Shown here: positions 1 to 64,000 of the stretch, in pieces
Layout: every line of letters starts with the position of its first letter
Numbering within the stretch: the stretch's first letter is position 1
From: Actinomycetota bacterium
Lineage (GTDB): Bacteria; Actinomycetota; Geothermincolia; Geothermincolales; RBG-13-55-18
Reading direction: 5' to 3'
Length of the DNA: 64,000 nucleotides
NCBI GenBank assembly: GCA_014360645.1
Contig: JACIXD010000004.1
Location: 124,001 to 188,000 of the forward strand
Made by a program: the position numbers and the translations under genes
Notes under the pieces: generated by a model
What the model was told of the DNA's origin: nothing
What the model saw: the letters and a program-made list of their open reading frames with translations, nothing else
Database searches by the model: none

Positions 1-237
1 AAAGAGAGGGGGCTGGCGGAATACGTGAGCGTGGACGACCGCGAAGCCCTGCGTGCCGTGGAGCTCCTCTGCCGCTGCGAGGGCATCCTGCCCGCCCTGG
101 AGAGCGCCCATGCCGTGGCCTACGCGGCGGCGCTGGCCGCCGCCATGCCCAAGGACTCCTCGTTGGTGGTCTGCCTCTCAGGGCGCGGCGATAAAGACGT
201 TGGCACGCTCATTACGGCGAGGGGGTGTGCGGGATGA
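1..237 (+). CDS. trpB: Tryptophan synthase beta subunit, C-terminal fragment
   Basis: The reading frame is open from base 1 and ends with TGA at 235-237, so the 5' part lies outside the window. About 78 residues remain. They contain the conserved end of Trp[13 protein letters not shown] followed by [12 protein letters not shown], the glycine-rich loop that holds the pyridoxal phosphate phosphate group. TrpB condenses indole with serine. The stop overlaps an ATG (ATGA at 234-237), which suggests translational coupling to what follows, and trpA lies directly downstream. Identification is secure; only the C-terminal tail is visible. Confidence 0.93.
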
Positions 238-394
238 AGCGCGTGGAGACGATGGCCGCAGTGGCATCGATCGTCAATGCCGTTCAGGGAGCAAGGGGGT
301 ACGCGGGATGAAGCGCGTGGAGGCGGCTCGCGGTTACGGCGACCGTCCGGACCGCATGTCGGACGAAGGGGTGCGCGGGATGAAGCGCGTGGAG
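220..394 (+). repeat. Three copies of a ~28-bp translation-start segment at the trpB-trpA junction
   Basis: Copies lie at 220-248, 294-322 and 367-394, spaced 74 and 72 bp. Each holds a G-rich Shine-Dalgarno-like run, then GCGGGATGAAGCGCGTGGAG, so each carries the same ATG and first five codons (MKRVE). The 42-44 bp between copies are not obviously alike. The last copy is the start of trpA; the second is in frame with it; the first overlaps the trpB stop. Confidence 0.9.
234..311 (+). CDS. Possible 25-codon coupling ORF between trpB and trpA
   Basis: A short frame starts at the ATG that overlaps the trpB stop (ATGA, 234-237) and ends at TGA 309-311, which in turn overlaps the ATG at 308-310 (again ATGA). 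The peptide begins MKRVET and is 25 residues long. It resembles no domain. The two nested ATGA overlaps would hand ribosomes from trpB to the ATG at 308, which is in frame with trpA. It may be only a by-product of duplication of the trpA start; translation is unproven. Confidence 0.35.
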
Positions 395-1171
395 GCGGCC
401 TTTCGCGCCGCGCGAGGAAAGAGAGCCCTGCTCATCGGGTATGCCACGGCGGGTTTTCCGGACCTCGAGACCTCGCGCCGCATCTGCTCGTCCCTCCTCG
501 AACACTGCGACCTCCTGGAGTTGGGCATACCCTTCTCCGACCCCGTGCTCGACGGCCCGGTGATCCAGGAATCCTCGAGCCGTGCCCTGGAAGCGGGATT
601 CCGGGTAAGCGACGCCTTCGACCTGGCGAGGGAACTGCGTGAAAGGACGGAAAAACCCCTGCTGGCCATGACCTATTACAACCCCGTGCACCGCATGGGA
701 CACGAGGCGTTCGCGGAACGGGCCGCGCGGGCCGGGTTCGACGGCCTGCTGGTCCCGGACCTTCCCCTGGAGGAGGCGGGGGGCCTGCGGGCGGCGGCCG
801 ATTCCCGCGACCTCGCGGCCGTGCTCTTCGCCTCCATGAGCACTCCCGACGACCGCCTGCGCGACATCGCCGGGGCGACGCGCGGCTTCCTCTACTGCTT
901 CGCGGTGAAGGGGACCACGGGCCTGCGGGAAAGTCTGTCCGCCGGGCTCGCTCCCTTCACGGCCAGGGTGCGCTCCCTCTGCGATATCCCCATCGCGCTG
1001 GGACTGGGCATCTCCAGCCCGGGGCAGTGCCGAGAGGCGGGCGAGCTGGCGGACGCGGTGGTGGTGGGAAGCGCACTGGTGAAGGCCTGCCTGGACGCCC
1101 TGGACAGCGGAGCCGACCCTGCCGCCGCCGCGGGCCGCCTGGCCGCCTCCCTGCGCGAGGCCCTGGGCTGA
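380..1171 (+). CDS. trpA: Tryptophan synthase alpha subunit
   Basis: TrpA cleaves indole-3-glycerol phosphate to indole and glyceraldehyde 3-phosphate and works as an alpha2-beta2 complex with TrpB. From the ATG at 380 the protein is 263 residues, the usual family length. The TIM-barrel signature LELGIPFSDP holds the catalytic Glu (about E47), with the catalytic Asp at about D58 in LDGP. C-terminal phosphate-binding motifs GLGIS and VVVGSAL are present. An in-frame ATG at 308, inside the second copy of the duplicated start segment, would add 24 residues. I prefer 380 because it matches family length and has its own ribosome-binding site. Confidence 0.95.
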   Translation: MKRVEAAFRAARGKRALLIGYATAGFPDLETSRRICSSLLEHCDLLELGIPFSDPVLDGPVIQESSSRALEAGFRVSDAFDLARELRERTEKPLLAMTYYNPVHRMGHEAFAERAARAGFDGLLVPDLPLEEAGGLRAAADSRDLAAVLFASMSTPDDRLRDIAGATRGFLYCFAVKGTTGLRESLSAGLAPFTARVRSLCDIPIALGLGISSPGQCREAGELADAVVVGSALVKACLDALDSGADPAAAAGRLAASLREALG

Positions 1172-1498
1172 GAGAGGGGATGTGGACGTGCCCCGAGAGC
1201 TCAGCAGCGACAGGCGGGACAGCGCCTCCGCAGAACATCCGGGAGGGAGAACGCAAGCGCGGTCCGGGAACCCGGACGGCGCGAGCTCGCCTTGCTCCGC
1301 TCCTTCCCTCCACCTCCGCCGGCGGCACGGCAGACAGGCCGCCCGTAAGACTCCGCTCGCAATAAAGGCGTGGAAGGCGCTGCGGGGAGGGCGTGTGCCC
1401 GTGTGTTACCCGCCCGCCCCTGTGGTGCTCCCTGCCGTGGAACCGCGGGAGGTACGGAGGCTTCCTAAGAACGGCGGCCTTCGCAAGGGGCCGGCCGA
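1172..1498 (+). other. Non-coding stretch after trpA
   Basis: This GC-rich stretch follows trpA. I see no convincing gene, RNA or terminator with a T tract. The Rossmann half that should precede the oxidoreductase remnant downstream is not found here in any frame. Confidence 0.5.
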
Positions 1499-2266
1499 GT
1501 GCCTGTGATCGGCTCGGTCCAGTGCGCGCAAGGTGCTCGGCGGCGCGGAACCCCATGGTCTCCGACGCCTGCTTCCTTTAACCGCGGCGAGCTCGATATA
1601 CTGGAGGTGGCCGGCGAGGAGGGAGCCATCGGCCAACCGCTGAACATTCGCATGCGCTCGCTGGCGGGATCGGCGGCGGGCGGCTGGGAGGTCCCCCTGG
1701 ACGCCTGGGCCTGGCGGCTCGACGAGCGCACCTGCGGGGGCGGCCCCTTCGTCTTCGACGACGGCTACCACAAGTTCTCCATCGCCCTCTACCTGCTGGG
1801 CGAGGCGGAAAAGGTCTTCGCCTGGATGGAGGCCCTGCCCCTGGGAGACGGGTTGTGCATGGACGCGCCGAGCATCTGCATCTGGAAGCACAAGGACGGC
1901 GCCCGTTTCGGCAGCATCGACTTCACCTGGGCCTACGACCTTTTCATCAGATCCGATTACTACTCCGCCGACGACCGCGTCGAGGTCACCGGCACCGAGG
2001 GCGTCCTGTGGGTGACGCGGGGCCACGGCAACATGCTGGACGTCCCACCCCTCCTCCTCTACCGCGAGGGGAGGCTCACCGCCTTCACCGACCTGGAGGC
2101 GGACTGGGGGGCGAGCTTCCGCGACGCCACCCGCCACCTCCTGGACGCACTGCGCGAGGGGAGCGAGGCCCACCTCACGCCGTGGGAGGGGCGCCGGGTG
2201 CTGCAGTTCGCCCTGGCGGCCATCGCCTCGGCGCGAGAGGGCGCGAGGTGCGTCCGGACGAGATAG
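1499..2266 (+). pseudogene. Gfo/Idh/MocA-family oxidoreductase, C-terminal remnant
   Basis: Homology-like sequence begins near 1589 (LEVAGEEGAIGQPLNIRMRS) and continues through GGGPFVFDDGYHKFSIALYL, the typical alpha/beta C-terminal domain of Gfo/Idh/MocA dehydrogenases, to a normal-looking end. The N-terminal NAD(P)-binding Rossmann domain, about 120 residues with a GxGxxG motif, is absent. The first 30 codons of the open frame are low-complexity and unlike the family. The lysine of the EKP motif is missing with the lost half. It is probably the 3' remnant of a rearranged gene and cannot act as an NAD(P)-dependent dehydrogenase alone. A short domain-only protein is less likely. Confidence 0.75.
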
Positions 2267-2326
2267 GCTGACGCGCGCCGCGCGCGAGCGCCTTCGCGGC
2301 GGCGGGACACGAGAGGAGGGAGGGCC

Positions 2327-2770
2327 TTGAGCAAGACACTCTATTACCTGCTGGCCTTCGGGATGGGGCTGGTCATCGCCGCCCACCTGGCCATGAACGC
2401 CGACGTGGGCCAGAAGATCGAGAACGCCCGCGCCGCCAACGCCGCCTTCTGGACCATCGGGTCGGTGGTGGCCATCATCATCTGGCTGGCCAGCCCCGGG
2501 CGTTCCGCCATCACCAGGCTCAGGGACGTCAACCCCCTCCTCCTGCTGGCGGGGGCCATGGGGGCGGCCCTGGTGCTGGCCATCGCGGTCATCATCCCCA
2601 GGATCGGGGCGGGGCCTACCAACGTCATGCAGCTGGCGGGGCAGGTTATCGCCGGGGTCCTCATCAGCCATTTCGCCCTGTGGAGTTCCCCGGAGGCTTC
2701 CATCAGCGTCCTCAAGCTGGTGGGGGTGGCGGTGATGGTCGGCGGGGCCTACATGGCGGTGGCACTCTAG
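2327..2770 (+). CDS. DMT-type small membrane transporter, YdcZ/DUF606-like
   Basis: A 147-residue hydrophobic protein with four to five predicted membrane segments. Its length and layout fit the DUF606 (YdcZ) half-size branch of the drug/metabolite transporter superfamily, including a glycine-rich AGQVIAGVLISHFAL segment and a C-terminal VGVAVMVGGAYMA helix. The start is TTG at 2327 behind a GAGGAGGGAGGG ribosome-binding site. The substrate is unknown. It stands between the oxidoreductase remnant and an MFS gene with no clear operon link. Confidence 0.7.
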   Translation: MSKTLYYLLAFGMGLVIAAHLAMNADVGQKIENARAANAAFWTIGSVVAIIIWLASPGRSAITRLRDVNPLLLLAGAMGAALVLAIAVIIPRIGAGPTNVMQLAGQVIAGVLISHFALWSSPEASISVLKLVGVAVMVGGAYMAVAL

Positions 2771-2892
2771 CGGGGAGGAAGAAGGCGGGCGGTGTTCAAA
2801 TAATAACTAGACGGGTCCAGGTGGGCCGAGGCGCGGAGTCCCGTGCGGCGTAGGCGATCGGGCAAGGGCCGCGAGGCCGTATCGAGGGGGGA

Positions 2893-4200
2893 ATGAACAT
2901 GGAGGAGAACTCCGGGGTCGGGGGATACAGGACCTACGGCTACCGCTGGGTGGTGCTGCTGGCCTTCGGGCTGGTGCTCTGCGTACAGGCCTTCCTGTGG
3001 ATCAGCTTCGCGCCCATAGAGAGCAGCGTGGAGAAGGTCTTCGGGGTGGGCTCGGGGCTGGTCCGGCTCCTGGCCTTGGTGGGGCCGTTGATGTTCGTGT
3101 TTTTAGGCTCCCTGGCGGGAGACTTGGCCGACCGGCGCGGCTTCAAGTTCACGGTGTCCCTGGGGGCAGTGGCGATCAGCCTGGCCGGGATCTTCAGGGC
3201 GGTGGTGCCGCACCTGGGCATCTCGGGGAAAGGGCAGTACTGGATAATACTGGTATGCCAGGCGGCGATCGGGGGAGGGGCGGTGTTCATCCTGGTGAAC
3301 ATGTCCAAGATGCCCATCAAGTGGTTCCTGGAGGAGGCGCGGGCCGCGGCCATAGGCATAGTCACCGTCTTCTTCTACCTGGGGTCCGCCGTGGGCATCC
3401 CCCTGGTGACGGCCATTGCCGGCATCCCGGAGGGCGCCACGGACCTCTCCGTGATGAGCGCAGGCGTCAACCGCGTGCTCACCGTCTTCGCCGCCGTCAT
3501 GGCGGCGAGCACGGTCCTGTTCATCATCCTCGCACGCGAGGAGCCCCCCACCCCCTCCGGGCCGGTGCCGGAGGAGCAGAAGCTGGGGGTCTTCGCCGCC
3601 CTCGGGCGTTTCCTCGGCGCCCCCACCTTCCAGGCCTTGGCCCTGGTCTCGCTGATCGGCTACGGGGCCTTCGTGGGCCTCACCGTGACCATGGAGAAGA
3701 TCATCGGGTACCACGGCTTCTCGTCCAGCTTCGCCTCCTTCGTCGCCAGCGCCCTCATCATCGGCGGCATCATCGGTGCCGGGATACTGCCGGGACTCTC
3801 CGAGAGGATTGGGCTCCGCAAGCCCTTTCTCATCCTCGCCGCGGCGGTGACGGTGCCCATGGGCTTCCTCATCGGTTTCGTGGGCGTGAAGGCGCTTAAT
3901 CTGACGGGCGCCTTCTTCCTCGGTTTCTTCCTCCTCTCCGCCCTGCCGGTTACCTTCACCATCGTGGGGGAGATGGAGGAGATCGGACCCCTCTTCGCGG
4001 GGTCGGCGGTGGGCACGCTCATGGCCCTGGGCAACATAGGTTCCCTAGTCATACCCCTGGGGATGGAGGCGCTGAAGAGGAGCGCCGGGGAGACACCGGA
4101 CTACCGCCTCTCCCTGGTGCTGCTGTTCGTGCTGGCGGTGCTGGGCATGCTGGTGGTCATCTGGCGGGTGAAGGAGACCGGCCCGCGCACCAGGAGATGA
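2893..4200 (+). CDS. Major facilitator superfamily transporter
   Basis: A 435-residue polytopic protein with about twelve hydrophobic segments. The loop between helices 2 and 3 carries GDLADRRGFK (residues 76-85), the MFS motif A. A central cytoplasmic loop around residues 215-235 separates the two six-helix bundles. It is a secondary transporter of the plasma membrane. The N-terminal half resembles members annotated as nitrate/nitrite or organic-anion carriers, but no substrate motif is decisive. The start ATG 2893 follows GAGGGGGGA. An AT-rich patch near 2797-2811 could hold its promoter. Confidence 0.88.
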   Translation: MNMEENSGVGGYRTYGYRWVVLLAFGLVLCVQAFLWISFAPIESSVEKVFGVGSGLVRLLALVGPLMFVFLGSLAGDLADRRGFKFTVSLGAVAISLAGIFRAVVPHLGISGKGQYWIILVCQAAIGGGAVFILVNMSKMPIKWFLEEARAAAIGIVTVFFYLGSAVGIPLVTAIAGIPEGATDLSVMSAGVNRVLTVFAAVMAASTVLFIILAREEPPTPSGPVPEEQKLGVFAALGRFLGAPTFQALALVSLIGYGAFVGLTVTMEKIIGYHGFSSSFASFVASALIIGGIIGAGILPGLSERIGLRKPFLILAAAVTVPMGFLIGFVGVKALNLTGAFFLGFFLLSALPVTFTIVGEMEEIGPLFAGSAVGTLMALGNIGSLVIPLGMEALKRSAGETPDYRLSLVLLFVLAVLGMLVVIWRVKETGPRTRR

Positions 4201-4393
4201 GCCCGTCCGCGTCAGTAGCGTGAACCAGTCACGGCATTATCGCGACCGCCCTTTCGACCACAGGTGAAGACAACGGCGGAAAGGCGTAAAGCCGCGGCGC
4301 AGCCCGATCCAGGCGTCGGAAAACGGGCCCGCAGGAGTTCATTCTCCGATCGGGCGAAAACCCTCGCCGGGCGCGCCGAGAAGAGATCCGCGC

Positions 4394-4870
4394 TCACCCT
4401 CCGAAATATTTCAGGTACTCCTCCGGGGTACGGATGAGGCGGAAGGTGGCCTGGGCCTGGGCCACCAGCGTGCCCGAGGAGTCCAGGACCTTGAGGTCCA
4501 GCGCCTTGTCCGCCCTTCCCTCCCGCCTGAACTCCTCCAGCAGGGCGGAGGCCTCTTCCTCCACCACCCGCGCCGTGCACCTCAACTCGCCGCGCGGGGG
4601 GTGCAGGTAACGGATGTTGAAGACGGTGTTCAGGACCATGACCTCGCGGGGATCCAGATAGCGCATGATGGCCATACCCCCCGCCGTCTCCGCCAGGCCG
4701 CAGATGGCGCCGGCGTGCACCAGCCCGAAGGCGTTGAGGTTGGAGGGGTTGTCCTCCATGACCAGGGTGACCCGTCCGTCCCCTTCGTCTATCTCCCGCA
4801 GGCGCATGCGCGCCTCCCGCGCGAAGGGGCAGGCCTGCTCCACCATCATCACCAGCATCTCTTTCTGCAT
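4394..4870 (-). CDS. PaaI/YiiD-type hotdog-fold thioesterase
   Basis: A 158-residue single hotdog domain. The pattern N46-x2-G49-LVHAG with ETAGG at 61-65 matches PaaI-like acyl-CoA thioesterases, where the Asn/Gly helix and acidic residue act at the thioester. These enzymes hydrolyse acyl- or aryl-CoA; the substrate here is unknown. The start ATG follows GGAGGAG at a good distance. It is divergent or convergent to its neighbours rather than in an operon. Confidence 0.82.
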   Translation of the reverse strand: MQKEMLVMMVEQACPFAREARMRLREIDEGDGRVTLVMEDNPSNLNAFGLVHAGAICGLAETAGGMAIMRYLDPREVMVLNTVFNIRYLHPPRGELRCTARVVEEEASALLEEFRREGRADKALDLKVLDSSGTLVAQAQATFRLIRTPEEYLKYFGG

Positions 4871-4957
4871 TTACGTACTCCTCCAGTTCGCGCAACGAAG
4901 AACCTCCAGGGCATATTTTTCCCCTTCCCGGGCGGACCTAGCGTATCCCGCCGGTCG

Positions 4958-5734
4958 TCAAGCCGGCCCGGAGGACAGCCGGTACTGGAAGTACGCCGCC
5001 AGGATGAGCAGGTAGTAGGCGAGGTGCAGGAAGAAATCCGCCGGCTCGGTAGTGCTCATCATGCCCACGAGCCGGATATGGGCGGTGAGGATGGTCTGGA
5101 CCATGATGCACACCAGGGCCAGGGAGATGAAGAGAAAGGGGCGCCCCGCCTCCCCCTTCCCGATGGTGACGGCCATGAACGCCACGATGCAGAGCGCGGC
5201 AACCTGTACCACCAGGGCGAAGATGTCGGAGATCCTCACCCCCGGAGACACGTCGCTCGCGGCCAGGGGCACGATGAGCACGAACAGGGTCACCGCCGCG
5301 AAGACCACCAGGGAGGGCAGCACGGTGGTCGATGCCGAGCGCGCGAACTCGAAGCCCTGCCTCTTGAAGCCCACATACAGGCTGCCTATCACCACCAGCA
5401 CGGGGATGAAGACGAGGATGAAAAAGACGAAGATGAGGTCGGGGGAAAAGACGTCCCTGCCGGCATAGGCGTTGACCGTCTCCATGACCACGGGGATGAC
5501 GTTGATGGCCACCGCCACCGTTATCCAGTACCAAAGGCGCATGGGCAGCGTACCCCGTCCCAGCCTCGGCAGCAGAAGCCCCGAGGCGCCCAGGAGTATG
5601 AAGATGAGGGCGAGGCGAGCGGAGAAAACGGGACCGCCCAGGGACTCTCCCGCCCGCATGCTCACCAGGTACATGATCGCCGCCGACGCCAGCACGGCGC
5701 TGGCGAGCGCCAGCAGGGCGCGCATCTTCCTCAA
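4958..5734 (-). CDS. Seven- to eight-helix integral membrane protein of unknown function
   Basis: A 258-residue hydrophobic protein with roughly eight transmembrane stretches and short polar loops. I recognise no family motif or catalytic residue. The start is TTG at 5734 with GAGGAGG upstream; an in-frame ATG three codons later is possible. It ends about 90 bp upstream of the thioesterase start on the same strand, so the two may be cotranscribed. Confidence 0.7.
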   Translation of the reverse strand: MRKMRALLALASAVLASAAIMYLVSMRAGESLGGPVFSARLALIFILLGASGLLLPRLGRGTLPMRLWYWITVAVAINVIPVVMETVNAYAGRDVFSPDLIFVFFILVFIPVLVVIGSLYVGFKRQGFEFARSASTTVLPSLVVFAAVTLFVLIVPLAASDVSPGVRISDIFALVVQVAALCIVAFMAVTIGKGEAGRPFLFISLALVCIMVQTILTAHIRLVGMMSTTEPADFFLHLAYYLLILAAYFQYRLSSGPA

Positions 5735-6005
5735 ACCTCATCCTCCTCACGTTCCAGAGCCCGGGGGCAGTTACGACGTCCGTTCATCCGGCATACCGCC
5801 TCTCGTCGCTTACGACTTCATGGTCGCTGGCCTCGAGCGGCGGCGACCTCCCGGTCACCGGATCCGTCACAGGCCTGAAATTACTATCGGGAACCGAAGC
5901 GCATCACTACAGCAGGCCAGGCAAAACGCAAGGCGCAGGACAGCGCGCCAGCCTCCTCCCGGACCCGTAGGCCTTCACTAGCCAGCGGCCTCGGCGGCGA
6001 CGGGC

Positions 6006-7232
6006 TCAGGCGAAATACTGCATGGTGCCGTCTGGGATCACCGCCACGGAGGCCTCGCCCGGGAACTCCTCCTCCAGCAGCGCGAGGGTCTCATCCCAGG
6101 TGCGGGTAACGGTAACGCACTCCGCGGGGGCGAAGAGGTCGCACATGGTCCTGTCGGGATAGCGAGAGCAGACGATGAGCCTTATTCCCTCCGGAGGCGG
6201 CCCCATGCGCATGTAGTATTCCCCGCCGTATTCCTTGCCGAAGCTCCGGATGAGGTAGTGGCATATCTGTCCCTCCGGGCTGTTGACCACGAGCACGACG
6301 GCGCCGCGGGCGTAGTTCACGCTCATCATGGACATGAGCATGCAGATGGCCATCTCGTTGTACTTGGCATAGGCGTTGGCGACCACGATGTCTTTGCCCG
6401 GTGCGGGCTTGGTGGCGTAATGCTCCCTCGCCGCCTTCACCCCTACCTCATATTCCGCCAACGGGTCCCCCACGAAGAGGTCGGTTATCTCGCCGCGGGC
6501 GTTGACGAGGGCGTCCACCTTGACCTGCAATCCCGACATCCTGGTCACCTCGGCGATCGCCGCGTACATCACGTTGCCCTCCGTCTTTCCCAGGCCCATG
6601 GTCTCCGGCCCCCGCAGGGCTACCTCGCGATGGAAAGCCTTGATGGTCTGCACCCCGCTTATGCCCGGCAGGATTATCTTCCCCCCGCCCCCGAATCCCA
6701 CATGCACGTGGGGGGTGATGCATCCGATACCGATACGCAGGTCGCAGAACATGAACTCGCGGTTGATGTACACGGGAATGCCGCTGGGGCTCTCCCCCAG
6801 GTACTCGCAGTTCTCGTAGGGATTGTGGTTGTAGACCGGGAACCGCTCCACCACCTCGTCTCCCAGCTTTTTGCGGAAGCCGATGTTGTCCATGGCCCCG
6901 TGCATGCCCAGGGCGGGGATGAAGCGCACGTTGTCGTCGGGGATGCCCGCCTTCTGCAGGGCTTCCAGGATATGGGGCAGGACCACCTTGACGGGGGTGG
7001 GACGGGTCATGTCGTCGAAGACTACGGCCACCTCGCGCGCACGCGACGCCAGCTCCCGCAGGGCGGGAGAACCTATAGGCTCCTCGAAGGCCCGGGCCAG
7101 GCCTCGAGCGTCCAGGGCGGGCTTTCCGAAGCCCGGGGGCTCCAGGACCTCGACATCCCAATGGTCCGGGAAGCTCAAAGGCATGGGGCGGTTCCCGTAC
7201 CACAGCATATCCGACACTTCCACCTTTTTCAT
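6006..7232 (-). CDS. LarA-family nickel-pincer racemase-like protein
   Basis: A 408-residue protein of the LarA (DUF2088) family, which racemises or epimerises 2-hydroxyacids with a lysine-tethered nickel-pincer nucleotide. Key residues are in place: DDMTRPTP with D73/D74 and R77, a His in ALGMHGAM (H111), and HVHVGFGGGGKIILPG with H175/H177 and the pincer lysine K185, then H201. These positions nearly match those of Lactobacillus LarA (H108, H174, K184, H200). None of the cofactor maturation genes larB, larC or larE is in the window. The substrate need not be lactate. The ribosome-binding site is AAAGGAGT, and two terminators lie upstream, so it is transcribed separately. Confidence 0.85.
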   Translation of the reverse strand: MKKVEVSDMLWYGNRPMPLSFPDHWDVEVLEPPGFGKPALDARGLARAFEEPIGSPALRELASRAREVAVVFDDMTRPTPVKVVLPHILEALQKAGIPDDNVRFIPALGMHGAMDNIGFRKKLGDEVVERFPVYNHNPYENCEYLGESPSGIPVYINREFMFCDLRIGIGCITPHVHVGFGGGGKIILPGISGVQTIKAFHREVALRGPETMGLGKTEGNVMYAAIAEVTRMSGLQVKVDALVNARGEITDLFVGDPLAEYEVGVKAAREHYATKPAPGKDIVVANAYAKYNEMAICMLMSMMSVNYARGAVVLVVNSPEGQICHYLIRSFGKEYGGEYYMRMGPPPEGIRLIVCSRYPDRTMCDLFAPAECVTVTRTWDETLALLEEEFPGEASVAVIPDGTMQYFA

Positions 7233-7374
7233 GCCCGGACTCCTTTCCCCGGCGAGGGATATCCGCCGCTCACCCTATTCTCACCGCGCCGCATGCGCCC
7301 GGGCGGGCGGGCCGCCGCGGTGCCCGCTGGGCAAGGGCCTTCTCGCCGCCCGACCCCTTCCAAGTCCGCGTTCC

Positions 7375-7411
7375 AAAAAGAAATGCGGAGCCATTTTGCC
7401 TTGCGCCGCAT
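7375..7411 (-). terminator. Intrinsic terminator, second tandem copy
   Basis: This is the same stem, loop and T tract as the copy 117 bp away, created by the tandem duplication. Any read-through past the first would meet it before the larA-like gene. Confidence 0.7.
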
Positions 7412-7491
7412 GCGCCCGGGCGGGCGGGCCGCCGCGGTGCCCGCTGGGCAAGGGCCTTCTCGCCGCCCGACCCCTTCCACGTCCGCGTTCC

Positions 7492-7528
7492 AAAAAGAAA
7501 TGCGGAGCCATTTTGCCTTGCGCCGCAT
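7492..7528 (-). terminator. Intrinsic terminator, copy nearest the upstream gene
   Basis: On the minus strand ATGCGGCGC pairs with GCTCCGCAT (nine positions, one mismatch) around an 11-nt loop, followed by TTTCTTTTT. It would end transcripts from the small membrane gene at 7574-7885. Confidence 0.7.
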
Positions 7529-7573
7529 GCGCCCGCGCGGGCCGGAAGGCCGCGGTCGCCATGGGTCGACACG

Positions 7574-7885
7574 TCAAACCCAGCGCGAGCCCTCACCTCC
7601 GCCGCGCTCCGGCGAGCGCGACTGCCTTTTCCTGCCCTCCCGCACCTGGTGGTACTCGAAGAGAATGGAGGCCAGGACCACGAGGATGCCCACTATCACC
7701 AGCGCCACCAGCAACACGGAGGTATAGCCGGCGGGCTTGGAGCGCTGGTACTGCTCGTAGATCTCGCCGCCTTGGTGCGCCGCCTCGGTCTTCTCGTGGT
7801 TGGCGATGCCCCAGAACACCGCCGCCAGGAGAACCAGCAGCGCCGCGAGGATGACGAGGCGCACGGCCAGGAAGAACCTGCTCAT
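7574..7885 (-). CDS. Small two-helix membrane protein
   Basis: A 103-residue protein with hydrophobic segments at about residues 7-27 and 56-77 and a basic, Gly/Arg/Ser-rich C-terminus (QVREGRKRQSRS). The loop between helices is polar and would be extracytoplasmic if the basic tail is inside. I recognise no family. It ends just before the 117-bp repeat with its reiterated terminator and begins about 73 bp from the 3' end of purH, on the same strand. Confidence 0.6.
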   Translation of the reverse strand: MSRFFLAVRLVILAALLVLLAAVFWGIANHEKTEAAHQGGEIYEQYQRSKPAGYTSVLLVALVIVGILVVLASILFEYHQVREGRKRQSRSPERGGGEGSRWV

Positions 7886-7958
7886 GGCACCATGTTACCC
7901 TATAAGGCACCGGTCTCGCATGTTTCTCTCTCGCTTACGGGCGTGGGCATGCCCGGCA

Positions 7959-9503
7959 TCAATGGCGGAAGTGGCGCTTCCCGGTGAGCACCATCACCAG
8001 CCCGCGGCGCCTTATCTCCTCGAAGGTCTCCTCGTCCCGCATGGAGCCCCCGGGCTGGATGAAAGCCTCCACCCCCGCCTCCGCCGCCATGACCACGGAG
8101 TCGGGGAAGGGGAAGAAGGCGTCGGAGGCGCACACCGAGCCGCCCGCCTTTCCCCCGGCCTTGCGCAGGGCGAGGTGGGTGGAATCGAGCCGGCTCATCT
8201 GGCCCGCCCCGATGCCCACCGTGGCCCCGTCCCTGGCCAGCACTATGGCGTTGGAGCGGGTATGCTTGGCCACCTTCCAGGCGAACACCAGGTCCTCCCA
8301 CTGCCCCGGCGTGGGGCGCCTGTCGCCCACGTACTCCACGCCGCTGAGGTCGTCTTCCCCGGCGTCGTAATCCTGCACCAGCAGGCCGCCGTCCACCCGC
8401 TTGAGGTCCTTGAGCAGGTTGAACGGCTCTCTCTCCAGGGGAAGGCGCAGGAGGCGGATGTCCTCCTTGCGCTGAAGTATCCTGCGCGCGTCCTCGTCGT
8501 AGTCCGGGGCTATCACCACCTCCACGAAGATGGAGTCGATGAGCGCGGCGGTATCCGCGTCCACGGGCCGGTTGAGGGCCATGACGCTCCCGAAGGCGCT
8601 CACCTCGTCGCACTCGTAGGCCCGCCTCCAGGCGTCGGCCAGGCGGTCGGCCACCGCCACCCCGCAGGGGTTGTTGTGCTTGATCATCACCACGGCGGGG
8701 CGCGGGAACTCCTTCACCAGGGACCAGGCGGCGTCGGTGTCCAGGACGTTGTTGAACGACAACTCCTTGCCGTGGAGCTGCTCGGCGAAGACCAGTGCCG
8801 TGGAGGGCGCCCCCACCTCCTGGTATAGGGCTCCCCTCTGATGGGGGTTTTCCCCGTAGCGCAGCATGGACTGCTTCTTGAAGACCAGGTTCAGGGTGTC
8901 CGGGAACTCCTCGAAGGCCCCCGAGAGGTAGGCGTAGATGGCGGCGTCGTAGCCCGCGGTGTGACGGAAACCCTCCGCCGCCAGGGACTTGCGCGTCTCC
9001 TCCGACAGCCCCCCGCCGTTGCGGCGCATCTCCAGCAGCACCGAGGAGTAGCGCTTGGGATTGGTGACCACCGCCACGGAGGCGAAGTTCTTGGCCGCGG
9101 CCCGGATGAGGGTGACGCCCCCGATGTCGATCTGCTCCACCGCCTGCTCCAGCGTGGTGCCGGGCTGGGCGATGGTCTCCGCGAAGGGATAGAGGTTCAC
9201 CACCACCAGGTCAATGGGCTTGATGCCCAACTCCTCTAGCTGTCTCATGTGCTCGGGGTTGGAGCGGTCCGCGAGGAGGGCGGCGTGGATATGGGGATGC
9301 AGGGTCTTGACCCTACCGTCGAGCATCTCAGGGAAGCCGGTGATATCCGCTATGGGGATGACCTCTATGCCCTCGCCGCGCAGCCGGGTCTCCGTGCCCC
9401 CGGTGGAGATGATCTCCACCCCCATCTCCCGCAGCTCCCTGGCGAGCCCCACGATCCCCGCTTTGTTGGACACGCTGATGAGCGCCCGCTCGATCCTGGC
9501 CAT
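7959..9503 (-). CDS. purH: Bifunctional AICAR transformylase / IMP cyclohydrolase
   Basis: PurH performs the last two steps to IMP: formyl transfer from 10-formyl-THF to AICAR, then ring closure. The 514-residue protein has the N-terminal methylglyoxal-synthase-like cyclohydrolase domain (ALISVSNKAG, STGGT, KTLHP), then the transformylase domain with MLRYGENPHQ, SFNNVLDTDAAW and KHNNPCGVA. Length is normal. It is the last gene of the purD-to-purH operon. The start ATG 9503 follows AGGGGGT. Confidence 0.97.
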   Translation of the reverse strand: MARIERALISVSNKAGIVGLARELREMGVEIISTGGTETRLRGEGIEVIPIADITGFPEMLDGRVKTLHPHIHAALLADRSNPEHMRQLEELGIKPIDLVVVNLYPFAETIAQPGTTLEQAVEQIDIGGVTLIRAAAKNFASVAVVTNPKRYSSVLLEMRRNGGGLSEETRKSLAAEGFRHTAGYDAAIYAYLSGAFEEFPDTLNLVFKKQSMLRYGENPHQRGALYQEVGAPSTALVFAEQLHGKELSFNNVLDTDAAWSLVKEFPRPAVVMIKHNNPCGVAVADRLADAWRRAYECDEVSAFGSVMALNRPVDADTAALIDSIFVEVVIAPDYDEDARRILQRKEDIRLLRLPLEREPFNLLKDLKRVDGGLLVQDYDAGEDDLSGVEYVGDRRPTPGQWEDLVFAWKVAKHTRSNAIVLARDGATVGIGAGQMSRLDSTHLALRKAGGKAGGSVCASDAFFPFPDSVVMAAEAGVEAFIQPGGSMRDEETFEEIRRRGLVMVLTGKRHFRH

Positions 9504-9570
9504 CGACCGTACCCCCTATCGCACTATGCTCCCGGGAAGCGTACCCGCTCCCCTTTTCCAACAAACGCCA

Positions 9571-9606
9571 TCAAGCCTCCGGCATCTCCACCTGCCTGCC
9601 TTCCAC
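9571..9606 (-). repeat. Decayed duplicate of the 3' end of purN
   Basis: These 36 bp match 9644-9679, the last eleven codons and stop of purN, with a 73-bp offset and a handful of mismatches. It lies in the purN-purH spacer and is a remnant of a tandem duplication of the gene edge. Confidence 0.8.
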
Positions 9607-9643
9607 GAAGGACCACATGCCCGGGCTCAAAGAGGACGGCATG

Positions 9644-10261
9644 TCAACCGTCCAGTATCTCCACCCGCCTGCCTTCCACCCTTAGCCTCCCCTCGCAGAA
9701 GTACCGGATGGCCTCCGGGTAGAGCCGGTATTCCACCTCGTGTATGCGCCGGTGCAAGGTCTCCTCATCGTCTCCCGGCAGCACGGGGACGGCGTCCTGC
9801 AGGATGATGGGCCCGGTGTCCAGGCCCTCGTCCACGAAGTGCACGGTGACGCCGGTGACCTTCACCCCGTAGGCCAGGGCATCGGCGACCCCGGAGGTGC
9901 CGGGGAAGGAGGGGAGCAGCGCGGGATGGATATTCATGATGCGGTTGCGGAAAGCGGCCACGAACTCCGGGCCCACTAGGCGCATGAAGCCCGCCAGCAC
10001 CACCAGGTCCACCTCGCGCTCCTCGAGGATGCGGACCAGCTCGCGGTCGTATGAGGGTCGGTCCGGGAAGGAGGCGGGGTCCACGAAGAGGGCCTCGAGT
10101 CCGAAGCGGCGCGCGCGCACCAGCCCGTATGCCTCCTCCACGTCGCTTATGACCACGGCGATGCGCGCGGGCAGGGAACCCTCCTCGATGCGGCGCGCGA
10201 TGTTCTCGAGGTTGGTGCCGGAGCCGGAAATGAGCACCCCCAGCCTGCAGGGCTCGGGCAT
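9644..10261 (-). CDS. purN: Phosphoribosylglycinamide formyltransferase
   Basis: PurN formylates GAR with 10-formyl-THF, the third step of purine synthesis. From the ATG at 10261 (after AAAAGGAGGG) the protein has 205 residues. The motifs are standard: GSGTNLE near the N-terminus for phosphate binding, and IMNIHPALLPSFPG with the catalytic Asn and His, followed by GVTVHFVDEGLDTGPII with the catalytic Asp. It lies 20 bp after purM. The 3' end has been duplicated downstream. Confidence 0.96.
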   Translation of the reverse strand: MPEPCRLGVLISGSGTNLENIARRIEEGSLPARIAVVISDVEEAYGLVRARRFGLEALFVDPASFPDRPSYDRELVRILEEREVDLVVLAGFMRLVGPEFVAAFRNRIMNIHPALLPSFPGTSGVADALAYGVKVTGVTVHFVDEGLDTGPIILQDAVPVLPGDDEETLHRRIHEVEYRLYPEAIRYFCEGRLRVEGRRVEILDG

Positions 10262-10281
10262 GTCGCCGTCCCTCCTTTTCC

Positions 10282-11355
10282 TCAGCAGGTCAGCCGAATG
10301 CCGCCGCCGCCTTCGCAGACGTCTCCGATGCGCATGGCACGGTAACCCTCCAGTCCCAGGAGGTGGATGGCCTGGCGGAAATCCCCCAGGTCCACGACCA
10401 CCACCATGCCGATGCCCATGTTGAAGGTCCTGAACATCTCCACCTCGTCTATGCCCCCCATGTCCCTCACGATCTTGAAGATGCTGTGGGGATGCCAGGT
10501 GGTGGTGTCGATGACCGCGTCCACGCCGGAGGGGAGCACCCTCGGGACGTTCTCGATCAACCCTCCCCCCGTCACGTGCACGATGCCCTTGACGTCCACC
10601 TCCCCGAGCAGGCGGAGGATGCCGGGAGCATAAATCTCCGTGGGGGTGAGCAGCTCCTCCCCCAGGGTGCGCGCGAGGCCGCGCAGGCGGTCGCCGGGGT
10701 CGAAGTCGTTCGTCTCGAAGAACACCTTGCGCACCAGGGAATAGCCGTTGGAGTGCAGCCCGCTGCTCATGATGCCCAGGATGGCGTCCCCCGGCACGAT
10801 GCGCGAGCCGTCGATGATCCTTTCTTTTTCCACCACCCCCACGGCGAACCCCGCCAGGTCGTAGTCGTCCTCCTCCATGACCCCGGGATGCTCCGCCGTC
10901 TCCCCGCCGATGAGGGCGCACCCGCAGCGTCGGCAGCCGCGCGCGATCCCCGCCACGATGCTGCGCACCTTCTCGGGGTCCACCCTGCCCATGGCCAGGT
11001 AGTCGAGGAAGAACAGGGGCTCCGCCCCGCAGGTCACGATGTCGTCCACGCACATGGCCACCAGGTCCACCCCTATGGTGTCGTGGCGGTCGAGCATCTG
11101 CGCCACCTTGAGCTTGGTCCCCACGCCGTCCACCGCCGAGACCAGCACGGGGTCGGAATAGCCCTTGAACCCGGCCGCGAAGAGCGCCCCGAAGCCCCCC
11201 AGCCCCGAGAGCACCTCGGGGCGGAAGGTGGAGGCCGCCTCCTCCCTGATCAGCTCCACAGCGCGCGCGCCCGCCTCGATATCCACCCCGGCGCCCGCGT
11301 AGGTGAGTGGACGGCAGGCTTCCCCGCCGTTGTTTTTTTTGTCTACTTCTTCCAT
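10282..11355 (-). CDS. purM: Phosphoribosylformylglycinamidine cyclo-ligase (AIR synthetase)
   Basis: PurM closes FGAM to AIR using ATP. From ATG 11355 the protein is 357 residues, close to the family norm. TYAGAGVDIEAGARAVELI, DGVGTKLKVA, GVDLVAMCVDDI, GGETAEHPG and MSSGLHSNGYSLVR are classic motifs. A longer frame reaches 11445 but adds a low-complexity charged tail without a better ribosome-binding site. It lies about 118 bp after purF in the operon. Confidence 0.96.
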   Translation of the reverse strand: MEEVDKKNNGGEACRPLTYAGAGVDIEAGARAVELIREEAASTFRPEVLSGLGGFGALFAAGFKGYSDPVLVSAVDGVGTKLKVAQMLDRHDTIGVDLVAMCVDDIVTCGAEPLFFLDYLAMGRVDPEKVRSIVAGIARGCRRCGCALIGGETAEHPGVMEEDDYDLAGFAVGVVEKERIIDGSRIVPGDAILGIMSSGLHSNGYSLVRKVFFETNDFDPGDRLRGLARTLGEELLTPTEIYAPGILRLLGEVDVKGIVHVTGGGLIENVPRVLPSGVDAVIDTTTWHPHSIFKIVRDMGGIDEVEMFRTFNMGIGMVVVVDLGDFRQAIHLLGLEGYRAMRIGDVCEGGGGIRLTC

Positions 11356-11473
11356 TTCCGCCTTTCCCCGCTTCCTCTTCCTCTGCCCCCGTTCCTGCCC
11401 TTCCTCCGTCCCGTGTCCCTCGTTCCTCCGATCCCCGCGCGGCACCCGGGTGCGCCCCGCCCGCTCGGCCGCG

Positions 11474-12898
11474 TCACTCTCCGTCCGTCCCCACCCTCTC
11501 CGTCTCCAGCCTGCACTTGGCCATCTTGACGTCCTCGGGCACGGGGATGGGATAATCGCCGTCGAAGCAGGCGAGGCAGAACTCCTCGCGCGGACGGCGC
11601 GTCGACCACACCAGGTTCTCCATGCTCAGGTAATGCAGGGTGTCGGCCCCGATGAACTCCCTTATCTCCTCCACGCTGCGGGTGGACGCGATGAGCTCCT
11701 TGCGGATAGCGGTGTCGATGCCGTAGAAGCAAGGGTACATGTCGGGAGGGGAGCTGATGCGCATGTGCACCTCCCTGGCTCCCGCGTCCCGGAGCATCCT
11801 CACGATCTCGCGCGTGGTGTTGCCCCGCACGATGGAATCGTCCACCACCACCAGGCGCTTTCCCCTGATGTCTCCCACCAGGGGGTTGAGCTTCAGGCGC
11901 ACCCCCAGCCTGCGGATGGCCTGGGTGGGCTGGATGAAGGTGCGCCCGATGTAGCGGTTCTTGATCAGCCCTTCCCCGAAGGGGATCCCCGAGGCCTGGG
12001 AGTAGCCGATGGCCGCCGGCACGCCGGTGTCGGGGATGGGCATGACCACGTCCGCCTCCACCGGGGCCTCGTCCGCGAGGCTCATCCCCATGTGCTTGCG
12101 CGCATGGTAGAGGTAGGTGTCGTACATGATGGAGTCGGGGCGCGCGAAGTAGATGAACTCGAAGATGCAGAGGGACGGCTTGCGCGCCTCCATGAAGCGC
12201 TCGAACCTCAGGCCGTCCTCGTCGATCACCGCCATCTCCCCGGGTTCGATCTCCCGCATGTACTCCGCCCCGATGATGTCCAGGCCGCTGCTCTCGCTGG
12301 AGATGGCGTATCCGTCACGGTATGCGCCCACGCAGAGAGGCCTGATGCCGTAGGGGTCCCGGAGACCTATGAGGCGCTTCTCGGTGAGTATGGCCAGGGA
12401 ATACGCCCCCACCAGGCGGGGCATGACCTCCTTCACGGCGTCCACGATGTCCTCGGCGGGGGAGCGGGCCAGCAACACCGCGATCACCTCGGTGTCGGAG
12501 GTGGAGCGGAAGCGCACCCCCTCCGCCCGCAGCTCCTCGCGCAGCTCCACGGTGTTGATGAGGTTGCCGTTGTGGGCCACGTACACGGACCCCCGGCGGC
12601 GCGGCACCTGCACCGGCTGCGCGTTCTCCCAGAAGGAGGACCCGGTGGTGGAATACCTGACGTGGCCGATGGCCATGTACCCCTTGAGGTTGTTGAGGTC
12701 CCGCTCGCTGAAGACCTGCGAGACCATGCCCATGTCCTTGAGCATGAGGCTCTCCCTGCCGTCCGACACCGCGATGCCGGCGCTCTCCTGGCCGCGGTGC
12801 TGCAGGGCGTAAAGGGCGTAATAGGTCAGCTTGGCGACATCGTCCTCGCGGGTGTAGATGCCGAAGATGCCGCATGCCTCGTTGCGTTCGAAGGCCAC
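11474..12898 (-). CDS. purF: Amidophosphoribosyltransferase, Fe-S type
   Basis: PurF makes phosphoribosylamine from PRPP and glutamine, the committed step. The 474-residue protein starts with an eight-residue propeptide before C9-GIFGIY, the nucleophile of the Ntn glutaminase domain. The PRPP site VVVDDSIVRGNTTREI is intact. Cysteines at PSLCIFEF, MYPCFYG and FCLACF match the [4Fe-4S] ligands of the Bacillus enzyme, so this is the oxygen-sensitive, cluster-containing type. The start is GTG with a weak ribosome-binding site. It lies between purL and purM. Confidence 0.97.
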   Translation of the reverse strand: MAFERNEACGIFGIYTREDDVAKLTYYALYALQHRGQESAGIAVSDGRESLMLKDMGMVSQVFSERDLNNLKGYMAIGHVRYSTTGSSFWENAQPVQVPRRRGSVYVAHNGNLINTVELREELRAEGVRFRSTSDTEVIAVLLARSPAEDIVDAVKEVMPRLVGAYSLAILTEKRLIGLRDPYGIRPLCVGAYRDGYAISSESSGLDIIGAEYMREIEPGEMAVIDEDGLRFERFMEARKPSLCIFEFIYFARPDSIMYDTYLYHARKHMGMSLADEAPVEADVVMPIPDTGVPAAIGYSQASGIPFGEGLIKNRYIGRTFIQPTQAIRRLGVRLKLNPLVGDIRGKRLVVVDDSIVRGNTTREIVRMLRDAGAREVHMRISSPPDMYPCFYGIDTAIRKELIASTRSVEEIREFIGADTLHYLSMENLVWSTRRPREEFCLACFDGDYPIPVPEDVKMAKCRLETERVGTDGE

Positions 12899-13019
12899 CT
12901 TATCTCATCGCCTCTCTCGTCTCTCCGTTCGCCGCCTCGTTTCCGCTGATCCCGCCGAACCCGTTCTGGGCTGCCGTATCCGCCGCCGCTTTCTTGCCGT
13001 CACACCGGGGCTCCGCAGT

Positions 13020-13047
13020 GCCGCCCGGGTGGGGGCCCAGGGGCGGC
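13020..13047 (-). other. GC-rich inverted repeat in the purL-purF spacer
   Basis: GCCGCCC at 13020-13026 pairs with GGGCGGC at 13041-13047 around 14 nt. The 169-bp spacer is the longest in the purine operon. There is no T tract, so it is more likely an mRNA-processing or stability hairpin than a terminator; chance pairing is possible in such GC-rich DNA. Confidence 0.35.
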
Positions 13048-13067
13048 GGCGTGAACGCCTCCCGCCT

Positions 13068-15251
13068 TCAACCCCGCATGATCCTCTCCAGGGCCTCCTC
13101 CCTGACGCGGTCCATCTCCTTCACTTCCAGGTCTATCCAGTCGTTGACGGTCAGGTGGTCTCCTCCCGTCCTGCCTAGGACCTGCAGGGGCACCCCCCTC
13201 GACGCGGCCAGCTTGCGCAGGGCGGGAAGCCCTTCCTCGCGCAGGGTCACCACGAACCGCGACTGGCTCTCGGAGAACAGCCAGGACACGGGCGGGAGCT
13301 CCGTCTCCACCTCTATCCTCGCTCCCATGCCCCCCGCGCAGCAACACTCCAGGAGGGCCACCGCCGCGCCGCCCTCCGAGCAATCGTGGGCGGAGAGGAT
13401 GATATCCCTGCGTATGCCCTCGATGCAGGTCGCCTGCACGCCCTTCTCCAGGCTCAGGTCCAGACGCGGGGGGCGGCCTGCGGCGATACCGTGCACCAGC
13501 CACAGGTACTCGGAGCCGCCCAGCTCATCCAGGGTCTCCCCCAGCATGACCACCAGCAGCCCCTCCTCCGGGAAGGCGATGTCCGTGCGCTTGGCCACGT
13601 TGCCGATGAGCCCCACCATGCCGATCACCGGCGTGGGATAGATGGCGGTTCCGAAGGATTCGTTATAAAAGCTCACGTTCCCGCTCACCACCGGCAGCTC
13701 CAGGTAGCGGGCGGCGTCGGCCATGCCGCGCACCGCCTCCCTGAACTGCCAGAATATGCCAGGTTTTTCCGGGTTGCCGAAGTTCAGGCAGTTGGTGAAG
13801 GCCATGGGGACGCCTCCCGATGCCACCACATTGCGCGCCGCCTCCGCCACCGCGATCTGGGTGCCGGTGTAGGGATCGAGATAGACGTAGCGGGAGTTGC
13901 CGTCGCAGGACACCGCCAGCGCCTTGCTGGTCCCCTTGATGCGCAGGACCGCGGCGTCTGAGCCGGGATAGGCCACGGTGTTGAGCTGCACCATGTGGTC
14001 GTACTGTTCCCACACCACTCGCCTGCTGCAGAGGTTGGGACCTCCCACCAGCCGCAGCAGGGTCTCTCCATGGTCGCCGGGGTGCCGCAGGGAGGAGAGG
14101 TCGAAGGCTTGTACCTCGTCGAGGTATCCCGGCCTCTCCGAGGGGCGGTCATAGACCGGCCCGCTGGCTAGGGTGGAGGCGGGCACGTCCACCACCTTTT
14201 CCCCGTGCCAGTATATCTGCAGGGCGTCGCCCTCGGTCACCTCGCCTATGACCGCGGCGTTCAGCCCCCACCTGCCGCAGACCGCCAGCACCTCCTCGAG
14301 GTGCCGCGGTTCCACGATGGCCAGCATGCGCTCCTGGGACTCGGAGATCATGATCTCGAAGGGCTCCATATCCTCCCGCAGGGGCACCTTCTCCAGGTCG
14401 ATGCGCATGCCCACCCCGCCGCGCGCCGCGGTCTCGGAGCAGGCGCAGGAGATGCCGGCGGCGCCCAGGTCCTGCAATCCCACCAGGAGCCTTCTGTCCA
14501 ACAGCTCCAGGCATGCCTCGATGAGCAGCTTCTCGGTGAAGGGGTCTCCCACCTGCACGCTGGGCCGCTTCTCCTGGCTCTTCTCGTCGAACTCCTGCGA
14601 GGCGAGGATGGAGGCGCCACCGATGCCGTCGCGCCCCGTGCGGTTGCCCAGGAGCACCACCGCGTTGCCCACCCCGCTGGCCTGGCCGCGGATGAGGTCC
14701 TCCTTGGACATGATCCCGATGCACATCACGTTGACGAGGATGTTCTCGTCGTAGCAGGGGTCGAAATAGATGTCCCCTCCCACCGTGGGGATGCCCAGGC
14801 AGTTCCCGTACCCGGCGATGCCCGCGATCACCCCTCCGAAGAGGTAGCGGGTGCGCGGGCTGGCGGGGTCGCCGAAGCGCAGGGGGTCGAGGCAGGCTAT
14901 GGGCCGGGCTCCCATGGTGAAGATGTCGCGCACGATGCCCCCGATGCCGGTGGCCGCTCCCTGGTAGGGCTCCACGGCGCTGGGGTGGTTGTGGGACTCC
15001 ATCTTGAAGGCCACCGCCAACCCTCCCCCGATGTCTATCACCCCCGCGTTCTCCCCCGGGCCCTGAAGCACGTAGGAAGCGCGGGTGGGGAGCTGCGCCA
15101 GCACCGCCCTGGAGCTCTTGTAGGAACAGTGCTCGCTCCACATGAGGGAGTACATGCCCAGCTCCACCTTGTTGGGCTCCCTGCCCAGCAGGCGCACGAT
15201 GTCCCGGTACTCGTCCTCGGTCAGACCCAGTTCCTCGTATAGCTCCGCCAT
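13068..15251 (-). CDS. purL: FGAM synthase, PurL synthetase subunit (small type)
   Basis: PurL converts FGAR to FGAM with ATP, using ammonia channelled from PurQ within the PurS2-PurL-PurQ complex. Its 727 residues fit the small PurL type that needs separate PurS and PurQ, both encoded immediately upstream. Motifs include SEHCSYKSS, ENAGVIDIGGG, FKMESHNHPSAVEPYQGAATG and DLGAAGISCACSE. The start lies only 9 bp beyond the purQ stop. Confidence 0.97.
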   Translation of the reverse strand: MAELYEELGLTEDEYRDIVRLLGREPNKVELGMYSLMWSEHCSYKSSRAVLAQLPTRASYVLQGPGENAGVIDIGGGLAVAFKMESHNHPSAVEPYQGAATGIGGIVRDIFTMGARPIACLDPLRFGDPASPRTRYLFGGVIAGIAGYGNCLGIPTVGGDIYFDPCYDENILVNVMCIGIMSKEDLIRGQASGVGNAVVLLGNRTGRDGIGGASILASQEFDEKSQEKRPSVQVGDPFTEKLLIEACLELLDRRLLVGLQDLGAAGISCACSETAARGGVGMRIDLEKVPLREDMEPFEIMISESQERMLAIVEPRHLEEVLAVCGRWGLNAAVIGEVTEGDALQIYWHGEKVVDVPASTLASGPVYDRPSERPGYLDEVQAFDLSSLRHPGDHGETLLRLVGGPNLCSRRVVWEQYDHMVQLNTVAYPGSDAAVLRIKGTSKALAVSCDGNSRYVYLDPYTGTQIAVAEAARNVVASGGVPMAFTNCLNFGNPEKPGIFWQFREAVRGMADAARYLELPVVSGNVSFYNESFGTAIYPTPVIGMVGLIGNVAKRTDIAFPEEGLLVVMLGETLDELGGSEYLWLVHGIAAGRPPRLDLSLEKGVQATCIEGIRRDIILSAHDCSEGGAAVALLECCCAGGMGARIEVETELPPVSWLFSESQSRFVVTLREEGLPALRKLAASRGVPLQVLGRTGGDHLTVNDWIDLEVKEMDRVREEALERIMRG

Positions 15252-15260
15252 GATGCCACC

Positions 15261-15959
15261 CTACCCCTTTCCCCGGTGATGCGCCATGATGGACTCCCAT
15301 ATGACCATGCCGTCGGTGCTCCCCAGCAGCTCCTCGGATGCGCGCTCCGGATGGGGCATGAGGCCGAAGACGTTGAAGCCCTCGTTGCATATGCCGGCGA
15401 TGTTGTCCGCAGCCCCGTTGGGGTTGGCCTCCTCGCTCACAGCGCCCTCCGGGTCGCAGTAACGCAGGATGATCCTTCCCTGCTCCCGGAGCTCGCGCAG
15501 GGTGTCCGCGTCCGCGGTGTAGTTGCCCTCGTTATGGGCGATGGGGATGCGCAGAACCTGTCCCTCCGCGGCGGCGTTGGTCCAGGGCGTGGAGGCGTTC
15601 TCCACCCGCAGGTGCACGAAGCAGCAGATGAAGTGGAGGCAGGTGTTGCGGAGCATGGCCCCGGGCAGCAGTCCCGCCTCTAACAGGATCTGGAAACCGT
15701 TGCAGATGCCGATGACCAGCCCGCCCTCGCGGGCGTACCCCGCCACCGCCTCCATGACCGGGCTGAAACGGGCGATGGCCCCGCAACGCAGGTAATCGCC
15801 GTAGGAGAACCCGCCCGGCAGCACCAGGCAGTCGTAGCGCGAGACGTCGGTCTCCTGGTGCCAGACGTAATCCACGTCCTCCCCCAGGACCTTGTCGATG
15901 ACGTGGTGGCAGTCCATCTCGCAGTTGGATCCGGGAAAAACGACCACTCCGAACTTCAT
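15261..15959 (-). CDS. purQ: FGAM synthase, PurQ glutaminase subunit
   Basis: This class I glutamine amidotransferase supplies ammonia to PurL. From ATG 15959, behind GGAGGAGAGG, it has 232 residues. The Cys nucleophile lies in [11 protein letters not shown] and the catalytic His in [23 protein letters not shown] is the PurQ signature. A frame eight codons longer exists but lacks a good ribosome-binding site. It lies between purS and purL. Confidence 0.96.
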
Positions 15960-16001
15960 CTGGCTCCTCTCCTCCGCGTTCACTCCTCGAGGCCGCGTCG
16001 T

Positions 16002-16244
16002 TCAGCGCTCTATCTCCACCCGGAAGTCCTCGATGATGGGGTTGGCGAGGAGCCTCTCGCACATCTCCTGCACCCGCGCCTCCGCGCGCTCCGCGTCCAC
16101 CCCCTCCAGGCGCAGGGTGATGTACTTGCCGATACGCACCTCGGAAACCTCTTCGAAACCCAGGGACCTGAGCGACCCCAGGGTCGCCTGCCCGGCGGGG
16201 TCAAGCACTCCCTGCTTAGGCGACACGAAAACAGATACCTTCAA
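16002..16244 (-). CDS. purS: FGAM synthase, PurS subunit
   Basis: PurS is an 80-residue protein whose dimer bridges PurQ and PurL. The sequence begins KVSVFVSPKQGVLDPAG and contains LGFEEVSEVRIGKYITL, both typical. The start is TTG at 16244, preceded by GGAGGAGGAG; no ATG is available at the right place. It is easily missed because a longer spurious frame overlaps it. Confidence 0.93.
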   Translation of the reverse strand: MKVSVFVSPKQGVLDPAGQATLGSLRSLGFEEVSEVRIGKYITLRLEGVDAERAEARVQEMCERLLANPIIEDFRVEIER

Positions 16245-16353
16245 TCCCGTCTCCTCCTCCTCCGATCTCCTCGAGACCTCCGCGCGTGCCCCGGCGGCCC
16301 CGGCTCCTCGACGGCCCACAACGGTCCTGCCCTGCCCCGGCGGACGGGCCCCC

Positions 16354-16383
16354 GCTCCTGAGTTCGAGGTCTCCCTCAGGGGC
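16354..16383 (-). other. Hairpin at the 3' end of purB
   Basis: GCTCCTGAG at 16354-16362 pairs with CTCAGGGGC at 16375-16383 (one G-T pair) around 12 nt, overlapping the last codons of purB. There is no T tract. It may mark an RNA-processing point between purB and purS. Confidence 0.35.
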
Positions 16384-17686
16384 CCCGCAGGTCCAGGGCC
16401 TCCAGGCGGGCGAAGACCTCTCCCAGGTTGCGCAGTTGCCTTTCCAGGTCGAAACACGCCTCGAGCTCCTCGCCGCCGAGGCGGGACGCCACCTCGGGGT
16501 CGGCGGCCAGGAGGGCGCGGAAGTCCCCGCCCTCGTCCCAGGCGCGCATGGCGTTGCGCTGCACCAGGGCATAGGCTTCCTCGCGCGTAAGCCCCCTGTC
16601 CACTAGGGCGAGCAGCACGTTCTCCGAAAAGATAAGGCCGCGGTTGAGCTCGAGGTTGCGCCGCATGTTCTCGGGGTAGACCTGCAGGCCCTCCACCACG
16701 CCCCGGAACTTCACCAGCATGTAGTGGAGCAGGGTGGTGGAGTCGGGGATGATCACCCTCTCCACCGAGGAATGCGAGATGTCCCTCTCGTGCCACAGAG
16801 CTACGTTCTCCATGGCGGCCATGGCGTTGCCCCGCAGCACCCTCGCCAGACCGCAGATGCGTTCGCAGAGGATGGGGTTGCGCTTATGGGGCATGGCACT
16901 GGACCCCTTCTGCCCCCTGCGGAAGGGCTCCTCGACCTCCAGTACCTCGGTCCTCTGAAGGCCCCTGATCTCCAGGGCGAACTTCTCCAGGCTGGAGCCG
17001 GCGATGGCGATGGCCGCCAAATACTCGGCGTGGCGGTCGCGCTGCAGGACCTGGGTGGAGACCTCGGCCGGCTTCAGCCCCAGCCTCTCGCAGACATAGG
17101 CCTCGACCCAGGGGTCGAGGTGGGCGTAGGTCCCCACCGCCCCGGAGATCTTGCCGCAGCTCACCGCCTCGCGCGCCCTCTCCAGGCGCCCGATGTCCCG
17201 TGCTGCCTCAAAGGTCCAGAGGGCGAACTTCATCCCCAGGGTCATAGGCTCCGCATGCACCCCGTGGGTGCGCCCCACCACCACGAGGTCCCGGAAATCC
17301 AGCGCCCTCTCCTTGAGGGCGGCGGCGAGGGCACGCGCCTCGGACAGGATGAGGTCCATGGCCTCGCGCATCTGCAGGGCGAGCCCGGTGTCCAGGACGT
17401 CGGAGGAGGTCATGCCGTAATGGATGAAGCGCGAGCTCTCCCCCACGTTCTCCGCCACGTTGGTGAGGAAGGCGATGACATCGTGGTGCACCATCTCCTC
17501 GATCTCGCGCACGCGCTCGGGATCGAAGGCGGCCCGCGACCTTATCTCCTCCAAAGCCTCCGGGGGGACCTCCCCCCGCCGCGCCCTGGCCTCCACGGCC
17601 AGGATCTCGATGTCCAGCCACTTCCGGAGCTTGTTGTTCTCGCTCCATACCTCGGCCATCTCCGGCAGGGTGTAGCGCGGGATCAT
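16376..17686 (-). CDS. purB: Adenylosuccinate lyase
   Basis: PurB acts twice: it splits SAICAR to AICAR and adenylosuccinate to AMP, releasing fumarate. The 436-residue protein has the fumarase-superfamily signature GSSAMPHKRNP at about residues 260-270, the TSSDVLDT segment and GRTHGVHAEPMT with the catalytic His. It starts at ATG after GGAGGGACGGAG. It occupies the place between purE and purS where many genomes carry purC. Confidence 0.97.
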   Translation of the reverse strand: MIPRYTLPEMAEVWSENNKLRKWLDIEILAVEARARRGEVPPEALEEIRSRAAFDPERVREIEEMVHHDVIAFLTNVAENVGESSRFIHYGMTSSDVLDTGLALQMREAMDLILSEARALAAALKERALDFRDLVVVGRTHGVHAEPMTLGMKFALWTFEAARDIGRLERAREAVSCGKISGAVGTYAHLDPWVEAYVCERLGLKPAEVSTQVLQRDRHAEYLAAIAIAGSSLEKFALEIRGLQRTEVLEVEEPFRRGQKGSSAMPHKRNPILCERICGLARVLRGNAMAAMENVALWHERDISHSSVERVIIPDSTTLLHYMLVKFRGVVEGLQVYPENMRRNLELNRGLIFSENVLLALVDRGLTREEAYALVQRNAMRAWDEGGDFRALLAADPEVASRLGGEELEACFDLERQLRNLGEVFARLEALDLRGP

Positions 17687-17740
17687 CTCTCCGTCCCTCC
17701 CGGAGCAAAGCGGCCGCGCGCGGTACCCACAAAAGGTGCC

Positions 17741-17749
17741 ATATTACCA
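17741..17749 (-). promoter_or_regulatory. Possible extended -10 promoter before purB
   Basis: On the minus strand TGGTAATAT reads as an extended -10 element (TGn plus TAATAT) in the 134-bp purE-purB spacer, the most AT-rich stretch inside the operon. No good -35 is visible. Confidence 0.4.
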
Positions 17750-17820
17750 ACCTTTTCCATGCATCTCGCCCGGCACAAGTCTATTATGCACCATGGAAAA
17801 CGCCGCTGACAGGGGCTTTT

Positions 17821-18279
17821 TCAGGCCTCCGCCATGCGCCTGCGGTACTCCGCCAAGGCCGAGGCCACCGCCTCGTGTTTCAGGGCCAGGATGGAGCACG
17901 CCAGCAGGGCCGCGTTGGCGGCCCCATCTATGGCCACCGCGGCCACGGGCACCCCGCGCGGCATCTGGACGATGGAGAGCAGCGCGTCCAGCCCCCCCAG
18001 GTCCGGCGAGGAGATGGGGATGCCGATCACCGGGAGGGCGGTCAGGGAGGCGATGACGCCGGGCAGGTGGGCCGCCTTCCCCGCGGCGGCGATGAAGACC
18101 TCCACGCCCTCCCCGGGCGCCTCGCGCACGAACTCCCTCAGCTTCTCGGGCTGGCGGTGGGCGGAGATGACCGCCTTCACCACCTCCACCCCCATCCCGG
18201 CGAGGACCTCCTCTGCCGGCTTTACCTTCTCCGCGTCCGACCCGGAGCCCATGAGCAGGGCTACCTTAGGCACGCCCAT
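17821..18279 (-). CDS. purE: N5-carboxyaminoimidazole ribonucleotide mutase (class I PurE)
   Basis: Class I PurE moves the carboxyl group of N5-CAIR to give CAIR. The 152-residue protein shows GSGSD at 11-15, SAHR at 40-43 and AAGKAAHLPGV, with the active-site His and Ser residues. Class I enzymes need PurK to make N5-CAIR, but no purK lies in the window. It lies 65 bp after purD. Confidence 0.96.
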   Translation of the reverse strand: MGVPKVALLMGSGSDAEKVKPAEEVLAGMGVEVVKAVISAHRQPEKLREFVREAPGEGVEVFIAAAGKAAHLPGVIASLTALPVIGIPISSPDLGGLDALLSIVQMPRGVPVAAVAIDGAANAALLACSILALKHEAVASALAEYRRRMAEA

Positions 18280-18344
18280 GTTCCCGATACCTCCATGTGC
18301 TCACTTCCTCCACCATCATCTCCGACTCACGCTCCCCCGCCTCA

Positions 18345-19619
18345 TCAGGACCCGAAGGCGCGCAGGGCGATGTCCCCGCGGTAATAGATATCCCGGAAGC
18401 CGATCCTCTCCACCGCCTCGTAGGCCTTCGCGCGCGCGGCGGCGAAATCCGTTCCCAGGGCGCTGACGTTGAGCACGCGCCCCCCGTCGGTGAGTACCTC
18501 GCCTCCCTCCCCCAGGCGCGTGCCGGCGTGGAAGACGGTGACTCCCTCCAGGGCTCCGGCCTCCTCCAGGCCGCTTATGGGGTAGCCCTTCGCGTATTCC
18601 CCGGGGTAGCCCCCGGAGGCGACGACCACGGTGACGCATACCTCTTTTTTCCAGTTCAAGCCCATGCCGGAAAGGCGGCCCTCCACCACCGCCAACATGG
18701 CCTCCACGAGATCGCCCTCCAGCCGGGGAAGCACCGCCTGGGTCTCCGGGTCGCCGAAGCGCACGTTGAACTCCAGCACCCTTGGGCCCTCGGCGGTGAG
18801 GATGAGCCCGGCGTAGAGTATGCCCCGATAGCGGATGCCGCGCGCGGCCAGGGCGCGGGCGGTGGGCCGGAGTATCTCCTCTACCGCGCGCCGGTAGTCC
18901 TCCTCCGAGAGCACGGGCACGGGGGAATAGGAGCCCATGCCGCCGGTGTTGGGCCCGGTATCGCCGTCGCCGGCGCGCTTGTAGTCCTGGGCGGGGGCCA
19001 TGGGCAGGATGTCCTCGCCGTCCACGAAGGTGAGGATGGAGACCTCCTGGCCCTCCAGGAACTCCTCGATGAGCACCTTCTCACCCGCCGCCCCGAAGGC
19101 GCGGTCCACGAAACATGCCTTGAGCGCCTCGTAGGCGGCGCGGTCGTCTCGGGCGATGACCACCCCCTTGCCCGCGGCCAGCCCGTCCGCCTTGACCACG
19201 AAGGGAGGGCTGCTTTTCCTGATACAGGCCTTCGCGCTCTCGAAGTCCGTGAAGACCTCCGCCTTCCCCGTGGGCACCCCGGCCTCCAGCATCAGCCGCT
19301 TGGCGAAATCCTTGCTCCCCTCCATCTGCGCCGCCTCGCGGTCAGGACCGAAGACCGCCAGCCCCCGGGCCTGGAAGGCGTCGACGATGCCGGCCACCAG
19401 GGGGGCCTCGGGCCCCACCACCGTGAGGTCTATCTTCTTCTCGGCCGCGAAGGCGGCCAGGCCCTCTACGTCCTCTGCCTTTATGGCCACGCACTCGGCG
19501 AGGGCGGCCATGCCCGCGTTCCCCGGCGCGCACCAGATGCGGTCCACCAGGGGTGACTGCGCGATCTTCCAGGTGAGGGCGTGCTCGCGCCCCCCTCCTC
19601 CCACCACCAGAACCTTCAT
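18345..19619 (-). CDS. purD: Phosphoribosylamine-glycine ligase (GAR synthetase)
   Basis: PurD joins glycine to phosphoribosylamine, the second step of the pathway. The 424-residue ATP-grasp protein begins with KVLVVGGGGREHAL and contains VVKADGLAAGKGV, LIEEFLEGQEVS and LEFNVRFGDPETQ, the family's ATP and metal sites. It is the first gene of the ten-gene operon; the start ATG follows GGGGAGGT. Confidence 0.97.
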   Translation of the reverse strand: MKVLVVGGGGREHALTWKIAQSPLVDRIWCAPGNAGMAALAECVAIKAEDVEGLAAFAAEKKIDLTVVGPEAPLVAGIVDAFQARGLAVFGPDREAAQMEGSKDFAKRLMLEAGVPTGKAEVFTDFESAKACIRKSSPPFVVKADGLAAGKGVVIARDDRAAYEALKACFVDRAFGAAGEKVLIEEFLEGQEVSILTFVDGEDILPMAPAQDYKRAGDGDTGPNTGGMGSYSPVPVLSEEDYRRAVEEILRPTARALAARGIRYRGILYAGLILTAEGPRVLEFNVRFGDPETQAVLPRLEGDLVEAMLAVVEGRLSGMGLNWKKEVCVTVVVASGGYPGEYAKGYPISGLEEAGALEGVTVFHAGTRLGEGGEVLTDGGRVLNVSALGTDFAAARAKAYEAVERIGFRDIYYRGDIALRAFGS

Positions 19620-19651
19620 GCATACCTCCCCGTGGTCGCCCGGGCTACACC

Positions 19652-19678
19652 TCTATATTTTATGGAAGGCGGTGACAA
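19652..19678 (-). promoter_or_regulatory. Candidate promoter of the pur operon
   Basis: TTGTCA (minus strand, 19673-19678) and TATAGA (19652-19657) are 15 bp apart, shorter than ideal, about 35 bp before purD. This is the clearest AT-rich patch upstream of the operon. I see no purine riboswitch fold. Confidence 0.4.
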
Positions 19679-19679
19679 T

Positions 19680-19999
19680 CCTGCCCAATCCCTCAATATG
19701 TCCCCACTCAGCATCGATGGACATCCGATTTTGAAAGGCCGGTGGGAATGAAAACCCTTGGCTGCTCGGATCAAACGCCCGGGGCGTTCGGAATCCCGCA
19801 TTCTCGAACCGAACGGATGACCGACGCAGCCGCGACGCAGAGGTGAACGGCCGGAAGGCCCACGCGAGAACCAGGCATATGCCGGAGGGTACCCCCGCGG
19901 CCAGGAGGGGTTCTCCCGGCCTTATGGCGACCTCTCGGAAACGCGGTGGCTCGGCCATTTTCGCGCCAGAGGGAAAAGTGTCCTCGCTTACATGCGAGA
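19680..19999. other. Spacer between rnk and purD
   Basis: Apart from the candidate promoter at its edge this spacer shows no gene with a ribosome-binding site, no RNA and no T-tract terminator for rnk. It is a plausible place for an operator controlling the purine operon, but I cannot identify one. Confidence 0.4.
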
Positions 20000-20413
20000 T
20001 CAGAGGTCGAAATCCCCCGCCGCCTCGGGCTGGTAGAGGATCTCCAGTATCTCCAGCCTCCTCAACCCGGCCGGGACCTGCCACTCCAGGGCGTCTCCGA
20101 CCCTGTACCCCAGCATGCCCGTGCCCACCGGCGCCAGTATGGATATCCTGCCCTGGTCTATGTCCGCGTCCTGGGGGAAGACCAGGGACAGGGTCATCTC
20201 CTCGCCCGTATCCACATCCTTCAGGCGCACCCTGGAGTTCATGGTGATGACGTCGCCCGGTACCTCGTCCGACTCAACTATATTGGCCCGGGTAAGCTCC
20301 TCCTCGAGGTCTTTGAGGTAGGCGCTGATGCCGCCCTCCGCTCTCTTCTCCGCCATGAGCTTGTTCAAGCGCTCGAGGTCGAACCGGGTTATGAATATGT
20401 CCCTCTTCTTCAT
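20000..20413 (-). CDS. Rnk/GreA-type RNA-polymerase-binding regulator
   Basis: A 137-residue protein with a short N-terminal coiled-coil-like segment (LERLNKLMAEKRAEG, LKDLEEELTRA) and a C-terminal FKBP-like domain with SRVRLKDVDTGEEMTLSLVFPQDAD and ISILAPVGTGMLGYRVGD. That is the layout of the GreA/GreB family C-domain as found in Rnk, and the length equals Rnk (about 136). The long GreA coiled coil with its acidic tip is missing, so it should bind polymerase without full transcript-cleavage activity. The start ATG follows AAGGAGGA. It lies between purA and the pur operon. Confidence 0.8.
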   Translation of the reverse strand: MKKRDIFITRFDLERLNKLMAEKRAEGGISAYLKDLEEELTRANIVESDEVPGDVITMNSRVRLKDVDTGEEMTLSLVFPQDADIDQGRISILAPVGTGMLGYRVGDALEWQVPAGLRRLEILEILYQPEAAGDFDL

Positions 20414-20600
20414 GTCTTCCTCCTTAAGCCTTTGGGGGATTCGAGAGCGAGGGGACAGCGGCCAACGCGGTCATTATGGATGATATTAAAAACCACTTCG
20501 CCGGGTGGTTGCCTTTCGGCCATACAAGCCGGACCCCTCGGAAAACAACCGCCTGCCGGAACATCCTCCGAGAGCCGCGGGAGAAGGCCAGGCCGCCGAC

Positions 20601-21932
20601 CTACAGCGGGAGGTCGTCCTGGAAGAGGAAGCGGCTCTGGGAGAGTGGTTGCCCGCTCCCGTCCAGGAGGATGGTCTGTTGCCGGGAGGGACCGACGGAG
20701 ACCAGAGAGATGGGTACCCCGGAGCGCGAGGAGATGAAGTCCAGGTATCTCCGCGCCTCCGCCGGGAGGTCGTCCAGGGTACGCGCCTCCGATATATCCC
20801 TCTTCCACCCCGGCATCTCCTCGTACACCGGCTCGCATGCTGCGAACACCCCGGAGAGCTGGGGGAACTCCTCCATGACCGTGTCCCCGTAACGGTAGGC
20901 CACGCAGACCCTCAAGGTGTCGAATCCCGAGAGCACGTCCAGCTTGGTGACGGCCATGCTGGTGAGGGAGTTCAGGCGCGCGGCATAGCGCAGGATCACG
21001 AGGTCGAACCACCCGCAGCGGCGGCGGCGCCCGGTGGTGGTGCCGAACTCGCGTCCCACCTCCTGCATGGCGCTGCCGATCTCGTTGTCCTGCTCGGTGG
21101 GGAACGGCCCGGCGCCCACGCGGGTGACGTAGGCCTTGGTCACCCCGATGACCTCGTCGATGTCCCCAGGACCCACCCCCGCCCCCGCGCAGGCCGCTCC
21201 GGCGACGGTGTTGGAGGAGGTCACGAAGGGGTAGGTGCCGTGGTCCAGGTCGAGCATCAGCCCCTGCGCTCCCTCGAAGAGGACGTTCTTTTCCTCCCGC
21301 AGGGCTTCTTTGACCAGCAGGGAGGTATCCGCCAGGCAAGGCCTCAGGCGGCGGGCATAACCTTCATAGGCGTCGGCGACCTCCTCCGCGTCGAGGGCCG
21401 GTGCTCCGTAGACGCAGGAGATGAGGCGGTTCTTCTCCTCCACCGCGGCCCGGACCTTCTCCCGGAAACCCCTCTCGTCCAGCATCTCCTGCATGCGCAG
21501 ACCCACGCGGGCCGCCTTGTCGGCATAGGTGGGGCCTATGCCCCGCCGCGTGGTGCCCAAACCTCCCTCGCCCCGCCTGTCCTCCATCAGGCCGTCGAGC
21601 GCCTCGTGGCTGGGGAGGATGAGGTGGGCGTTGTAGGAGATGCGCAGGCGCTCAGCGTCCACGTCCAGGGAGGCGAGGTTGTCCATCTCCGCGACGAGCA
21701 CCCCGGGGTTGACGATGACCCCGTTTCCGATCACCGGGACGATATGGGGATAGAGGATGCCGGAGGGGATGAGGTGCAGCTTGAGGGTCTCTCCGTCATA
21801 GACGATGGTGTGTCCGGCGTTGTTGCCGCCCTGGAAGCGCACCACCATGTGCATGTCGTCGGAGAGGAGGTCGATGACCTTCCCCTTGCCCTCGTCTCCC
21901 CACTGGGTTCCCACCACCACGATCCCGGGCAT
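20601..21932 (-). CDS. purA: Adenylosuccinate synthetase
   Basis: PurA condenses IMP with aspartate using GTP, the first step from IMP to AMP. The 443-residue protein has the GTP-binding loop GTQWGDEGKGK, GGNNAGHT, the signature GIGPTYADKAAR and TTTGRRRRCGWFD. Length is slightly above the typical 430. It is separate from the main operon but points the same way, with its own promoter upstream. Confidence 0.97.
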   Translation of the reverse strand: MPGIVVVGTQWGDEGKGKVIDLLSDDMHMVVRFQGGNNAGHTIVYDGETLKLHLIPSGILYPHIVPVIGNGVIVNPGVLVAEMDNLASLDVDAERLRISYNAHLILPSHEALDGLMEDRRGEGGLGTTRRGIGPTYADKAARVGLRMQEMLDERGFREKVRAAVEEKNRLISCVYGAPALDAEEVADAYEGYARRLRPCLADTSLLVKEALREEKNVLFEGAQGLMLDLDHGTYPFVTSSNTVAGAACAGAGVGPGDIDEVIGVTKAYVTRVGAGPFPTEQDNEIGSAMQEVGREFGTTTGRRRRCGWFDLVILRYAARLNSLTSMAVTKLDVLSGFDTLRVCVAYRYGDTVMEEFPQLSGVFAACEPVYEEMPGWKRDISEARTLDDLPAEARRYLDFISSRSGVPISLVSVGPSRQQTILLDGSGQPLSQSRFLFQDDLPL

Positions 21933-21985
21933 GGCCTATCTCTTCTCTCTTCTCGCCTGCTTGTCCGATCCCCACACGGAGAAAC

Positions 21986-21994
21986 ATTATACCA
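21986..21994 (-). promoter_or_regulatory. Extended -10 promoter of purA
   Basis: On the minus strand TGGTATAAT gives a perfect TATAAT with a TGn extension, about 55 bp before the purA ATG. No clear -35 is present, as expected of extended -10 promoters. Confidence 0.6.
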
Positions 21995-22136
21995 CTTGCG
22001 GGGGATTGCGTGGTTCGGGGACAGGGAAACGCTCTTACGGCCTGGAACGGACGATCGCCTTCCCCGAACATGCCGGGAGACGCGTGTTTCGGGGACGGAA
22101 GAAGGGGACAAGACGCGCAAGCCCTTCACCGGGGGT

Positions 22137-23516
22137 TCAGCGGCCCGAGGATGCGAGGATGGAACGGGCGGCGACTATCCCCGAGGCGGAGGCCTGCACC
22201 AGGCCGCGGGTGATCCCCGCCCCGTCCCCTACGGCATAGAGGCCGGGGACCTCGCACTGCAGGTCGGCGCCCAGGCCGGGTCGCGAGGAATAGAACTTCA
22301 CCTCCACCCCGTAGAGCAGCGTGTCGCGGGAGTTGAGCCCCGGGCACAGGCTGTCCAGGGCCTCCAGCATCTCCAGGATGTCGCTCACGTAGCGGTAGGG
22401 CAGCGCGAAGCTCAGGTCCCCGGGGACGGCGTCGGGAAGGGTGGGACGCACGGAGGAGCGCGCGATGCGGTGCGGCGTGGACCTCCGCCCCGCCAGGAGG
22501 TCGCCCAACCTCTGGATGATGATGCCCTCCCCCAGCAGATTGGCGAGGCGGGCGATGTACTTGCCGTAGGCGATGGGCTCCCGGAAGGGCTCGGTGAAGG
22601 TGGTGCTGACCAGGAGGGCGAAGTTGGAGTTCTCGGTGCGGCGCTCGCCGTAGGAGTGCCCGTTCACGGTGAGCACGTCCCCGTAGCGCTCCACGCAGAC
22701 CTGACCGTAGGGGTTCATGCAGAACACCCGCACGCGGTCCTCGAAGCGGCGCGTGAAATAATGGATCTTCGGCTCGTAGAGGTCGAGGGTGAGGGGCTCC
22801 AGAACCGGGGCGGGTACCTCCACCCGGATCCCGATGTCCACCTGGTTGTTCTGCACCGCGATCCCCAGCCGCCGCATCTCCCCCGCCAGCCAGTCCGCGC
22901 CCTCGCGCCCGGGGGCCACCACCACGCGGGGGGCGTGTACAACCTCGCCCGCCCCGGTGCGTACCCCCTTCGCCCTGCCGCCCTCCACGAGGAGGGATTC
23001 CACCGGGCTCCCCGTCCTGATCTCCACCTTTTCCGCCAGGAACTCCCTCATCCTCACCAGCAGTTCCCGGCAGCGCTCCGTGCCCAGGTGCCGGAAGGGA
23101 CATGGGGTGAGGACGAGACCGGAGAGGACCGCCTTCCTCCTCCACCCGTCCACCTTCTCCGCGTCGTCGCCGTAGACCCGGCGCGGCGCGCCGAACTCCA
23201 GGTAGAGCTGATCCACGCGGTCGATGAGGTCCCGCAGCATGCGGGTGCCCACGTACTCCTCCAGCCATCCTCCCACGGCGGGCGAGAGGGACAGCTTGCC
23301 GTCACTGTAGGCGCCCGCGCCCCCCCAGCCGCTGGTGATGGCGCAGGTGGAGCAGCGCCGACAACTGCCCTCGCGAGCGGGGCAGTCGCGCTTCTCTATG
23401 TCCGGCCCCTTCTCGAGCATGAGCACGCGCAGGCCGTCCCTCTTCACCAGCTCGAGGGCAGCGAAGATGCCGGCGGGGCCGGCCCCCACGATGATGACGT
23501 CATATTCCTCGGCCAT
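22137..23516 (-). CDS. FAD-dependent dehydrogenase of the COG2509 type
   Basis: A 459-residue flavoprotein. The N-terminus has the dinucleotide-binding motif DVIIVGAGPAGIFAA, then a Cys-rich stretch CPAREGSCRRCSTC. The C-terminal GLYAVGDGAGITRGLVQASASG is the second FAD contact. This matches uncharacterised FAD-dependent dehydrogenases (COG2509, YhiN-like). The physiological substrate is unknown. The Cys cluster (CxxxxxxCxxCxxC) might bind an Fe-S centre or zinc. The start is ATG 23516 behind GGAGG; a frame seven codons longer has no ribosome-binding site. Confidence 0.85.
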   Translation of the reverse strand: MAEEYDVIIVGAGPAGIFAALELVKRDGLRVLMLEKGPDIEKRDCPAREGSCRRCSTCAITSGWGGAGAYSDGKLSLSPAVGGWLEEYVGTRMLRDLIDRVDQLYLEFGAPRRVYGDDAEKVDGWRRKAVLSGLVLTPCPFRHLGTERCRELLVRMREFLAEKVEIRTGSPVESLLVEGGRAKGVRTGAGEVVHAPRVVVAPGREGADWLAGEMRRLGIAVQNNQVDIGIRVEVPAPVLEPLTLDLYEPKIHYFTRRFEDRVRVFCMNPYGQVCVERYGDVLTVNGHSYGERRTENSNFALLVSTTFTEPFREPIAYGKYIARLANLLGEGIIIQRLGDLLAGRRSTPHRIARSSVRPTLPDAVPGDLSFALPYRYVSDILEMLEALDSLCPGLNSRDTLLYGVEVKFYSSRPGLGADLQCEVPGLYAVGDGAGITRGLVQASASGIVAARSILASSGR

Positions 23517-23852
23517 GTCCGCCTCCGATTGTAACATCGGAGAGGCGGGAACGCGGGTTAAGGGCCGGTCCCGCCGGGCACGGCGGGGTGATGCCGTTTC
23601 TTTGTGGAAGACCTCTCCTTCCCTGTGCCGAGAGCGGCCGGGGCCGCTCCCACCAGGCGCGGCAGGGTGCCACGCGGAGAACGGGCGCTTAAGCGATCCG
23701 GTTCACGGTGACGATATATGAATACAACATGCCGTCCGCGGTGGAGCATCCCGGGGAGCCATCCCCTGGATCCCACGCGGGTTGGCGCGGGTTCGACGCA
23801 GGTACGGATCCCGCGAGGCGCGGGAGCAACCAGAGATCGTCCGGGAGGGGAA
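23517..23852. other. Divergent promoter region
   Basis: This 336-bp spacer separates the FAD dehydrogenase (minus) and the V4R-like gene (plus). An AT-rich patch at 23712-23732 (GACGATATATGAATACAAC) is the best promoter candidate for the plus-strand gene. No gene is seen. Confidence 0.4.
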
Positions 23853-24926
23853 ATGGACGTCATCGAGAGATGCGGCGAGTGCGGCGTGCCGGACAGGTTC
23901 CACCAGCTCCACAGGTGGCTCACCAACGGCGACATCGTACAGGCCGCCAACCAGCAGGCACGCATGGCCATGGTCGAGTGCGATACCGTCGACGACCTCT
24001 TCCGCGCCATCGGAGAGGCCATAGGCGTGTCCATCGACCACATGGTGATCAACATCATCGCCCGGGGCACGCAGATGTACATGGACTCCCTCACACCGCC
24101 CGCGGTGAAGGAGATGATCCGGAGCAAGCAGATGGACATACGGGTATTCTCCCAGGGGGTGATGGACATCTGCCACGCCATCGGCTACGGAAGGTACGAG
24201 TTCATGGACTACCGCTACGAGAACGACGCGGATGATTTCTGCCGCATCAGCATCTTCAAGCCCTTCTCCATCCTGGAGACCTCGGGGGCCTTCGCGGGGG
24301 TCATCGCCTCCTCCGTGGGCGGGGAGCACTCCGTGACCTACGAGGAGGTGAGCCCCGGCCTCTTCGAGCTCACCACCACCTGGACCACCTACCCTGAGGT
24401 ACTCAAGGAGCGCCTCCAGCTCAACCTCTACGCGCCCGTGGCCGGAGACCTGGAGCTCGAGAGGTGTCCCCTCTGCGGCACCCCCACCCTGCTCGCCTCC
24501 ATGTGCGAGTGGGACCTGGAGAACGGCGTCATCACCAACCGCGATAACGGCTGCCGCATGACCGTCCTGGGCCCCGGGCTCATGGACTCGGTGTTCGAGG
24601 CCCTGGAGTGGGAGCTGGGCGATGAGATACCGCGGCTGGTGGTGGACGCCCAGCGCCGCCTGGTCAAGGAGGGGTTAGCCCCCATCGACTTCTCGCGGCC
24701 CGTGGAGGAAGTGCGTCGGCACCTGGCCGTACGCGGCCTGGGGAACCTGCGCGAGTTCGCCATGGGCGCGGGAGGCGCCTCCCTGCATCTCGACAACCCC
24801 TGCATGCGGCTGCCCCTCGTCGGCCTGGTGCAGGGGAGCTTCGAGCGGATTTTCGGGACGGACTCCGAGGTGGAATGGGAGGTGTCCGGCGAGAACGCCC
24901 TGGTCATCGCGGTAAAGCCGCGGTAG
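23853..24926 (+). CDS. Uncharacterised protein with V4R-like C-terminal domain and Cys pairs
   Basis: A 357-residue soluble protein. The N-terminus carries CGECG (C7, C10), and a CPLCGTP motif lies near residue 205, so metal binding is possible. The C-terminal NPCMRLPLVGLVQGSFER segment followed by EWEVSGENALVIAV resembles the end of V4R (4-vinyl reductase) domains, which bind small hydrophobic or tetrapyrrole ligands; the central part may be a second, diverged copy. I do not recognise a specific family. The ATG at 23853 follows GGGAGGGGAA; the frame extends 45 codons upstream without a start signal. Confidence 0.6.
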   Translation: MDVIERCGECGVPDRFHQLHRWLTNGDIVQAANQQARMAMVECDTVDDLFRAIGEAIGVSIDHMVINIIARGTQMYMDSLTPPAVKEMIRSKQMDIRVFSQGVMDICHAIGYGRYEFMDYRYENDADDFCRISIFKPFSILETSGAFAGVIASSVGGEHSVTYEEVSPGLFELTTTWTTYPEVLKERLQLNLYAPVAGDLELERCPLCGTPTLLASMCEWDLENGVITNRDNGCRMTVLGPGLMDSVFEALEWELGDEIPRLVVDAQRRLVKEGLAPIDFSRPVEEVRRHLAVRGLGNLREFAMGAGGASLHLDNPCMRLPLVGLVQGSFERIFGTDSEVEWEVSGENALVIAVKPR

Positions 24927-25158
24927 GAACCCCGAGACCCATTCGACCGATGACGACTGTCGATACTGCGCTCAAGTCGTGAGTGAAGCCACGACGGGAA
25001 TCCCGATGCTCTTTCGCCTCGCGGCACGGGCTCAGGCACGCTTTCATCGCGGCATCATCCTGACCGTGCGCCTGGACCCCGCGGCACGGGTACGGGAAGG
25101 CCCGCGCCCTTGAACGGCCGAGGGGCCCGTGAAAGCGGACCCCTCATCTATCTTCAGC

Positions 25159-25174
25159 GCGGCCCGCGGGCCGC
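25159..25174. other. Perfect 16-bp GC palindrome between convergent genes
   Basis: GCGGCCCGCGGGCCGC is its own reverse complement. It lies in the 287-bp spacer between the ends of the V4R-like gene and clpB. It could form a hairpin in either transcript, but there is no T tract; a role as bidirectional terminator is only a guess. Confidence 0.4.
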
Positions 25175-25213
25175 GGCTATTCCGGCCGGTGTGGGCACGC
25201 CCCTTTCACAACT

Positions 25214-27829
<2,616 letters not shown>

Positions 27830-28063
27830 ATATCATCACCTCTCCTCGGGGCCGGTCCCCGGCTTCCGGACGCTCGGACCGCACGCAAAGCGGCTCTCTT
27901 CCCGCCGCGGCTCCCGCATCCGTTCTCCGTGGAGCGGCTCCCTTCGTGTTTTCCCTTTCCTCGTCTTCCTCTTTCTCTCCTGGCGGCCTCCCGCCCCTCC
28001 TCGGGCGATGCGCGATCCCGGCCGCCCCGCCCGTGAGCGCTTCGCGACCATCCGCCCTCTGAC

Positions 28064-28501
28064 TCAGCGGGGTGGACGGCCGGCCATACTGCGGAAAGGG
28101 TTCATATCGCGCCTCAGCACGATGGCCCCCCGGCTCACGGGCACGATGTCGTTGCGGAAGCTCTCGCGCACCTCGCGCACCCGCTCCTCGACCTCGCGCC
28201 GCATGGCCTCCATCTCCCTCTCCATGGAGAGGATGCGCTCGCGCATGGCCTCCATGCTGCCGCGCATCTCCAGGATCATCTTCACGCCGGCCAGGTTGAC
28301 CCCCCTCTCCTGGGTGAGCTCCTGTATGAGCCGGCATCTCTCGATGTCCGCCTCCGAGTAGCGCCGGCGGTTGCGCACCCGCTGGGGGCTGATGAGCCCC
28401 TTGCGCTCGTATATGCGCAGGGTCTGGGGGTGCACGTCCGCCAGGCGGGCCGCCACGCTTATCACGTAAACCGGCTCATCGCTCGCCTTTTTCGCGTCCA
28501 T
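28064..28501 (-). CDS. hspR: HspR, MerR-family heat-shock repressor
   Basis: HspR represses the dnaK operon and clpB by binding HAIR inverted repeats, with DnaK as corepressor. The 145-residue protein begins with a MerR-type winged helix: [20 protein letters not shown], then [11 protein letters not shown] and [20 protein letters not shown] coiled-coil follows (about residues 85-125). The location directly after dnaJ, 10 bp away, is the usual actinobacterial arrangement. A candidate operator lies at the dnaK promoter. Confidence 0.94.
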
Positions 28502-28511
28502 GTTCCATCAC

Positions 28512-29645
28512 CTACTCCTCCAGGAAGGCCCGCGGGTTCTCCTTCTCCAGCTCCTGGAGCTTCTTCAGCAGCTCCCTCTCCTTGGCGGTCACCTTCTTGG
28601 GCACCACCACGCGCGCGGTGACGATCATGTCGCCGTGCCCCTTGCCCCTGGGCTTGGGCGCCCCCTTGCCCCTGAGGCGGAACCTCCTGCCGTCCGCGGT
28701 CCCCGCGGGTATCTTCAGCTTCACCTTGCCGTGCACGGTGGGAACCTCCACCGTGGTCCCGAGCGCCGCCTCGGCGAAGGTCAGGGGCAGGTCCAGGAGG
28801 ATGTCTGCGTCCTTGCGCCTGAAATACCGGTGCGGGCGCACGTGGACGTTCACGTAGAGGTCCCCCGGTGGCGCGCCCAGCGGGCCCGCCTCTCCCTTGC
28901 CGGGGAAGCGCACCTTGCCGCCGTCGTTTATCCCCGCCGGGATCTTCACCTTGATGTTGCGGGGCATCTCCCTGACCCCCGTGCCCCCGCACTTCCCGCA
29001 GGGGTTCTCGATCACCGTTCCACGCCCGCCGCACGTGGGGCAAGGCCGCGAGAAGGCGAACAGCCCCTGGTTCTGCGAGACCGACCCCCGGCCTCCGCAG
29101 TTGGGGCAGGTCTTGGGCAGGGTGCCCGGCCTGGCCCCGCTTCCCCTGCATTCCGGGCAGGCGCTCTTCGCCGTCACCGTGAGGGGAACGGTGACGCCGG
29201 ACAGCGCCTCCTCGAAGGATATGGTGACGTCGGCGGAGATGTCCCTGCCCCGCGCGGCCTCTCTGCGGCGCCGCGTGCCCGCGCCCGTGCCCATGCCCCC
29301 GAAGAGATTGAACAGGTCACCCAGGTCTCCCAGGTCGCCCTGGTAGGTATAGGTGCGCGAACCCGGACGCCCGCCGAAGGAGCTGAAATCGAAGGGTCCG
29401 AACCCGGGTCCGGGGCCGCCGCCCATGAACATCCCGCCCGCGTCGTACTGCTTGCGCTTCTCGGGGTCGGAGAGGACCTCGTAGGCCTCCGATATCTCCT
29501 TGAACTTCTCCTCGGAGCTCTTGTCCCCCGGGTTGGCGTCGGGATGGTATTTGCGGGCAAGCTTGCGGTAGGCATCCTTGATCTCCTTCTGGGACGCCTT
29601 CTTATCGACTCCCAGTACCTGGTAGTAATCCTTGTTCCCGTTCAC
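28512..29645 (-). CDS. dnaJ: Chaperone DnaJ
   Basis: DnaJ delivers substrates to DnaK and stimulates its ATPase. The 377-residue protein has an N-terminal J domain with HPD at 34-36, a Gly/Phe-rich linker (about 70-110), four CxxCxGxG-type zinc motifs ([32 protein letters not shown], about residues 160-225) and a C-terminal substrate domain. All elements of a type I DnaJ are present. Confidence 0.97.
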
Positions 29646-29746
29646 CTTCCGTTACCTCTCTCGCAAGTATTCGACAGGGCTTCCCGGCCGGGCGCGCCAC
29701 GTCTCCGCCTGCCGGTCGCGGAAGTCCAGCCCGCAGATCGTCTCCC

Positions 29747-29787
29747 GGGCCGCGGACCTCCGTGCCGCGCGGTTCCCTCCGCGGCCC
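29747..29787 (-). other. 10-bp perfect hairpin in the grpE-dnaJ spacer
   Basis: GGGCCGCGGA (29747-29756) and TCCGCGGCCC (29778-29787) are exact reverse complements around 21 nt, which itself contains the palindrome CCGCGCGG. No T tract follows on the minus strand. It may act in mRNA processing or partial termination within the chaperone operon. Confidence 0.65.
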
Positions 29788-29831
29788 TCGCCCCTTGCCT
29801 GTGAGGCGCCGGTATCCCGGACCTGCCCCGC

Positions 29832-30461
29832 TCACTCGCATTTGCTCACCGTGGCCCTGGCGGGACGCAGCAGGCTGCCCTTGTACCGGTAGCCCTTCTG
29901 GTGCACCTCAACCACCGTCTCGTCCTCGTGGTCGTCGCTCACCACCGCCATCACCGCCTCGCACTCCTCGGGGTCGAAGGGGTGTCCGTGGGGGTTTATC
30001 TCCTCCAGCCCCTCCCTCTTCAATATGGACATGAGCTGCTCGTGGACCATGGCCACGCCGCGCGCCAGGGCGTCGTCGCGCCCCTCGCACGACTGCAGCG
30101 CCTTCTCCAGGTTATCGATAACGGGAAGCAGATCCGCGATGAGGGAACGGTTCGCCGTCTCGATGATGCGCGATTGCTCCCTGATCATCCGCTTCCTGTA
30201 GTTGTCCAACTCTGCCCTCTGCCTCTGGGCGTCATCCAGGTACTCCCGCGCCTTGCGCTCCGCCTCCTGGAGCCTGCCCTCGAGCGTGATGATCATCTCC
30301 TCCAGCTCCTTCTTGGTGAGGTGGTGCAGCTCGCGGCGCCGCTTCTCGGAGCCCTCGTCCTCCCGCGGGGCCTCCGCGGCTCCTTCCGCAGTCCCCTCCG
30401 GGCTCACCGCCTTCTCCTCTTCTCTTTCCTCTTTTTTCCTATCCCTCTTGTCCTCGCTCAT
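29832..30461 (-). CDS. grpE: Nucleotide exchange factor GrpE
   Basis: GrpE releases ADP from DnaK. The 209-residue protein has an acidic, disordered N-terminus, a long coiled-coil (about 45-110), and the conserved core AELDNYRKRMIREQ, LIADLLPVIDNLEKAL and INPHGHPFDPEECEAV, ending with a beta domain containing VVEVHQKGYRYKGSLLRPA. It lies between hsp20 and dnaJ, each spacer carrying a perfect hairpin. Confidence 0.96.
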   Translation of the reverse strand: MSEDKRDRKKEEREEEKAVSPEGTAEGAAEAPREDEGSEKRRRELHHLTKKELEEMIITLEGRLQEAERKAREYLDDAQRQRAELDNYRKRMIREQSRIIETANRSLIADLLPVIDNLEKALQSCEGRDDALARGVAMVHEQLMSILKREGLEEINPHGHPFDPEECEAVMAVVSDDHEDETVVEVHQKGYRYKGSLLRPARATVSKCE

Positions 30462-30495
30462 CCTCTACCACCTCTCTCAGACCCCCGTCCTCACG

Positions 30496-30525
30496 GCTGG
30501 GGCTGGACCGCCGCCCAGCCCCAGC
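30496..30525 (-). other. 11-bp perfect hairpin in the hsp20-grpE spacer
   Basis: GCTGGGGCTGG (30496-30506) and CCAGCCCCAGC (30515-30525) pair perfectly around an 8-nt loop. The spacer is only 88 bp. No T tract follows, so mRNA stabilisation or processing is more likely than strong termination. Confidence 0.75.
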
Positions 30526-30549
30526 TACCAGGACCTCTTTCGGGAGGGA

Positions 30550-31017
30550 TTATTCCTTTTTCTCTCCCTCCACCTTGATGGGGATCTGCTTCGGCTTGGC
30601 CTCCTCCGCCTTGGGCATCTCGATCTTGAGCACGCCGCCGGAGACGGAGGCAGTGACCTTGTCCGCGTCCACCTTGCGCGGCAGCGGTATGTTGCGCTCG
30701 AAGTAACCGTAGGCGCGCTCGATGCGGTGGTAGTTCTCCTCCTTCACCTCGTTGGAGAACTTCCTCTCGCCCTTGACGTGCAGGATATCGTCCTCCAAAG
30801 AGATGTCGATATCCTTGGCGTCAAGGCCGGGCAGCTCCACCTCGACGGTGAGCTTGTCGTCGCTCTCGTACATGTCGAGGGCGGGCGCCCAGGTGGCCGC
30901 GGTCTCCACCGCCGCCGGCGACTCCACTCCCCTGAAGAAGCTGCGCCGGAAGAGGCGGTTCACCTCGTCCTGCAGGTTCATCAGGTCCCGGAATGGATCC
31001 CATCTCACGATCGCCAT
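30550..31017 (-). CDS. Small heat-shock protein, Hsp20 family
   Basis: A 155-residue alpha-crystallin-type holdase that binds unfolding proteins without ATP. It begins AIVRWDPFRDLMNLQDEVNR, and the alpha-crystallin domain spans about 45-140 with the signature GVLKIEMPK. ATG 31017 is chosen because AAAGGAG lies 8 nt upstream; a GTG three codons earlier overlaps that site. Its position between dnaK and grpE is an insertion into the usual gene order, and it is flanked by hairpins on both sides. Confidence 0.94.
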   Translation of the reverse strand: MAIVRWDPFRDLMNLQDEVNRLFRRSFFRGVESPAAVETAATWAPALDMYESDDKLTVEVELPGLDAKDIDISLEDDILHVKGERKFSNEVKEENYHRIERAYGYFERNIPLPRKVDADKVTASVSGGVLKIEMPKAEEAKPKQIPIKVEGEKKE

Positions 31018-31053
31018 TTCCCTCACTCCTTTCCTGCTTTTTTATTTTCAAGG

Positions 31054-31074
31054 GGGAGGCGCGGGGCGCCTCCC
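31054..31074 (-). other. 9-bp perfect hairpin in the dnaK-hsp20 spacer
   Basis: GGGAGGCGC (31054-31062) and GCGCCTCCC (31066-31074) pair perfectly around a 3-nt loop, five bases after the dnaK stop. On the minus strand the following bases are A-rich rather than T-rich. A strong 3' hairpin just after dnaK would favour stability of the dnaK part of the message. Confidence 0.75.
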
Positions 31075-31078
31075 GACC

Positions 31079-32917
<1,839 letters not shown>

Positions 32918-32959
32918 TTTCCTCTTCCTCCTTCTTTATTTCATCGCGCTGTCTTTGGT

Positions 32960-32980
32960 CTTATCACACTTTAGCGCAAG
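32960..32980 (-). promoter_or_regulatory. HAIR-like candidate HspR operator
   Basis: The outer bases read CTTG-N13-TAAG on the minus strand, against the HspR consensus CTTGAGT-N7-ACTCAAG of the same 21-bp length. Only 8 of 14 arm positions match, so it is a weak site, but it sits exactly across the predicted dnaK transcription start. Confidence 0.4.
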
Positions 32981-32983
32981 TTA

Positions 32984-33012
32984 AATATAATTCCTTACAA
33001 CATTATTGTCAA
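32984..33012 (-). promoter_or_regulatory. Sigma70-type promoter of the dnaK operon
   Basis: TTGACA (33007-33012) and TATATT (32984-32989) on the minus strand are separated by exactly 17 bp, about 67 bp before the dnaK ATG. It lies in the AT-rich patch at 32960-33080, in sharp contrast to its GC-rich surroundings. Confidence 0.8.
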
Positions 33013-33224
33013 GAGTTTTTACAGAATTCATGTTACATTCAAAACAGGCTCTGAGCTGGTATTTTGAAGTAAGCGCCCGCACTGATTCCGCCTTTTCATC
33101 CCGGACGCGGCGCCTGACGACGGCCTCAAGGGCTCGAACGCGCCCCGGAGGCCTTCCCCAATGCGGGATGCGGCACATGCGGCACCTCCCCCGGCCGGGC
33201 ACGAGTCGCTCCTACTCGTTCACG

Positions 33225-33618
33225 GGGAGCCCCCGGCGACCAGGGGGCGCGGTGACGGCCGGCGGCGGAAACGCGGGTTCTTCACGGGATCCCCCGGCAC
33301 CCGGGGGGATGTTACGGGAAGCGGCAAAGGCCCATGTTGTCCCGGGAGCCCCCGGCGACCAGGGGGCGCGGTGACGGCCGGCGGCGGAAACGCGGGTTCT
33401 TCACGGGATCCCCCGGCACCCGGGGGGATGTTACGGGAAGCGGCAAAGGCCCATGTTGTCCCGGGAGCCCCCGGCGACCAGGGGGCGCGGTGACGGCCGG
33501 CGGCGGAAACGCGGGTTCTTCACGGGATCCCCCGGCACCCGGGGGGATGTTACGGGAAGCGGCAAAGGCCCATGTTGTCCCGGGAGCCCCCGGCGACCAG
33601 GGGGCGCGGTGACGGCCG
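33225..33618. repeat. 119-bp tandem repeat with two hairpins per unit, 3.3 copies
   Basis: The period is exactly 119 bp: the A of GACCAGGGGGC recurs at 33242, 33361, 33480 and 33599. Copies appear identical. Each unit contains GCCCCC-N8-GGGGGC and the near-perfect ATCCCCCGG-N3-CCGGGGGGAT. The array starts after the dnaK promoter region and ends about 9 bp from the ubiA stop codon. No T tract follows either hairpin. Apparent open frames in it shift with each unit and are not genes. Confidence 0.95.
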
Positions 33619-33626
33619 CCTTCTCG

Positions 33627-34544
33627 CTACCCCAGAGCCGCGTTCACGGCATAGACGAAGCAGAAGACCAGGAGGGCGGCGATGGGGTAGACCAGGAGGC
33701 CGGCGTTGAAGCGTATGTGGGGGGGTTTCCACAGCAGGTGCATGCCCGCGGTGAAGACGATGGCCCCCGGCAGCGCCAGGGCGAAGAAGAGCTTGAAGGT
33801 CCAGGCGATGGGGAGGGTGAAGTTGTAAACCGCCACCGGGATGAGCAGGACGCACATGGGGATCATGGCCTTGAGCATGGCGTCCGCGCCGAAGACCACG
33901 CCGGAGGTGCGAAAGCCCGCCGCCTCGTCGAAGGGCACGTCGTTGGCCACGCTGGGGATGTAGAGGGTGGCGGAGAAGAGAAAGCCGAAGGAGAGCGGCC
34001 AGAACCCCGGCCAGGTCCCGGGCAGTAGGGCGTTCCATCCCGCCACCAGCAGGATCACCGCTCCGAAGGCGTTGGTGGCGATGTCCAGCACCGGTTTCGC
34101 CTTGAGGCGGAACCAGGGATGGGAATAAAGGATGCCCAGGATGACCACGGAACCCACCATGAACAGGGCGTACCACGCGTTGACCAGGAGGGAGAAGAAA
34201 ATACAGCCCGCGCCCGACAGCAGGAAGAGCAGCGCCGTCTCGAGCCTGCCCATCTCCCCCGTGGCGAAGGGCTGGTCGGACATATGCAGGTCTCCCTTGT
34301 ACATGTCGTTGTGCAGGCGGTCCGATTCCACATCGGCGTAGAAGTTGAGCGAGCTGGAGAAGAAAGAGCCGCACAGGAAGCCCAGGTACATGAGGGCTAT
34401 CTTATAGCCGGCCAGCCTGCCCCCTTCCGCCGCCGCGGAGGCGAAGCCCAGGGTGGTGGGGAAGATGTATATGAACATGGTCTTCATGCGGAAGAGTATC
34501 CAGTACTTGCGCAGGTAAGCCTCGAGACGCGGCCTTATCTCCAA
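33627..34544 (-). CDS. UbiA-family membrane prenyltransferase
   Basis: A 305-residue protein with about eight to nine membrane helices. The first Asp-rich motif is NFYADVESD and the second is NDVPFDEAAGFRT, both on the cytoplasmic side in the family, where they hold Mg-prenyl diphosphate. Such enzymes prenylate quinone, heme, chlorophyll or tocopherol precursors; the acceptor is not apparent. I place the start at TTG 34544, five bases after AAGGAGG; an ATG nine codons earlier would make the ribosome-binding site part of the coding sequence. Confidence 0.88.
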   Translation of the reverse strand: MEIRPRLEAYLRKYWILFRMKTMFIYIFPTTLGFASAAAEGGRLAGYKIALMYLGFLCGSFFSSSLNFYADVESDRLHNDMYKGDLHMSDQPFATGEMGRLETALLFLLSGAGCIFFSLLVNAWYALFMVGSVVILGILYSHPWFRLKAKPVLDIATNAFGAVILLVAGWNALLPGTWPGFWPLSFGFLFSATLYIPSVANDVPFDEAAGFRTSGVVFGADAMLKAMIPMCVLLIPVAVYNFTLPIAWTFKLFFALALPGAIVFTAGMHLLWKPPHIRFNAGLLVYPIAALLVFCFVYAVNAALG

Positions 34545-34794
34545 TTCGCCCTCCTTGCACCCGGACGTCACCTTAAAGTAAAACAGATGAGCCGCAAGCG
34601 TTCAACAAGCGCCGATAATGGGAAGATATCCCTTACCTCCTGTCGAGTTGGCCCGGTTTGTCCGGATGGCGATGTGGTCTCCCGCTCTTCAAACCGGAAA
34701 GCGCCTGCCGTATCGAAACGGCGTCATCGGCCCGCAGCCGCCCGGGGCCGCCGCTCCATGCCCGCGGCGAGGCCCTGCCCCGCCCCCTCGCGCC

Positions 34795-35397
34795 CTACAG
34801 GAAATCGCCGGCCTTCTTGAGCACCTCCCAGAAGATCCGCGAAGCTTTCTCGTCCCCCTCCACCCTGGCGACGTCGAGGTCGAAGAGGAAGGTGGTCGCG
34901 GAGAGGGTGAAGGAATCCCCCGCCCTGGGATCGGCGGGGACCGCGCCGCCCAGGGCGTCCCGCAGGGCGACCGCCGCCACCCTGCCCGACACCACCACCA
35001 GGCGCGGGCCGACCAGGTGCAGCTCCTCGGCGAGATACGCCGAGCACCTCTGCACTTCCTTGCGCGTCACGCGGGCCGCGGGGCAGCGCAGGGCGGTGGA
35101 TAGATAGACCGACTCCGCGTCCCGGCCCCAGAGCTCACGCGTTCCGGCATAAACCGTCTCCCGCCACGAACCCCAGGGGTTGGACGAGGAGGCGCCGGGG
35201 CCCGGCATCCCGGCGAGGAGGAAGAGGACGGATCCCGGCTCCCCCCGACCGGGTATGCCTCCACCCCTTCCCGGGCAGAGCCTGCACTCGCGCACGGCGC
35301 GGCGGAGCGCCACCAGGTCCGCGCGCAGCTTGGCCCTCACGGCCGCGGCGACCTCTCCGCCCCCGACCTCTTCGGGACGCGCACCCGAATCCCTCAT
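34795..35397 (-). CDS. Uracil-DNA glycosylase-like Fe-S protein, degenerate active site
   Basis: A 200-residue protein laid out like family 4/5 uracil-DNA glycosylases. The four cluster cysteines are present at C38 and C41 (CRLC), C105 (ALRCPAAR) and C118 (QRCSAYL), with the VYLSTALRC and RLVVVSGRVAA strands. The catalytic loop, usually GEAPGxxE, reads LLAGMPGPGASS and lacks the acidic residue. The later HPS-type motif is also not seen. It may bind damaged DNA or nucleic acid without glycosylase activity. The start ATG follows GAGGAGG. Confidence 0.7.
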   Translation of the reverse strand: MRDSGARPEEVGGGEVAAAVRAKLRADLVALRRAVRECRLCPGRGGGIPGRGEPGSVLFLLAGMPGPGASSSNPWGSWRETVYAGTRELWGRDAESVYLSTALRCPAARVTRKEVQRCSAYLAEELHLVGPRLVVVSGRVAAVALRDALGGAVPADPRAGDSFTLSATTFLFDLDVARVEGDEKASRIFWEVLKKAGDFL

Positions 35398-35741
35398 AAG
35401 GAGGCCTCCTCATCCATGCGCTCACCATGGCGTCGCAGGCCCGCGGCCCCATCCGGAGCGGAGCCGCCTCTCTCCCTCTCTTGCACGGCGCCGGGAACAG
35501 TATACGCCCGCGTTCCGCCCATGGGCAGCGTACGTCCATCCACGCCCCCATCCCGCGTCCGGCGAACCCGTGCCCTACCGGAGCTTCGCGAGCCCCCGCG
35601 CGGATGCCGTTCGGCCCGGCATAATCCTCCCTCTCCTCTTTTCCTCCCTCTCCTCCTTTTCTCCCTGACCGCCGCCAGGCGGCTTCCGCGGCCGCGCGCC
35701 CCTCGACTCCTCCGGACGCACCTGCAGAGCAGCGATACAGC
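35398..35741. other. GC-rich part of the divergent spacer before the sigma factor gene
   Basis: This stretch lies between the UDG-like gene (minus) and the regulatory region of the sigma factor gene. Several frames are open but none has a ribosome-binding site or recognisable product. Confidence 0.4.
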
Positions 35742-35826
35742 ATGTTGTGGAATCAACATCAATTATTCCACAAAATGTTGACATGTCCTATATATATGGT
35801 TTATCATATCCCAAAATATACAACAT
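35742..35826 (+). promoter_or_regulatory. AT-rich promoter/operator region of the sigH-like gene
   Basis: The motif ATGTTG or its complement CAACAT occurs four times: 35742-35747, 35754-35759, 35775-35780 and 35821-35826. The first two form an inverted repeat, and GTGGAAT (35747-35753) pairs with ATTCCAC (35765-35771). A promoter TTGACA (35778-35783) with TATCAT (35802-35807) is spaced 18 bp. The arrangement looks like operators wrapped around a promoter; the regulator is unknown. Confidence 0.65.
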
Positions 35827-35853
35827 GTGGGCTCAGAGCGAGGAGGGGATGGC

Positions 35854-36510
35854 TTGCCAGTAAGGGAAAAGACCAGGCCTTACTATCTGGAGATCTCCTA
35901 TGACGAGATGAGCGACGAGGACCTCATCGCCCAGACCAGACGCGGGGATTCCCGAGCGCTGTCGTACCTGCTCAACAAGTACCAGTACCTTGTCCACGTG
36001 AAGGCAAAGTCATATTTCCTGGACGGCGCGGAGCACGACGATACCGTGCAGGAGGGCATGATCGGCCTCTACAAGGCGATCAGGGACTACAAGTTCAACG
36101 ACATCTGCTCCTTCCGTTCCTTCGCCGTTCTCTGCATCACGCGCCAGATCATCACCGCGGTAAAGACCTACACCCGCAAGAAGCACAATCCCTTGAGCTG
36201 CTACCGCCCCCTGGAGGCCAGCGTCTTCGACGAGAGCGGAGACCTCGTCTATTACGCCGGGGGGAACATCGCCACCAAGGCCGAGGACCCGTTGGACATC
36301 TTCATCTTCGAGGATGAGGTTTCCAGGATCATCCATATCCTGAGGGAAAAGCTGAGCGGGCTGGAGTGGAATGTCCTGGTCTCCTATCTCGAGGGAAAGA
36401 GCTACCGGGAGATCGCGGACGAGATAAACCGCGATACCAAGGTGGTGGACAACGCCCTCTGCCGCATCAAGGCCAAGATAAAGAACCACGTGGAGCCCCT
36501 GCTCAACTGA
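35854..36510 (+). CDS. Sigma-70 family factor closely resembling SigH (Spo0H)
   Basis: From TTG 35854, eight bases after GAGGAGGGG, the protein has 218 residues, the length of Bacillus SigH. Region 2 reads LLNKYQYLVHVKAKSYFL, DTVQEGMIGLYKAIRDYK and CITRQIITAVKTYTRKKH; region 4 has VLVSYLEGKSYREIADEI and DNALCRIKAKIK. These closely follow the SigH sequence I know from Bacillus. SigH directs transition-state and early sporulation genes in Firmicutes, but the role here is unknown. A GTG nine codons upstream has no ribosome-binding site. Confidence 0.9.
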   Translation: MPVREKTRPYYLEISYDEMSDEDLIAQTRRGDSRALSYLLNKYQYLVHVKAKSYFLDGAEHDDTVQEGMIGLYKAIRDYKFNDICSFRSFAVLCITRQIITAVKTYTRKKHNPLSCYRPLEASVFDESGDLVYYAGGNIATKAEDPLDIFIFEDEVSRIIHILREKLSGLEWNVLVSYLEGKSYREIADEINRDTKVVDNALCRIKAKIKNHVEPLLN

Positions 36511-36625
36511 AGGGAAGCCCCTCCCCGGCGGCCGCCGCCGCAGCGCGGGCGTTGACGACTCCAGGGTGACGGCAGATGCCCTCTGCGACGTAAATAATAG
36601 CAAGCAGCGATTAACACTTTACATC

Positions 36626-36654
36626 TTGTCTTGACGCTCTTCCCGGGTTAAAAT
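36626..36654 (+). promoter_or_regulatory. Candidate promoter upstream of the CoA-transferase gene
   Basis: TTGTCT (36626-36631) and TAAAAT (36649-36654) are 17 bp apart in an AT-rich patch. It would give a leader of roughly 270 nt before the next gene. Confidence 0.5.
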
Positions 36655-36931
36655 CTTTCCGGCCCTCTCGGCGGGACGCGAGGGGGCGAAAAGAATCGCG
36701 GTAGAGAACGGCGATGACGCGGGAGCAGGGATTGCAGCATTACACGCCGCACGGCCATTGCGCCTATGCCGTGTATCCAGATCCTCATGGCACTCGGGTA
36801 TCCCTTTACGACGACGTCGATCCCCGGGCTATCTCCTGCGCCGGCGAACCCGACGGAACTTCCGCGGTCACACATGACGGTAAATTGGCTGCGAGGGAAA
36901 GCGATCGGAACGTGTAACGGGAGGGAGAGAG
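36655..36931 (+). other. Long putative leader of the CoA-transferase gene
   Basis: A 67-codon frame (36714-36917) is open here and ends 14 bp before the CoA-transferase ATG, but it lacks a clear ribosome-binding site and any recognisable domain. I could not fit a known riboswitch. The stretch may be an untranslated leader or encode a small leader peptide. Confidence 0.35.
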
Positions 36932-38266
36932 ATGAACAAGTGGGAAGAGGAGTACAAGCGCAAGCTCACCACCCCCGAGGAGGTCGCCAAGACGGTGAGG
37001 GACGGGGACAGGCTGTTCTGCGGCAGCGGGTCCTGCGCCCCCGACGCCATTCTTAGCGCCCTCTTCGACCGGGCGGAGGAACTCCACGACGTTTCCTTCG
37101 GGGGCCTCATCATGCTCGCGCCCACCTACAAGATCCTCAAACTCGAGCTCTCGAAGCACATACTGTTCAACAACCTCTACGCCACCCCCCTGGACCGCCA
37201 GGCGCTGCACGAGGGGATCAGCGTGCACACCCCCTTCCATTTCTCCGACCTCCCGCGCCTGGCGTCGGAGTACGCCGGATACCGCAAGGTGTTCACGCAG
37301 GTGGGGCCCATGGACCGCCACGGCTACATGTGCGCGGGCGTGTCGGGGAATTTCCTGGACGTGCTGCACAAGCTGGACGAGCTGGTGGTGGAGGTGAACG
37401 AGCACCAGCCCACCGTGCACGGTGCCAACTTCTACCATATATCCCAGGTGAAGGCGGTGGTCGAGAACCATCATCCCCTTATCGACCTGCCGCCCGACCC
37501 CATCACCGACACCGACCGCGCCATAGCCGAGAACATCGCCAAGTACATCAACGACGGCGACACCATCCAGCTGGGCATCGGGGCGGTGCCCAACGCCATC
37601 GGCGAATGCCTGTTGGAGAAGAAGCACCTGGGATGCTACACGGAGATGATTCCCGACGCCATCATGAAACTCTTCGAGGCGGGGGCGCTGGACAACACCC
37701 GGAAGACCTTCTTCCCCTACCAGTTCAACGCCTTCTTCGCCGCGGGATCCACGGAACTCTACAAGTGGCTGGACGACAATCCCATGATCTACTTCAGCCC
37801 CATCAGCTTCAACAACGACCCCAACAACGTGGCCAAGAACGACAACATGGTGGCCATCAACGCCACCCTGGAGATAGACCTCACCGGCCAGTGCTGCTCG
37901 GAGTCCATCGGGCACCTTCAGTACAGCGCCACCGGCGGGCAGGTGGATTTCACGCGCGGCGCCTACATGGCCAAGGGAGGCCGCGCCTTCATCGCCACCC
38001 ACTCCACCACCATAGACAAGGCGACGGGAGAGCTGGTCTCCAAGATCGTGCCCCGGTTGAAGCCCGGGGCTGCCGTCACCCTCACCCGAACCGACGTCAT
38101 GTACGTGGCCACGGAATACGGGGTGGTGAACCTCAAGGGCAAGACCCTCAGGGAGAGGGCCAGGGCGCTCATCTCCATCGCCCACCCCGATTTCCGGCCT
38201 GAGCTCATCCGCTACGCCAAGGACGTCAAGTATTTCGTCTTCCCGGAACACGAGATATTCGACTGA
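36932..38266 (+). CDS. Acetyl-CoA hydrolase/transferase family CoA-transferase
   Basis: A 444-residue protein with two CoA-transferase domains. GIGAVPNAIGECLL binds CoA, and Glu314 in NATLEIDLTGQ aligns with the catalytic Glu that forms the acyl-glutamyl intermediate; SESIG follows. Members include 4-hydroxybutyrate CoA-transferase and acetate:acyl-CoA transferases, which move CoA between short-chain acids. The length fits 4-hydroxybutyrate-type enzymes, but the acyl specificity cannot be read. The ATG follows GGGAGGGAGAG. Confidence 0.88.
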   Translation: MNKWEEEYKRKLTTPEEVAKTVRDGDRLFCGSGSCAPDAILSALFDRAEELHDVSFGGLIMLAPTYKILKLELSKHILFNNLYATPLDRQALHEGISVHTPFHFSDLPRLASEYAGYRKVFTQVGPMDRHGYMCAGVSGNFLDVLHKLDELVVEVNEHQPTVHGANFYHISQVKAVVENHHPLIDLPPDPITDTDRAIAENIAKYINDGDTIQLGIGAVPNAIGECLLEKKHLGCYTEMIPDAIMKLFEAGALDNTRKTFFPYQFNAFFAAGSTELYKWLDDNPMIYFSPISFNNDPNNVAKNDNMVAINATLEIDLTGQCCSESIGHLQYSATGGQVDFTRGAYMAKGGRAFIATHSTTIDKATGELVSKIVPRLKPGAAVTLTRTDVMYVATEYGVVNLKGKTLRERARALISIAHPDFRPELIRYAKDVKYFVFPEHEIFD

Positions 38267-38314
38267 GCGGTCATCCGGAAAAAGCGGGACCGGGGGCGGA
38301 GCCGCCGAGCCGGC

Positions 38315-38806
38315 TCTGCCCTTCAGCGTCCATGGATAAGGCGTCGGCTCGACGGGCTTTCTATCGTTTCTTCTCCCTGCCCCCCTGCGGCCTGCCCGGA
38401 CGGGCCGCCCCGGCCCTGCCGCCCCATGGAGTCCCTTTGGCCTCCCGTCGACCGGCGAACCTCCGATGATCCCCGCCTCTTCGACTCAGCGTCTCTGCCT
38501 TTCAGCATCCATGGATAAGGCGTCGGCTCGATGGGCTTTCTATCGTTTCTTCTCCCTGCCCCCCTGCGGCCTGCCCGGACGGGCCGCCCCGGCCCTGCCG
38601 CCCCATGGAGTCCCTTTGGCCTCCCGTCGACCGGCGAACCTCCGATGATCCCCGCCTCTTCGACTCAGCGTCTCTGCCTTTCAGCATCCATGGATAAGGC
38701 GTCGGCTCGACGGGCTTTCTATCGTTTCTTCTCCCTGCCCCCCTGCGGCCTGCCCGGACGGGCCGCCCCGGCCCTGCCGCCCCCGGGAGTCCCTTTGGCC
38801 TCCCGC
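38315..38806. repeat. 179-bp tandem repeat, about 2.7 copies, including a gene 3' end
   Basis: CATGGATAAGGCGTCGGCTCG recurs at 38331, 38510 and 38689 with a 179-bp period and few mismatches. The third copy covers the last ~30 codons of the membrane-protein gene on the minus strand, and the other two copies continue downstream of its stop. Each unit has the small hairpin CGTCG-GCT-CGACG followed on the plus strand by a pyrimidine-rich run, a weak terminator candidate for the CoA-transferase gene. Confidence 0.92.
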
Positions 38807-39666
38807 CTTCCCGAGGGCCTTCCGGAACCGCCCTCGCGGGCGGGCTCCCGCTTTCCGCCCCTTTCCTTCTGTTTCTTCCTTTTCTTCTCTTCTTCCAGGA
38901 TAAGGTAATACATACGGTTGAAGGCGGCGGCCACAAAGGCCGTCCTCCCTCCTTCCAACAGGGACATGCTCACGAGCAGGAGGGCGAAGATGAGGCCGGG
39001 ACCAGGCACATAGTAGGCGGCGAAGGAGGCGCCCAGGAAAAGGGTGCGGACCACCAGCTCCGGGACGATGAACAGCACCACCGCGTCCCGGTACCTCTCC
39101 CGGACCAGGGCATAGCTGGCACGGAAGACCTCCTCTATCTTTTCTCCCCCCTCCAGGCAGATCATCTGGGGCACCAGGACGAGCAGCACCATCACCAGGT
39201 CGGCCGCCAGATAGCTGAGGTAGAAATGCACCAGGGTGAGCGCGAAAAGGCTGCCCGCTCCCACGCCGCCGCTGAGGAGGAAGCTCAAGGCCAGGCTCAC
39301 CAGCATCTGGGCGGCCATGAAGGCGAAGACCGCCACCACCCCCATGACCAGTCCCGGCAGCAGGGCGGGCCGCGCGCGGGACCGCATGCGCGCGTAGGCT
39401 TCGCCGTAGCCGGGTGCTCCGTCTCGGCGGTAGAGGAAAACCGCCATGCACCAGAAGAGGAACTGTGCGCAGAAACAGGCGCTGTATCCCGCGGTGAGGA
39501 GGAGGATGTACCAGCGCGCCGGCGCCCCGGGCACCAGGAAATAGAAGAGGAAGACCAGCGGCACCGCGGATGCGGATAGCAGCAGCCACATGAGCGGGCG
39601 CGCCCACACGTCCCTCGCGGCTCCCGCGAGGATGTCCCGCACGGGGCTCTTCGCGCTGCCCGACAA
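38719..39666 (-). CDS. Polytopic membrane protein with basic C-terminal tail
   Basis: A 315-residue protein with about six hydrophobic segments in the first 260 residues, then a highly basic, Gly/Arg/Lys-rich tail (EEEKKRKKQKERGGKREP and beyond). The last ~30 residues lie in the 179-bp repeat. I recognise no family; the helical part recalls glycerophosphoryl-type or DUF-class six-helix membrane proteins. The start is TTG 39666 behind AGAGGAGGGG; a GTG 27 codons earlier is less supported. Confidence 0.65.
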   Translation of the reverse strand: MSGSAKSPVRDILAGAARDVWARPLMWLLLSASAVPLVFLFYFLVPGAPARWYILLLTAGYSACFCAQFLFWCMAVFLYRRDGAPGYGEAYARMRSRARPALLPGLVMGVVAVFAFMAAQMLVSLALSFLLSGGVGAGSLFALTLVHFYLSYLAADLVMVLLVLVPQMICLEGGEKIEEVFRASYALVRERYRDAVVLFIVPELVVRTLFLGASFAAYYVPGPGLIFALLLVSMSLLEGGRTAFVAAAFNRMYYLILEEEKKRKKQKERGGKREPAREGGSGRPSGRREAKGTPGGGRAGAARPGRPQGGREKKR

Positions 39667-40159
39667 CGCCCCCTCCTCTCTCTTTCCCTCTCGCGTCAAC
39701 CGTCCCGCCCCGCATGCGGCGGGGCACGCGTCGGCGCCTCCCTCCACGCGCAGGGAAACGCTACCTAAAGATAAGCAGCGCCGCTCGCAGCGTCAACCGA
39801 GAACGCCCTCCTCCGACGAACGCTCCCCCTCCTCATCCGGTTCCCCCTTCTACAGCCGTGCTTCCAGGGGCGGCTGTAAGGGCGGCCCCGCGTTCCCGCC
39901 GCCTCTCCCCGCCGGGGATCCCGGGAAGACGAGGCGGGCCGCGGCCGGGGCCGGCAAGGAAGGCCCGGCGCACCCCTCTGCCCGCCGCGTGAAGTGCCGC
40001 GCGCGCGGGGAGGTGGCGGGCGGTTTATAATACACCTGTCCGCGCCGTGCGTCCCGCGGCCGCGCGGCGGCGGGCGGGGAGGCTGGAGCCGCTCCGCGGA
40101 AACCGTGGCGGAAAACCGCTGCGCGGGGCCGCGGAAACAAGCGAGGAGGTGGCTGTATC
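39667..40159. other. Divergent spacer with a -10 element
   Basis: This is a GC-rich spacer. TATAAT at 40026-40031, about 130 bp before the plus-strand gene, is the only promoter-like element; no -35 is visible. No gene is seen. Confidence 0.45.
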
Positions 40160-40534
40160 GTGAACGGGCCCGAGGGAGAGAAGCAGGCTCAGAAGGTGGG
40201 GGCGCTGCTGGGCGCCGTAGCGGCGCTGGTCATCCTGCGCCGCCTGAGGAAGCGCCGCAAGGCGAAGAAGCTGCTCAAGCAGCGGGCGAAGGCCAGGGCG
40301 AGGCTCGCGGAGCAACGCAGGAAGGAGCAGGAGGCGGCCCGCAAGGGCAAGGGCCGAAAGGGGCGCGAGAAGGGCGGCAAGGAGAGGTCGATGGTACAGC
40401 AGCTGGTGCGCTTCGCGGTGTTCCAGTTCCTGAAGAAGCTCATCATGCAGCAGATCAAGCAGATGGAGGTCGACCTGGGAAAAGGCAGGCTGGGAAAGCG
40501 CATCGTGGAGGCCACCGAGGGCTCCACGTCCTGA
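40160..40534 (+). CDS. Small, strongly basic protein with one N-terminal helix
   Basis: A 124-residue protein. A short hydrophobic stretch (VGALLGAVAALVIL, about 13-26) is followed by a Lys/Arg-rich region to about residue 76 (RKRRKAKKLLKQRAKARAR), then an amphipathic C-terminal part. It may anchor in the membrane and bind nucleic acid or an acidic partner; no family is recognised. The GTG start follows GAGGAGGT. Confidence 0.65.
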   Translation: MNGPEGEKQAQKVGALLGAVAALVILRRLRKRRKAKKLLKQRAKARARLAEQRRKEQEAARKGKGRKGREKGGKERSMVQQLVRFAVFQFLKKLIMQQIKQMEVDLGKGRLGKRIVEATEGSTS

Positions 40535-40747
40535 GCACGGGCCTGCCCTCCGCACCGGCTTGAGAAACGTCGGGTAGCCCGACCGAGGAGGGAACGGCGG
40601 CGGCAACGCAGTGGGGCCGCGGGGCCGTCACCGAGGTCAACACGCGGAATAGAGGAGCTGCTTCCGTGGAGGAAGGCAGGGTGCCGGAACGGGCTTCGCG
40701 CTGACCACGCATGCTCCGTTGCGCCCGCGGGAGCGGGCAGGGCGCCC

Positions 40748-40945
40748 TCAGGCCTGGAATCCCGTGGGCGGCTTTGACTTCTCCGCCGTCTCCAGGATGA
40801 GGCGGTAGGCGCGCTCGTAGAGCTGGAAATAGGCGTCCGCCTCACGATACCTCGAGCGCTCTTCCTCGCCCGCGAACTCCAGGTACCTGCTCACCAGGTC
40901 CAGCGCCACCTCCGCCTGGGTCTTGGAGAGAAAACCGTCGGGCAT
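40748..40945 (-). CDS. Small soluble helical protein
   Basis: A 65-residue, mostly alpha-helical, charged protein (DLVSRYLEFAGEEERSRYREA). The start ATG is preceded by GAGGAGGAGAAGAGC, an excellent ribosome-binding site, which is the main reason for calling it a gene. There is no known domain. Confidence 0.55.
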   Translation of the reverse strand: MPDGFLSKTQAEVALDLVSRYLEFAGEEERSRYREADAYFQLYERAYRLILETAEKSKPPTGFQA

Positions 40946-41037
40946 GCTCTTCTCCTCCTCGAGCCGGGACTCGCGGCCGACCCTCTCGGGCGCCCCGCCG
41001 CGGTCTCGGCAAGTATCAACGCCTCCTCGGGCTGGAT

Positions 41038-41043
41038 TATAAT
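41038..41043 (+). promoter_or_regulatory. -10 element upstream of the 134-residue membrane protein
   Basis: A perfect TATAAT lies 47 bp before the ATG at 41090. No -35 is visible at 16-18 bp. Confidence 0.45.
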
Positions 41044-41089
41044 CGTTTCATCGCCTGCGTGAAACGCGTGCGGGACGGAGGAGCTGGAA

Positions 41090-41494
41090 ATGGAGGTCTC
41101 CCTGGCGGCGGTGGCGTTCTTCTTTCTCCTGGGCGTGCTCGTGCTCCTCTATGCCCTCAACTTCCGGAGACGAGCCCTGGTCATGGGGGAAGAACACCTC
41201 CGCGCCGCCCTCTCCCGCACCGTCTCGAGCGGTGAGGAGGCCACCGGGAAGGAGCTCCTGGAAGGAGCGCGGGAGCTGGACAGGAGGCTGCGGCGAGCCT
41301 ACATCGCCGTCTTCTCCCTGCTCTTCGTGGACATGGCGTCCTGCGCCGTCCTCACCTTCACTTCCACCCTGCCCGCCCTCTCCCTCGCCCTCTCCGGCTC
41401 ATGCGTGTTCCTGGTCGCCCTGGCCGTCTCCATCAGCCTGCTGCGGGACATCCCCCGCGCCGCGGTGGCCGGTCTGGAGCGGGAGGGAGCTTGA
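41090..41494 (+). CDS. Three-helix membrane protein
   Basis: A 134-residue protein with hydrophobic segments at about 5-24, 71-92 and 97-117 and a charged central loop (about 26-68). No family is recognised. The ATG follows GGAGGAGCTGGAA. It is 95 bp upstream of the desaturase fusion gene on the same strand and may be cotranscribed with it. Confidence 0.65.
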   Translation: MEVSLAAVAFFFLLGVLVLLYALNFRRRALVMGEEHLRAALSRTVSSGEEATGKELLEGARELDRRLRRAYIAVFSLLFVDMASCAVLTFTSTLPALSLALSGSCVFLVALAVSISLLRDIPRAAVAGLEREGA

Positions 41495-41589
41495 CGGCAA
41501 AGGGATGCGGCCCGGCCATGGGGTATATTTATCATGGCCGGACATGGACCGGAACCGGCGAGAACACGTCCCTCAAGGAGGTTTGAGGT

Positions 41590-43851
41590 ATGCGTAGGAA
41601 GGGCTTGTTGCGTTTCTTGCTCGCGTGTACGGCATGGCTTGCCCTTCCCGTGCTGGCCTATTTCGAGCTCGTGAGGTGGGGAGCCCTGGCCGGGCTCGCG
41701 GTTTTCCTGCTCTTCTTCCTGCTCATGCCCGCAGGGAGGAGGTGGGGGATCCTGCAGGCCTTCTCCCTCCTCTTCTTCCTGGTGGCCGCGGCGGCCTCGC
41801 TGGTGCTAGGGAAGGACATCTCCACGCGTATCCCCAACCTCCTGGCCGGCGGCTTCGCCTGCCTCACCATCATGGCGGGATACGGCGCCCTGGAGGGCGT
41901 CCTCTTCCCCGCCCATTACCTCTACCTGGATTACCCGGACAGCATGCGTGAGAGCCCCATCCTGCGCCGCGCCTTCTGGGTCCTGACCCTGGTCTGGGAC
42001 GGACTTTTCCTCCTCGGCCTGGCGGCGAACATCACCGCCATGCTGGCCCTGCGCGGCGATACCTCCATATCCGTCGCCTGCATCGCCTCGGGAGGCATAT
42101 TCGCGGCGGGCATAGCGGCGACCCCGGTCCTCGCCGTCATCCTCCCCCGGCGCATGGAAGCGGGCCTGGTGGAAAAGAGCCCTCTGGCGGTCAGGTGGAC
42201 GCCGACGGTCCTGGAGCCCGGGCGCGCCCTGCGCGGGAACGAGTACGACGCGGCGGTGGTAGGCGCGGGCATAGGCGGGCTGGCCTGCGCCTCCCTGCTC
42301 TCCCACAGCGGCATGAGGGTGCTGGTGGCGGAGAGGTCCCGCCTGGTGGGGGGATACTGCCAGACCTACAACTGGGAGGGATTTCCACTCAACTCCGGGC
42401 CCACCATGCTCACGGGAGGAGCCGAGGGCGGGATGTTCCGCGGCCTGCTCGCGCGCCTTGGGCTGGAGGAAGAGATACCGCTGCGCAGGCTGGAGTGGGG
42501 GTTAGCGGACGGCAGGATCGCCCTGCGCCTGGGGGCGGGGGGCGACGAAGACCTGGACAAGCTGGGAAAGAAGTTCCCCTCCTGCCGCGACGGGCTGCTG
42601 CGGCTGTTCAACGACCTGCGGCGCTTCCGGGGGGAGTTCAGGGACCGCCCCGACCCCCTCACCTCCCCTCTTCCCTCCAGCCTGGAGGAGTACCATGAAC
42701 AGTTCGTGCGCCATCCCGTCTCCGCCTTATGGCAGAACCTGAGCTTCCAGGACATGCTGGACGAATACCTTCCGGGGGAACACCTGGCGTCCCTGCTGGG
42801 GAAGACGGCCTCTCTTCTGGGGGGAGAGGCGGAACGCTTCCCGGCCTACGAGGGCGCCCGGCTGCTCTGCGCGCTGTTCATCGACGGCATATATTATCCG
42901 CGCCGCCATTTTTCCCATCTCAGCCAGAGGCTCGCCGCGGTAGTGCGCGACGCGGGGGGCGAGGTGCTCACCTCCTGCGGCGCGGAGGAGGTGCTGGTAA
43001 AGGGAGAGGGCGCGCATGCCGTGCCCATAGGGCTGCGGCTCGCCGACGGCACCCAGGTGAGATCGGGCGTGGTGGTGCTGGACACCGACCCGCGGCGGGC
43101 GGTGAGCGGCCTGCTCCAGCCTCGCCACCTCGGAACGGAGCTGCTCAAGGAGATGCAGAAGCTGCGCCCTTCCGACTCCGCCTTCGTCCTCCACCTCGTC
43201 TTCCAGGAGGACCTGCGCATCCCGGAGAGGGTCTTCTACTTCCCTCCCAGGCCGCGCCGCGTGCGCACCGGCGACACCTACATGAGCATCGATTCCATCA
43301 TCCTCTCCAAGGAGCCGTGCACGGTGAGGTCGAATCCCGGTTATGTCCTCATGGCGCGGATAAACGTCCCCGGCCACTGCTACCACGCCTTCGACGACGA
43401 GGCAAAGGGAGGTGAGCTGGGTTCGGAGCTCACCGCGGTGATCAAGGAGGAGATAGCGGCCATACTCCCGGCGGTGAAGAAGGCGGTGAGGGAGTTCGTG
43501 ACCACGCCCGCGCACTTCGGCCGCCTGACCTCCAACGGCCAGGGTTGCGCCTTCGGGTTCGCTCCCCTGGTCACCCAGTGGTATTACCGCCGCCCCGGGC
43601 CGCGCCTCCCCCTTGCCAACCTCTACCTGGTGGGCGCCTGGAGCCGCTTCGGGGGAGGCGTCGAGGGGGCTCTGTTGAGCGGGGTGATCGCGGCGCGCGA
43701 GCTGTGCGGGGAGAACCCTTACGGGGGAGCCCTGGGCACCGCCACGGCGTCGGGAGCGGCTGAGCCGGCGGAGGTCGAGGAGAGGCCCGTACCGGGGCGC
43801 TTCCCGCGCCGGCGCAAAAAAAGCTCGGGGGGAGAGCATGGCGGAGAATGA
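41590..43851 (+). CDS. Membrane-domain / carotenoid desaturase-isomerase fusion protein
   Basis: A 753-residue protein in two parts. Residues 1-175 form about six transmembrane helices with no recognised motif. From about residue 218 comes a phytoene desaturase/CrtISO-type flavoprotein: YDAAVVGAGIGGLACASLL binds FAD, VGGYCQTYNWEGF follows, and the C-terminal NLYLVGAWSRFGGGVEGALLSG is the second FAD motif. Such enzymes desaturate, isomerise or saturate polyprenoids. A basic tail ends the protein. The ATG follows AAGGAGG. It overlaps the next gene by 14 bp. The substrate is unknown, and fusion to a membrane domain is unusual. Confidence 0.82.
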   Translation: MRRKGLLRFLLACTAWLALPVLAYFELVRWGALAGLAVFLLFFLLMPAGRRWGILQAFSLLFFLVAAAASLVLGKDISTRIPNLLAGGFACLTIMAGYGALEGVLFPAHYLYLDYPDSMRESPILRRAFWVLTLVWDGLFLLGLAANITAMLALRGDTSISVACIASGGIFAAGIAATPVLAVILPRRMEAGLVEKSPLAVRWTPTVLEPGRALRGNEYDAAVVGAGIGGLACASLLSHSGMRVLVAERSRLVGGYCQTYNWEGFPLNSGPTMLTGGAEGGMFRGLLARLGLEEEIPLRRLEWGLADGRIALRLGAGGDEDLDKLGKKFPSCRDGLLRLFNDLRRFRGEFRDRPDPLTSPLPSSLEEYHEQFVRHPVSALWQNLSFQDMLDEYLPGEHLASLLGKTASLLGGEAERFPAYEGARLLCALFIDGIYYPRRHFSHLSQRLAAVVRDAGGEVLTSCGAEEVLVKGEGAHAVPIGLRLADGTQVRSGVVVLDTDPRRAVSGLLQPRHLGTELLKEMQKLRPSDSAFVLHLVFQEDLRIPERVFYFPPRPRRVRTGDTYMSIDSIILSKEPCTVRSNPGYVLMARINVPGHCYHAFDDEAKGGELGSELTAVIKEEIAAILPAVKKAVREFVTTPAHFGRLTSNGQGCAFGFAPLVTQWYYRRPGPRLPLANLYLVGAWSRFGGGVEGALLSGVIAARELCGENPYGGALGTATASGAAEPAEVEERPVPGRFPRRRKKSSGGEHGGE

Positions 43852-44650
43852 CCGGCGCTTCCTGGTGGCACAGGTCTCCGACCTGCACTGCGGAGACCCG
43901 CGCTTCGACCGCCGGCTCATGCTCGGCTGCATCGAGGCCGTAAACCGGGAGGCGCCCGACCTCCTGGTGGTGGCGGGCGACCTGACCGTCGAGGGTTACC
44001 GGGAGCAGTTCGAGGAGGCGAGGGAATACCTCGCCATGTTCGCCTGCCCGCGCAAGATAGTGATCGCCGGCAACCACGACTGCCGCAACGTGGGATACCT
44101 GCACTTCGAGGAGTTGTTCGGCCCCCGTATCACAAGCCTGGAGTTCGAGCACGGCGCCGCCTGCGGCGAACACCTGAGCGGGCTGGTGAAGGTGGTGGCG
44201 GTGGACTCCAACAAGGCGGACATAAACGACGGCGAGGTAGGCCGGCACAACTACCGCTTCATCGAGGAGAGCTTCTCCGTGCAGGCCTCCTTCAAGATCT
44301 TCGTGCTCCACCACCACCTGGTGCACATCCCGGGCACGGGGCGGGAGCGCAACATCGTCTGGGACTCGGGCGACGTGCTGCAGGTGCTGCGCGACCTGCG
44401 GGTGGACATCGTGCTCAGCGGGCACAAGCACGTCCCCTACGTGTGGCCGCTGGCGCGCATGTACCTCATCACCTCGGGCACCGCCTCCACCTGGAGGACG
44501 CGCGGGCACACGCCCCCCTCCTTCAACCTCATAGAGATCGACGCCGAGGAGATAACGGTGCACGAGGTCTCGCCCGCCGACGGCGCCCGGCGCACCGTCG
44601 CCTATCCCCGCTGGTGGTGCCACGAACGTTTCGCCGGCTATGTCCACTGA
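43838..44650 (+). CDS. Calcineurin-type metallophosphoesterase
   Basis: A 270-residue protein with the full metal-binding set of the family: DLH (15-17), GD (47-48), GNHD (78-81), the HHH stretch near 152 and GHKH near 195. It resembles the CpdA/class III cyclic-nucleotide phosphodiesterase branch, but the substrate is not certain. Its start lies 14 bp inside the desaturase fusion gene, so the two are translationally coupled. Confidence 0.85.
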   Translation: MAENDRRFLVAQVSDLHCGDPRFDRRLMLGCIEAVNREAPDLLVVAGDLTVEGYREQFEEAREYLAMFACPRKIVIAGNHDCRNVGYLHFEELFGPRITSLEFEHGAACGEHLSGLVKVVAVDSNKADINDGEVGRHNYRFIEESFSVQASFKIFVLHHHLVHIPGTGRERNIVWDSGDVLQVLRDLRVDIVLSGHKHVPYVWPLARMYLITSGTASTWRTRGHTPPSFNLIEIDAEEITVHEVSPADGARRTVAYPRWWCHERFAGYVH

Positions 44651-44722
44651 CGGGCCGCATCCCCGGTACCGCCGGGACGGCTGCGTCAAGGGCGGGCAAG
44701 GCCTCGGACGTCTCGCAGGCGT

Positions 44723-45103
44723 TCAGCCCGAACCGACCTCCTCCCCCAGGAGATCGCGGACCTTCTGCAGCAGGTCCCCGAAGACATAGGGTTTGGCGAT
44801 GTATCCGGCGGCCTGCAGCTCCCTGGCCTTTTCCAGATCCTCGGGACGGTTCTTGACCGTGGAGACGATGACGGGGATGCCGCCGGTGGCGGGGTCCTCC
44901 CTGAGCTCCTCCATGATCTCCCACCCGCTCTTCCCCGGCATGAGGATGTCCAGGACGACGAGGTCGGGCTTTCCCCGCCGGCAGAGCTCGACCGCCGCTG
45001 CGCTGTTCGAACAGCACAGCACCTCGTACTCCTCCTTCTCCAGCTTTCGCCGCAGCATCTCCACGATGGCCTCGTTGTCGTCTATGATCGCGATCCTCGC
45101 CAT
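44723..45103 (-). CDS. Stand-alone response-regulator receiver domain
   Basis: A 126-residue CheY-like protein. The acidic pocket D8-D9, phosphoacceptor D52 (VVLDILMPG), S84/T85 and K107 (AKPY) are intact, so it should accept a phosphoryl group. There is no output domain and no histidine kinase in the window. I use ATG 45103, where the domain begins; an in-frame start 11 codons earlier is possible. Confidence 0.88.
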   Translation of the reverse strand: MARIAIIDDNEAIVEMLRRKLEKEEYEVLCCSNSAAAVELCRRGKPDLVVLDILMPGKSGWEIMEELREDPATGGIPVIVSTVKNRPEDLEKARELQAAGYIAKPYVFGDLLQKVRDLLGEEVGSG

Positions 45104-45530
45104 CACCTCATCCCTCCGTCTCCCCTTCCGGGACACCCTTCAAGCCGGACACCCCGGCGGTCCCCGCCCCGCGCGCCATGCGCCGGTCCCTGCCGGCGGG
45201 GTCGGGATACCCGGCCCTCCGCACCCACCCCCATCGGTGCCGCCTGTGCTCGCCGCGGCGGAAACGCTCCGCCCGCGGACTACGATCTCTCCCGCCTTAT
45301 ATTCTTTTTTTCGGCTCCGGGTGGGAAAAGTTGACCGCCGAGAGCGTCCGCGAAGACCGGCCTCCCCCCTCCCCGCGCGATCGGCATCCCGCGCACGGAG
45401 GCTGGAGGGAGCGATGCAAGGCAGGGTGGGGCGGGTCCCGGGACCGCGGTTCCGGCGGCGCACGGAACAGCCGGGACGCCGCGGAAACGGCCGGGCTCTC
45501 CGGGGCCCGGAAAAGCGAGGGGGACGCCGG
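45104..45530. other. GC-rich spacer before the radical SAM gene
   Basis: No gene, RNA or strong terminator is seen. The divergent promoters of the receiver gene and the radical SAM gene must lie in or next to it. Confidence 0.4.
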
Positions 45531-45560
45531 TTGTTACGCGCCGCCCGGTAAGGGTATATA
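45531..45560 (+). promoter_or_regulatory. Candidate promoter of the radical SAM gene
   Basis: TTGTTA (45531-45536) and TATATA (45555-45560) are 18 bp apart in an AT-rich patch, about 66 bp before the TTG start. Confidence 0.5.
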
Positions 45561-45625
45561 GTTATAGGGAATCTTGTAAGGGATAGCATCAGATTTCATG
45601 CTTGCGCCGAAGAGAGGGGAATGAC

Positions 45626-47074
45626 TTGAAGATCGCTCTTATCGAGCCCAAGGCTCCGGGTGTCCACGTCTATGCCAAGTTCAAGCTGCCGCGCCTGGGG
45701 CTGCCCCTGCTGGGAGCCATGCTGGAACGTGAGCTGGGGATAAGACCTACCATCTATTTCCAGGAGCTGAGCGGCCTGGACTGGGACGAGCTGGCCGAGT
45801 GTGACCTGGTGGGCATCTCCACCATCACCCCCACCGCCCCCGAGGCCTTCTCCATCCTCGAGCGCATCAAGCAGCGCAGCAACACCCCGGTGGTCATGGG
45901 CGGTCCCCATGTGACCTTCCTCCCCCTGGAGGCCCTGGAGAGAGGCGCGGATTACGTCATCCGGGGCGAGGGGGAGTTCTCCTTCCTGGAGCTGGTCAAG
46001 GCCTTGGACGGGCGGGGGGTGGCGCTGGAGTCCATCCCGGGGCTCTCATACCGCATGGGCAGCCGCGTCTACCACAACCCGGAGGTGCCCCGCGTGGAGC
46101 ACCTCGACGACCTGCCATGGCCCGACCTCACGATGATCAAGAACCACGAGAAGATCCGCATCCTCCCCGTGATGACCAGCCGGGGATGCCCCTACAACTG
46201 CAAGTTCTGCTCCGTGACCAAGATGTTCGGCAGGCGATACCGCTTCCGGGACACCGCGGATGTCCTGGACGAGCTGGAGGCCTTGCACCGCGTCAACCCC
46301 CGGGCCAGCTTCTTTTTCTACGACGACAACTTCACCGCGCGGCCCTCCCGCACCAAGGACCTCTTACGGGGGATGATCGAGCGCGGCATCAAGGCGCGGT
46401 GGACCGCCCAGGCCCGCGTGGACGTGGTGAAGGACACCGAGATGCTCGAGCTCATGCGCGACAGCGGGTGCATGTTCCTCTACTTGGGGCTGGAGTCCAT
46501 CAACCCCAGAACCCTGGAAAGCTACCGCAAGGAACAGACGGTGCAGGACATCGCGGAAGCGGTGAAGATATTGCACTCCTACCGCATCAGGGTGCACGGC
46601 ATGTTCGTGCTGGGCTCCGACGAGGACGACCTGGACACCATAAGGGAGACGGTGCGCTTCGCACGCAGCCTCAAGATAGACACCGTGCAGTTCCTGGTGC
46701 TCACCCCCCTGCCGGGCACGGAGACCTATGAGGAGCTTTGGCGCCAGGGGCGCATCTTGGTCGAGGACTGGTCGAAGTACAGCGGCCACCACGTGGTCTT
46801 CAGTCCCTCGAAGATGACCCCCTACCAGCTGCAGAAAGAGGCTTCCATCCGCTCCATGCGGCGTTTCTATTCCCTCTGGCAGTGCTGGAAGCTCGGGCTG
46901 CGCTTCCGCTGGTGGGATTTCGTCATCTACGCCTACGCCCACCACTCCATAAGCCGCTGGCGCTCGCTGAACCGGGAGTTCCTGCGCGACCTCAAGCACA
47001 AGCACTTCCGCCTGCGGCCCCGCTCGCCCCTCCCCCCCGTGAGCGACCTTGGTCACGACACCGGGGGGACCTGA
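45626..47074 (+). CDS. B12-binding-domain radical SAM protein
   Basis: A 482-residue protein. The first ~150 residues have a cobalamin-binding-like Rossmann layout (VVMGGPHVTFLPLEAL, YVIRGEGEFSFLEL). The radical SAM motif CPYNCKFC places cluster ligands at C188, C192 and C195, followed by YDDNFTARPS and GLESINPRTLESY, typical of the MiaB/BchE-like class. Such proteins methylate or rearrange unreactive carbons, for example in lipid, hopanoid or tetrapyrrole synthesis. The TTG start follows GAGGGGAATGAC. No partner gene identifies the substrate. Confidence 0.85.
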   Translation: MKIALIEPKAPGVHVYAKFKLPRLGLPLLGAMLERELGIRPTIYFQELSGLDWDELAECDLVGISTITPTAPEAFSILERIKQRSNTPVVMGGPHVTFLPLEALERGADYVIRGEGEFSFLELVKALDGRGVALESIPGLSYRMGSRVYHNPEVPRVEHLDDLPWPDLTMIKNHEKIRILPVMTSRGCPYNCKFCSVTKMFGRRYRFRDTADVLDELEALHRVNPRASFFFYDDNFTARPSRTKDLLRGMIERGIKARWTAQARVDVVKDTEMLELMRDSGCMFLYLGLESINPRTLESYRKEQTVQDIAEAVKILHSYRIRVHGMFVLGSDEDDLDTIRETVRFARSLKIDTVQFLVLTPLPGTETYEELWRQGRILVEDWSKYSGHHVVFSPSKMTPYQLQKEASIRSMRRFYSLWQCWKLGLRFRWWDFVIYAYAHHSISRWRSLNREFLRDLKHKHFRLRPRSPLPPVSDLGHDTGGT

Positions 47075-47126
47075 GACCGGCTCACCGGCGGCAACGGGTC
47101 CGGGGGTCGTTATCGGGCCGGGGGAA

Positions 47127-47156
47127 GGAAGAACCTGGTTTATCTGGAATTCTTCC
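47127..47156 (+). other. Inverted repeat before the DUF72 gene
   Basis: GGAAGAA (47127-47133) pairs with TTCTTCC (47150-47156) around 16 nt; TATAGAAT follows immediately. It may be an operator beside a -10 element or part of a weak terminator for the radical SAM gene. Confidence 0.35.
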
Positions 47157-47260
47157 TATAGAATCGTTATGGATGCCATATACGCGGGCCGGGCGGATCA
47201 TGCGTGACGAGCCCGAGCCCGGAGAAACGGGGAAACGGAAGGCCTTGCTGAGGTGCTGAG

Positions 47261-47986
47261 TTGGAGCTCAAGGTAGGTTGCTGCGGATTCCCCCAGGCCC
47301 GCCAGATCTATTACGAGACCCTGCCCCTGGTGGAGCTCCAGAAGACCTTCTACCAGCTGCCGCGGGTCAAGACGGCCCAGAAATGGCGTCAAGAGTCCCC
47401 GCCCCATTTCGAGTTCACCCTCAAGGCTTGGCAGCTCATCACCCACCGGCCCTCCAGCCCCACCTACAAGCGCCTCACCCATCCCATACCCGAGGAGTCC
47501 CGTGATGCCTACGGCTCCTTCAAACCCACGCCGGAGAACTTCGCCGCCTGGCGCGAGACCCTGGAGGTGGCCACGGCTCTGGACGCGGAGATCGTCCTCT
47601 TCCAGACCCCTGCGACCTTCACCCCCGGTCCCAAGAACATCGCCCAGATGCGCGAGTTCCTGTCCACCATAGAGCGCGGCAGGCTGCAGCTGGCCTGGGA
47701 ACCCCGCGGCCAGTGGGATGCGGAGGAGGCGGGGAGGATCTGCCGCGAGCTGGACCTGTTGCACGTGGTCGACCCCTTCCGGGGTCGGGAGAAGGCCGGG
47801 CAGATCATCTACTGGCGCCTGCACGGCATCGGCAGCTACCGGCACCGTTACACCGACCAGGAGCTGGGGAAACTTGTGACCATGCTGCGCAGGAGCAAGA
47901 AGAAACGCGCCTACGTGCTCTTCAACAACATCAACATGTGGGAGGACGCCCAGCGCCTGCTGGAGCTGTGGAGACGACGCTCCTGA
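47261..47986 (+). CDS. DUF72 family TIM-barrel protein
   Basis: A 241-residue protein of the DUF72 (YecE-like) family: VGCCGFPQARQIYY at the N-terminus, then FEFTLKAWQLITH, QLAWEPRGQWD and YWRLHG. The family is widespread and its biochemical role is not settled. The start is TTG 47261 after GAGGTGCTGAG. It may be cotranscribed with no other gene; it converges on the HEPN-like gene. Confidence 0.85.
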   Translation: MELKVGCCGFPQARQIYYETLPLVELQKTFYQLPRVKTAQKWRQESPPHFEFTLKAWQLITHRPSSPTYKRLTHPIPEESRDAYGSFKPTPENFAAWRETLEVATALDAEIVLFQTPATFTPGPKNIAQMREFLSTIERGRLQLAWEPRGQWDAEEAGRICRELDLLHVVDPFRGREKAGQIIYWRLHGIGSYRHRYTDQELGKLVTMLRRSKKKRAYVLFNNINMWEDAQRLLELWRRRS

Positions 47987-47994
47987 GGAAACCC

Positions 47995-48101
47995 CCTTCA
48001 GTCCTTTTCCGCCGGACGCACCCTCGCCCCGTTCGTAGTCCGCGGCATATGTCAAGTCTTAGAACCTTCAGTCCTCCTCCGCCGGACGCACCCTCGCCCC
48101 G
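47995..48101 (-). repeat. Duplicated 3' end of the HEPN-like gene
   Basis: A 37-bp segment at 48065-48101, which includes the stop codon and last codons of the HEPN-like gene, recurs at 47995-48031 (offset 70 bp, two mismatches). The spacer between copies (48032-48064) is unrelated. Confidence 0.9.
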
Positions 48102-48469
48102 AGCTCGGTCACGAAGGAGCGGGCGTCCTCGAGGCAGGCGGCGGATGTGAGGGGATCCGCCTCCACCTCCCCGCCGGAGACGCGCCGGTAGAGGTCGGCG
48201 ACGATGGCGAGGGAGCGCTGGTTCTCCTTGCTCAACCCCAGGTGCGGAAGTATCCGTCCCTGGAAGGCCGCCACCACGTCACGCCAATCCGATAGGCCCT
48301 GAGCGGTGTCGAGGGCGGCACGGGCGGCATAGAGCATGGCCAGGAAGGAGCTGGCGACGACCTCTTCGCCCATGCCCGCCAGCAGGAACTCCCCCGCCAT
48401 GGCCAGGACCATGTCCGCCTGCTCCAGCCAGTCCACCGCCGGATCGTCGAACTCGAAAACGCCGACCAC
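48068..48469 (-). CDS. HEPN-domain-like helical protein
   Basis: A 133-residue all-helical protein. DWLEQADMVLAMAGEFL, then ASSFLAMLYAARAALDTA, follow the HEPN pattern in which a helix with xxYYAMFHAARALL is typical. A final helix (CLEDARSFVTELGARV) also fits. The RNase motif RxxxxH of toxin-type HEPN proteins is not evident, and no MNT nucleotidyltransferase partner lies nearby, so it may be a non-catalytic member. The start is placed at GTG 48469 after GGAGGAGG; a TTG 17 codons earlier sits too close to its ribosome-binding site. Confidence 0.6.
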   Translation of the reverse strand: MVGVFEFDDPAVDWLEQADMVLAMAGEFLLAGMGEEVVASSFLAMLYAARAALDTAQGLSDWRDVVAAFQGRILPHLGLSKENQRSLAIVADLYRRVSGGEVEADPLTSAACLEDARSFVTELGARVRPAEED

Positions 48470-48556
48470 CGCGCCTCCTCCCGCGGGCAACCCGTGCGTG
48501 TCGACCCTTGATCGTTCCAAGCCTCCCGATTCTCCGCTCGCGACCCCTTTCTAACT

Positions 48557-48562
48557 TATAAT
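48557..48562 (+). promoter_or_regulatory. -10 element upstream of the DapF-like gene
   Basis: A perfect TATAAT lies 55 bp before the ATG at 48618. No -35 is recognisable at standard spacing. Confidence 0.5.
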
Positions 48563-48617
48563 GTGGGAGGTGGGCGAGGTCAAACGCCGCCGCGGTTCCG
48601 GCCCCGAAAGGAGAGCG

Positions 48618-49481
48618 ATGGAGTTCTTCAAGTACCACAGCCTCGGCAACGATTTCATCCTCATCGACGCCCTGCGCTCGCCATTGCGCCTCTCGCCGGC
48701 GGAGATCCAGATGCTCTGCCACCGTCACTTCGGCATCGGCGGCGACGGGATCCTGGTCATGGAGCCCTCGCAGAGGGCCTTCTGCCGCATGGTCAACTAC
48801 AACCCCGACGCCAGCCAGGCGGAGACGAGCGGCAACGGCCTGCGCTGCCTGGCCAAGCACCTCTACGAGACCGGGCTCTACCCCCACCGGGAGATGGAGG
48901 TGGACACCGCGTCGGGGGTAAAGAAGCTGCGCGTGCGCGTCGCGGGAGGTAAGGTGAGCTCGGTGGAGGTCAACATGGGCCGTCCCGATTTCCGCCGCTC
49001 ATCCATCCCCATGCTGGGAGAACAGGAGGAGGCCGTGGAGGTGGAGCTGGAGGCGGCGGGAAGGAAGCTGGCCGCCACCTGCCTCTCGCTGGGCACGCCC
49101 CACTGCGTGATCTTCGTGGAGGACGTGGAGGGATTCCCGGTGGGAGAGATCGGCCCCCTCATCGAGAGGGATCCCCTCTTTCCTCTCCGCGTCAACGTGG
49201 AGTTCGTGCAGGTGATGGACGTGTCGGAGCTCGGCCAGCGCTCCTGGGAGAGGGGGGCGGGGGAGACCATGGCCAGCGCCGCCGGAGCCGCCGCCGCCGT
49301 CGCCGCGGCGGAGCGCACCGGAAAATGCAAGCGGAAGGTCCACGTGCGCCTCGCGGGAGGGCTCATGGAGGTGGAGATCAACCCGCGGGGCGAGCTGCTC
49401 ACGCGCGGCACCGCCCGCAGGGTCTTCCGCGGCGAGCTCGACGCGGACTGGCGCGAGAGGAGCCGCATCGTCCTCGCCTGA
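48618..49481 (+). CDS. DapF-fold epimerase homologue lacking both catalytic cysteines
   Basis: The 287-residue protein follows diaminopimelate epimerase along its length: HSLGNDFILID, HRHFGIGGDGILVM, NPDASQAE, PLIERDPLFP, VNVEFVQV and WERGAGET. DapF uses two Cys as acid and base, normally in xxCGNG and ACGTG. Here the first site reads ETSGNGLRC (S71) and the second MASAAGA (S220); GNPH also reads GTPH. The classic two-thiol mechanism therefore cannot operate. It may be a diverged isomerase, a binding protein or an inactive paralogue, and a true dapF is expected elsewhere. The ATG follows GAAAGGAGAGCG. Confidence 0.85.
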   Translation: MEFFKYHSLGNDFILIDALRSPLRLSPAEIQMLCHRHFGIGGDGILVMEPSQRAFCRMVNYNPDASQAETSGNGLRCLAKHLYETGLYPHREMEVDTASGVKKLRVRVAGGKVSSVEVNMGRPDFRRSSIPMLGEQEEAVEVELEAAGRKLAATCLSLGTPHCVIFVEDVEGFPVGEIGPLIERDPLFPLRVNVEFVQVMDVSELGQRSWERGAGETMASAAGAAAAVAAAERTGKCKRKVHVRLAGGLMEVEINPRGELLTRGTARRVFRGELDADWRERSRIVLA

Positions 49482-49733
49482 CGGCAATGCCCGGCCACCC
49501 TTTCTCTCCCGCCGGTCGCCCATCGCGTCGGTGCCGGTCGGGACCGGGTCCCCGGCGCGGGAAACCCGGTTATGCCCCCCACTCAGACAAGCCCGCGATC
49601 CTCTCCTCCCCGACAAGCAGAGCCGGGATATCTCCACGCGAACACGGCCGCGTCCAACGACACGCGCGCGACCCTTGGCCTGACGCGCCCTAAGCAGCGG
49701 CCGTGAGCGCCGCCCCGTACGGCCCCGGGCGGT
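49482..49733. other. Spacer between convergent genes
   Basis: This GC-rich spacer lies between the ends of the DapF-like and FmdE genes. I see no T-tract terminator or gene in it. Confidence 0.4.
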
Positions 49734-50285
49734 TTATCCCTCCCGGGCCCGTGCGCAGGGGATGCAGAGGCGTCGGCCGTCCTTCTCCACCAGCCGCGTC
49801 TCCATGGTGGGCTCCCCGCATTCATCGCAGGGCACGGAGGCGCGTATCTCCGCCTCGGCCGGGAGCTCGTACTCCACCTCCGTGATGGAGAAGAGCTCCT
49901 CCGCCGGCGCGGTGAGCAGCCGTTCCGTGACCATCTCGCGCCTGCGCGAAGGGTCCTCTCCCTCTCCGGGGGGAGGGATGGCGCCGGCCTTGAGGCTTAC
50001 CCGCACCGCCCTGCCGGGGCGCCGCCGCGACGCGAAGGTGAACACCTGTTTGCCGTGGTCCCTGAAGACGAGGTTTCCCTTGCCGAAGGTACAGCCCGCC
50101 AGGAACTGCACCGCGTCCACGCTGCAGGAGTCGTTCTCCACCTCGCAGACCAGCTCCTCGTCATAGGCGCGGGCGATGCCCATGCGGAGCATGGCCTCGC
50201 GGGTGGCGCGGTAACCTATGGTCAAGCCCGGGCATAAGTGCCCGTGGAAATCCGCCGCCGCGCGCAGGTCCTCGGGTATATCCAT
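49734..50285 (-). CDS. FmdE family protein with C-terminal zinc finger
   Basis: A 183-residue protein. The N-terminal FmdE domain has FHGHLCPG (H14, H16, C18) and ENDSCSVDAVQFLAGCTFGKGN, the conserved metal-site and Cys residues of the FmdE/FwdE family. A C-terminal finger follows with C153, C156, C174 and C177 (PCDECGEPTME and LCIPC). The family was named from formylmethanofuran dehydrogenase but is common in bacteria without that pathway, often linked to molybdenum or tungsten enzymes; none is encoded nearby. ATG 50285 follows GAGGAGGTG. Confidence 0.85.
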   Translation of the reverse strand: MDIPEDLRAAADFHGHLCPGLTIGYRATREAMLRMGIARAYDEELVCEVENDSCSVDAVQFLAGCTFGKGNLVFRDHGKQVFTFASRRRPGRAVRVSLKAGAIPPPGEGEDPSRRREMVTERLLTAPAEELFSITEVEYELPAEAEIRASVPCDECGEPTMETRLVEKDGRRLCIPCARAREG

Positions 50286-50338
50286 GTCCTCACACCTCCT
50301 CATCTCCTCTCCCGAGGGCGCCGCCCGGCCGCCCTCCG

Positions 50339-51349
50339 TCAGACCAGCCTAAGCGCGGCCGCCAGCTTGAGCAGCCGCACCAGCAGGACCTTCATCACCC
50401 GGGGCGAGGCATGCAGCACCCTCTCCACCTCCACCATCTCCACCACGTTTCCCTCCGGGTCCTTGATATAGGCGAAACTGCCGATGGTGCCCGACCCCAT
50501 GTCCACGCGCGTGGGCGGGTGGTAGAGCTCCGCTCCCCGCCCCAGAAGATCGTTGACCGTGCCCGTAAGATCGGTGACGTCGAAGGCCATCTCCATGAGG
50601 CCCACATCCCCCCAGCGCCTTCCCTCGTAGATGGCCTTGCCCCTGTAACCCGGGGTATGCACCAGCTTCACCACCGCCCGCTCCAGCAACGGCAGGGCGC
50701 TCTCTCCCTCCGGGCGGTGGGCGAGGACGGCCATCTCCATCTCCCTGCCCTCCGTCACCTCGTCCATCTCCGGGATGCGTCCCTTGAACTCGTGCAGGAC
50801 CTCATTAAAACCGAGGATGTCCGTATAGAAGGAACGCGCTCTCGCCATGTCCGCCACCCCGATGGCCACGTGGCGAACTCCCCCCACGGCGGGGCGCCTG
50901 CCCCCCTCCACCTCCACCAGCTGCACCAGAAGGCCGTCGGGATCCCGCAGGTATGCATAGCGCTCCCTTCCGCCCGAGCTCAGCTCCATGCTCCTCACCG
51001 GGGTGAGGAACTCGGCCCCTCTGCTCCTCAGGTCCAGGTACAGCCGGTCGAGCAGATAGGCCTTCAACCCCACCTCGAGGTAACCGAGATCTCCCCACCG
51101 CACGGGCTCGGGCGGCTCCAGGGGACGGGTGGAGGTATGCTCTATGAGCTCTATGGCCCCGCCGCCCCCGATGTTCATGGCCATGAGTGCCCGCATCTCC
51201 ACCACCGCACCGATGATGGGCGCCATCTCCTCCAGGTAACTGGTCTGGTCGCTGAGCTTGATGCGGAAACCCATCAGCCCGCGGTAGAACTCATAGGCAC
51301 GGTCGGCATCGCGCACCCCCATGCCCACATGCTGGAAAGCGGTTATCAT
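50339..51349 (-). CDS. Two-domain VOC-superfamily protein
   Basis: A 336-residue protein made of two vicinal-oxygen-chelate (glyoxalase/dioxygenase) domains. The first starts FQHVGMGVRDADRAYEFYRG and ends YAYLRDPDGLLVQLVEV; the second starts VRHVAIGVADMARARSFYTD and ends FAYIKDPEGNVVEMVEVE. Each has the N-terminal His and C-terminal Glu typical of metal binding. The reaction is unknown (isomerase, lyase or dioxygenase). ATG 51349 is six bases from GAGGAGG. It lies 53 bp upstream of the FmdE gene and may share its transcript. Confidence 0.85.
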   Translation of the reverse strand: MITAFQHVGMGVRDADRAYEFYRGLMGFRIKLSDQTSYLEEMAPIIGAVVEMRALMAMNIGGGGAIELIEHTSTRPLEPPEPVRWGDLGYLEVGLKAYLLDRLYLDLRSRGAEFLTPVRSMELSSGGRERYAYLRDPDGLLVQLVEVEGGRRPAVGGVRHVAIGVADMARARSFYTDILGFNEVLHEFKGRIPEMDEVTEGREMEMAVLAHRPEGESALPLLERAVVKLVHTPGYRGKAIYEGRRWGDVGLMEMAFDVTDLTGTVNDLLGRGAELYHPPTRVDMGSGTIGSFAYIKDPEGNVVEMVEVERVLHASPRVMKVLLVRLLKLAAALRLV

Positions 51350-51888
51350 CTCCATCCTCCTCGCCGACTGCCGCGGCGCCGGGCCCGCGGGACCTCCACC
51401 CTGCATGGCATGCGGATATCCCCACCGGTCACTATTCTATGCCAGCCGCGCCATCCGCGACAGGCGTTCCCTTCCCTTTCCCGTTTTCGGCACGGTCACA
51501 GGGGAGGAACGTGTCCCCCCGGGATGCGAAACGGGCCGCATGGAGGCCGCGGCCGGGCGCGAGGGGGCAGGAGCGCCGCCGTATGGGTCTCTGCCTCCTT
51601 CCGCCCCGCCGGAGGAGGCCGACCGCACGTCCCCTCCTGCCGGCAGTAGAGGAGATCCTCAACGAGAGCGGGGCGCCCCACCAATCTGGAGAGGGAGGAA
51701 AGAGGGCCTCGCCTCGTCGGTCGTCAGGCAAACCACGACCGGCACGGGGAAATGTCAGTAAGAGCCCGGGGGTGACCCGGGAGGCGCCCTGGAGGATAAT
51801 AGAGGAGACGCGCGCCTCGGGACCGCCGCACTGGGGCGCAGACCGGGGGCACGGCCCCGCGGCGAAGAAGCGCGAGGAAGGAGGAGCC
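51350..51888. other. Divergent spacer without a recognisable gene
   Basis: This 539-bp GC-rich stretch lies between the VOC gene (minus) and DUF2804 gene (plus). An open frame runs through it on the plus strand into the DUF2804 gene, but the sequence is low-complexity, and the family homology and ribosome-binding site begin only at 51889. Confidence 0.45.
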
Positions 51889-52938
51889 TTGCGAGAGATA
51901 AAGAGAACGCCTCCCCGCCTGGTGGAGGAAGGGAGGGTGGTGGAGTTCGGCGCCTTCGATGAGCCTTTCAGGGAGCTCAACCTTGAGGAGGCGAGGATAT
52001 TCGTGGGCGGAAGGTCCTCCCTCCGCCCCCTCAACCGCCTCCGGCTCAAGGAATGGCAGCACTTCGGGGTGATCCACCCCCGGCACTATTTCGGCATGGT
52101 GATCTTCGACGCCAAATTCATGGCCGTTTCCTTTCTTTACCATTACGACCGTATAACGGGAGACATGGCGGAGCATTCCCGCCAGGCCGGAGGAGGAAAG
52201 GCGCAGGTGGCGGAGACCACCTGGCGGGGGGAATGCTCCTTCGCCGCCTCCGGCTACTCCCTGCGGTTCGAGAACCGTCTCGAGAAAGGGTATCACCGCG
52301 TGCGCCTCGAGGTCAGGGAGAGGCGCGGCCTGCCGGACATGAGCGGGGAGTTCCGTATGCTGGAAGACATTTCCAAATATCGTCCCCTGGTGGCGGTGAG
52401 CCCCTTCGCCCCCAACCGCCCCCTCTACACACACAAGGCGGCCTGCCCCGTGGAGGGGCGCATCACGGTGGGAGGCACCGAGGTGGAGCTGGAGCCGGAG
52501 CGGGACGTGTGCCTGCTTGACGAGCAGAAGGCCTTCTACCCCTACCGCAGCTTCTGGAGGTGGCTCTGCTTCGGCGGTTTCACCTCCGACGGCACCCTTG
52601 TGGCCGCCAACCTCTGCCACAACAACATCGCCGACGACGAGGAGTACAGCGAGAACTGCTACTGGGTGGGCGGCGAGATCCACCTCACGGGGGCGGCGCG
52701 TTTCGGATACAGCGAGGCGAAGATCCTGGAACCCTGGTTCATCAGGACCACCGACGGGGCGGTGGACCTCTCCTTCCAACCCCAGGGAGAACGAGCAGAA
52801 AGGATCAGGGTGGGCCCCATCCTCTCGGACTTCCACCAGCCCTTCGGGCTCTTCCGCGGCCGGCTGGGCGCGGGCGACGAGGCGGTGGAGGTACGCGACC
52901 TCTTCGGCCTCTGCGAGCAGCACATCACACGCTACTGA
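51889..52938 (+). CDS. DUF2804 family protein
   Basis: From TTG 51889 (after GAAGGAGGAGCC) the protein has 349 residues, the usual length of DUF2804. Features include KEWQHFGVIHPRHYFGMVIF, ACPVEGRITVGG, the conserved DEQKAFYPYRSFWRWLCFGG and a C-terminal QPFGLFRGRL. The fold is thought to be beta-rich and lipocalin-like in related families, but no function is known. It is a single gene with no apparent operon partner. Confidence 0.82.
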   Translation: MREIKRTPPRLVEEGRVVEFGAFDEPFRELNLEEARIFVGGRSSLRPLNRLRLKEWQHFGVIHPRHYFGMVIFDAKFMAVSFLYHYDRITGDMAEHSRQAGGGKAQVAETTWRGECSFAASGYSLRFENRLEKGYHRVRLEVRERRGLPDMSGEFRMLEDISKYRPLVAVSPFAPNRPLYTHKAACPVEGRITVGGTEVELEPERDVCLLDEQKAFYPYRSFWRWLCFGGFTSDGTLVAANLCHNNIADDEEYSENCYWVGGEIHLTGAARFGYSEAKILEPWFIRTTDGAVDLSFQPQGERAERIRVGPILSDFHQPFGLFRGRLGAGDEAVEVRDLFGLCEQHITRY

Positions 52939-53347
52939 GGGCCAGGGCGCGAGGCGGGGTATGGCCTGCGCATAAACCGCTGCCCTGCAGGAGAACGACG
53001 TCCCGGGACACCACCCCGGCCCGCCGCGGCCCGGACGGCCTCGTCCTCTTGCCGGCCCCGCCGCTCCGGGAAGGAGTGCGCCGCAAGGCGCTGCCCGGTC
53101 GCCGGCGGGCTGACCCGCACCGCTGACGCGCTGGCACGGCTGCGCGGGCCGGGCGAAGAACGGGAACGCGAGCCGTCCCTTGATCATCCCGCAGGTACCG
53201 GCATGCGAGCCGGATCCCGGACCGCCTCCTCGGGTCCCCGGGGCATCGCGAGGTTAAAGTATACGCCGCATGAGAACGACAACACACTTATGTGAATGAC
53301 GGTCCGGCCTGGAAATACTCGAGGCCCGATATCAGGGGGTGTGAAAG
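52939..53347 (+). other. Spacer before the zinc-ribbon protein gene
   Basis: This is mostly GC-rich and without a gene. The only AT-rich patch is 53255-53300 (TTAAAGTATAC and TTATGTGAATG), a plausible promoter for the downstream gene. Confidence 0.45.
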
Positions 53348-54220
53348 ATGAAGTGTCCCCGCTGCGGAGCCGACAACGGCGAACAGGCCGAGTGGTGCTA
53401 CCTCTGCGAATACCGCTTCTCCGGAGAGGCGGAGGCGGGAGCGGTCACGCCGGAAGGCGGAGCCGCCGCAGGAACGGCGCCGGCGGTCGGGGCTCCCTGG
53501 GAGGCTGTCCCTCCCTCTTACCCCGCCCCCCCGCAGGCGGTCCAACCTCCGCCGGCCCCGGCGGGTCGGGCCCCGGTCCCGGGCGCTCTTCCGCCCGGCT
53601 TCCATCCCCACCCCGTCGGAAAACGCGTTCCCAGGAACGTCTTCGCGCTGGTGCTGGTGGTGGCACTGGCGGTCATGGCGGCGGGGCTGCTGGCCTTTTT
53701 CCTCCTCCGCGGAAAGACCTATACCATCAAGGTCGACCCACCCCCCGGATATTCCAGAGCCGATGAGGACATGGTCAAGCAAGCCGAGAAGGGTCTCGCT
53801 GACTCCGCCAAGGGCGTATCCCTGGATGAGGTGTTCATAGACGATTCCCGGACCAACTTCGTCTTCGTGTTGCACCAGGACGTGCCCTTCTCCGACGCGC
53901 CCTCGGGCAAGGACCCCGAGGAGATGGAGAAGTACTTCTACGATCATAAGGACGAGTGGACGGAGGCCTTCTCCAGCGGCATGCTGGAGGCACAGCCGGA
54001 CCTGAACCCCCGGCTGGAAAAGTACGAGGTGATAAGGCTGGCCGGGGGGGAGGCCGCCCTGCATATGACCACCTCCCTGGGCATCCAGCAGTACGCCTTC
54101 ACGGTGGATACCCTGTGGATCATCAAGGAGAGCTCCGCCTTCGCCATCGTGGTGGAGGGCCTGGACCCGAACGGGGTCGAGGTGATCGAGTTCCTGCGCC
54201 AGAACGTGACCTTCGAATAG
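53348..54220 (+). CDS. Zinc-ribbon, single-pass membrane protein
   Basis: A 290-residue protein. The N-terminal zinc ribbon has C3-x2-C6 and C17-x2-C20 (CPRCGADN, CYLCEY). A Pro/Ala-rich linker (about 25-90) leads to one transmembrane helix (about 98-119, VFALVLVVALAVMAAGLLAF). The C-terminal ~170 residues would be outside the cell and include a mixed alpha/beta domain with no recognised family. The layout recalls regulators or envelope proteins with a cytosolic zinc ribbon. The ATG follows AGGGGGTGTGAAAG. Confidence 0.75.
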   Translation: MKCPRCGADNGEQAEWCYLCEYRFSGEAEAGAVTPEGGAAAGTAPAVGAPWEAVPPSYPAPPQAVQPPPAPAGRAPVPGALPPGFHPHPVGKRVPRNVFALVLVVALAVMAAGLLAFFLLRGKTYTIKVDPPPGYSRADEDMVKQAEKGLADSAKGVSLDEVFIDDSRTNFVFVLHQDVPFSDAPSGKDPEEMEKYFYDHKDEWTEAFSSGMLEAQPDLNPRLEKYEVIRLAGGEAALHMTTSLGIQQYAFTVDTLWIIKESSAFAIVVEGLDPNGVEVIEFLRQNVTFE

Positions 54221-54436
54221 CCCCGGAGCGGTCACCTCTTCGATCCTCGGGCACGGGGATACAAGGCGCCGTCCAATATAAATGGCCGCGGGGAAGAGAG
54301 CTTGGCCCAAGGAGCCGTGCCGTAGGGTCTCACCTACCCCTCGAAAAATGACCCGGCGTTAGCGGAGCCCCCGTCAGGCCTCCTCTGCACAGGCTTTGCA
54401 GTCCCCCTACCATGCCTTATCCTGGCGCCCCTGGGA

Positions 54437-54445
54437 TGTTAGAAT
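54437..54445 (+). promoter_or_regulatory. Extended -10 promoter candidate
   Basis: TGTTAGAAT (TGn plus TAGAAT) lies 22 bp before the ATG at 54467, which would give a very short leader containing the GGGAGGT ribosome-binding site. Confidence 0.4.
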
Positions 54446-54466
54446 GGCTCCGGGAGGTGATGGGAG

Positions 54467-54973
54467 ATGGAGATGCTGGTATGCCCCGCCATGTCCGTGG
54501 ACGACAAGTACCGTACCCTTTATGCAGCCCTCATGGGGGTGTTCAACGATATCGCGCAATACGCCTCCTCCAGCCTGACCCGGGAACAGAAGCAGGCCCT
54601 GGTCAACGCGGCCATGCACGGGGTTGGCTGGAGCGCGGGCAAGAGGCTGGTCAAGGTCTACCGCCTGAAGCCCACGGTAGAGGACGCGCTTCGCCTTCTG
54701 CTGCTGCTCAACAACGAGTCCCTGGCCTACCTGCCCAAACTGAAACAGATCTACGCCGAGCTGGACGGCGATGTGGGCTACCTCACCATCCGCCGGGATC
54801 CCTGGTACGACTGGTACTTCAAGCACATCGACATCGACTGCGAGGAGAGCTGCTCCCGACACGAGTTCACCGGCCTCGTCTCCCACCTGGGCGGAGATTT
54901 CCGCATCGAGGTGCTGGAGTCCCTGCCCCGCGGCGACGAGCGGTGCCGCTTCCGCATCAGCAAGGGGTCGTAG
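54467..54973 (+). CDS. Small V4R- or ATC-hydrolase-like protein
   Basis: A 168-residue soluble protein. The C-terminal part (CEESCSRHEFTGLVSHLGGD, then ESLPRGDERCRFRI) resembles the ends of V4R domains and of L-2-amino-thiazoline-4-carboxylate-hydrolase-like proteins, with Cys residues in the same pattern. The N-terminal half is helical (YRTLYAALMGVFNDIAQYA). I cannot choose between the two families or assign a substrate. It may be distantly related to the 357-residue protein at 23853-24926. The ATG follows GGGAGGTGATGGGAG. Confidence 0.55.
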   Translation: MEMLVCPAMSVDDKYRTLYAALMGVFNDIAQYASSSLTREQKQALVNAAMHGVGWSAGKRLVKVYRLKPTVEDALRLLLLLNNESLAYLPKLKQIYAELDGDVGYLTIRRDPWYDWYFKHIDIDCEESCSRHEFTGLVSHLGGDFRIEVLESLPRGDERCRFRISKGS

Positions 54974-55053
54974 CCTCGAGCTCAGACTGCTGCGCTATGC
55001 AGAGTTCACCGACGGATTGATGGATCTGGTCCTCGACTCAGTGATGAGTGGAG

Positions 55054-55098
55054 GGGAATCGCGTCATCTCATCATCGAAGATCGAGGCTGCGATTCCC
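55054..55098. other. Perfect 9-bp inverted repeat between convergent genes
   Basis: GGGAATCGC (55054-55062) pairs exactly with GCGATTCCC (55090-55098) around 27 nt. It lies between the V4R-like gene and the PHP operon and could form in either transcript. Confidence 0.55.
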
Positions 55099-55114
55099 GC
55101 AAATGTCCCATGTC

Positions 55115-55138
55115 CGGGGCTGACCCCATTTATTTTTT
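55115..55138 (+). terminator. Intrinsic terminator overlapping the PHP gene end
   Basis: GGGG-CTGA-CCCC is followed by ATTTATTTTTT on the plus strand. The T run is the complement of the last Lys codons and stop of the PHP gene, so terminator and coding sequence share bases. It would end the V4R-like transcript. Confidence 0.6.
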
Positions 55139-55753
55139 CAGCTCATCCAGGTAGGTGGCGTAGAACCTGCCCGCGCGCAGCTCCTCCACCAGCTCCTCCT
55201 CGCTGGCGATGTCCCGTTCGAAGACGGTCACGCACTTGCCCACCTGCCATAACGCGTGGGCGTCGCTCCCGCCCGTCCCGCGCAGGCCCAACTCCTCGGC
55301 CAGGGCGAGGGCCTTGTCGTTGCTGCGCACGGTGTTCGCCCCGTTAAGGGTCTCGATGGCCACGATGTGCCCCAGGAGCTCGCGGGGAAAGTTATGAGCG
55401 TGCTTGTGCTGGCGGCCCCAACCGCGGCAGGGGTGGGCGGGGATGATAACCGCTCCGTCCTCCTCCGCCATCTCCAGCAGCTCCTCGAAGGTGGTCAGAT
55501 GGTACCTGGTGTCTCGCTTCATGCCGTACACCAGCATGTCGCCCAGCTCGGTGTATATCTCGACCCCCCTGAAGACGGGGTAGCCGCTGCCGCGCGCGAA
55601 CTCCACCATCTTGTGGGCGCCGCGGTGGGAATGGTGCTCGGTCACGCAGATGGCGTCGATGCCCAGCTCCCGCACCCTGTCCAGCAGCTCCACGGGCCCG
55701 AGCTGGGAGCAGATGGATCCCAGGTTGGTGTGGATGTGCAGGTCGATGATCAA
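55130..55753 (-). CDS. PHP-domain metal-dependent phosphoesterase (copy 1)
   Basis: A 207-residue PHP-fold hydrolase. Metal ligands are visible in DLHIHT, VTEHHSH, RGVEIYTE, IPAHPCRGW and GGSDAH. Related proteins hydrolyse nucleoside 3',5'-bisphosphates or histidinol phosphate; no specific substrate can be assigned. The start is TTG 55753 behind GGAGG, three bases after the stop of the paralogue upstream, so the pair is one operon. Confidence 0.85.
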   Translation of the reverse strand: MIIDLHIHTNLGSICSQLGPVELLDRVRELGIDAICVTEHHSHRGAHKMVEFARGSGYPVFRGVEIYTELGDMLVYGMKRDTRYHLTTFEELLEMAEEDGAVIIPAHPCRGWGRQHKHAHNFPRELLGHIVAIETLNGANTVRSNDKALALAEELGLRGTGGSDAHALWQVGKCVTVFERDIASEEELVEELRAGRFYATYLDELKK

Positions 55754-55756
55754 GTG

Positions 55757-56407
55757 CTACCTCCAGAACGCCGTAGTCCTGATGCCCTCCGCCTCCGCCG
55801 CGTAGGCCGCCCGGCACCTTCCCGCCCTGATCTCCTCCACCAGTTCCTCCTCGCTCCCCAGCTCGCGTTCGAAAACGGTGAGACAGCGGCCCAACTGCAT
55901 GAGGAAGTGGGCATCGCTACCTCCCACCCCGGGCAGGCCATATCTGCGCGCGTAGGCCTCGGCCGCCTGGTTCGACTCCGGGCTGGAGCCCCCGTTGCGC
56001 ACCTCTATGGCATCCACGTTGGAGAGCAGAAACTCCGCTCTCTCCTCGCCCAGGACGTGGTGAAAACCCAGCGACCCCCGGCAAGGATGGCAGGGGATGA
56101 TCACCCCTCCCCCGCTCTTTACCTCCTCCAGCAACTCCGCGAAGGGCGTGGTGACGGGATAACGCTCGCGGCAGGCGCCGAAGACCAGCATGTCCCCGTA
56201 CTCCGTGTATACCTCCACGCCGCGAAAAACGGGGAACCCCGCCTCCTCGCCCAGGCGCCTCGCTACCTCCGCGCCCTCCAGCTCCTCGTGCTCGGTCACG
56301 CATACCGCGTCAAGCCCGATCTCCGCCGCCGTCCTGATGAGCATGCGGGGCTCGATCTGTGAACAGGGCGATGAGACGGAGGTGTGCACGTGCAGATCCA
56401 CCAACAT
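55757..56407 (-). CDS. PHP-domain metal-dependent phosphoesterase (copy 2)
   Basis: A 216-residue paralogue of the adjacent PHP protein, colinear over its whole length, with DLHVHTSVSSPCSQ, VTEHEEL, RGVEVYTEYGDMLVFG, IPCHPCRGS and GGSDAHFL. The ligand His after VTEH (HSH in copy 1) is replaced by EEL, and the loop after HPCRG differs, so specificity may differ. The ATG follows AGGAGGCAAAAGCG. Confidence 0.85.
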   Translation of the reverse strand: MLVDLHVHTSVSSPCSQIEPRMLIRTAAEIGLDAVCVTEHEELEGAEVARRLGEEAGFPVFRGVEVYTEYGDMLVFGACRERYPVTTPFAELLEEVKSGGGVIIPCHPCRGSLGFHHVLGEERAEFLLSNVDAIEVRNGGSSPESNQAAEAYARRYGLPGVGGSDAHFLMQLGRCLTVFERELGSEEELVEEIRAGRCRAAYAAEAEGIRTTAFWR

Positions 56408-56749
56408 CGCTTTTGCCTCCTCGCGCCGCCGTCCCGCGGCGGCACCGCATATTCTTTCACATCGTCCGCCCGTCCTTCAAGGTGAAAGGTCAGGGGTGGG
56501 GGGGAGCCCGGGGCGGCCGGGAGCTGCCCCGGGGGGCGGGTTCGCGGGCCGTGCCCGGCGGAGATGTGCCGCGGCCCGGCACAACGGGTACGGCGGCGGT
56601 AGGCCGTTCCCGCGCCCGGGCGGCGAAGCTCCTGGAGATCGGGCGCCGTCCCCGAAAGCCCGGGACAGCCGCCGGAGACTTCCGGCAGGGAAGGCGATTG
56701 AGCCGCGGCGACGCGGGCTACCGGCGGCTCCGGCTCATATGCTCCCCCC
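56408..56749. other. GC-rich spacer without a gene
   Basis: I see no gene, RNA or T-tract terminator between the DUF4337-like gene and the PHP pair, all on the minus strand. Confidence 0.4.
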
Positions 56750-57424
56750 TCAGGCAATAGGCCGCAGCGCCAGGAAGACCATGGACACGAGGAACAGGGC
56801 GTACCCCATGACCAGAACGCCGACCCGTGCTCCCGGCACCTTGAACTTGCTGCAGAGACCCGCGAAGAAGAGCACCGCCGCGAAGAGCACCGTGAGCAGC
56901 ACATATCTGTCGGAGTTCTCCAGGGCTTTCCTGGCCTCTTCTTTCTTTGCGTCAGCCTCCCGCTCCAATTCCTGCGCCTGCTCACGGTTCGCGTTACGGT
57001 ACTCGGGCAGCTCGAAGGGCGTTGCGGGAGCCGTCGGCGACCGTTCCGTGTATGCCGGTTTCCAGACCTCTACCGCCGCCTTCATCTCTTCGCGGAAGAG
57101 CCCTTCCTCGTAACGCAGCACCGTATCCCGGTCTCCCGCGCCGAGGGCCTTCAGGTAATCGAGGAACATGGTGACGTCGATGGTGAGCTCCGTATCCGCC
57201 AGGTCGCCCGCCTCGTCGGCGTGGACGCGGGCGGAGTTCGACGCGCTGAGGAGCAACGTCTCCCTGCTGCGCCAGCGCGATGCCTGGTACGCGCTCCAGG
57301 CAGACGCCACGGTCGCCAGGGCCAGGAGTGCGGTGGCCAGGATCTCCAGCCATTCCCCGTGCAGGCGCGCGAAGAACCCCGGCCTCTCCTCAAGGACCGC
57401 GCTTTCCGTGTTCTCCCCGTCCAT
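56750..57424 (-). CDS. DUF4337-like membrane protein
   Basis: A 224-residue protein with one N-terminal helix (about 26-45, ILATALLALATVASAWSAYQ), a soluble helical middle with coiled-coil character (NREQAQELEREADAKKEEARKA) and two C-terminal helices (LLTVLFAAVLFFAGLCS and VGVLVMGYALFLVSMVFLAL). SAWSAYQASRW after the first helix is typical of DUF4337-type proteins. The function is unknown. The start is chosen at the second of two ATGs after GGGGAGGG. Confidence 0.7.
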   Translation of the reverse strand: MDGENTESAVLEERPGFFARLHGEWLEILATALLALATVASAWSAYQASRWRSRETLLLSASNSARVHADEAGDLADTELTIDVTMFLDYLKALGAGDRDTVLRYEEGLFREEMKAAVEVWKPAYTERSPTAPATPFELPEYRNANREQAQELEREADAKKEEARKALENSDRYVLLTVLFAAVLFFAGLCSKFKVPGARVGVLVMGYALFLVSMVFLALRPIA

Positions 57425-57623
57425 GGCCATGACCCTCCCCGTTCCCGTGCGTATCATCCCCCCTCCTACCGCCTATATCTTCGGCAGGACAGGATAGCCC
57501 TTGAGCCGGCTTGCGGCGGCTCGGTTCACGCCCGGCATCGGCCGGAGGCCAGACCGCCGGCGATGCGGTATCATCTAAGAAGTCGATAACGTCGTGGCCG
57601 GACAGGAAAGGAGGTCGTTCGCC

Positions 57624-58247
57624 TTGCGCGGGAAGATCGGACCGCTGCTCGGGCTGGCCCTGGCGTCTCTGCTCTGCCTGCTCCTCGTGGGCTCGAACTG
57701 CGCCTGCTGGAGAACGGAGGGCAATAGAGGCGATGAGCCCGTCGAATCGGACGGAGCGGAGCGCGGAGACGGCGAGACTGCAGAGGTAGGCACCGTGGAG
57801 GTGACCCTCTATTTCCGCTACGACACCCCCGAAGGATCTTGGCTGGCGCCTGAGAAGAGGATGATGGAGGGCGCCGAGCCCTGCCGCGCCGCTATGGAGG
57901 CCCTCATCGCCGGTCCCGGACAGGGCTCCTCCCTGAAGCCCGTGCTCCCCAACACCGTCAGGGTCCTCGAGACCGCCGTGGAGGGAGGGATATGCACGCT
58001 GAACGTCAGCGGAGAGATAATCACCGACGCCGCGCAGGTGGGGGTGAGCGCCTCCGGCGAGATGCTGGCCCTCGCGGCCATCGCCAACACCCTCACCGGC
58101 CTTGCCGGCGTGGAGAAGGTGAGGTTGCTGGTGGAGGGGCTCCAGAGCGGCATGGTGGAGGGCCGTTTCGTGGAGGACTTCTGGGGACACGTCGGGCTCC
58201 CCGAATACCTGGAGAGGAACGAGAGGCTCATTTACGGAGGAGCTTGA
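57624..58247 (+). CDS. Secreted or lipid-anchored GerMN-domain protein
   Basis: A 207-residue protein. The start is TTG 57624 after AAAGGAGGT. An N-terminal hydrophobic segment (GPLLGLALASLLCLLLVG) ends at SNCAC, which may be a lipid-attachment Cys although the lipobox is not canonical. A GerMN domain follows (VTLYFRYDTPEGSWLAPEKR, then IAGPGQG, and VCTL-type strands with ICTLNVSGEI). GerMN domains occur in spore-germination GerM and in actinobacterial LpqB-type envelope proteins. Confidence 0.8.
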   Translation: MRGKIGPLLGLALASLLCLLLVGSNCACWRTEGNRGDEPVESDGAERGDGETAEVGTVEVTLYFRYDTPEGSWLAPEKRMMEGAEPCRAAMEALIAGPGQGSSLKPVLPNTVRVLETAVEGGICTLNVSGEIITDAAQVGVSASGEMLALAAIANTLTGLAGVEKVRLLVEGLQSGMVEGRFVEDFWGHVGLPEYLERNERLIYGGA

Positions 58248-58533
58248 GACGTCCGCCTCGCTCCCGAGAACACCGGACCTCATTGGGTTGCGGATGTCGT
58301 CCCTTTCTTATGGACCGTGCCCTCCCCCCGTTCCGGGGAAAGTCTCACCATCACGCCCCTGGCGAGGCAGCACCTCCCGGCAACGGGATCGCCGTAGGAG
58401 GGTTCGCGCGAGAACGCGATGCGCGGGGATCCCGCCAGAGTAAGTCATCAGAATCCTATACCGTATCGATGCTGCCTTCCGTCTCCCCGCCGTATCGCGG
58501 CCGGCCCGGAGATGCCCCTTGCGCCTCCGCCCT
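58248..58533. other. Spacer between convergent genes
   Basis: No gene or clear terminator is seen here between the GerMN gene and the lipoprotein gene. Confidence 0.4.
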
Positions 58534-59289
58534 TCAGCCGCCTTCCAGGGCGGAGAGGGCCCCCTCCAGCACAAGGTCCAGGGCGCGGTAGGCGGCGTCG
58601 TTGAGATGCGAATCGTAGGGGTCGGCTGCGTATTCGGGCCTGAGCCACCCTCCCGAGACCGCCAGGGTACCATAGAGGTCCACTACCACGATCCTCCCCG
58701 GATGGCTCTCCGCCAGCTTTTCCAGGAAGGCGTTGTATCTTCTCTGGTTGTCCACCAGCCACTGGTCGCAGTATTCCCTCACCAGGGGCAGGGCGTTGCC
58801 CAGGAGCAGGAAGACGTTCCCCGCTTCCACCGCCGCATCGGCCACCGCCCGCACGATCCCCTTGTTCCTCTCCAGGTTAGCCTCCGCGTCATCCCGGTCT
58901 CCTCCCTCGAAATCGGCGAAGCAGAGCTTGAAGAAGACGATGCCTCCGCCCTCATCCGCGAGGTCCTCGATCACCTCCCGCGCCGTGTCCGCTATCCCGG
59001 GTGGGGATTCCATTTCATGGTAAAACATGGAATAGCCGCGGAATAAGGCGGGGTCGGCCGGGTCCCATTCCCAACCCCAGTGATCGAACCACCCCCCGAG
59101 CACCGAGCGCCCGCACATATGCACCGCTCGGGAGCTTGTTGCCGTGCGTCCCTCGTCGCCGCCCCCCTCCTCCACGGCGACCTCTCCGTTCCCGCCCTCG
59201 CCGCGCGGCTCCTGTTTCTCCGCCGCGCCGCCGCAGCCGAGGCTGAAGAGGAGCACCGCCACCGCCAGCAGGACCGCCGTCCTTTTCAT
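58534..59289 (-). CDS. Lipoprotein with SGNH-hydrolase-like features
   Basis: A 251-residue protein. From ATG 59289, after GGGAGGTGGGGG, it has a lipoprotein signal (TAVLLAVAVLLFSLGC) with the lipobox Cys at about 19, then an acidic Gly/Glu-rich linker. The mature part has RYNAFLEKLAESHPGRIVVVDLYG and a final DSHLNDAAYRALDLVL, the Asp-x-x-His-type block of SGNH/GDSL hydrolases. The usual N-terminal GDS serine block is not evident; CGRSVLGGWFDHW lies in its place. Enzyme activity is uncertain. Confidence 0.65.
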   Translation of the reverse strand: MKRTAVLLAVAVLLFSLGCGGAAEKQEPRGEGGNGEVAVEEGGGDEGRTATSSRAVHMCGRSVLGGWFDHWGWEWDPADPALFRGYSMFYHEMESPPGIADTAREVIEDLADEGGGIVFFKLCFADFEGGDRDDAEANLERNKGIVRAVADAAVEAGNVFLLLGNALPLVREYCDQWLVDNQRRYNAFLEKLAESHPGRIVVVDLYGTLAVSGGWLRPEYAADPYDSHLNDAAYRALDLVLEGALSALEGG

Positions 59290-59434
59290 CCCCCACCTCC
59301 CTGTTCCACGAGACCGGGCAGGAAAGCCGGGAGGCCGCCACCGCCCCGCGCGCCGTACGCCATCCATCGACCATCAGTATAGCAGGCCGGGACCGGCGGG
59401 CCGTGTCCCCGGGCTACGGCATGCCGTTCTTGTA

Positions 59435-59440
59435 TATAAT
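59435..59440 (+). promoter_or_regulatory. -10 element before the alpha/beta hydrolase gene
   Basis: A perfect TATAAT within TTGTATATAATC lies 57 bp before the ATG at 59497. No -35 is seen at normal spacing. Confidence 0.5.
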
Positions 59441-59496
59441 CAGATCGGCCCTTCTAAGATGAATGCAGGCGATAGGTGGCGGTGAAAGGGGTCGCG

Positions 59497-60381
59497 ATGA
59501 GAGAAGCCGCGCCTCCGACCTGCGATCAGGTCGATGATCACGAGGATACGGTCCCGTCGCGCCGCGATCGAAGATCGAAGACGCAGCCCCCGGAGTGCGA
59601 CGTAAACGCGGCGCTGCCGCGGGGGGTGATGTTCGCGGCCTACACCGTCCCCGCGAGGGAATATGCCCTCGCCTGCGAGGACGGCACGCCCATCCACGCC
59701 CTGCGCCTGGGCAGGGAGCCCGCCAGGGCGGTGGTCATGTGCCACGGCTTCGTGGGCAACAAGAACATCCGCGACTTCGTGGCCCTGGCTCAGGACCTCT
59801 CCCTGCGCTATACCGTCTATACCTTCGACTTCCGGGGCCACGGCCTCTCCCCCGGGCGCTCCACCTTCGGATACCGGGAGACGCAGGACCTCCACGCGGT
59901 GGCGAGGCTGGCCCGCGAGGAGGGGAACCGGCGGTTGGCGGTGGTGGGCTTTTCCATGGGGGGAGTGGTGGCCATGCGCTACGCGGCCCTGCACGGGGGG
60001 CTCGACGCGGTGGTGGCGATCAGCGTCCCCGCGGACATCGCCTCCGCTCGTGCCCCGGGAGCCCGCCTCATCCGCACCCTCCTGGGCAACCCCCTGGGGA
60101 GGATGGCGGCGGCCCGCCGCTACGGCGTGAGGGTGAGCGGGGAATGGAAAAAACAGGCAGCTCCCGCGGACCTGGTCAGGCTCATCGTTCCGCAGCCCCT
60201 GACCATCATCCAGGGAGAGGACGACTTCATCTTCGAGGTGGAACAGGCGCACGAGCTGGCACGGCGCGCCGGGGACGGCTGCCGCCTCAAGACCTTTCCC
60301 GCCTTCGGCCACGCCGAGCAGGGGTACGGCCCCCGCCTGGTGGAATACCTGCTCGAGGTGCTGGAGGAGGACCTGGGCTGA
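59497..60381 (+). CDS. Alpha/beta hydrolase
   Basis: A 294-residue hydrolase. The nucleophile S153 lies in the elbow VVGFSMGGVVAMR, and the oxyanion region CHGFVGNKN precedes it. The acid is probably in QGEDDFIF and the His in FPAFGHAEQGYG. This is the common fold of monoglyceride-lipase or esterase-like enzymes, with no cue to the substrate. ATG 59497 follows GAAAGGGGTCGCG; a GTG seven codons earlier is less likely. Confidence 0.85.
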   Translation: MREAAPPTCDQVDDHEDTVPSRRDRRSKTQPPECDVNAALPRGVMFAAYTVPAREYALACEDGTPIHALRLGREPARAVVMCHGFVGNKNIRDFVALAQDLSLRYTVYTFDFRGHGLSPGRSTFGYRETQDLHAVARLAREEGNRRLAVVGFSMGGVVAMRYAALHGGLDAVVAISVPADIASARAPGARLIRTLLGNPLGRMAAARRYGVRVSGEWKKQAAPADLVRLIVPQPLTIIQGEDDFIFEVEQAHELARRAGDGCRLKTFPAFGHAEQGYGPRLVEYLLEVLEEDLG

Positions 60382-60462
60382 GGACTCCGGTCCTCATTGA
60401 CCGCGGCCCGGGACGGCCGCGGCGGCGGGCCGGAGCCGGAGAAGGCCTTCCCGTATTCCCGC

Positions 60463-61665
60463 CTACGGACCCTCCACCACCTCCAGGAGGACCTTCTCCA
60501 GCTCCTCCACGCCCTTCTCCCAGGAGAAGCATTCCACGGCCATCTCCCGTGCCCTTTCCCCCAGCAGGGCGCATGCCTCGTCGTCTTCCAGCAGGCGGGC
60601 CACCGCGTCGGCGAAGGCGGCGGGGTCGTCGGCGATGACCATCTCCCTGCCGTTCTCCGCCTCCACGCCCTCCGCCCCCAGGGCGGTGGTGACGATGGGC
60701 AGCCCCATGGCCATGGCCTCGAGGAGCTTGCCCCTGAAGCCTCCCCCGATGCGCACGGGGTTCACGAACACCTTGCTGCGCTCGAAGTAGGGACGCACGT
60801 CGTCCACCGTTCCCGTGACCACCACCGAGGGATCGCGGCGCGCGATGGCGAGAAGGTCCGGGGTGGGGTCCTTGCCCACCACGTAGAAGCGCGCATCCGG
60901 GACCCTTTCCTTGACCCGCGGCCACATGTTGGCGTGGAACCAGACTACCGCGTCGCGGTTGGGATCGTGGGGGTAGTTGCCCAGGAACATCACCGCACGC
61001 TCCTTCTCGCACTCATCCGAGGCGCAGAAGTGCTCCACATCCACGCCGTGGGGGACCACGGAGATGTTCAGGTCGGGACGGATGTCCAGCAGTTCCTGCC
61101 GACCCTCCGGGGTAAGCACCAGCACGCGGTCGGCGTCCGCGTACATGTCGAACTCGAACTTCCTCAGGCCCTTGAGGTTCACAAGGGCGGAGAGGCCTTC
61201 GCGCGAGAAGCGCTGCACCCGCCAGGCCTTGCGGCGGGCCAGGTAATAACACTCGTGCACCGACATCACCCGCTTGATGCCCGCGAGGTCGGGGTTGCGG
61301 AAGAGATACTGGGCGACCATGGAATATTCGGACACCACCACGTCGTAATGGGCGCTCCTTACCATGTCCCGTAACACGGAATACATCTCGGGGGAATGGC
61401 AGTTCAAGAAATATATGGGAACGGGGGAGAAGAGGAAATCCCGCGCCTTGCGCAGGGGATTGTCGTAGACGGGCATGGGCACCCCTCGGAAGTCGCGGCA
61501 GAAACGCGCCACCGTCTCCACATGGTCCCATTCTTCAGGGGAGACGAAGGAGAGCAGCGAGACGTTGTGCCGCCGGGAGAGGATGCGCACGCGGTTGTAG
61601 ATGATGATGGGACCGCCGATGACCCTTTCATGGGGAAGGGTCTTGCAGATGAACAGGATATCCAT
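60463..61665 (-). CDS. GT-B glycosyltransferase, family 4 type
   Basis: A 400-residue two-domain glycosyltransferase. The N-terminal domain starts DILFICKTLPHERVIGGP with the acceptor-side glycine loop. The C-terminal domain has VVPHGVDVEHF, FLGNYPHDPNRDAV, ARFYVVGKDPTP and FVNPVRIGGGFRGKLLEAMA with the conserved Glu of family GT4, which binds the sugar nucleotide. It could build a glycolipid or surface polysaccharide. The ATG follows GGGAGGAGC. No other polysaccharide genes are nearby. Confidence 0.88.
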   Translation of the reverse strand: MDILFICKTLPHERVIGGPIIIYNRVRILSRRHNVSLLSFVSPEEWDHVETVARFCRDFRGVPMPVYDNPLRKARDFLFSPVPIYFLNCHSPEMYSVLRDMVRSAHYDVVVSEYSMVAQYLFRNPDLAGIKRVMSVHECYYLARRKAWRVQRFSREGLSALVNLKGLRKFEFDMYADADRVLVLTPEGRQELLDIRPDLNISVVPHGVDVEHFCASDECEKERAVMFLGNYPHDPNRDAVVWFHANMWPRVKERVPDARFYVVGKDPTPDLLAIARRDPSVVVTGTVDDVRPYFERSKVFVNPVRIGGGFRGKLLEAMAMGLPIVTTALGAEGVEAENGREMVIADDPAAFADAVARLLEDDEACALLGERAREMAVECFSWEKGVEELEKVLLEVVEGP

Positions 61666-62258
61666 GCTCCTCCCTTCACTCGCGGCTATCGCCCGGTCAC
61701 CGCCGCCAACGCATTCCCTGCCCAGATTCTAACCCGCCGGCACGAGGTCCGGAACCCGTTCCCCGGGGCGCTTGCGGATAGCCTGCCGCCGCCCGTTCCC
61801 GCCACGGGAGTCAAAACAGCCCGTAGCCCTCCTTTTCCCGCTCCGTCCGGTGGTAAAGCGGCGGAAAAACCGGGGGCCAGCTCCCGGTGAGAGCCCGGGA
61901 CTTTCCCTTGTACGCTCACTCCTTTCACCGCGAGGCGCCGCGACCCCGCCTCGGAGCGATTTCTCCAACCCGGGGACCTTGCCTTTTCCCCTCTCTCCTT
62001 TCCCACCTTATAGACCGCTCCCGTGGCGACGGGGAACCATCGAACGGGGGATTGCGCCGCGAGAAAAGCTCCCTCCTATCTCTCCTCCGCGCCGACCCTC
62101 GGAGCCGGAGCCGGGAGGGAGCCTGAGTGCCAGCCGGGAAGGCCCTCTCCGGGGGAACGCGCCGCAGGACGTCAACGGGGGAGGCCCGGAGCCGCGGCGC
62201 TTATCAAAAGCTAGCCTGAATCTATGGTCAATCATGGTATCCAAACAGGCCGTGTTTC
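61666..62258. other. Long divergent spacer
   Basis: About 600 bp of GC-rich DNA lie between the glycosyltransferase and SDR genes. Open frames cross it on both strands but none has a ribosome-binding site or recognisable product. Its only notable element is the promoter-like site at its right edge. Confidence 0.45.
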
Positions 62259-62267
62259 TGCTACAAT
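62259..62267 (+). promoter_or_regulatory. Extended -10 promoter of the SDR gene
   Basis: TGCTACAAT (TGn plus TACAAT) lies 33 bp before the TTG start at 62301, in an AT-rich patch. Confidence 0.5.
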
Positions 62268-62300
62268 CCTGGCGGAGACAAAGGAAGGGAGGTGGCGGCC

Positions 62301-63248
62301 TTGCGGCTCTTCATCAGCGGGATATCCGGTTATCTGGGCGGAGTGGTGCTGCGTTCCCTGGAGCAGGAACCGTTCATCGAGGAGATCGTGGGCATCGACG
62401 TGCGCCCGCCGGCCGTCACCGCGTCCAAGCTGCGCTTTCACCGCCTGGACGTGCGGGACCGCGAGGGCGTGAGGCGGGCTCTGCGGGGCTGCGACGCGGC
62501 CCTGCACATGGCCTTCATCCTGGACGAGATCAGGGACAAGAAGGAGACCCACGACATCAACATCAACGGCTCCAGGAACGTCTTCCACGCCTGCCTGGAT
62601 ACCGGGGTCCCCTGGTTGATCCAGCTCTCGAGCATGGCCGCCTTCGGCGCACATCCCGACAACCCCTTCCCCATGGACGAGGAGGAATACCCCCGGGGCG
62701 ACCCCCGCTGCTATTACTCCTACGGCAAGGCCGAGATAGAGCACTACCTCTTTCGCCTCACCCAGCTGCACCCAGAGCTCACCTTCACCATCCTCAGGCC
62801 GTGCGTGATCGTGGGCGAGGGCATGGACAACACCGTCTCGCGCATCTTCGGCCGCCGGCTGGCCATGCGCCCGAGGGGCTCCGATCCCCATACCCAGTTC
62901 ATCCACGAGGACGACCTGGCGGAGGCCGTCCGCCTGGTGCTGATCTCTGGAGCCAGGGGTATATACCACGTGACCAGCGACGACACCATCGCGCTTTCGG
63001 AGATGATCAAAAGGGCCGGCATGGCGGCGCCGGCGGTGAACGCCGACCTCATGTGCGCCCTGGCGGACACGGCCTACCGCCTACGCCTCTCGCCCATCTC
63101 CTCGCACTGGATAAACATGTTCCGCCATTCCATGGTGGGAAGCAACGAGAAGATCAAGCGGGAGCTGGGTTGGAGGCCGCGATTTACCTCCCGGGAGCTG
63201 TTCGGGCTGGTGCTGGAGGCGGGCCGCGGGTCCCGGCGCAGGGGATGA
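62301..63248 (+). CDS. NAD(P)-dependent SDR epimerase/dehydratase-type protein
   Basis: A 315-residue extended-SDR protein. The dinucleotide motif GISGYLGG is at 7-14, and Y139-x3-K143 is in YYSYGK, with INGSRNVFHACL and QLSSMAAFG before it. It resembles nucleoside-sugar or sterol-type epimerases. The C-terminal substrate domain gives no specific assignment. The start is TTG 62301, seven bases after AAGGAGGT. It precedes the desaturase-type gene by about 130 bp on the same strand, so the two may form an operon. Confidence 0.85.
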   Translation: MRLFISGISGYLGGVVLRSLEQEPFIEEIVGIDVRPPAVTASKLRFHRLDVRDREGVRRALRGCDAALHMAFILDEIRDKKETHDININGSRNVFHACLDTGVPWLIQLSSMAAFGAHPDNPFPMDEEEYPRGDPRCYYSYGKAEIEHYLFRLTQLHPELTFTILRPCVIVGEGMDNTVSRIFGRRLAMRPRGSDPHTQFIHEDDLAEAVRLVLISGARGIYHVTSDDTIALSEMIKRAGMAAPAVNADLMCALADTAYRLRLSPISSHWINMFRHSMVGSNEKIKRELGWRPRFTSRELFGLVLEAGRGSRRRG

Positions 63249-63377
63249 GCCGACCCGCCTTCCAAGGAAGGGAACGACGGCGAGGCCGGCAAGAGAGCCG
63301 GTCCGGAGGCCGCCATATGCAGCGCGGTCATAGCGCGTAGGTCATGTAGGCGGTCAGCGGTAAAGAGGAGGGAGAGG

Positions 63378-64000
63378 ATGAGCGGGAGCGGTGAGCGCTA
63401 CGACGTCGTGATCATCGGGGCAGGGGTGGCCGGGCTGGTATGCGGCTGCTACCTGGCGCGCGCCGGTCGCCGGGTGCTGCTGCTCGAGCACGGCAACGCG
63501 GTGGGGGGCAACATCCAGGGCATCCGGCGCAAGGGCTTTTATTTCGATGCCGGCTCGCAGTCCACGGAGAACGTGGGCATCCTCTTCCCCATCCTCCAGG
63601 ACCTGGGGATATACGACCCGGGGCAGTGGGAGCGCTCGGAGTGGCGCTGGGTCACCCCGGACTGCGACGTCACCCTGCGCGACTTCGGGCAGGTGCGCGA
63701 GGACTTCAAGGGCTTCTTCCCGGAATCCGCCGTCGACATCGACGCCTGGTTCGACTTCATCGAGCCGGGATGCGCGGTGATGCGCGACCTCATGTCCGCC
63801 CCGTTCCCCCTCGTCCTGAGGGGACGCGAGAAGCTCCGCAACCTGGCGAGGATGACCAGGGTGGGCCTTCCCATGCTGGGGCTGATGTCCGAGACCCTGC
63901 GCATGTCCGGCAGCGAAAAGGGCCGGGAGATATTCCGGGACCCGCGCCTGGCATTCCTCTTCGGGGAGTTCGGGGACACCAACATGCTCCTCTTCATGCA
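63378..64000 (+). CDS. Phytoene desaturase/CrtISO-like flavoprotein, 5' part
   Basis: The frame starts at ATG 63378 after GAGGAGGGAGAGG and remains open to the window end (207 complete codons). YDVVIIGAGVAGLVCGCYLA binds FAD; NAVGGNIQGIRRKGFYFDAG follows the NAD(P)/FAD amine-oxidase superfamily pattern of phytoene desaturases and carotenoid or retinol isomerases. It is a second member of the family besides the fusion at 41590-43851. The 3' part is missing, so nothing can be said about the C-terminal FAD motif. Confidence 0.85.
   Translation, partial: MSGSGERYDVVIIGAGVAGLVCGCYLARAGRRVLLLEHGNAVGGNIQGIRRKGFYFDAGSQSTENVGILFPILQDLGIYDPGQWERSEWRWVTPDCDVTLRDFGQVREDFKGFFPESAVDIDAWFDFIEPGCAVMRDLMSAPFPLVLRGREKLRNLARMTRVGLPMLGLMSETLRMSGSEKGREIFRDPRLAFLFGEFGDTNMLLFM

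Follow-up and report, generated by a model that had tools for sequence, protein, structure and literature searches.

The island upstream of a SigH-like sigma factor gene in the window (the whole stretch of DNA analysed, 64 kb in length) is very probably, as judged from its sequence, an operator of NrdR, in which two tandem pairs of predicted boxes on the promoter would confer dATP-dependent repression. In the preliminary description the island had been read as a cooperative operator of ATGTTG/CAACAT hexamers for an unidentified regulator. A multi-site operator on this promoter is strongly supported by the present analysis; its unit is a 16-bp palindrome arranged in tandem pairs, and the regulator is nameable, the sites being predicted NrdR boxes according to a matrix trained on nrdR promoters, genome searches and an E. 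coli control.

Architecture of the promoter island

By footprinting, the true unit was found to be the 16-bp palindrome, of which the hexamer is only half. The palindromes are arranged as one tandem pair, A-B, and a second, D-C, with 33 bp from start to start and a 17-bp spacer in both (Table 1). Boxes A, B and C have the conserved C and G at a distance of nine positions; box D is without the conserved G of the right half and is weak in the window (score 4.4). Box A is the top single site of the 64-kb window (score 16.05) by the nrdR-trained matrix. The site of RNA polymerase is overlapped by B at the -35 element, by D in the spacer and by C at the start point, which is placed putatively at about 35814. 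The true start codon of the gene is probably the TTG at 35854, as suggested by its position after GGAGGGG and by the conserved TTG after the Shine-Dalgarno sequence; it is preferred to the GTG at 35827, which sits within box C. The deduced protein exceeds the cut-off of NF006148 (208 bits) and, with 223 bits, falls below that of TIGR02859 (294.8).

Table 1. Coordinates of the promoter island and the SigH-like gene in the window
Feature	Position	Strand	Remark
NrdR box A, ATACAGCATGTTGTGG	35735..35750	.	upstream member of A-B; predicted
NrdR box B, CCACAAAATGTTGACA	35768..35783	.	holds -35; 33 bp from A; score 11.43; predicted
Degenerate NrdR box D, GTCCTATATATATGGT	35785..35800	.	in the -35/-10 spacer; predicted
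NrdR box C, ATACAACATGTGGGCT	35818..35833	.	at about +4 to +19; score 12.55; predicted
-35 element TTGACA	35778..35783	+	invariant across 11 family orthologues
-10 element TATCAT	35802..35807	+	18-bp spacer; TATNAT-like in orthologues
Shine-Dalgarno GGAGGGG	35842..35848	+	AGGAGGG block invariant in 11 family promoters
Second hexamer CAACAT	35754..35759	-	incidental; missing from the other 10 family sequences
Inverted repeat TTGTGGAAT/ATTCCACAA	35745..35773	.	by-product of neighbouring boxes A and B
SigH-like sigma factor gene	35854..36510	+	TTG start, 218 aa; NF006148 237.2 bits

The four hexamers of the preliminary description were all recovered (ATGTTG at 35742-35747 and 35775-35780, CAACAT at 35754-35759 and 35821-35826), and the copy at 35775-35780 shares TTG with TTGACA, as had been claimed. 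The island (35735-35833, 99 bp) is indeed AT-rich (68% AT), and its hexamer number is above chance even given this AT content (four versus a shuffle mean of 0.33, with at least four in 0 of 5000 dinucleotide shuffles). In the 64-kb window the hexamer occurs 32 times versus 10.8 expected, a count inflated by direct repeats of ~119 bp at 33334-33612, which have ATGTTG in each and account for three of the occurrences. Across the 11 family orthologues only hexamers 1, 3 and 4 are conserved, as halves of boxes A, B and C, respectively; both copies of the inverted hexamer pair described upstream of the -35 element exist, but the CAACAT at 35754 is not conserved. The second inverted repeat, GTGGAAT (35747-35753) and ATTCCAC (35765-35771), is likewise present, with arms reaching 9 bp when extended to TTGTGGAAT/ATTCCACAA, but its left arm is not conserved and its left extension is confined to the window and, largely, G001. 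The repeat is incidental, because any B box placed after an A box will produce ...TTGTGG...CCACAA..., lengthened here by AAT/ATT. A DnaA-box reading of TTATTCCACA, based on the general consensus, was dropped, the conserved portion being the TCCACAA of box B.

Conservation of the probable operator and searches with nrdR boxes

The sigma factor was searched for in 39 relatives and matched in 33. The family of the window comprises 15 searched genomes, 11 of which hold a close orthologue (identity 84-93%, the window itself excepted); the four without a match (G004, G008, G012 and G013; 62-89% complete) were excluded from the tandem-pattern searches. The same-order set (n = 14) consists of these 11 and three more same-order genomes. 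Phylogenetic footprinting, which had been proposed in the preliminary description, found the multi-site operator kept in all 14 same-order orthologues. In the alignment of the 11 family promoters the conserved blocks were RYACAnnATRTnGTRY (block A), nCACAAnATRTTGACA (block B, including the -35 element) and ATACnAnATRTGGGCT (block C), with D as the spacer ending in ATGG. Box A is kept in 13 of 14 same-order orthologues and box C in all 11 family members; the GGG variant of box C is also found in box 2 of some nrdR promoters.

Pair scores of the 230-bp sigH upstream regions exceeded those of 1000 of 1000 shuffles for each of the 14 same-order genes. Support outside the order is weaker. For the class-level orthologues (n = 9), the numbers of 1000 shuffles scoring at least as high as observed were 16, 4, 1, 0, 0, 8, 890, 216 and 6, that is, six at 0-8, one at 16 and two without signal, and among the seven with signal, L023 (6 shuffles) has its best pair elsewhere than at D-C; no pair signal was found by the same comparison in any of six more distant sigH genes. 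Box D precedes box C by 33 bp in 13 of 14 orthologues within the order and by 32 bp in four of the six recognisable cases outside it, and the offset of the nrdR pair is 33 bp in 14 of 14 within the order and 32 bp in all 11 having boxes outside, the boxes being not found in the nrdR promoter of G031 (outside the order). The nrdR and sigH D-C spacings thus shift together between the order and its outside, which is counted in favour of an NrdR operator.

In the genome-wide motif search, which had also been proposed, single boxes were not specific, because the block-A pattern with one mismatch gave 23 rows versus 19 in the reversed control; one match (C6:39316-39329) was nevertheless upstream of nrdR, ending 26 bp ahead of the nrdR match. 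At the nrdR loci two boxes exactly 33 bp apart were present in 14 of 14 (from 13 of the 14 same-order genomes searched), with box 1 between the -35 and -10 elements and box 2 close to the start point. This set leaves out a second NrdR match in G015, which scored below the cut-off, and the genome G017, which is without NrdR. The matrix was built from the 28 boxes of nrdR promoters only, without any sigH sequence, and was run on both strands of the window. Its top four distinct sites include A, C and B; the fourth, at 47929 (score 13.1), was rejected as a single box within an ORF. The best pair of the window was A-B (27.5), versus 6.4 for the best outside the island and 8.5 for the maximum of the reversed window. 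As a positive control, two 10-kb regions of E. coli K-12 were searched with the matrix, and the best pairs fell directly upstream of nrdH and nrdD (scores 31.9 and 31.5, both with a 31-bp offset), versus 12.1 and 6.3 for the best pairs listed elsewhere; both are places of known NrdR operators.

With the tandem 33-bp pattern at up to one mismatch, nrdR was matched in all 11 family genomes having sigH, and sigH itself in 10 of them; at up to two mismatches sigH was matched in 11 of 11 (G005 needs two). Seven other places match at up to one mismatch across the 11 family genomes, of which G001:C20:713 belongs to site X (described below) and G005:C7 and G009:C5 precede mraZ. Extra matches at up to two mismatches are not evidence by themselves, since the control matches are of the same order. 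Control of nrdJ (class II RNR) by NrdR was considered and dropped, no convincing pair being found at 10 loci within ~1.5 kb upstream of the domain match (best scores 11.9 and 11.6).

NrdR as the proposed regulator

An NrdR is encoded by the genome (TIGR00244, 190.6 bits versus a cut-off of 124.65), and the NrdR of the clade matches the solved NrdR structures. The G000 protein retains D15, R17 and RRRR at 26-29, which are the DNA contacts of NrdR in the available text of PMC9110341, where the boxes are also described as having conserved G-C pairs nine apart and the two boxes as being about three helical turns apart. NrdR loaded with dATP and ATP is reported to form tetramers bridging two boxes, and ATP alone gives no binding (PMC9110341 and PMC12051234, available text). 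Spacers of 14-17 bp were bound by all four NrdRs assayed, the usual spacer elsewhere being 15-16 bp (PMC12051234, available text), and the 17-bp spacers of A-B and D-C fall inside this limit. Points that speak against the NrdR reading are this longer than usual spacer, the weakness of box D, the thinner support beyond the order, a target other than an RNR gene and the lack of a convincing pair at nrdJ.

On this basis we infer that the operator is bound by NrdR, a Zn-ribbon/ATP-cone repressor, and that its control is negative, depends on dATP and extends to the presumed targets of the sigma factor. The two pairs span from upstream of the -35 element to the start point; at high dATP, NrdR tetramers loaded with dATP/ATP would link the boxes of each pair, introduce a kink into the DNA and obstruct RNA polymerase, and with falling dATP the ATP-loaded NrdR would release the DNA and the sigma factor would be made. 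Repression is the simplest reading because of the promoter elements covered by B, D and C, and high dATP is predicted to shut off the SigH-like gene if the island is an NrdR operator.

Binding of NrdR with activation, or mere tuning, of sigH is unlikely: it would suit a pair A-B lying mostly upstream of the -35 element and has a precedent in the activation of topA in P. aeruginosa (PMC4409342, available text), but the -35 element is inside B, the start point is covered by C, and the D-C geometry is nearly that of the nrdR promoter pair. Lower still is the probability that the nrdR and sigH promoters are bound not by NrdR but by some regulator whose palindrome is almost the same. What leaves room for such a regulator is that NrdR is identified from sequence and that other conserved sites, X and the one before mraZ, are found away from RNR genes; against it, the nrdR matrix recovers the E. 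coli nrdH and nrdD operators, a pair is present on nrdR itself, as in autoregulation, and the C..G core nine apart with three-turn tandem spacing is the hallmark of NrdR (PMC9110341 and PMC12051234, available text). Least probable of all, and disfavoured by the alignment, the nrdR matrix, the tandem-pattern search and the E. coli control, is cooperative binding of the ATGTTG hexamer by an unidentified factor, as one of the four hexamers, above chance as they are in number, is not conserved and the conserved columns extend to 16-bp palindromes.

Among known systems, the NrdR operators of RNR operons in S. coelicolor (nrdRJ and nrdAB) and E. coli (nrdHIEF and nrdDG) are likewise formed by 16-bp palindromes with C..G nine apart, and the boxes there are also in tandem at ~three helical turns and overlap the promoter (PMC9110341 and PMC12051234, available text); in the operator predicted here, in contrast, the target is a sigma factor gene, there are two pairs and not one, and the spacer is 17 bp and not 15-16 bp. 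The island is not upstream of an RNR gene, and the same motif does precede nrdR-nrdD; location at an RNR gene characterises the known NrdR targets and is no attribute of the site itself. NrdR is presented as specific to RNR genes in the available text of PMC9110341 and PMC12051234. The topA gene of P. aeruginosa is the one extra target seen with backing from a mutated box, and is likewise not an RNR gene, but there a single box mediates activation and no sigma factor is involved, whereas the island has two tandem pairs (PMC4409342, available text). The rpsP gene has been predicted as a target in Lactococcus (PMC7051946, available text), and in the available text of PMC5430705 SigH and NrdR are named together only as parallel regulons. 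In the NrdR literature searched, no sigma factor gene was found with an NrdR operator, and such a target appears to be unreported there; an earlier prediction is possible in Rodionov and Gelfand 2005.

The SigH (spo0H) of Bacillota belongs to the same protein family, but its gene differs upstream: at 79 further SigH loci from named genomes, almost all of them Bacillota, no comparable NrdR-type pair was found ahead of the gene (best 14.3). For all 80 named-genome SigH loci the median was -5.8, and the top score (19.7) is from the same contig as the class-level L023. Spo0A_C was not found in 30 of 30 genomes of relatives searched, with B. subtilis positive as the control, and the sigma factor is thus not a sporulation switch of known kind. 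A competence link was rejected: although comEC is found in 13 of 14 genomes, a simple promoter pattern of SigH type, taken from the general consensus, gave two matches at 13 loci, not conserved between them. In G002 the final 24 residues of the sigma factor are matched a second time, in a short stretch just past the gene (C6:33044-33115) that resembles a partial duplicate.

If the NrdR reading is true, an alternative sigma factor is tied to a regulator regarded as acting almost solely on RNR genes, and through a conserved double operator on its gene global transcription would respond to the level of dNTPs. The system would lend itself to studying the function of a SigH-like factor in bacteria without Spo0A.

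Further tandem pairs in the family

The pattern with a 32-bp offset gave few matches, the reversed control giving a single match, in G005, and none in the other 10 genomes. Set Y is a tandem pair with this offset that immediately precedes a cobaltochelatase-like ORF in all 11 family genomes (scores 30-44; in G000 at L272:2671-2718, G000:C11:87173), and the ORF matches TIGR02442 with 718 bits, slightly below the cut-off of 779. Class II RNR requires adenosylcobalamin, so B12 supply fits RNR biology, and the role of the cobaltochelatase is probably coenzyme B12 supply for class II RNR. Set X is a strong pair in 11 of 11 family genomes, including G001 at 33 bp; it lies between an rtcB-lipoprotein pair and, in G000 (L271:2631-2678, G000:C5:75133), a tRNA-Ile gene, and no target gene was found for this intergenic site. 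The X pair is usually followed by a DnaA-box-like TGTGCATAA. In 11 of 12 family genomes (all but G003) a degenerate tandem pair stands ahead of mraZ-rsmH, at about -801 to -752 upstream of rsmH (L253), with 0-9 of 1000 shuffles scoring at least as high as observed; this case is tentative, because the boxes are of poor quality and lie further upstream than the apparent promoter.

That the NrdR of the family acts on multiple targets (nrdR-nrdD, the SigH-like gene, the cobaltochelatase, the intergenic site and perhaps the mraZ division/cell-wall cluster) as a regulator of DNA-synthesis physiology, with dATP setting a sigma-factor programme in addition to the amount of RNR, is suggested tentatively and with slightly less than even confidence. 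NrdR-type pairs were also seen in single genomes, at L287:786 (G002:C62:7388, score 32.5) and L273:1404 (G009:C20:8406, score 29.6). The nrdD ORF (1513 aa in G000; L248, G000:C6:39800-45500) contains two insertions that look, by eye, like inteins, their junctions being HN-C and HN-S.

Follow-up and report, generated by a model that had tools for sequence, protein, structure and literature searches.

A DapF paralogue with serine at both catalytic cysteine positions in Candidatus Geothermincolales

The catalysis of cofactor-independent amino acid racemases is attributed to two paired thiols, and serine is thought to be too poor a base to abstract an α-proton. The window, i.e. the whole stretch of 64,000 nucleotides analysed here, contains a gene for a relative of diaminopimelate (DAP) epimerase, DapF, that has serine where the family has its two catalytic cysteines, raising the question of what such a protein may do. 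The gene (48618..49481, plus strand) starts with an ATG preceded by the Shine-Dalgarno sequence AAAGGAGA, as read in the sequence (48607..48614, plus strand); its leader RNA folds unremarkably and its open reading frame encodes 287 amino acids. The protein matches PF01678 in a Pfam scan (E 1.2e-49, two stretches), scores 249.8 bits against the NCBIfam profile TIGR00652 for DapF (cut-off 114.65, residues 1-274), and has an AlphaFold2 model (mean pLDDT 93.7) that superposes best, among solved DapFs, on the cyanobacterial DapF 9mro (TM 0.90). S71 in the motif SGNG (codon AGC, 48828..48830) and S220 in ASAAGA (codon AGC, 49275..49277), both on the plus strand, correspond to C83 and C221 of C. glutamicum DapF (CgDapF) and directly precede helices 72-84 and 221-233 of the model, i.e. 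they occupy the places of the DapF thiols. As both codons are AGC and no stop codon is involved, selenocysteine or an unusual code is ruled out. The gene product is a full-length DapF homologue with both catalytic Cys replaced by Ser, just as the initial annotation had described it; the further remark that the GNPH motif reads GTPH holds for the window protein but not throughout its clade (GTPH in seven, GNPH in three and GSPH in two of 12 sequences). The C-terminal tail (ADWRERSRIVLA in the window protein; 49443..49478, plus strand; predicted helix 278-286) is conserved as a D-W-R-E-R type in the clade and missing from most DapFs.

Orthologues with 59-87% identity were found in 11 further genomes, ten of them from the family of the window genome and one (G016) from another family of the same order. 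All 12 sequences are Ser/Ser, so that neither chance nor a base error explains the two residues. Three of the orthologue loci are also present in named Actinomycetota records, one being Ca. Solincola quzhuomuensis of the class Ca. Geothermincolia. The collection was scanned with exact peptide patterns, which may have overlooked distant relatives from other phyla; among the genomes scanned in this way, mostly draft or metagenome assemblies, the clade is known only from Ca. Geothermincolales, and another 13 genomes of the class, all from outside this order, yielded no orthologue. The 12 paralogues form a single clade with full support, which bears out the idea, put forward with the initial annotation, that the Ser/Ser form might be a conserved group. 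In a first tree the nearest relatives of the clade are the Cys-containing DapFs from its own order, with support 90 for the pairing, whereas a second tree resolves it less firmly. The first tree is in line with a duplication near the root of the order; most likely, a single duplication of the native DapF within the Ca. Geothermincolales lineage gave rise to the paralogue. Horizontal origin from Bathyarchaeota, which provide the best matches apart from the orthologues (~47% identity), was rejected on the grouping in the first tree, with the second tree less resolved.

In 55 of 55 genome pairs sequence identity is higher for the paralogue than for the housekeeping DapF from the matching genomes (means 69.2% vs 60.7%), and the dN/dS of the paralogue amounts to ~0.03-0.04 in the two pairs where it was computable. 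These values speak for strong purifying selection and for maintenance of the paralogue as a functional protein distinct from the housekeeping copy. Clean loss of the gene does occur, as it is missing from G008, where its neighbours adjoin each other; in G012 and G017 the contig stops at or before the expected position.

That a second, Cys-containing DapF might accompany the Ser/Ser form, as had also been proposed, proved correct. The Cys/Cys DapF of the window genome (G000:C6:85104-85943) lies between miaA and the LL-DAP aminotransferase gene dapL in the order miaB-miaA-dapF-dapL-hflX, and lysA was found in the same genome. Judging from this genomic setting, lysine and peptidoglycan synthesis would be accounted for by the Cys/Cys DapF. 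The paralogue is located outside the dap/miaA-hflX operon and is not the only DapF of its genome, the operonic copy being the other one. In G003, another member of the order, the operon-type DapF (locus L134) is itself Ser/Cys and a Ser/Ser paralogue is present as well.

The surroundings of the paralogue gene do not point to a pathway. A divergently transcribed gene for a 150-aa protein of no Pfam family (48068..48520, minus strand) adjoins it in 11 of 12 loci, a gene for a DUF72 protein (47261..47986, plus strand) is a syntenic neighbour in 12 of 12, and a gene for an FmdE domain fused to a DksA/TraR zinc finger (49734-50303, minus strand) adjoins it in most. The 150-aa protein is conserved and persists in G008. 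From these neighbours, together with glyoxalase and B12-binding radical SAM proteins, no function could be derived. The shared gene order largely reflects simple vertical descent; in G006 and G010 it is interrupted immediately downstream of the paralogue gene.

Which parts of a DAP-binding site does the paralogue retain? DAP-contact residues were taken from the CgDapF structure and transferred by motif alignment: N15, N74, N85, N159 and N194 of CgDapF correspond to positions 11, 62, 73, 160 and 193 of the window protein, and E212, R213, T223, C83 and C221 to positions 211, 212, 222, 71 and 220. In CgDapF, the substitutions N15A, N74A, N85A, N159A, N194A, E212A, R213A and T223A, as well as exchange of either Cys for Ala, almost abolish activity (PMC5296763). 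N11, N62, N73, N193, E211 and R212 are invariant across all DapFs compared, including 12 of 12 paralogues. N160 is retained in only three paralogues (lost in 9/12; T160 in the window protein, 49095..49097, plus strand, in place of the Asn that contacts the distal carboxylate), T/S222 in four (lost in 8/12), and G221 in none, all 12 having G221A; the window protein thus has A221-A222 (49278..49283, plus strand) in place of the Gly-Thr clamp of the α-carboxylate (CgDapF G222, T223). Conversely, N160, G221 and T/S222 occur in 100% of the Cys/Cys, Ser/Cys, Cys/Ser and sole-copy Ser/Ser DapFs covering these positions, and N160, G221 and T222 are found together in 29 of 29 of the last group. The orthologues from G007, G014 and G016 retain both N160 and T222. 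All 12 paralogues have N60, S209 and A221, 11 of them have A65, and S71 and S220 are invariant while adjoining columns vary. P63 (in NPD; window 48627-49280) is common to both Ser/Ser groups (12/12 and 29/29), as compared to 15 of 147 Cys/Cys forms, and might possibly be an accessory change at Ser sites. With the contacts to the distal L-amino acid head group (N11, N62, N73, N193, E211, R212) invariant and residues of the catalytic side (N60, A65, S71, S220, A221) changed, the recognition half-site is mostly intact and the catalytic half-site rebuilt. On this residue pattern, the feature that sets the paralogue apart from other DapFs is the lost DAP-contact residues and not the serines. Automatic annotation nevertheless names it diaminopimelate epimerase/DapF despite the missing conserved contacts.

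The serines themselves occur in DapFs elsewhere in the phylum. Among 177 DapFs read at both catalytic positions there are, besides the 12 paralogues, nine Ser/Cys, seven Cys/Ser and one Ser/Ser form, and 15 genomes with such Ser-containing DapFs have a single DapF gene by family search (two half-domain matches each). The lone Ser/Ser form belongs to G082 (99% complete), whose gene order is the full miaB-miaA-dapF-dapL-hflX; among its relatives 29 of 29 readable DapF copies, from four families (f34, f38, f39, f40), are Ser/Ser. In 25 genomes that are at least 91% complete the Ser/Ser copy is the only DapF gene, and lysA is present as well, over the cut-off in 24. The 30 loci fetched from these families (L224-L253) show an adjoining dapL-like match in 27 cases and a miaA match in 28. 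The order in these four families is mostly miaA-dapF-dapL, and locus L220 has the full operon. In 12 genomes, including G082 as the only sole-copy Ser/Ser genome covered, no meso-DAP dehydrogenase was found over the cut-off, and a bypass of this kind in G082 was set aside for lack of such a match. In a further family, f18 (L188, L190, L196, L197, L199), the sole DapF copy is of the Cys/Ser type, with the motif ASGSGSC or ASGTGSC, and two of these copies come from closed genomes consisting of one contig.

Sole copy, operon position and lysA together place these Ser/Ser DapFs where an epimerase is expected, and from the genetics we infer that they would epimerise DAP. As a Ser/Ser protein is elsewhere the sole operonic DapF, the pair is compatible with an epimerase role. 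The premise of the initial annotation that Ser at the catalytic sites indicates a non-epimerase therefore fails, operonic sole-copy Ser/Ser, Ser/Cys and Cys/Ser DapFs being widespread in the phylum; its suggestion of a diverged function stands insofar as a diverged paralogue is the best reading, with the serines no longer its mark. The sole-copy group retains N160, G221 and T222 whereas the paralogue mostly lacks them, which argues for a different task of the paralogue. No natural Ser/Ser form with a measured activity was found in the literature, and a search for mutants under the residue names returned none. The sole-copy Ser/Ser families may be of greater weight than the gene in the window.

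The sole-copy Ser/Ser group clusters with Cys/Cys and Ser/Cys DapFs with full support, which favours an origin separate from that of the paralogue. In the free tree Cys/Cys forms adjoin this second group, and forcing both Ser/Ser groups into one clade is 25.1 lnL units worse; a single Ser/Ser clade is, however, not rejected in the AU test (p 0.109). We thus regard it as a possible, if rather doubtful, scenario that thiol-free DapF sites evolved in Actinomycetota, probably twice, with Ser/Ser as the sole DAP epimerase in one lineage and a new substrate for the Geothermincolales paralogue. If true, 1,1-proton transfer on an unactivated amino acid is achieved with two serines in place of thiols.

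Our preferred, although tentative, reading is that the paralogue is an isomerase performing serine-based α-proton chemistry, its substrate being an amino acid different from LL-DAP. S71 and S220 would cap the two central helices like the Cys pair and abstract or return the α-proton of the substrate, which would differ from LL-DAP at its reacting end. An order-specific DapF paralogue would thus combine a thiol-free, rebuilt catalytic half-site with a largely intact recognition half-site for amino acids. Labour would then be split between the Cys/Cys DapF, serving lysine and peptidoglycan synthesis, and the paralogue as a serine-based amino acid isomerase. That both serines are strictly retained while adjoining columns drift speaks for a part in catalysis or in direct ligand contact. 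Within the proline racemase superfamily, 4-hydroxyproline epimerases have Ser/Cys pairs and trans-3-hydroxyproline dehydratase has a Ser/Thr pair. Both types are active (PMC4113996), which shows that a serine can work in this fold, and the precedent which the initial annotation drew from this superfamily is real and even stronger than stated. Caution about serine catalysis comes from the weak basicity and much less favourable pKa of Ser (PMC8142540) and from single Cys-to-Ser mutants of histidine racemase, which lose most activity (PMC11602996). Further points count against the isomerase: no neighbour suggests a substrate, the residue at Ser+3 is G74 instead of the Asn by which Ser-type enzymes of the proline racemase superfamily position the catalytic Ser, G007, G014 and G016 retain N160 and T222, and the gene was cleanly lost in G008.

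It is less probable, yet to be taken seriously, that the paralogue is a ligand-binding pseudoenzyme, i.e. a sensor, regulator or subunit that binds DAP, an amino acid similar to it or a partner protein but has no turnover. An intact recognition half-site next to an altered catalytic one would suit such a role, as would the conserved C-terminal tail, and E. coli DapF(C73&217A) still binds and activates RppH (PMC4227774), i.e. the fold has roles free of catalysis. The serines, however, are strictly retained with no drift to other residues, Ser/Ser is also found where an epimerase is expected, and no regulatory partner gene is conserved alongside.

A true second DAP epimerase, whose Ser/Ser pair would be immune to the switch-off by a disulfide between the catalytic Cys that inactivates CgDapF (PMC5296763), is unlikely. 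The existence of sole-copy Ser/Ser DapFs and the TIGR00652 score above cut-off are in line with it, but the paralogue has lost residues (G221 in 12/12, N160 in 9/12, T222 in 8/12) that every other DapF retains, Ser/Ser forms included, and it lies outside the dap operon of a genome that already has a Cys/Cys DapF. More improbable still, and thus less likely than an isomerase, is a dehydratase or other one-base lyase for a β-hydroxy amino acid, comparable to those of the proline racemase superfamily: 4k7g and 6r76 are structural matches, but the paralogue lacks the Asn motif at Ser+3, its classified neighbours include no gene of a hydroxyproline or pyrroline pathway, and two serines are retained where one base is enough. 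Assembly or sequencing error or a pseudogene, which the mostly draft or metagenome assemblies might suggest, is ruled out by the agreement of 12 independent genomes at both codons, the intact frame and the strong purifying selection.

The textbook two-thiol rule for DapF may thus not be universal, and the Ser/Ser paralogue together with the Ser/Ser-only families makes the thiol-pair rule open to ordinary enzymology. Moreover, the action of thiol-directed DapF inhibitors would differ among actinobacteria.

Compared with known systems, the paralogue resembles DapF (TIGR00652/PF01678) in fold, length, the six invariant contacts and the helix positions of the catalytic pair, but differs in Ser/Ser, N60, A65, G221A, the frequent loss of N160 and T222, the added tail, the location outside the dap operon and the co-existence with a Cys/Cys DapF. 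S71/S220 and P63 are shared with the sole-copy Ser/Ser DapFs, which, unlike the paralogue, have all DAP contacts in place, occur without a second DapF in their genomes and usually lie between miaA and dapL; that of G082 is ~34% identical to the window protein. The two-domain fold with a base on each face is common to the proline racemase superfamily, where a first-site Ser can be catalytic (PMC4113996), but identity in structural alignments is only ~14-16%, the Ser+3 Asn is lacking and the Pfam scan returned PF01678 and no proline racemase family. The RppH activator function of E. coli DapF (PMC4227774) is a precedent for a catalysis-free role of the fold, although there, unlike in the paralogue, a normal enzyme moonlights. 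The histidine racemases HisR and CntK and O-ureidoserine racemase are likewise derived from DapF and have changed their substrate, but, in contrast to the paralogue, they retain the Cys pair (HisR: PMC11602996).
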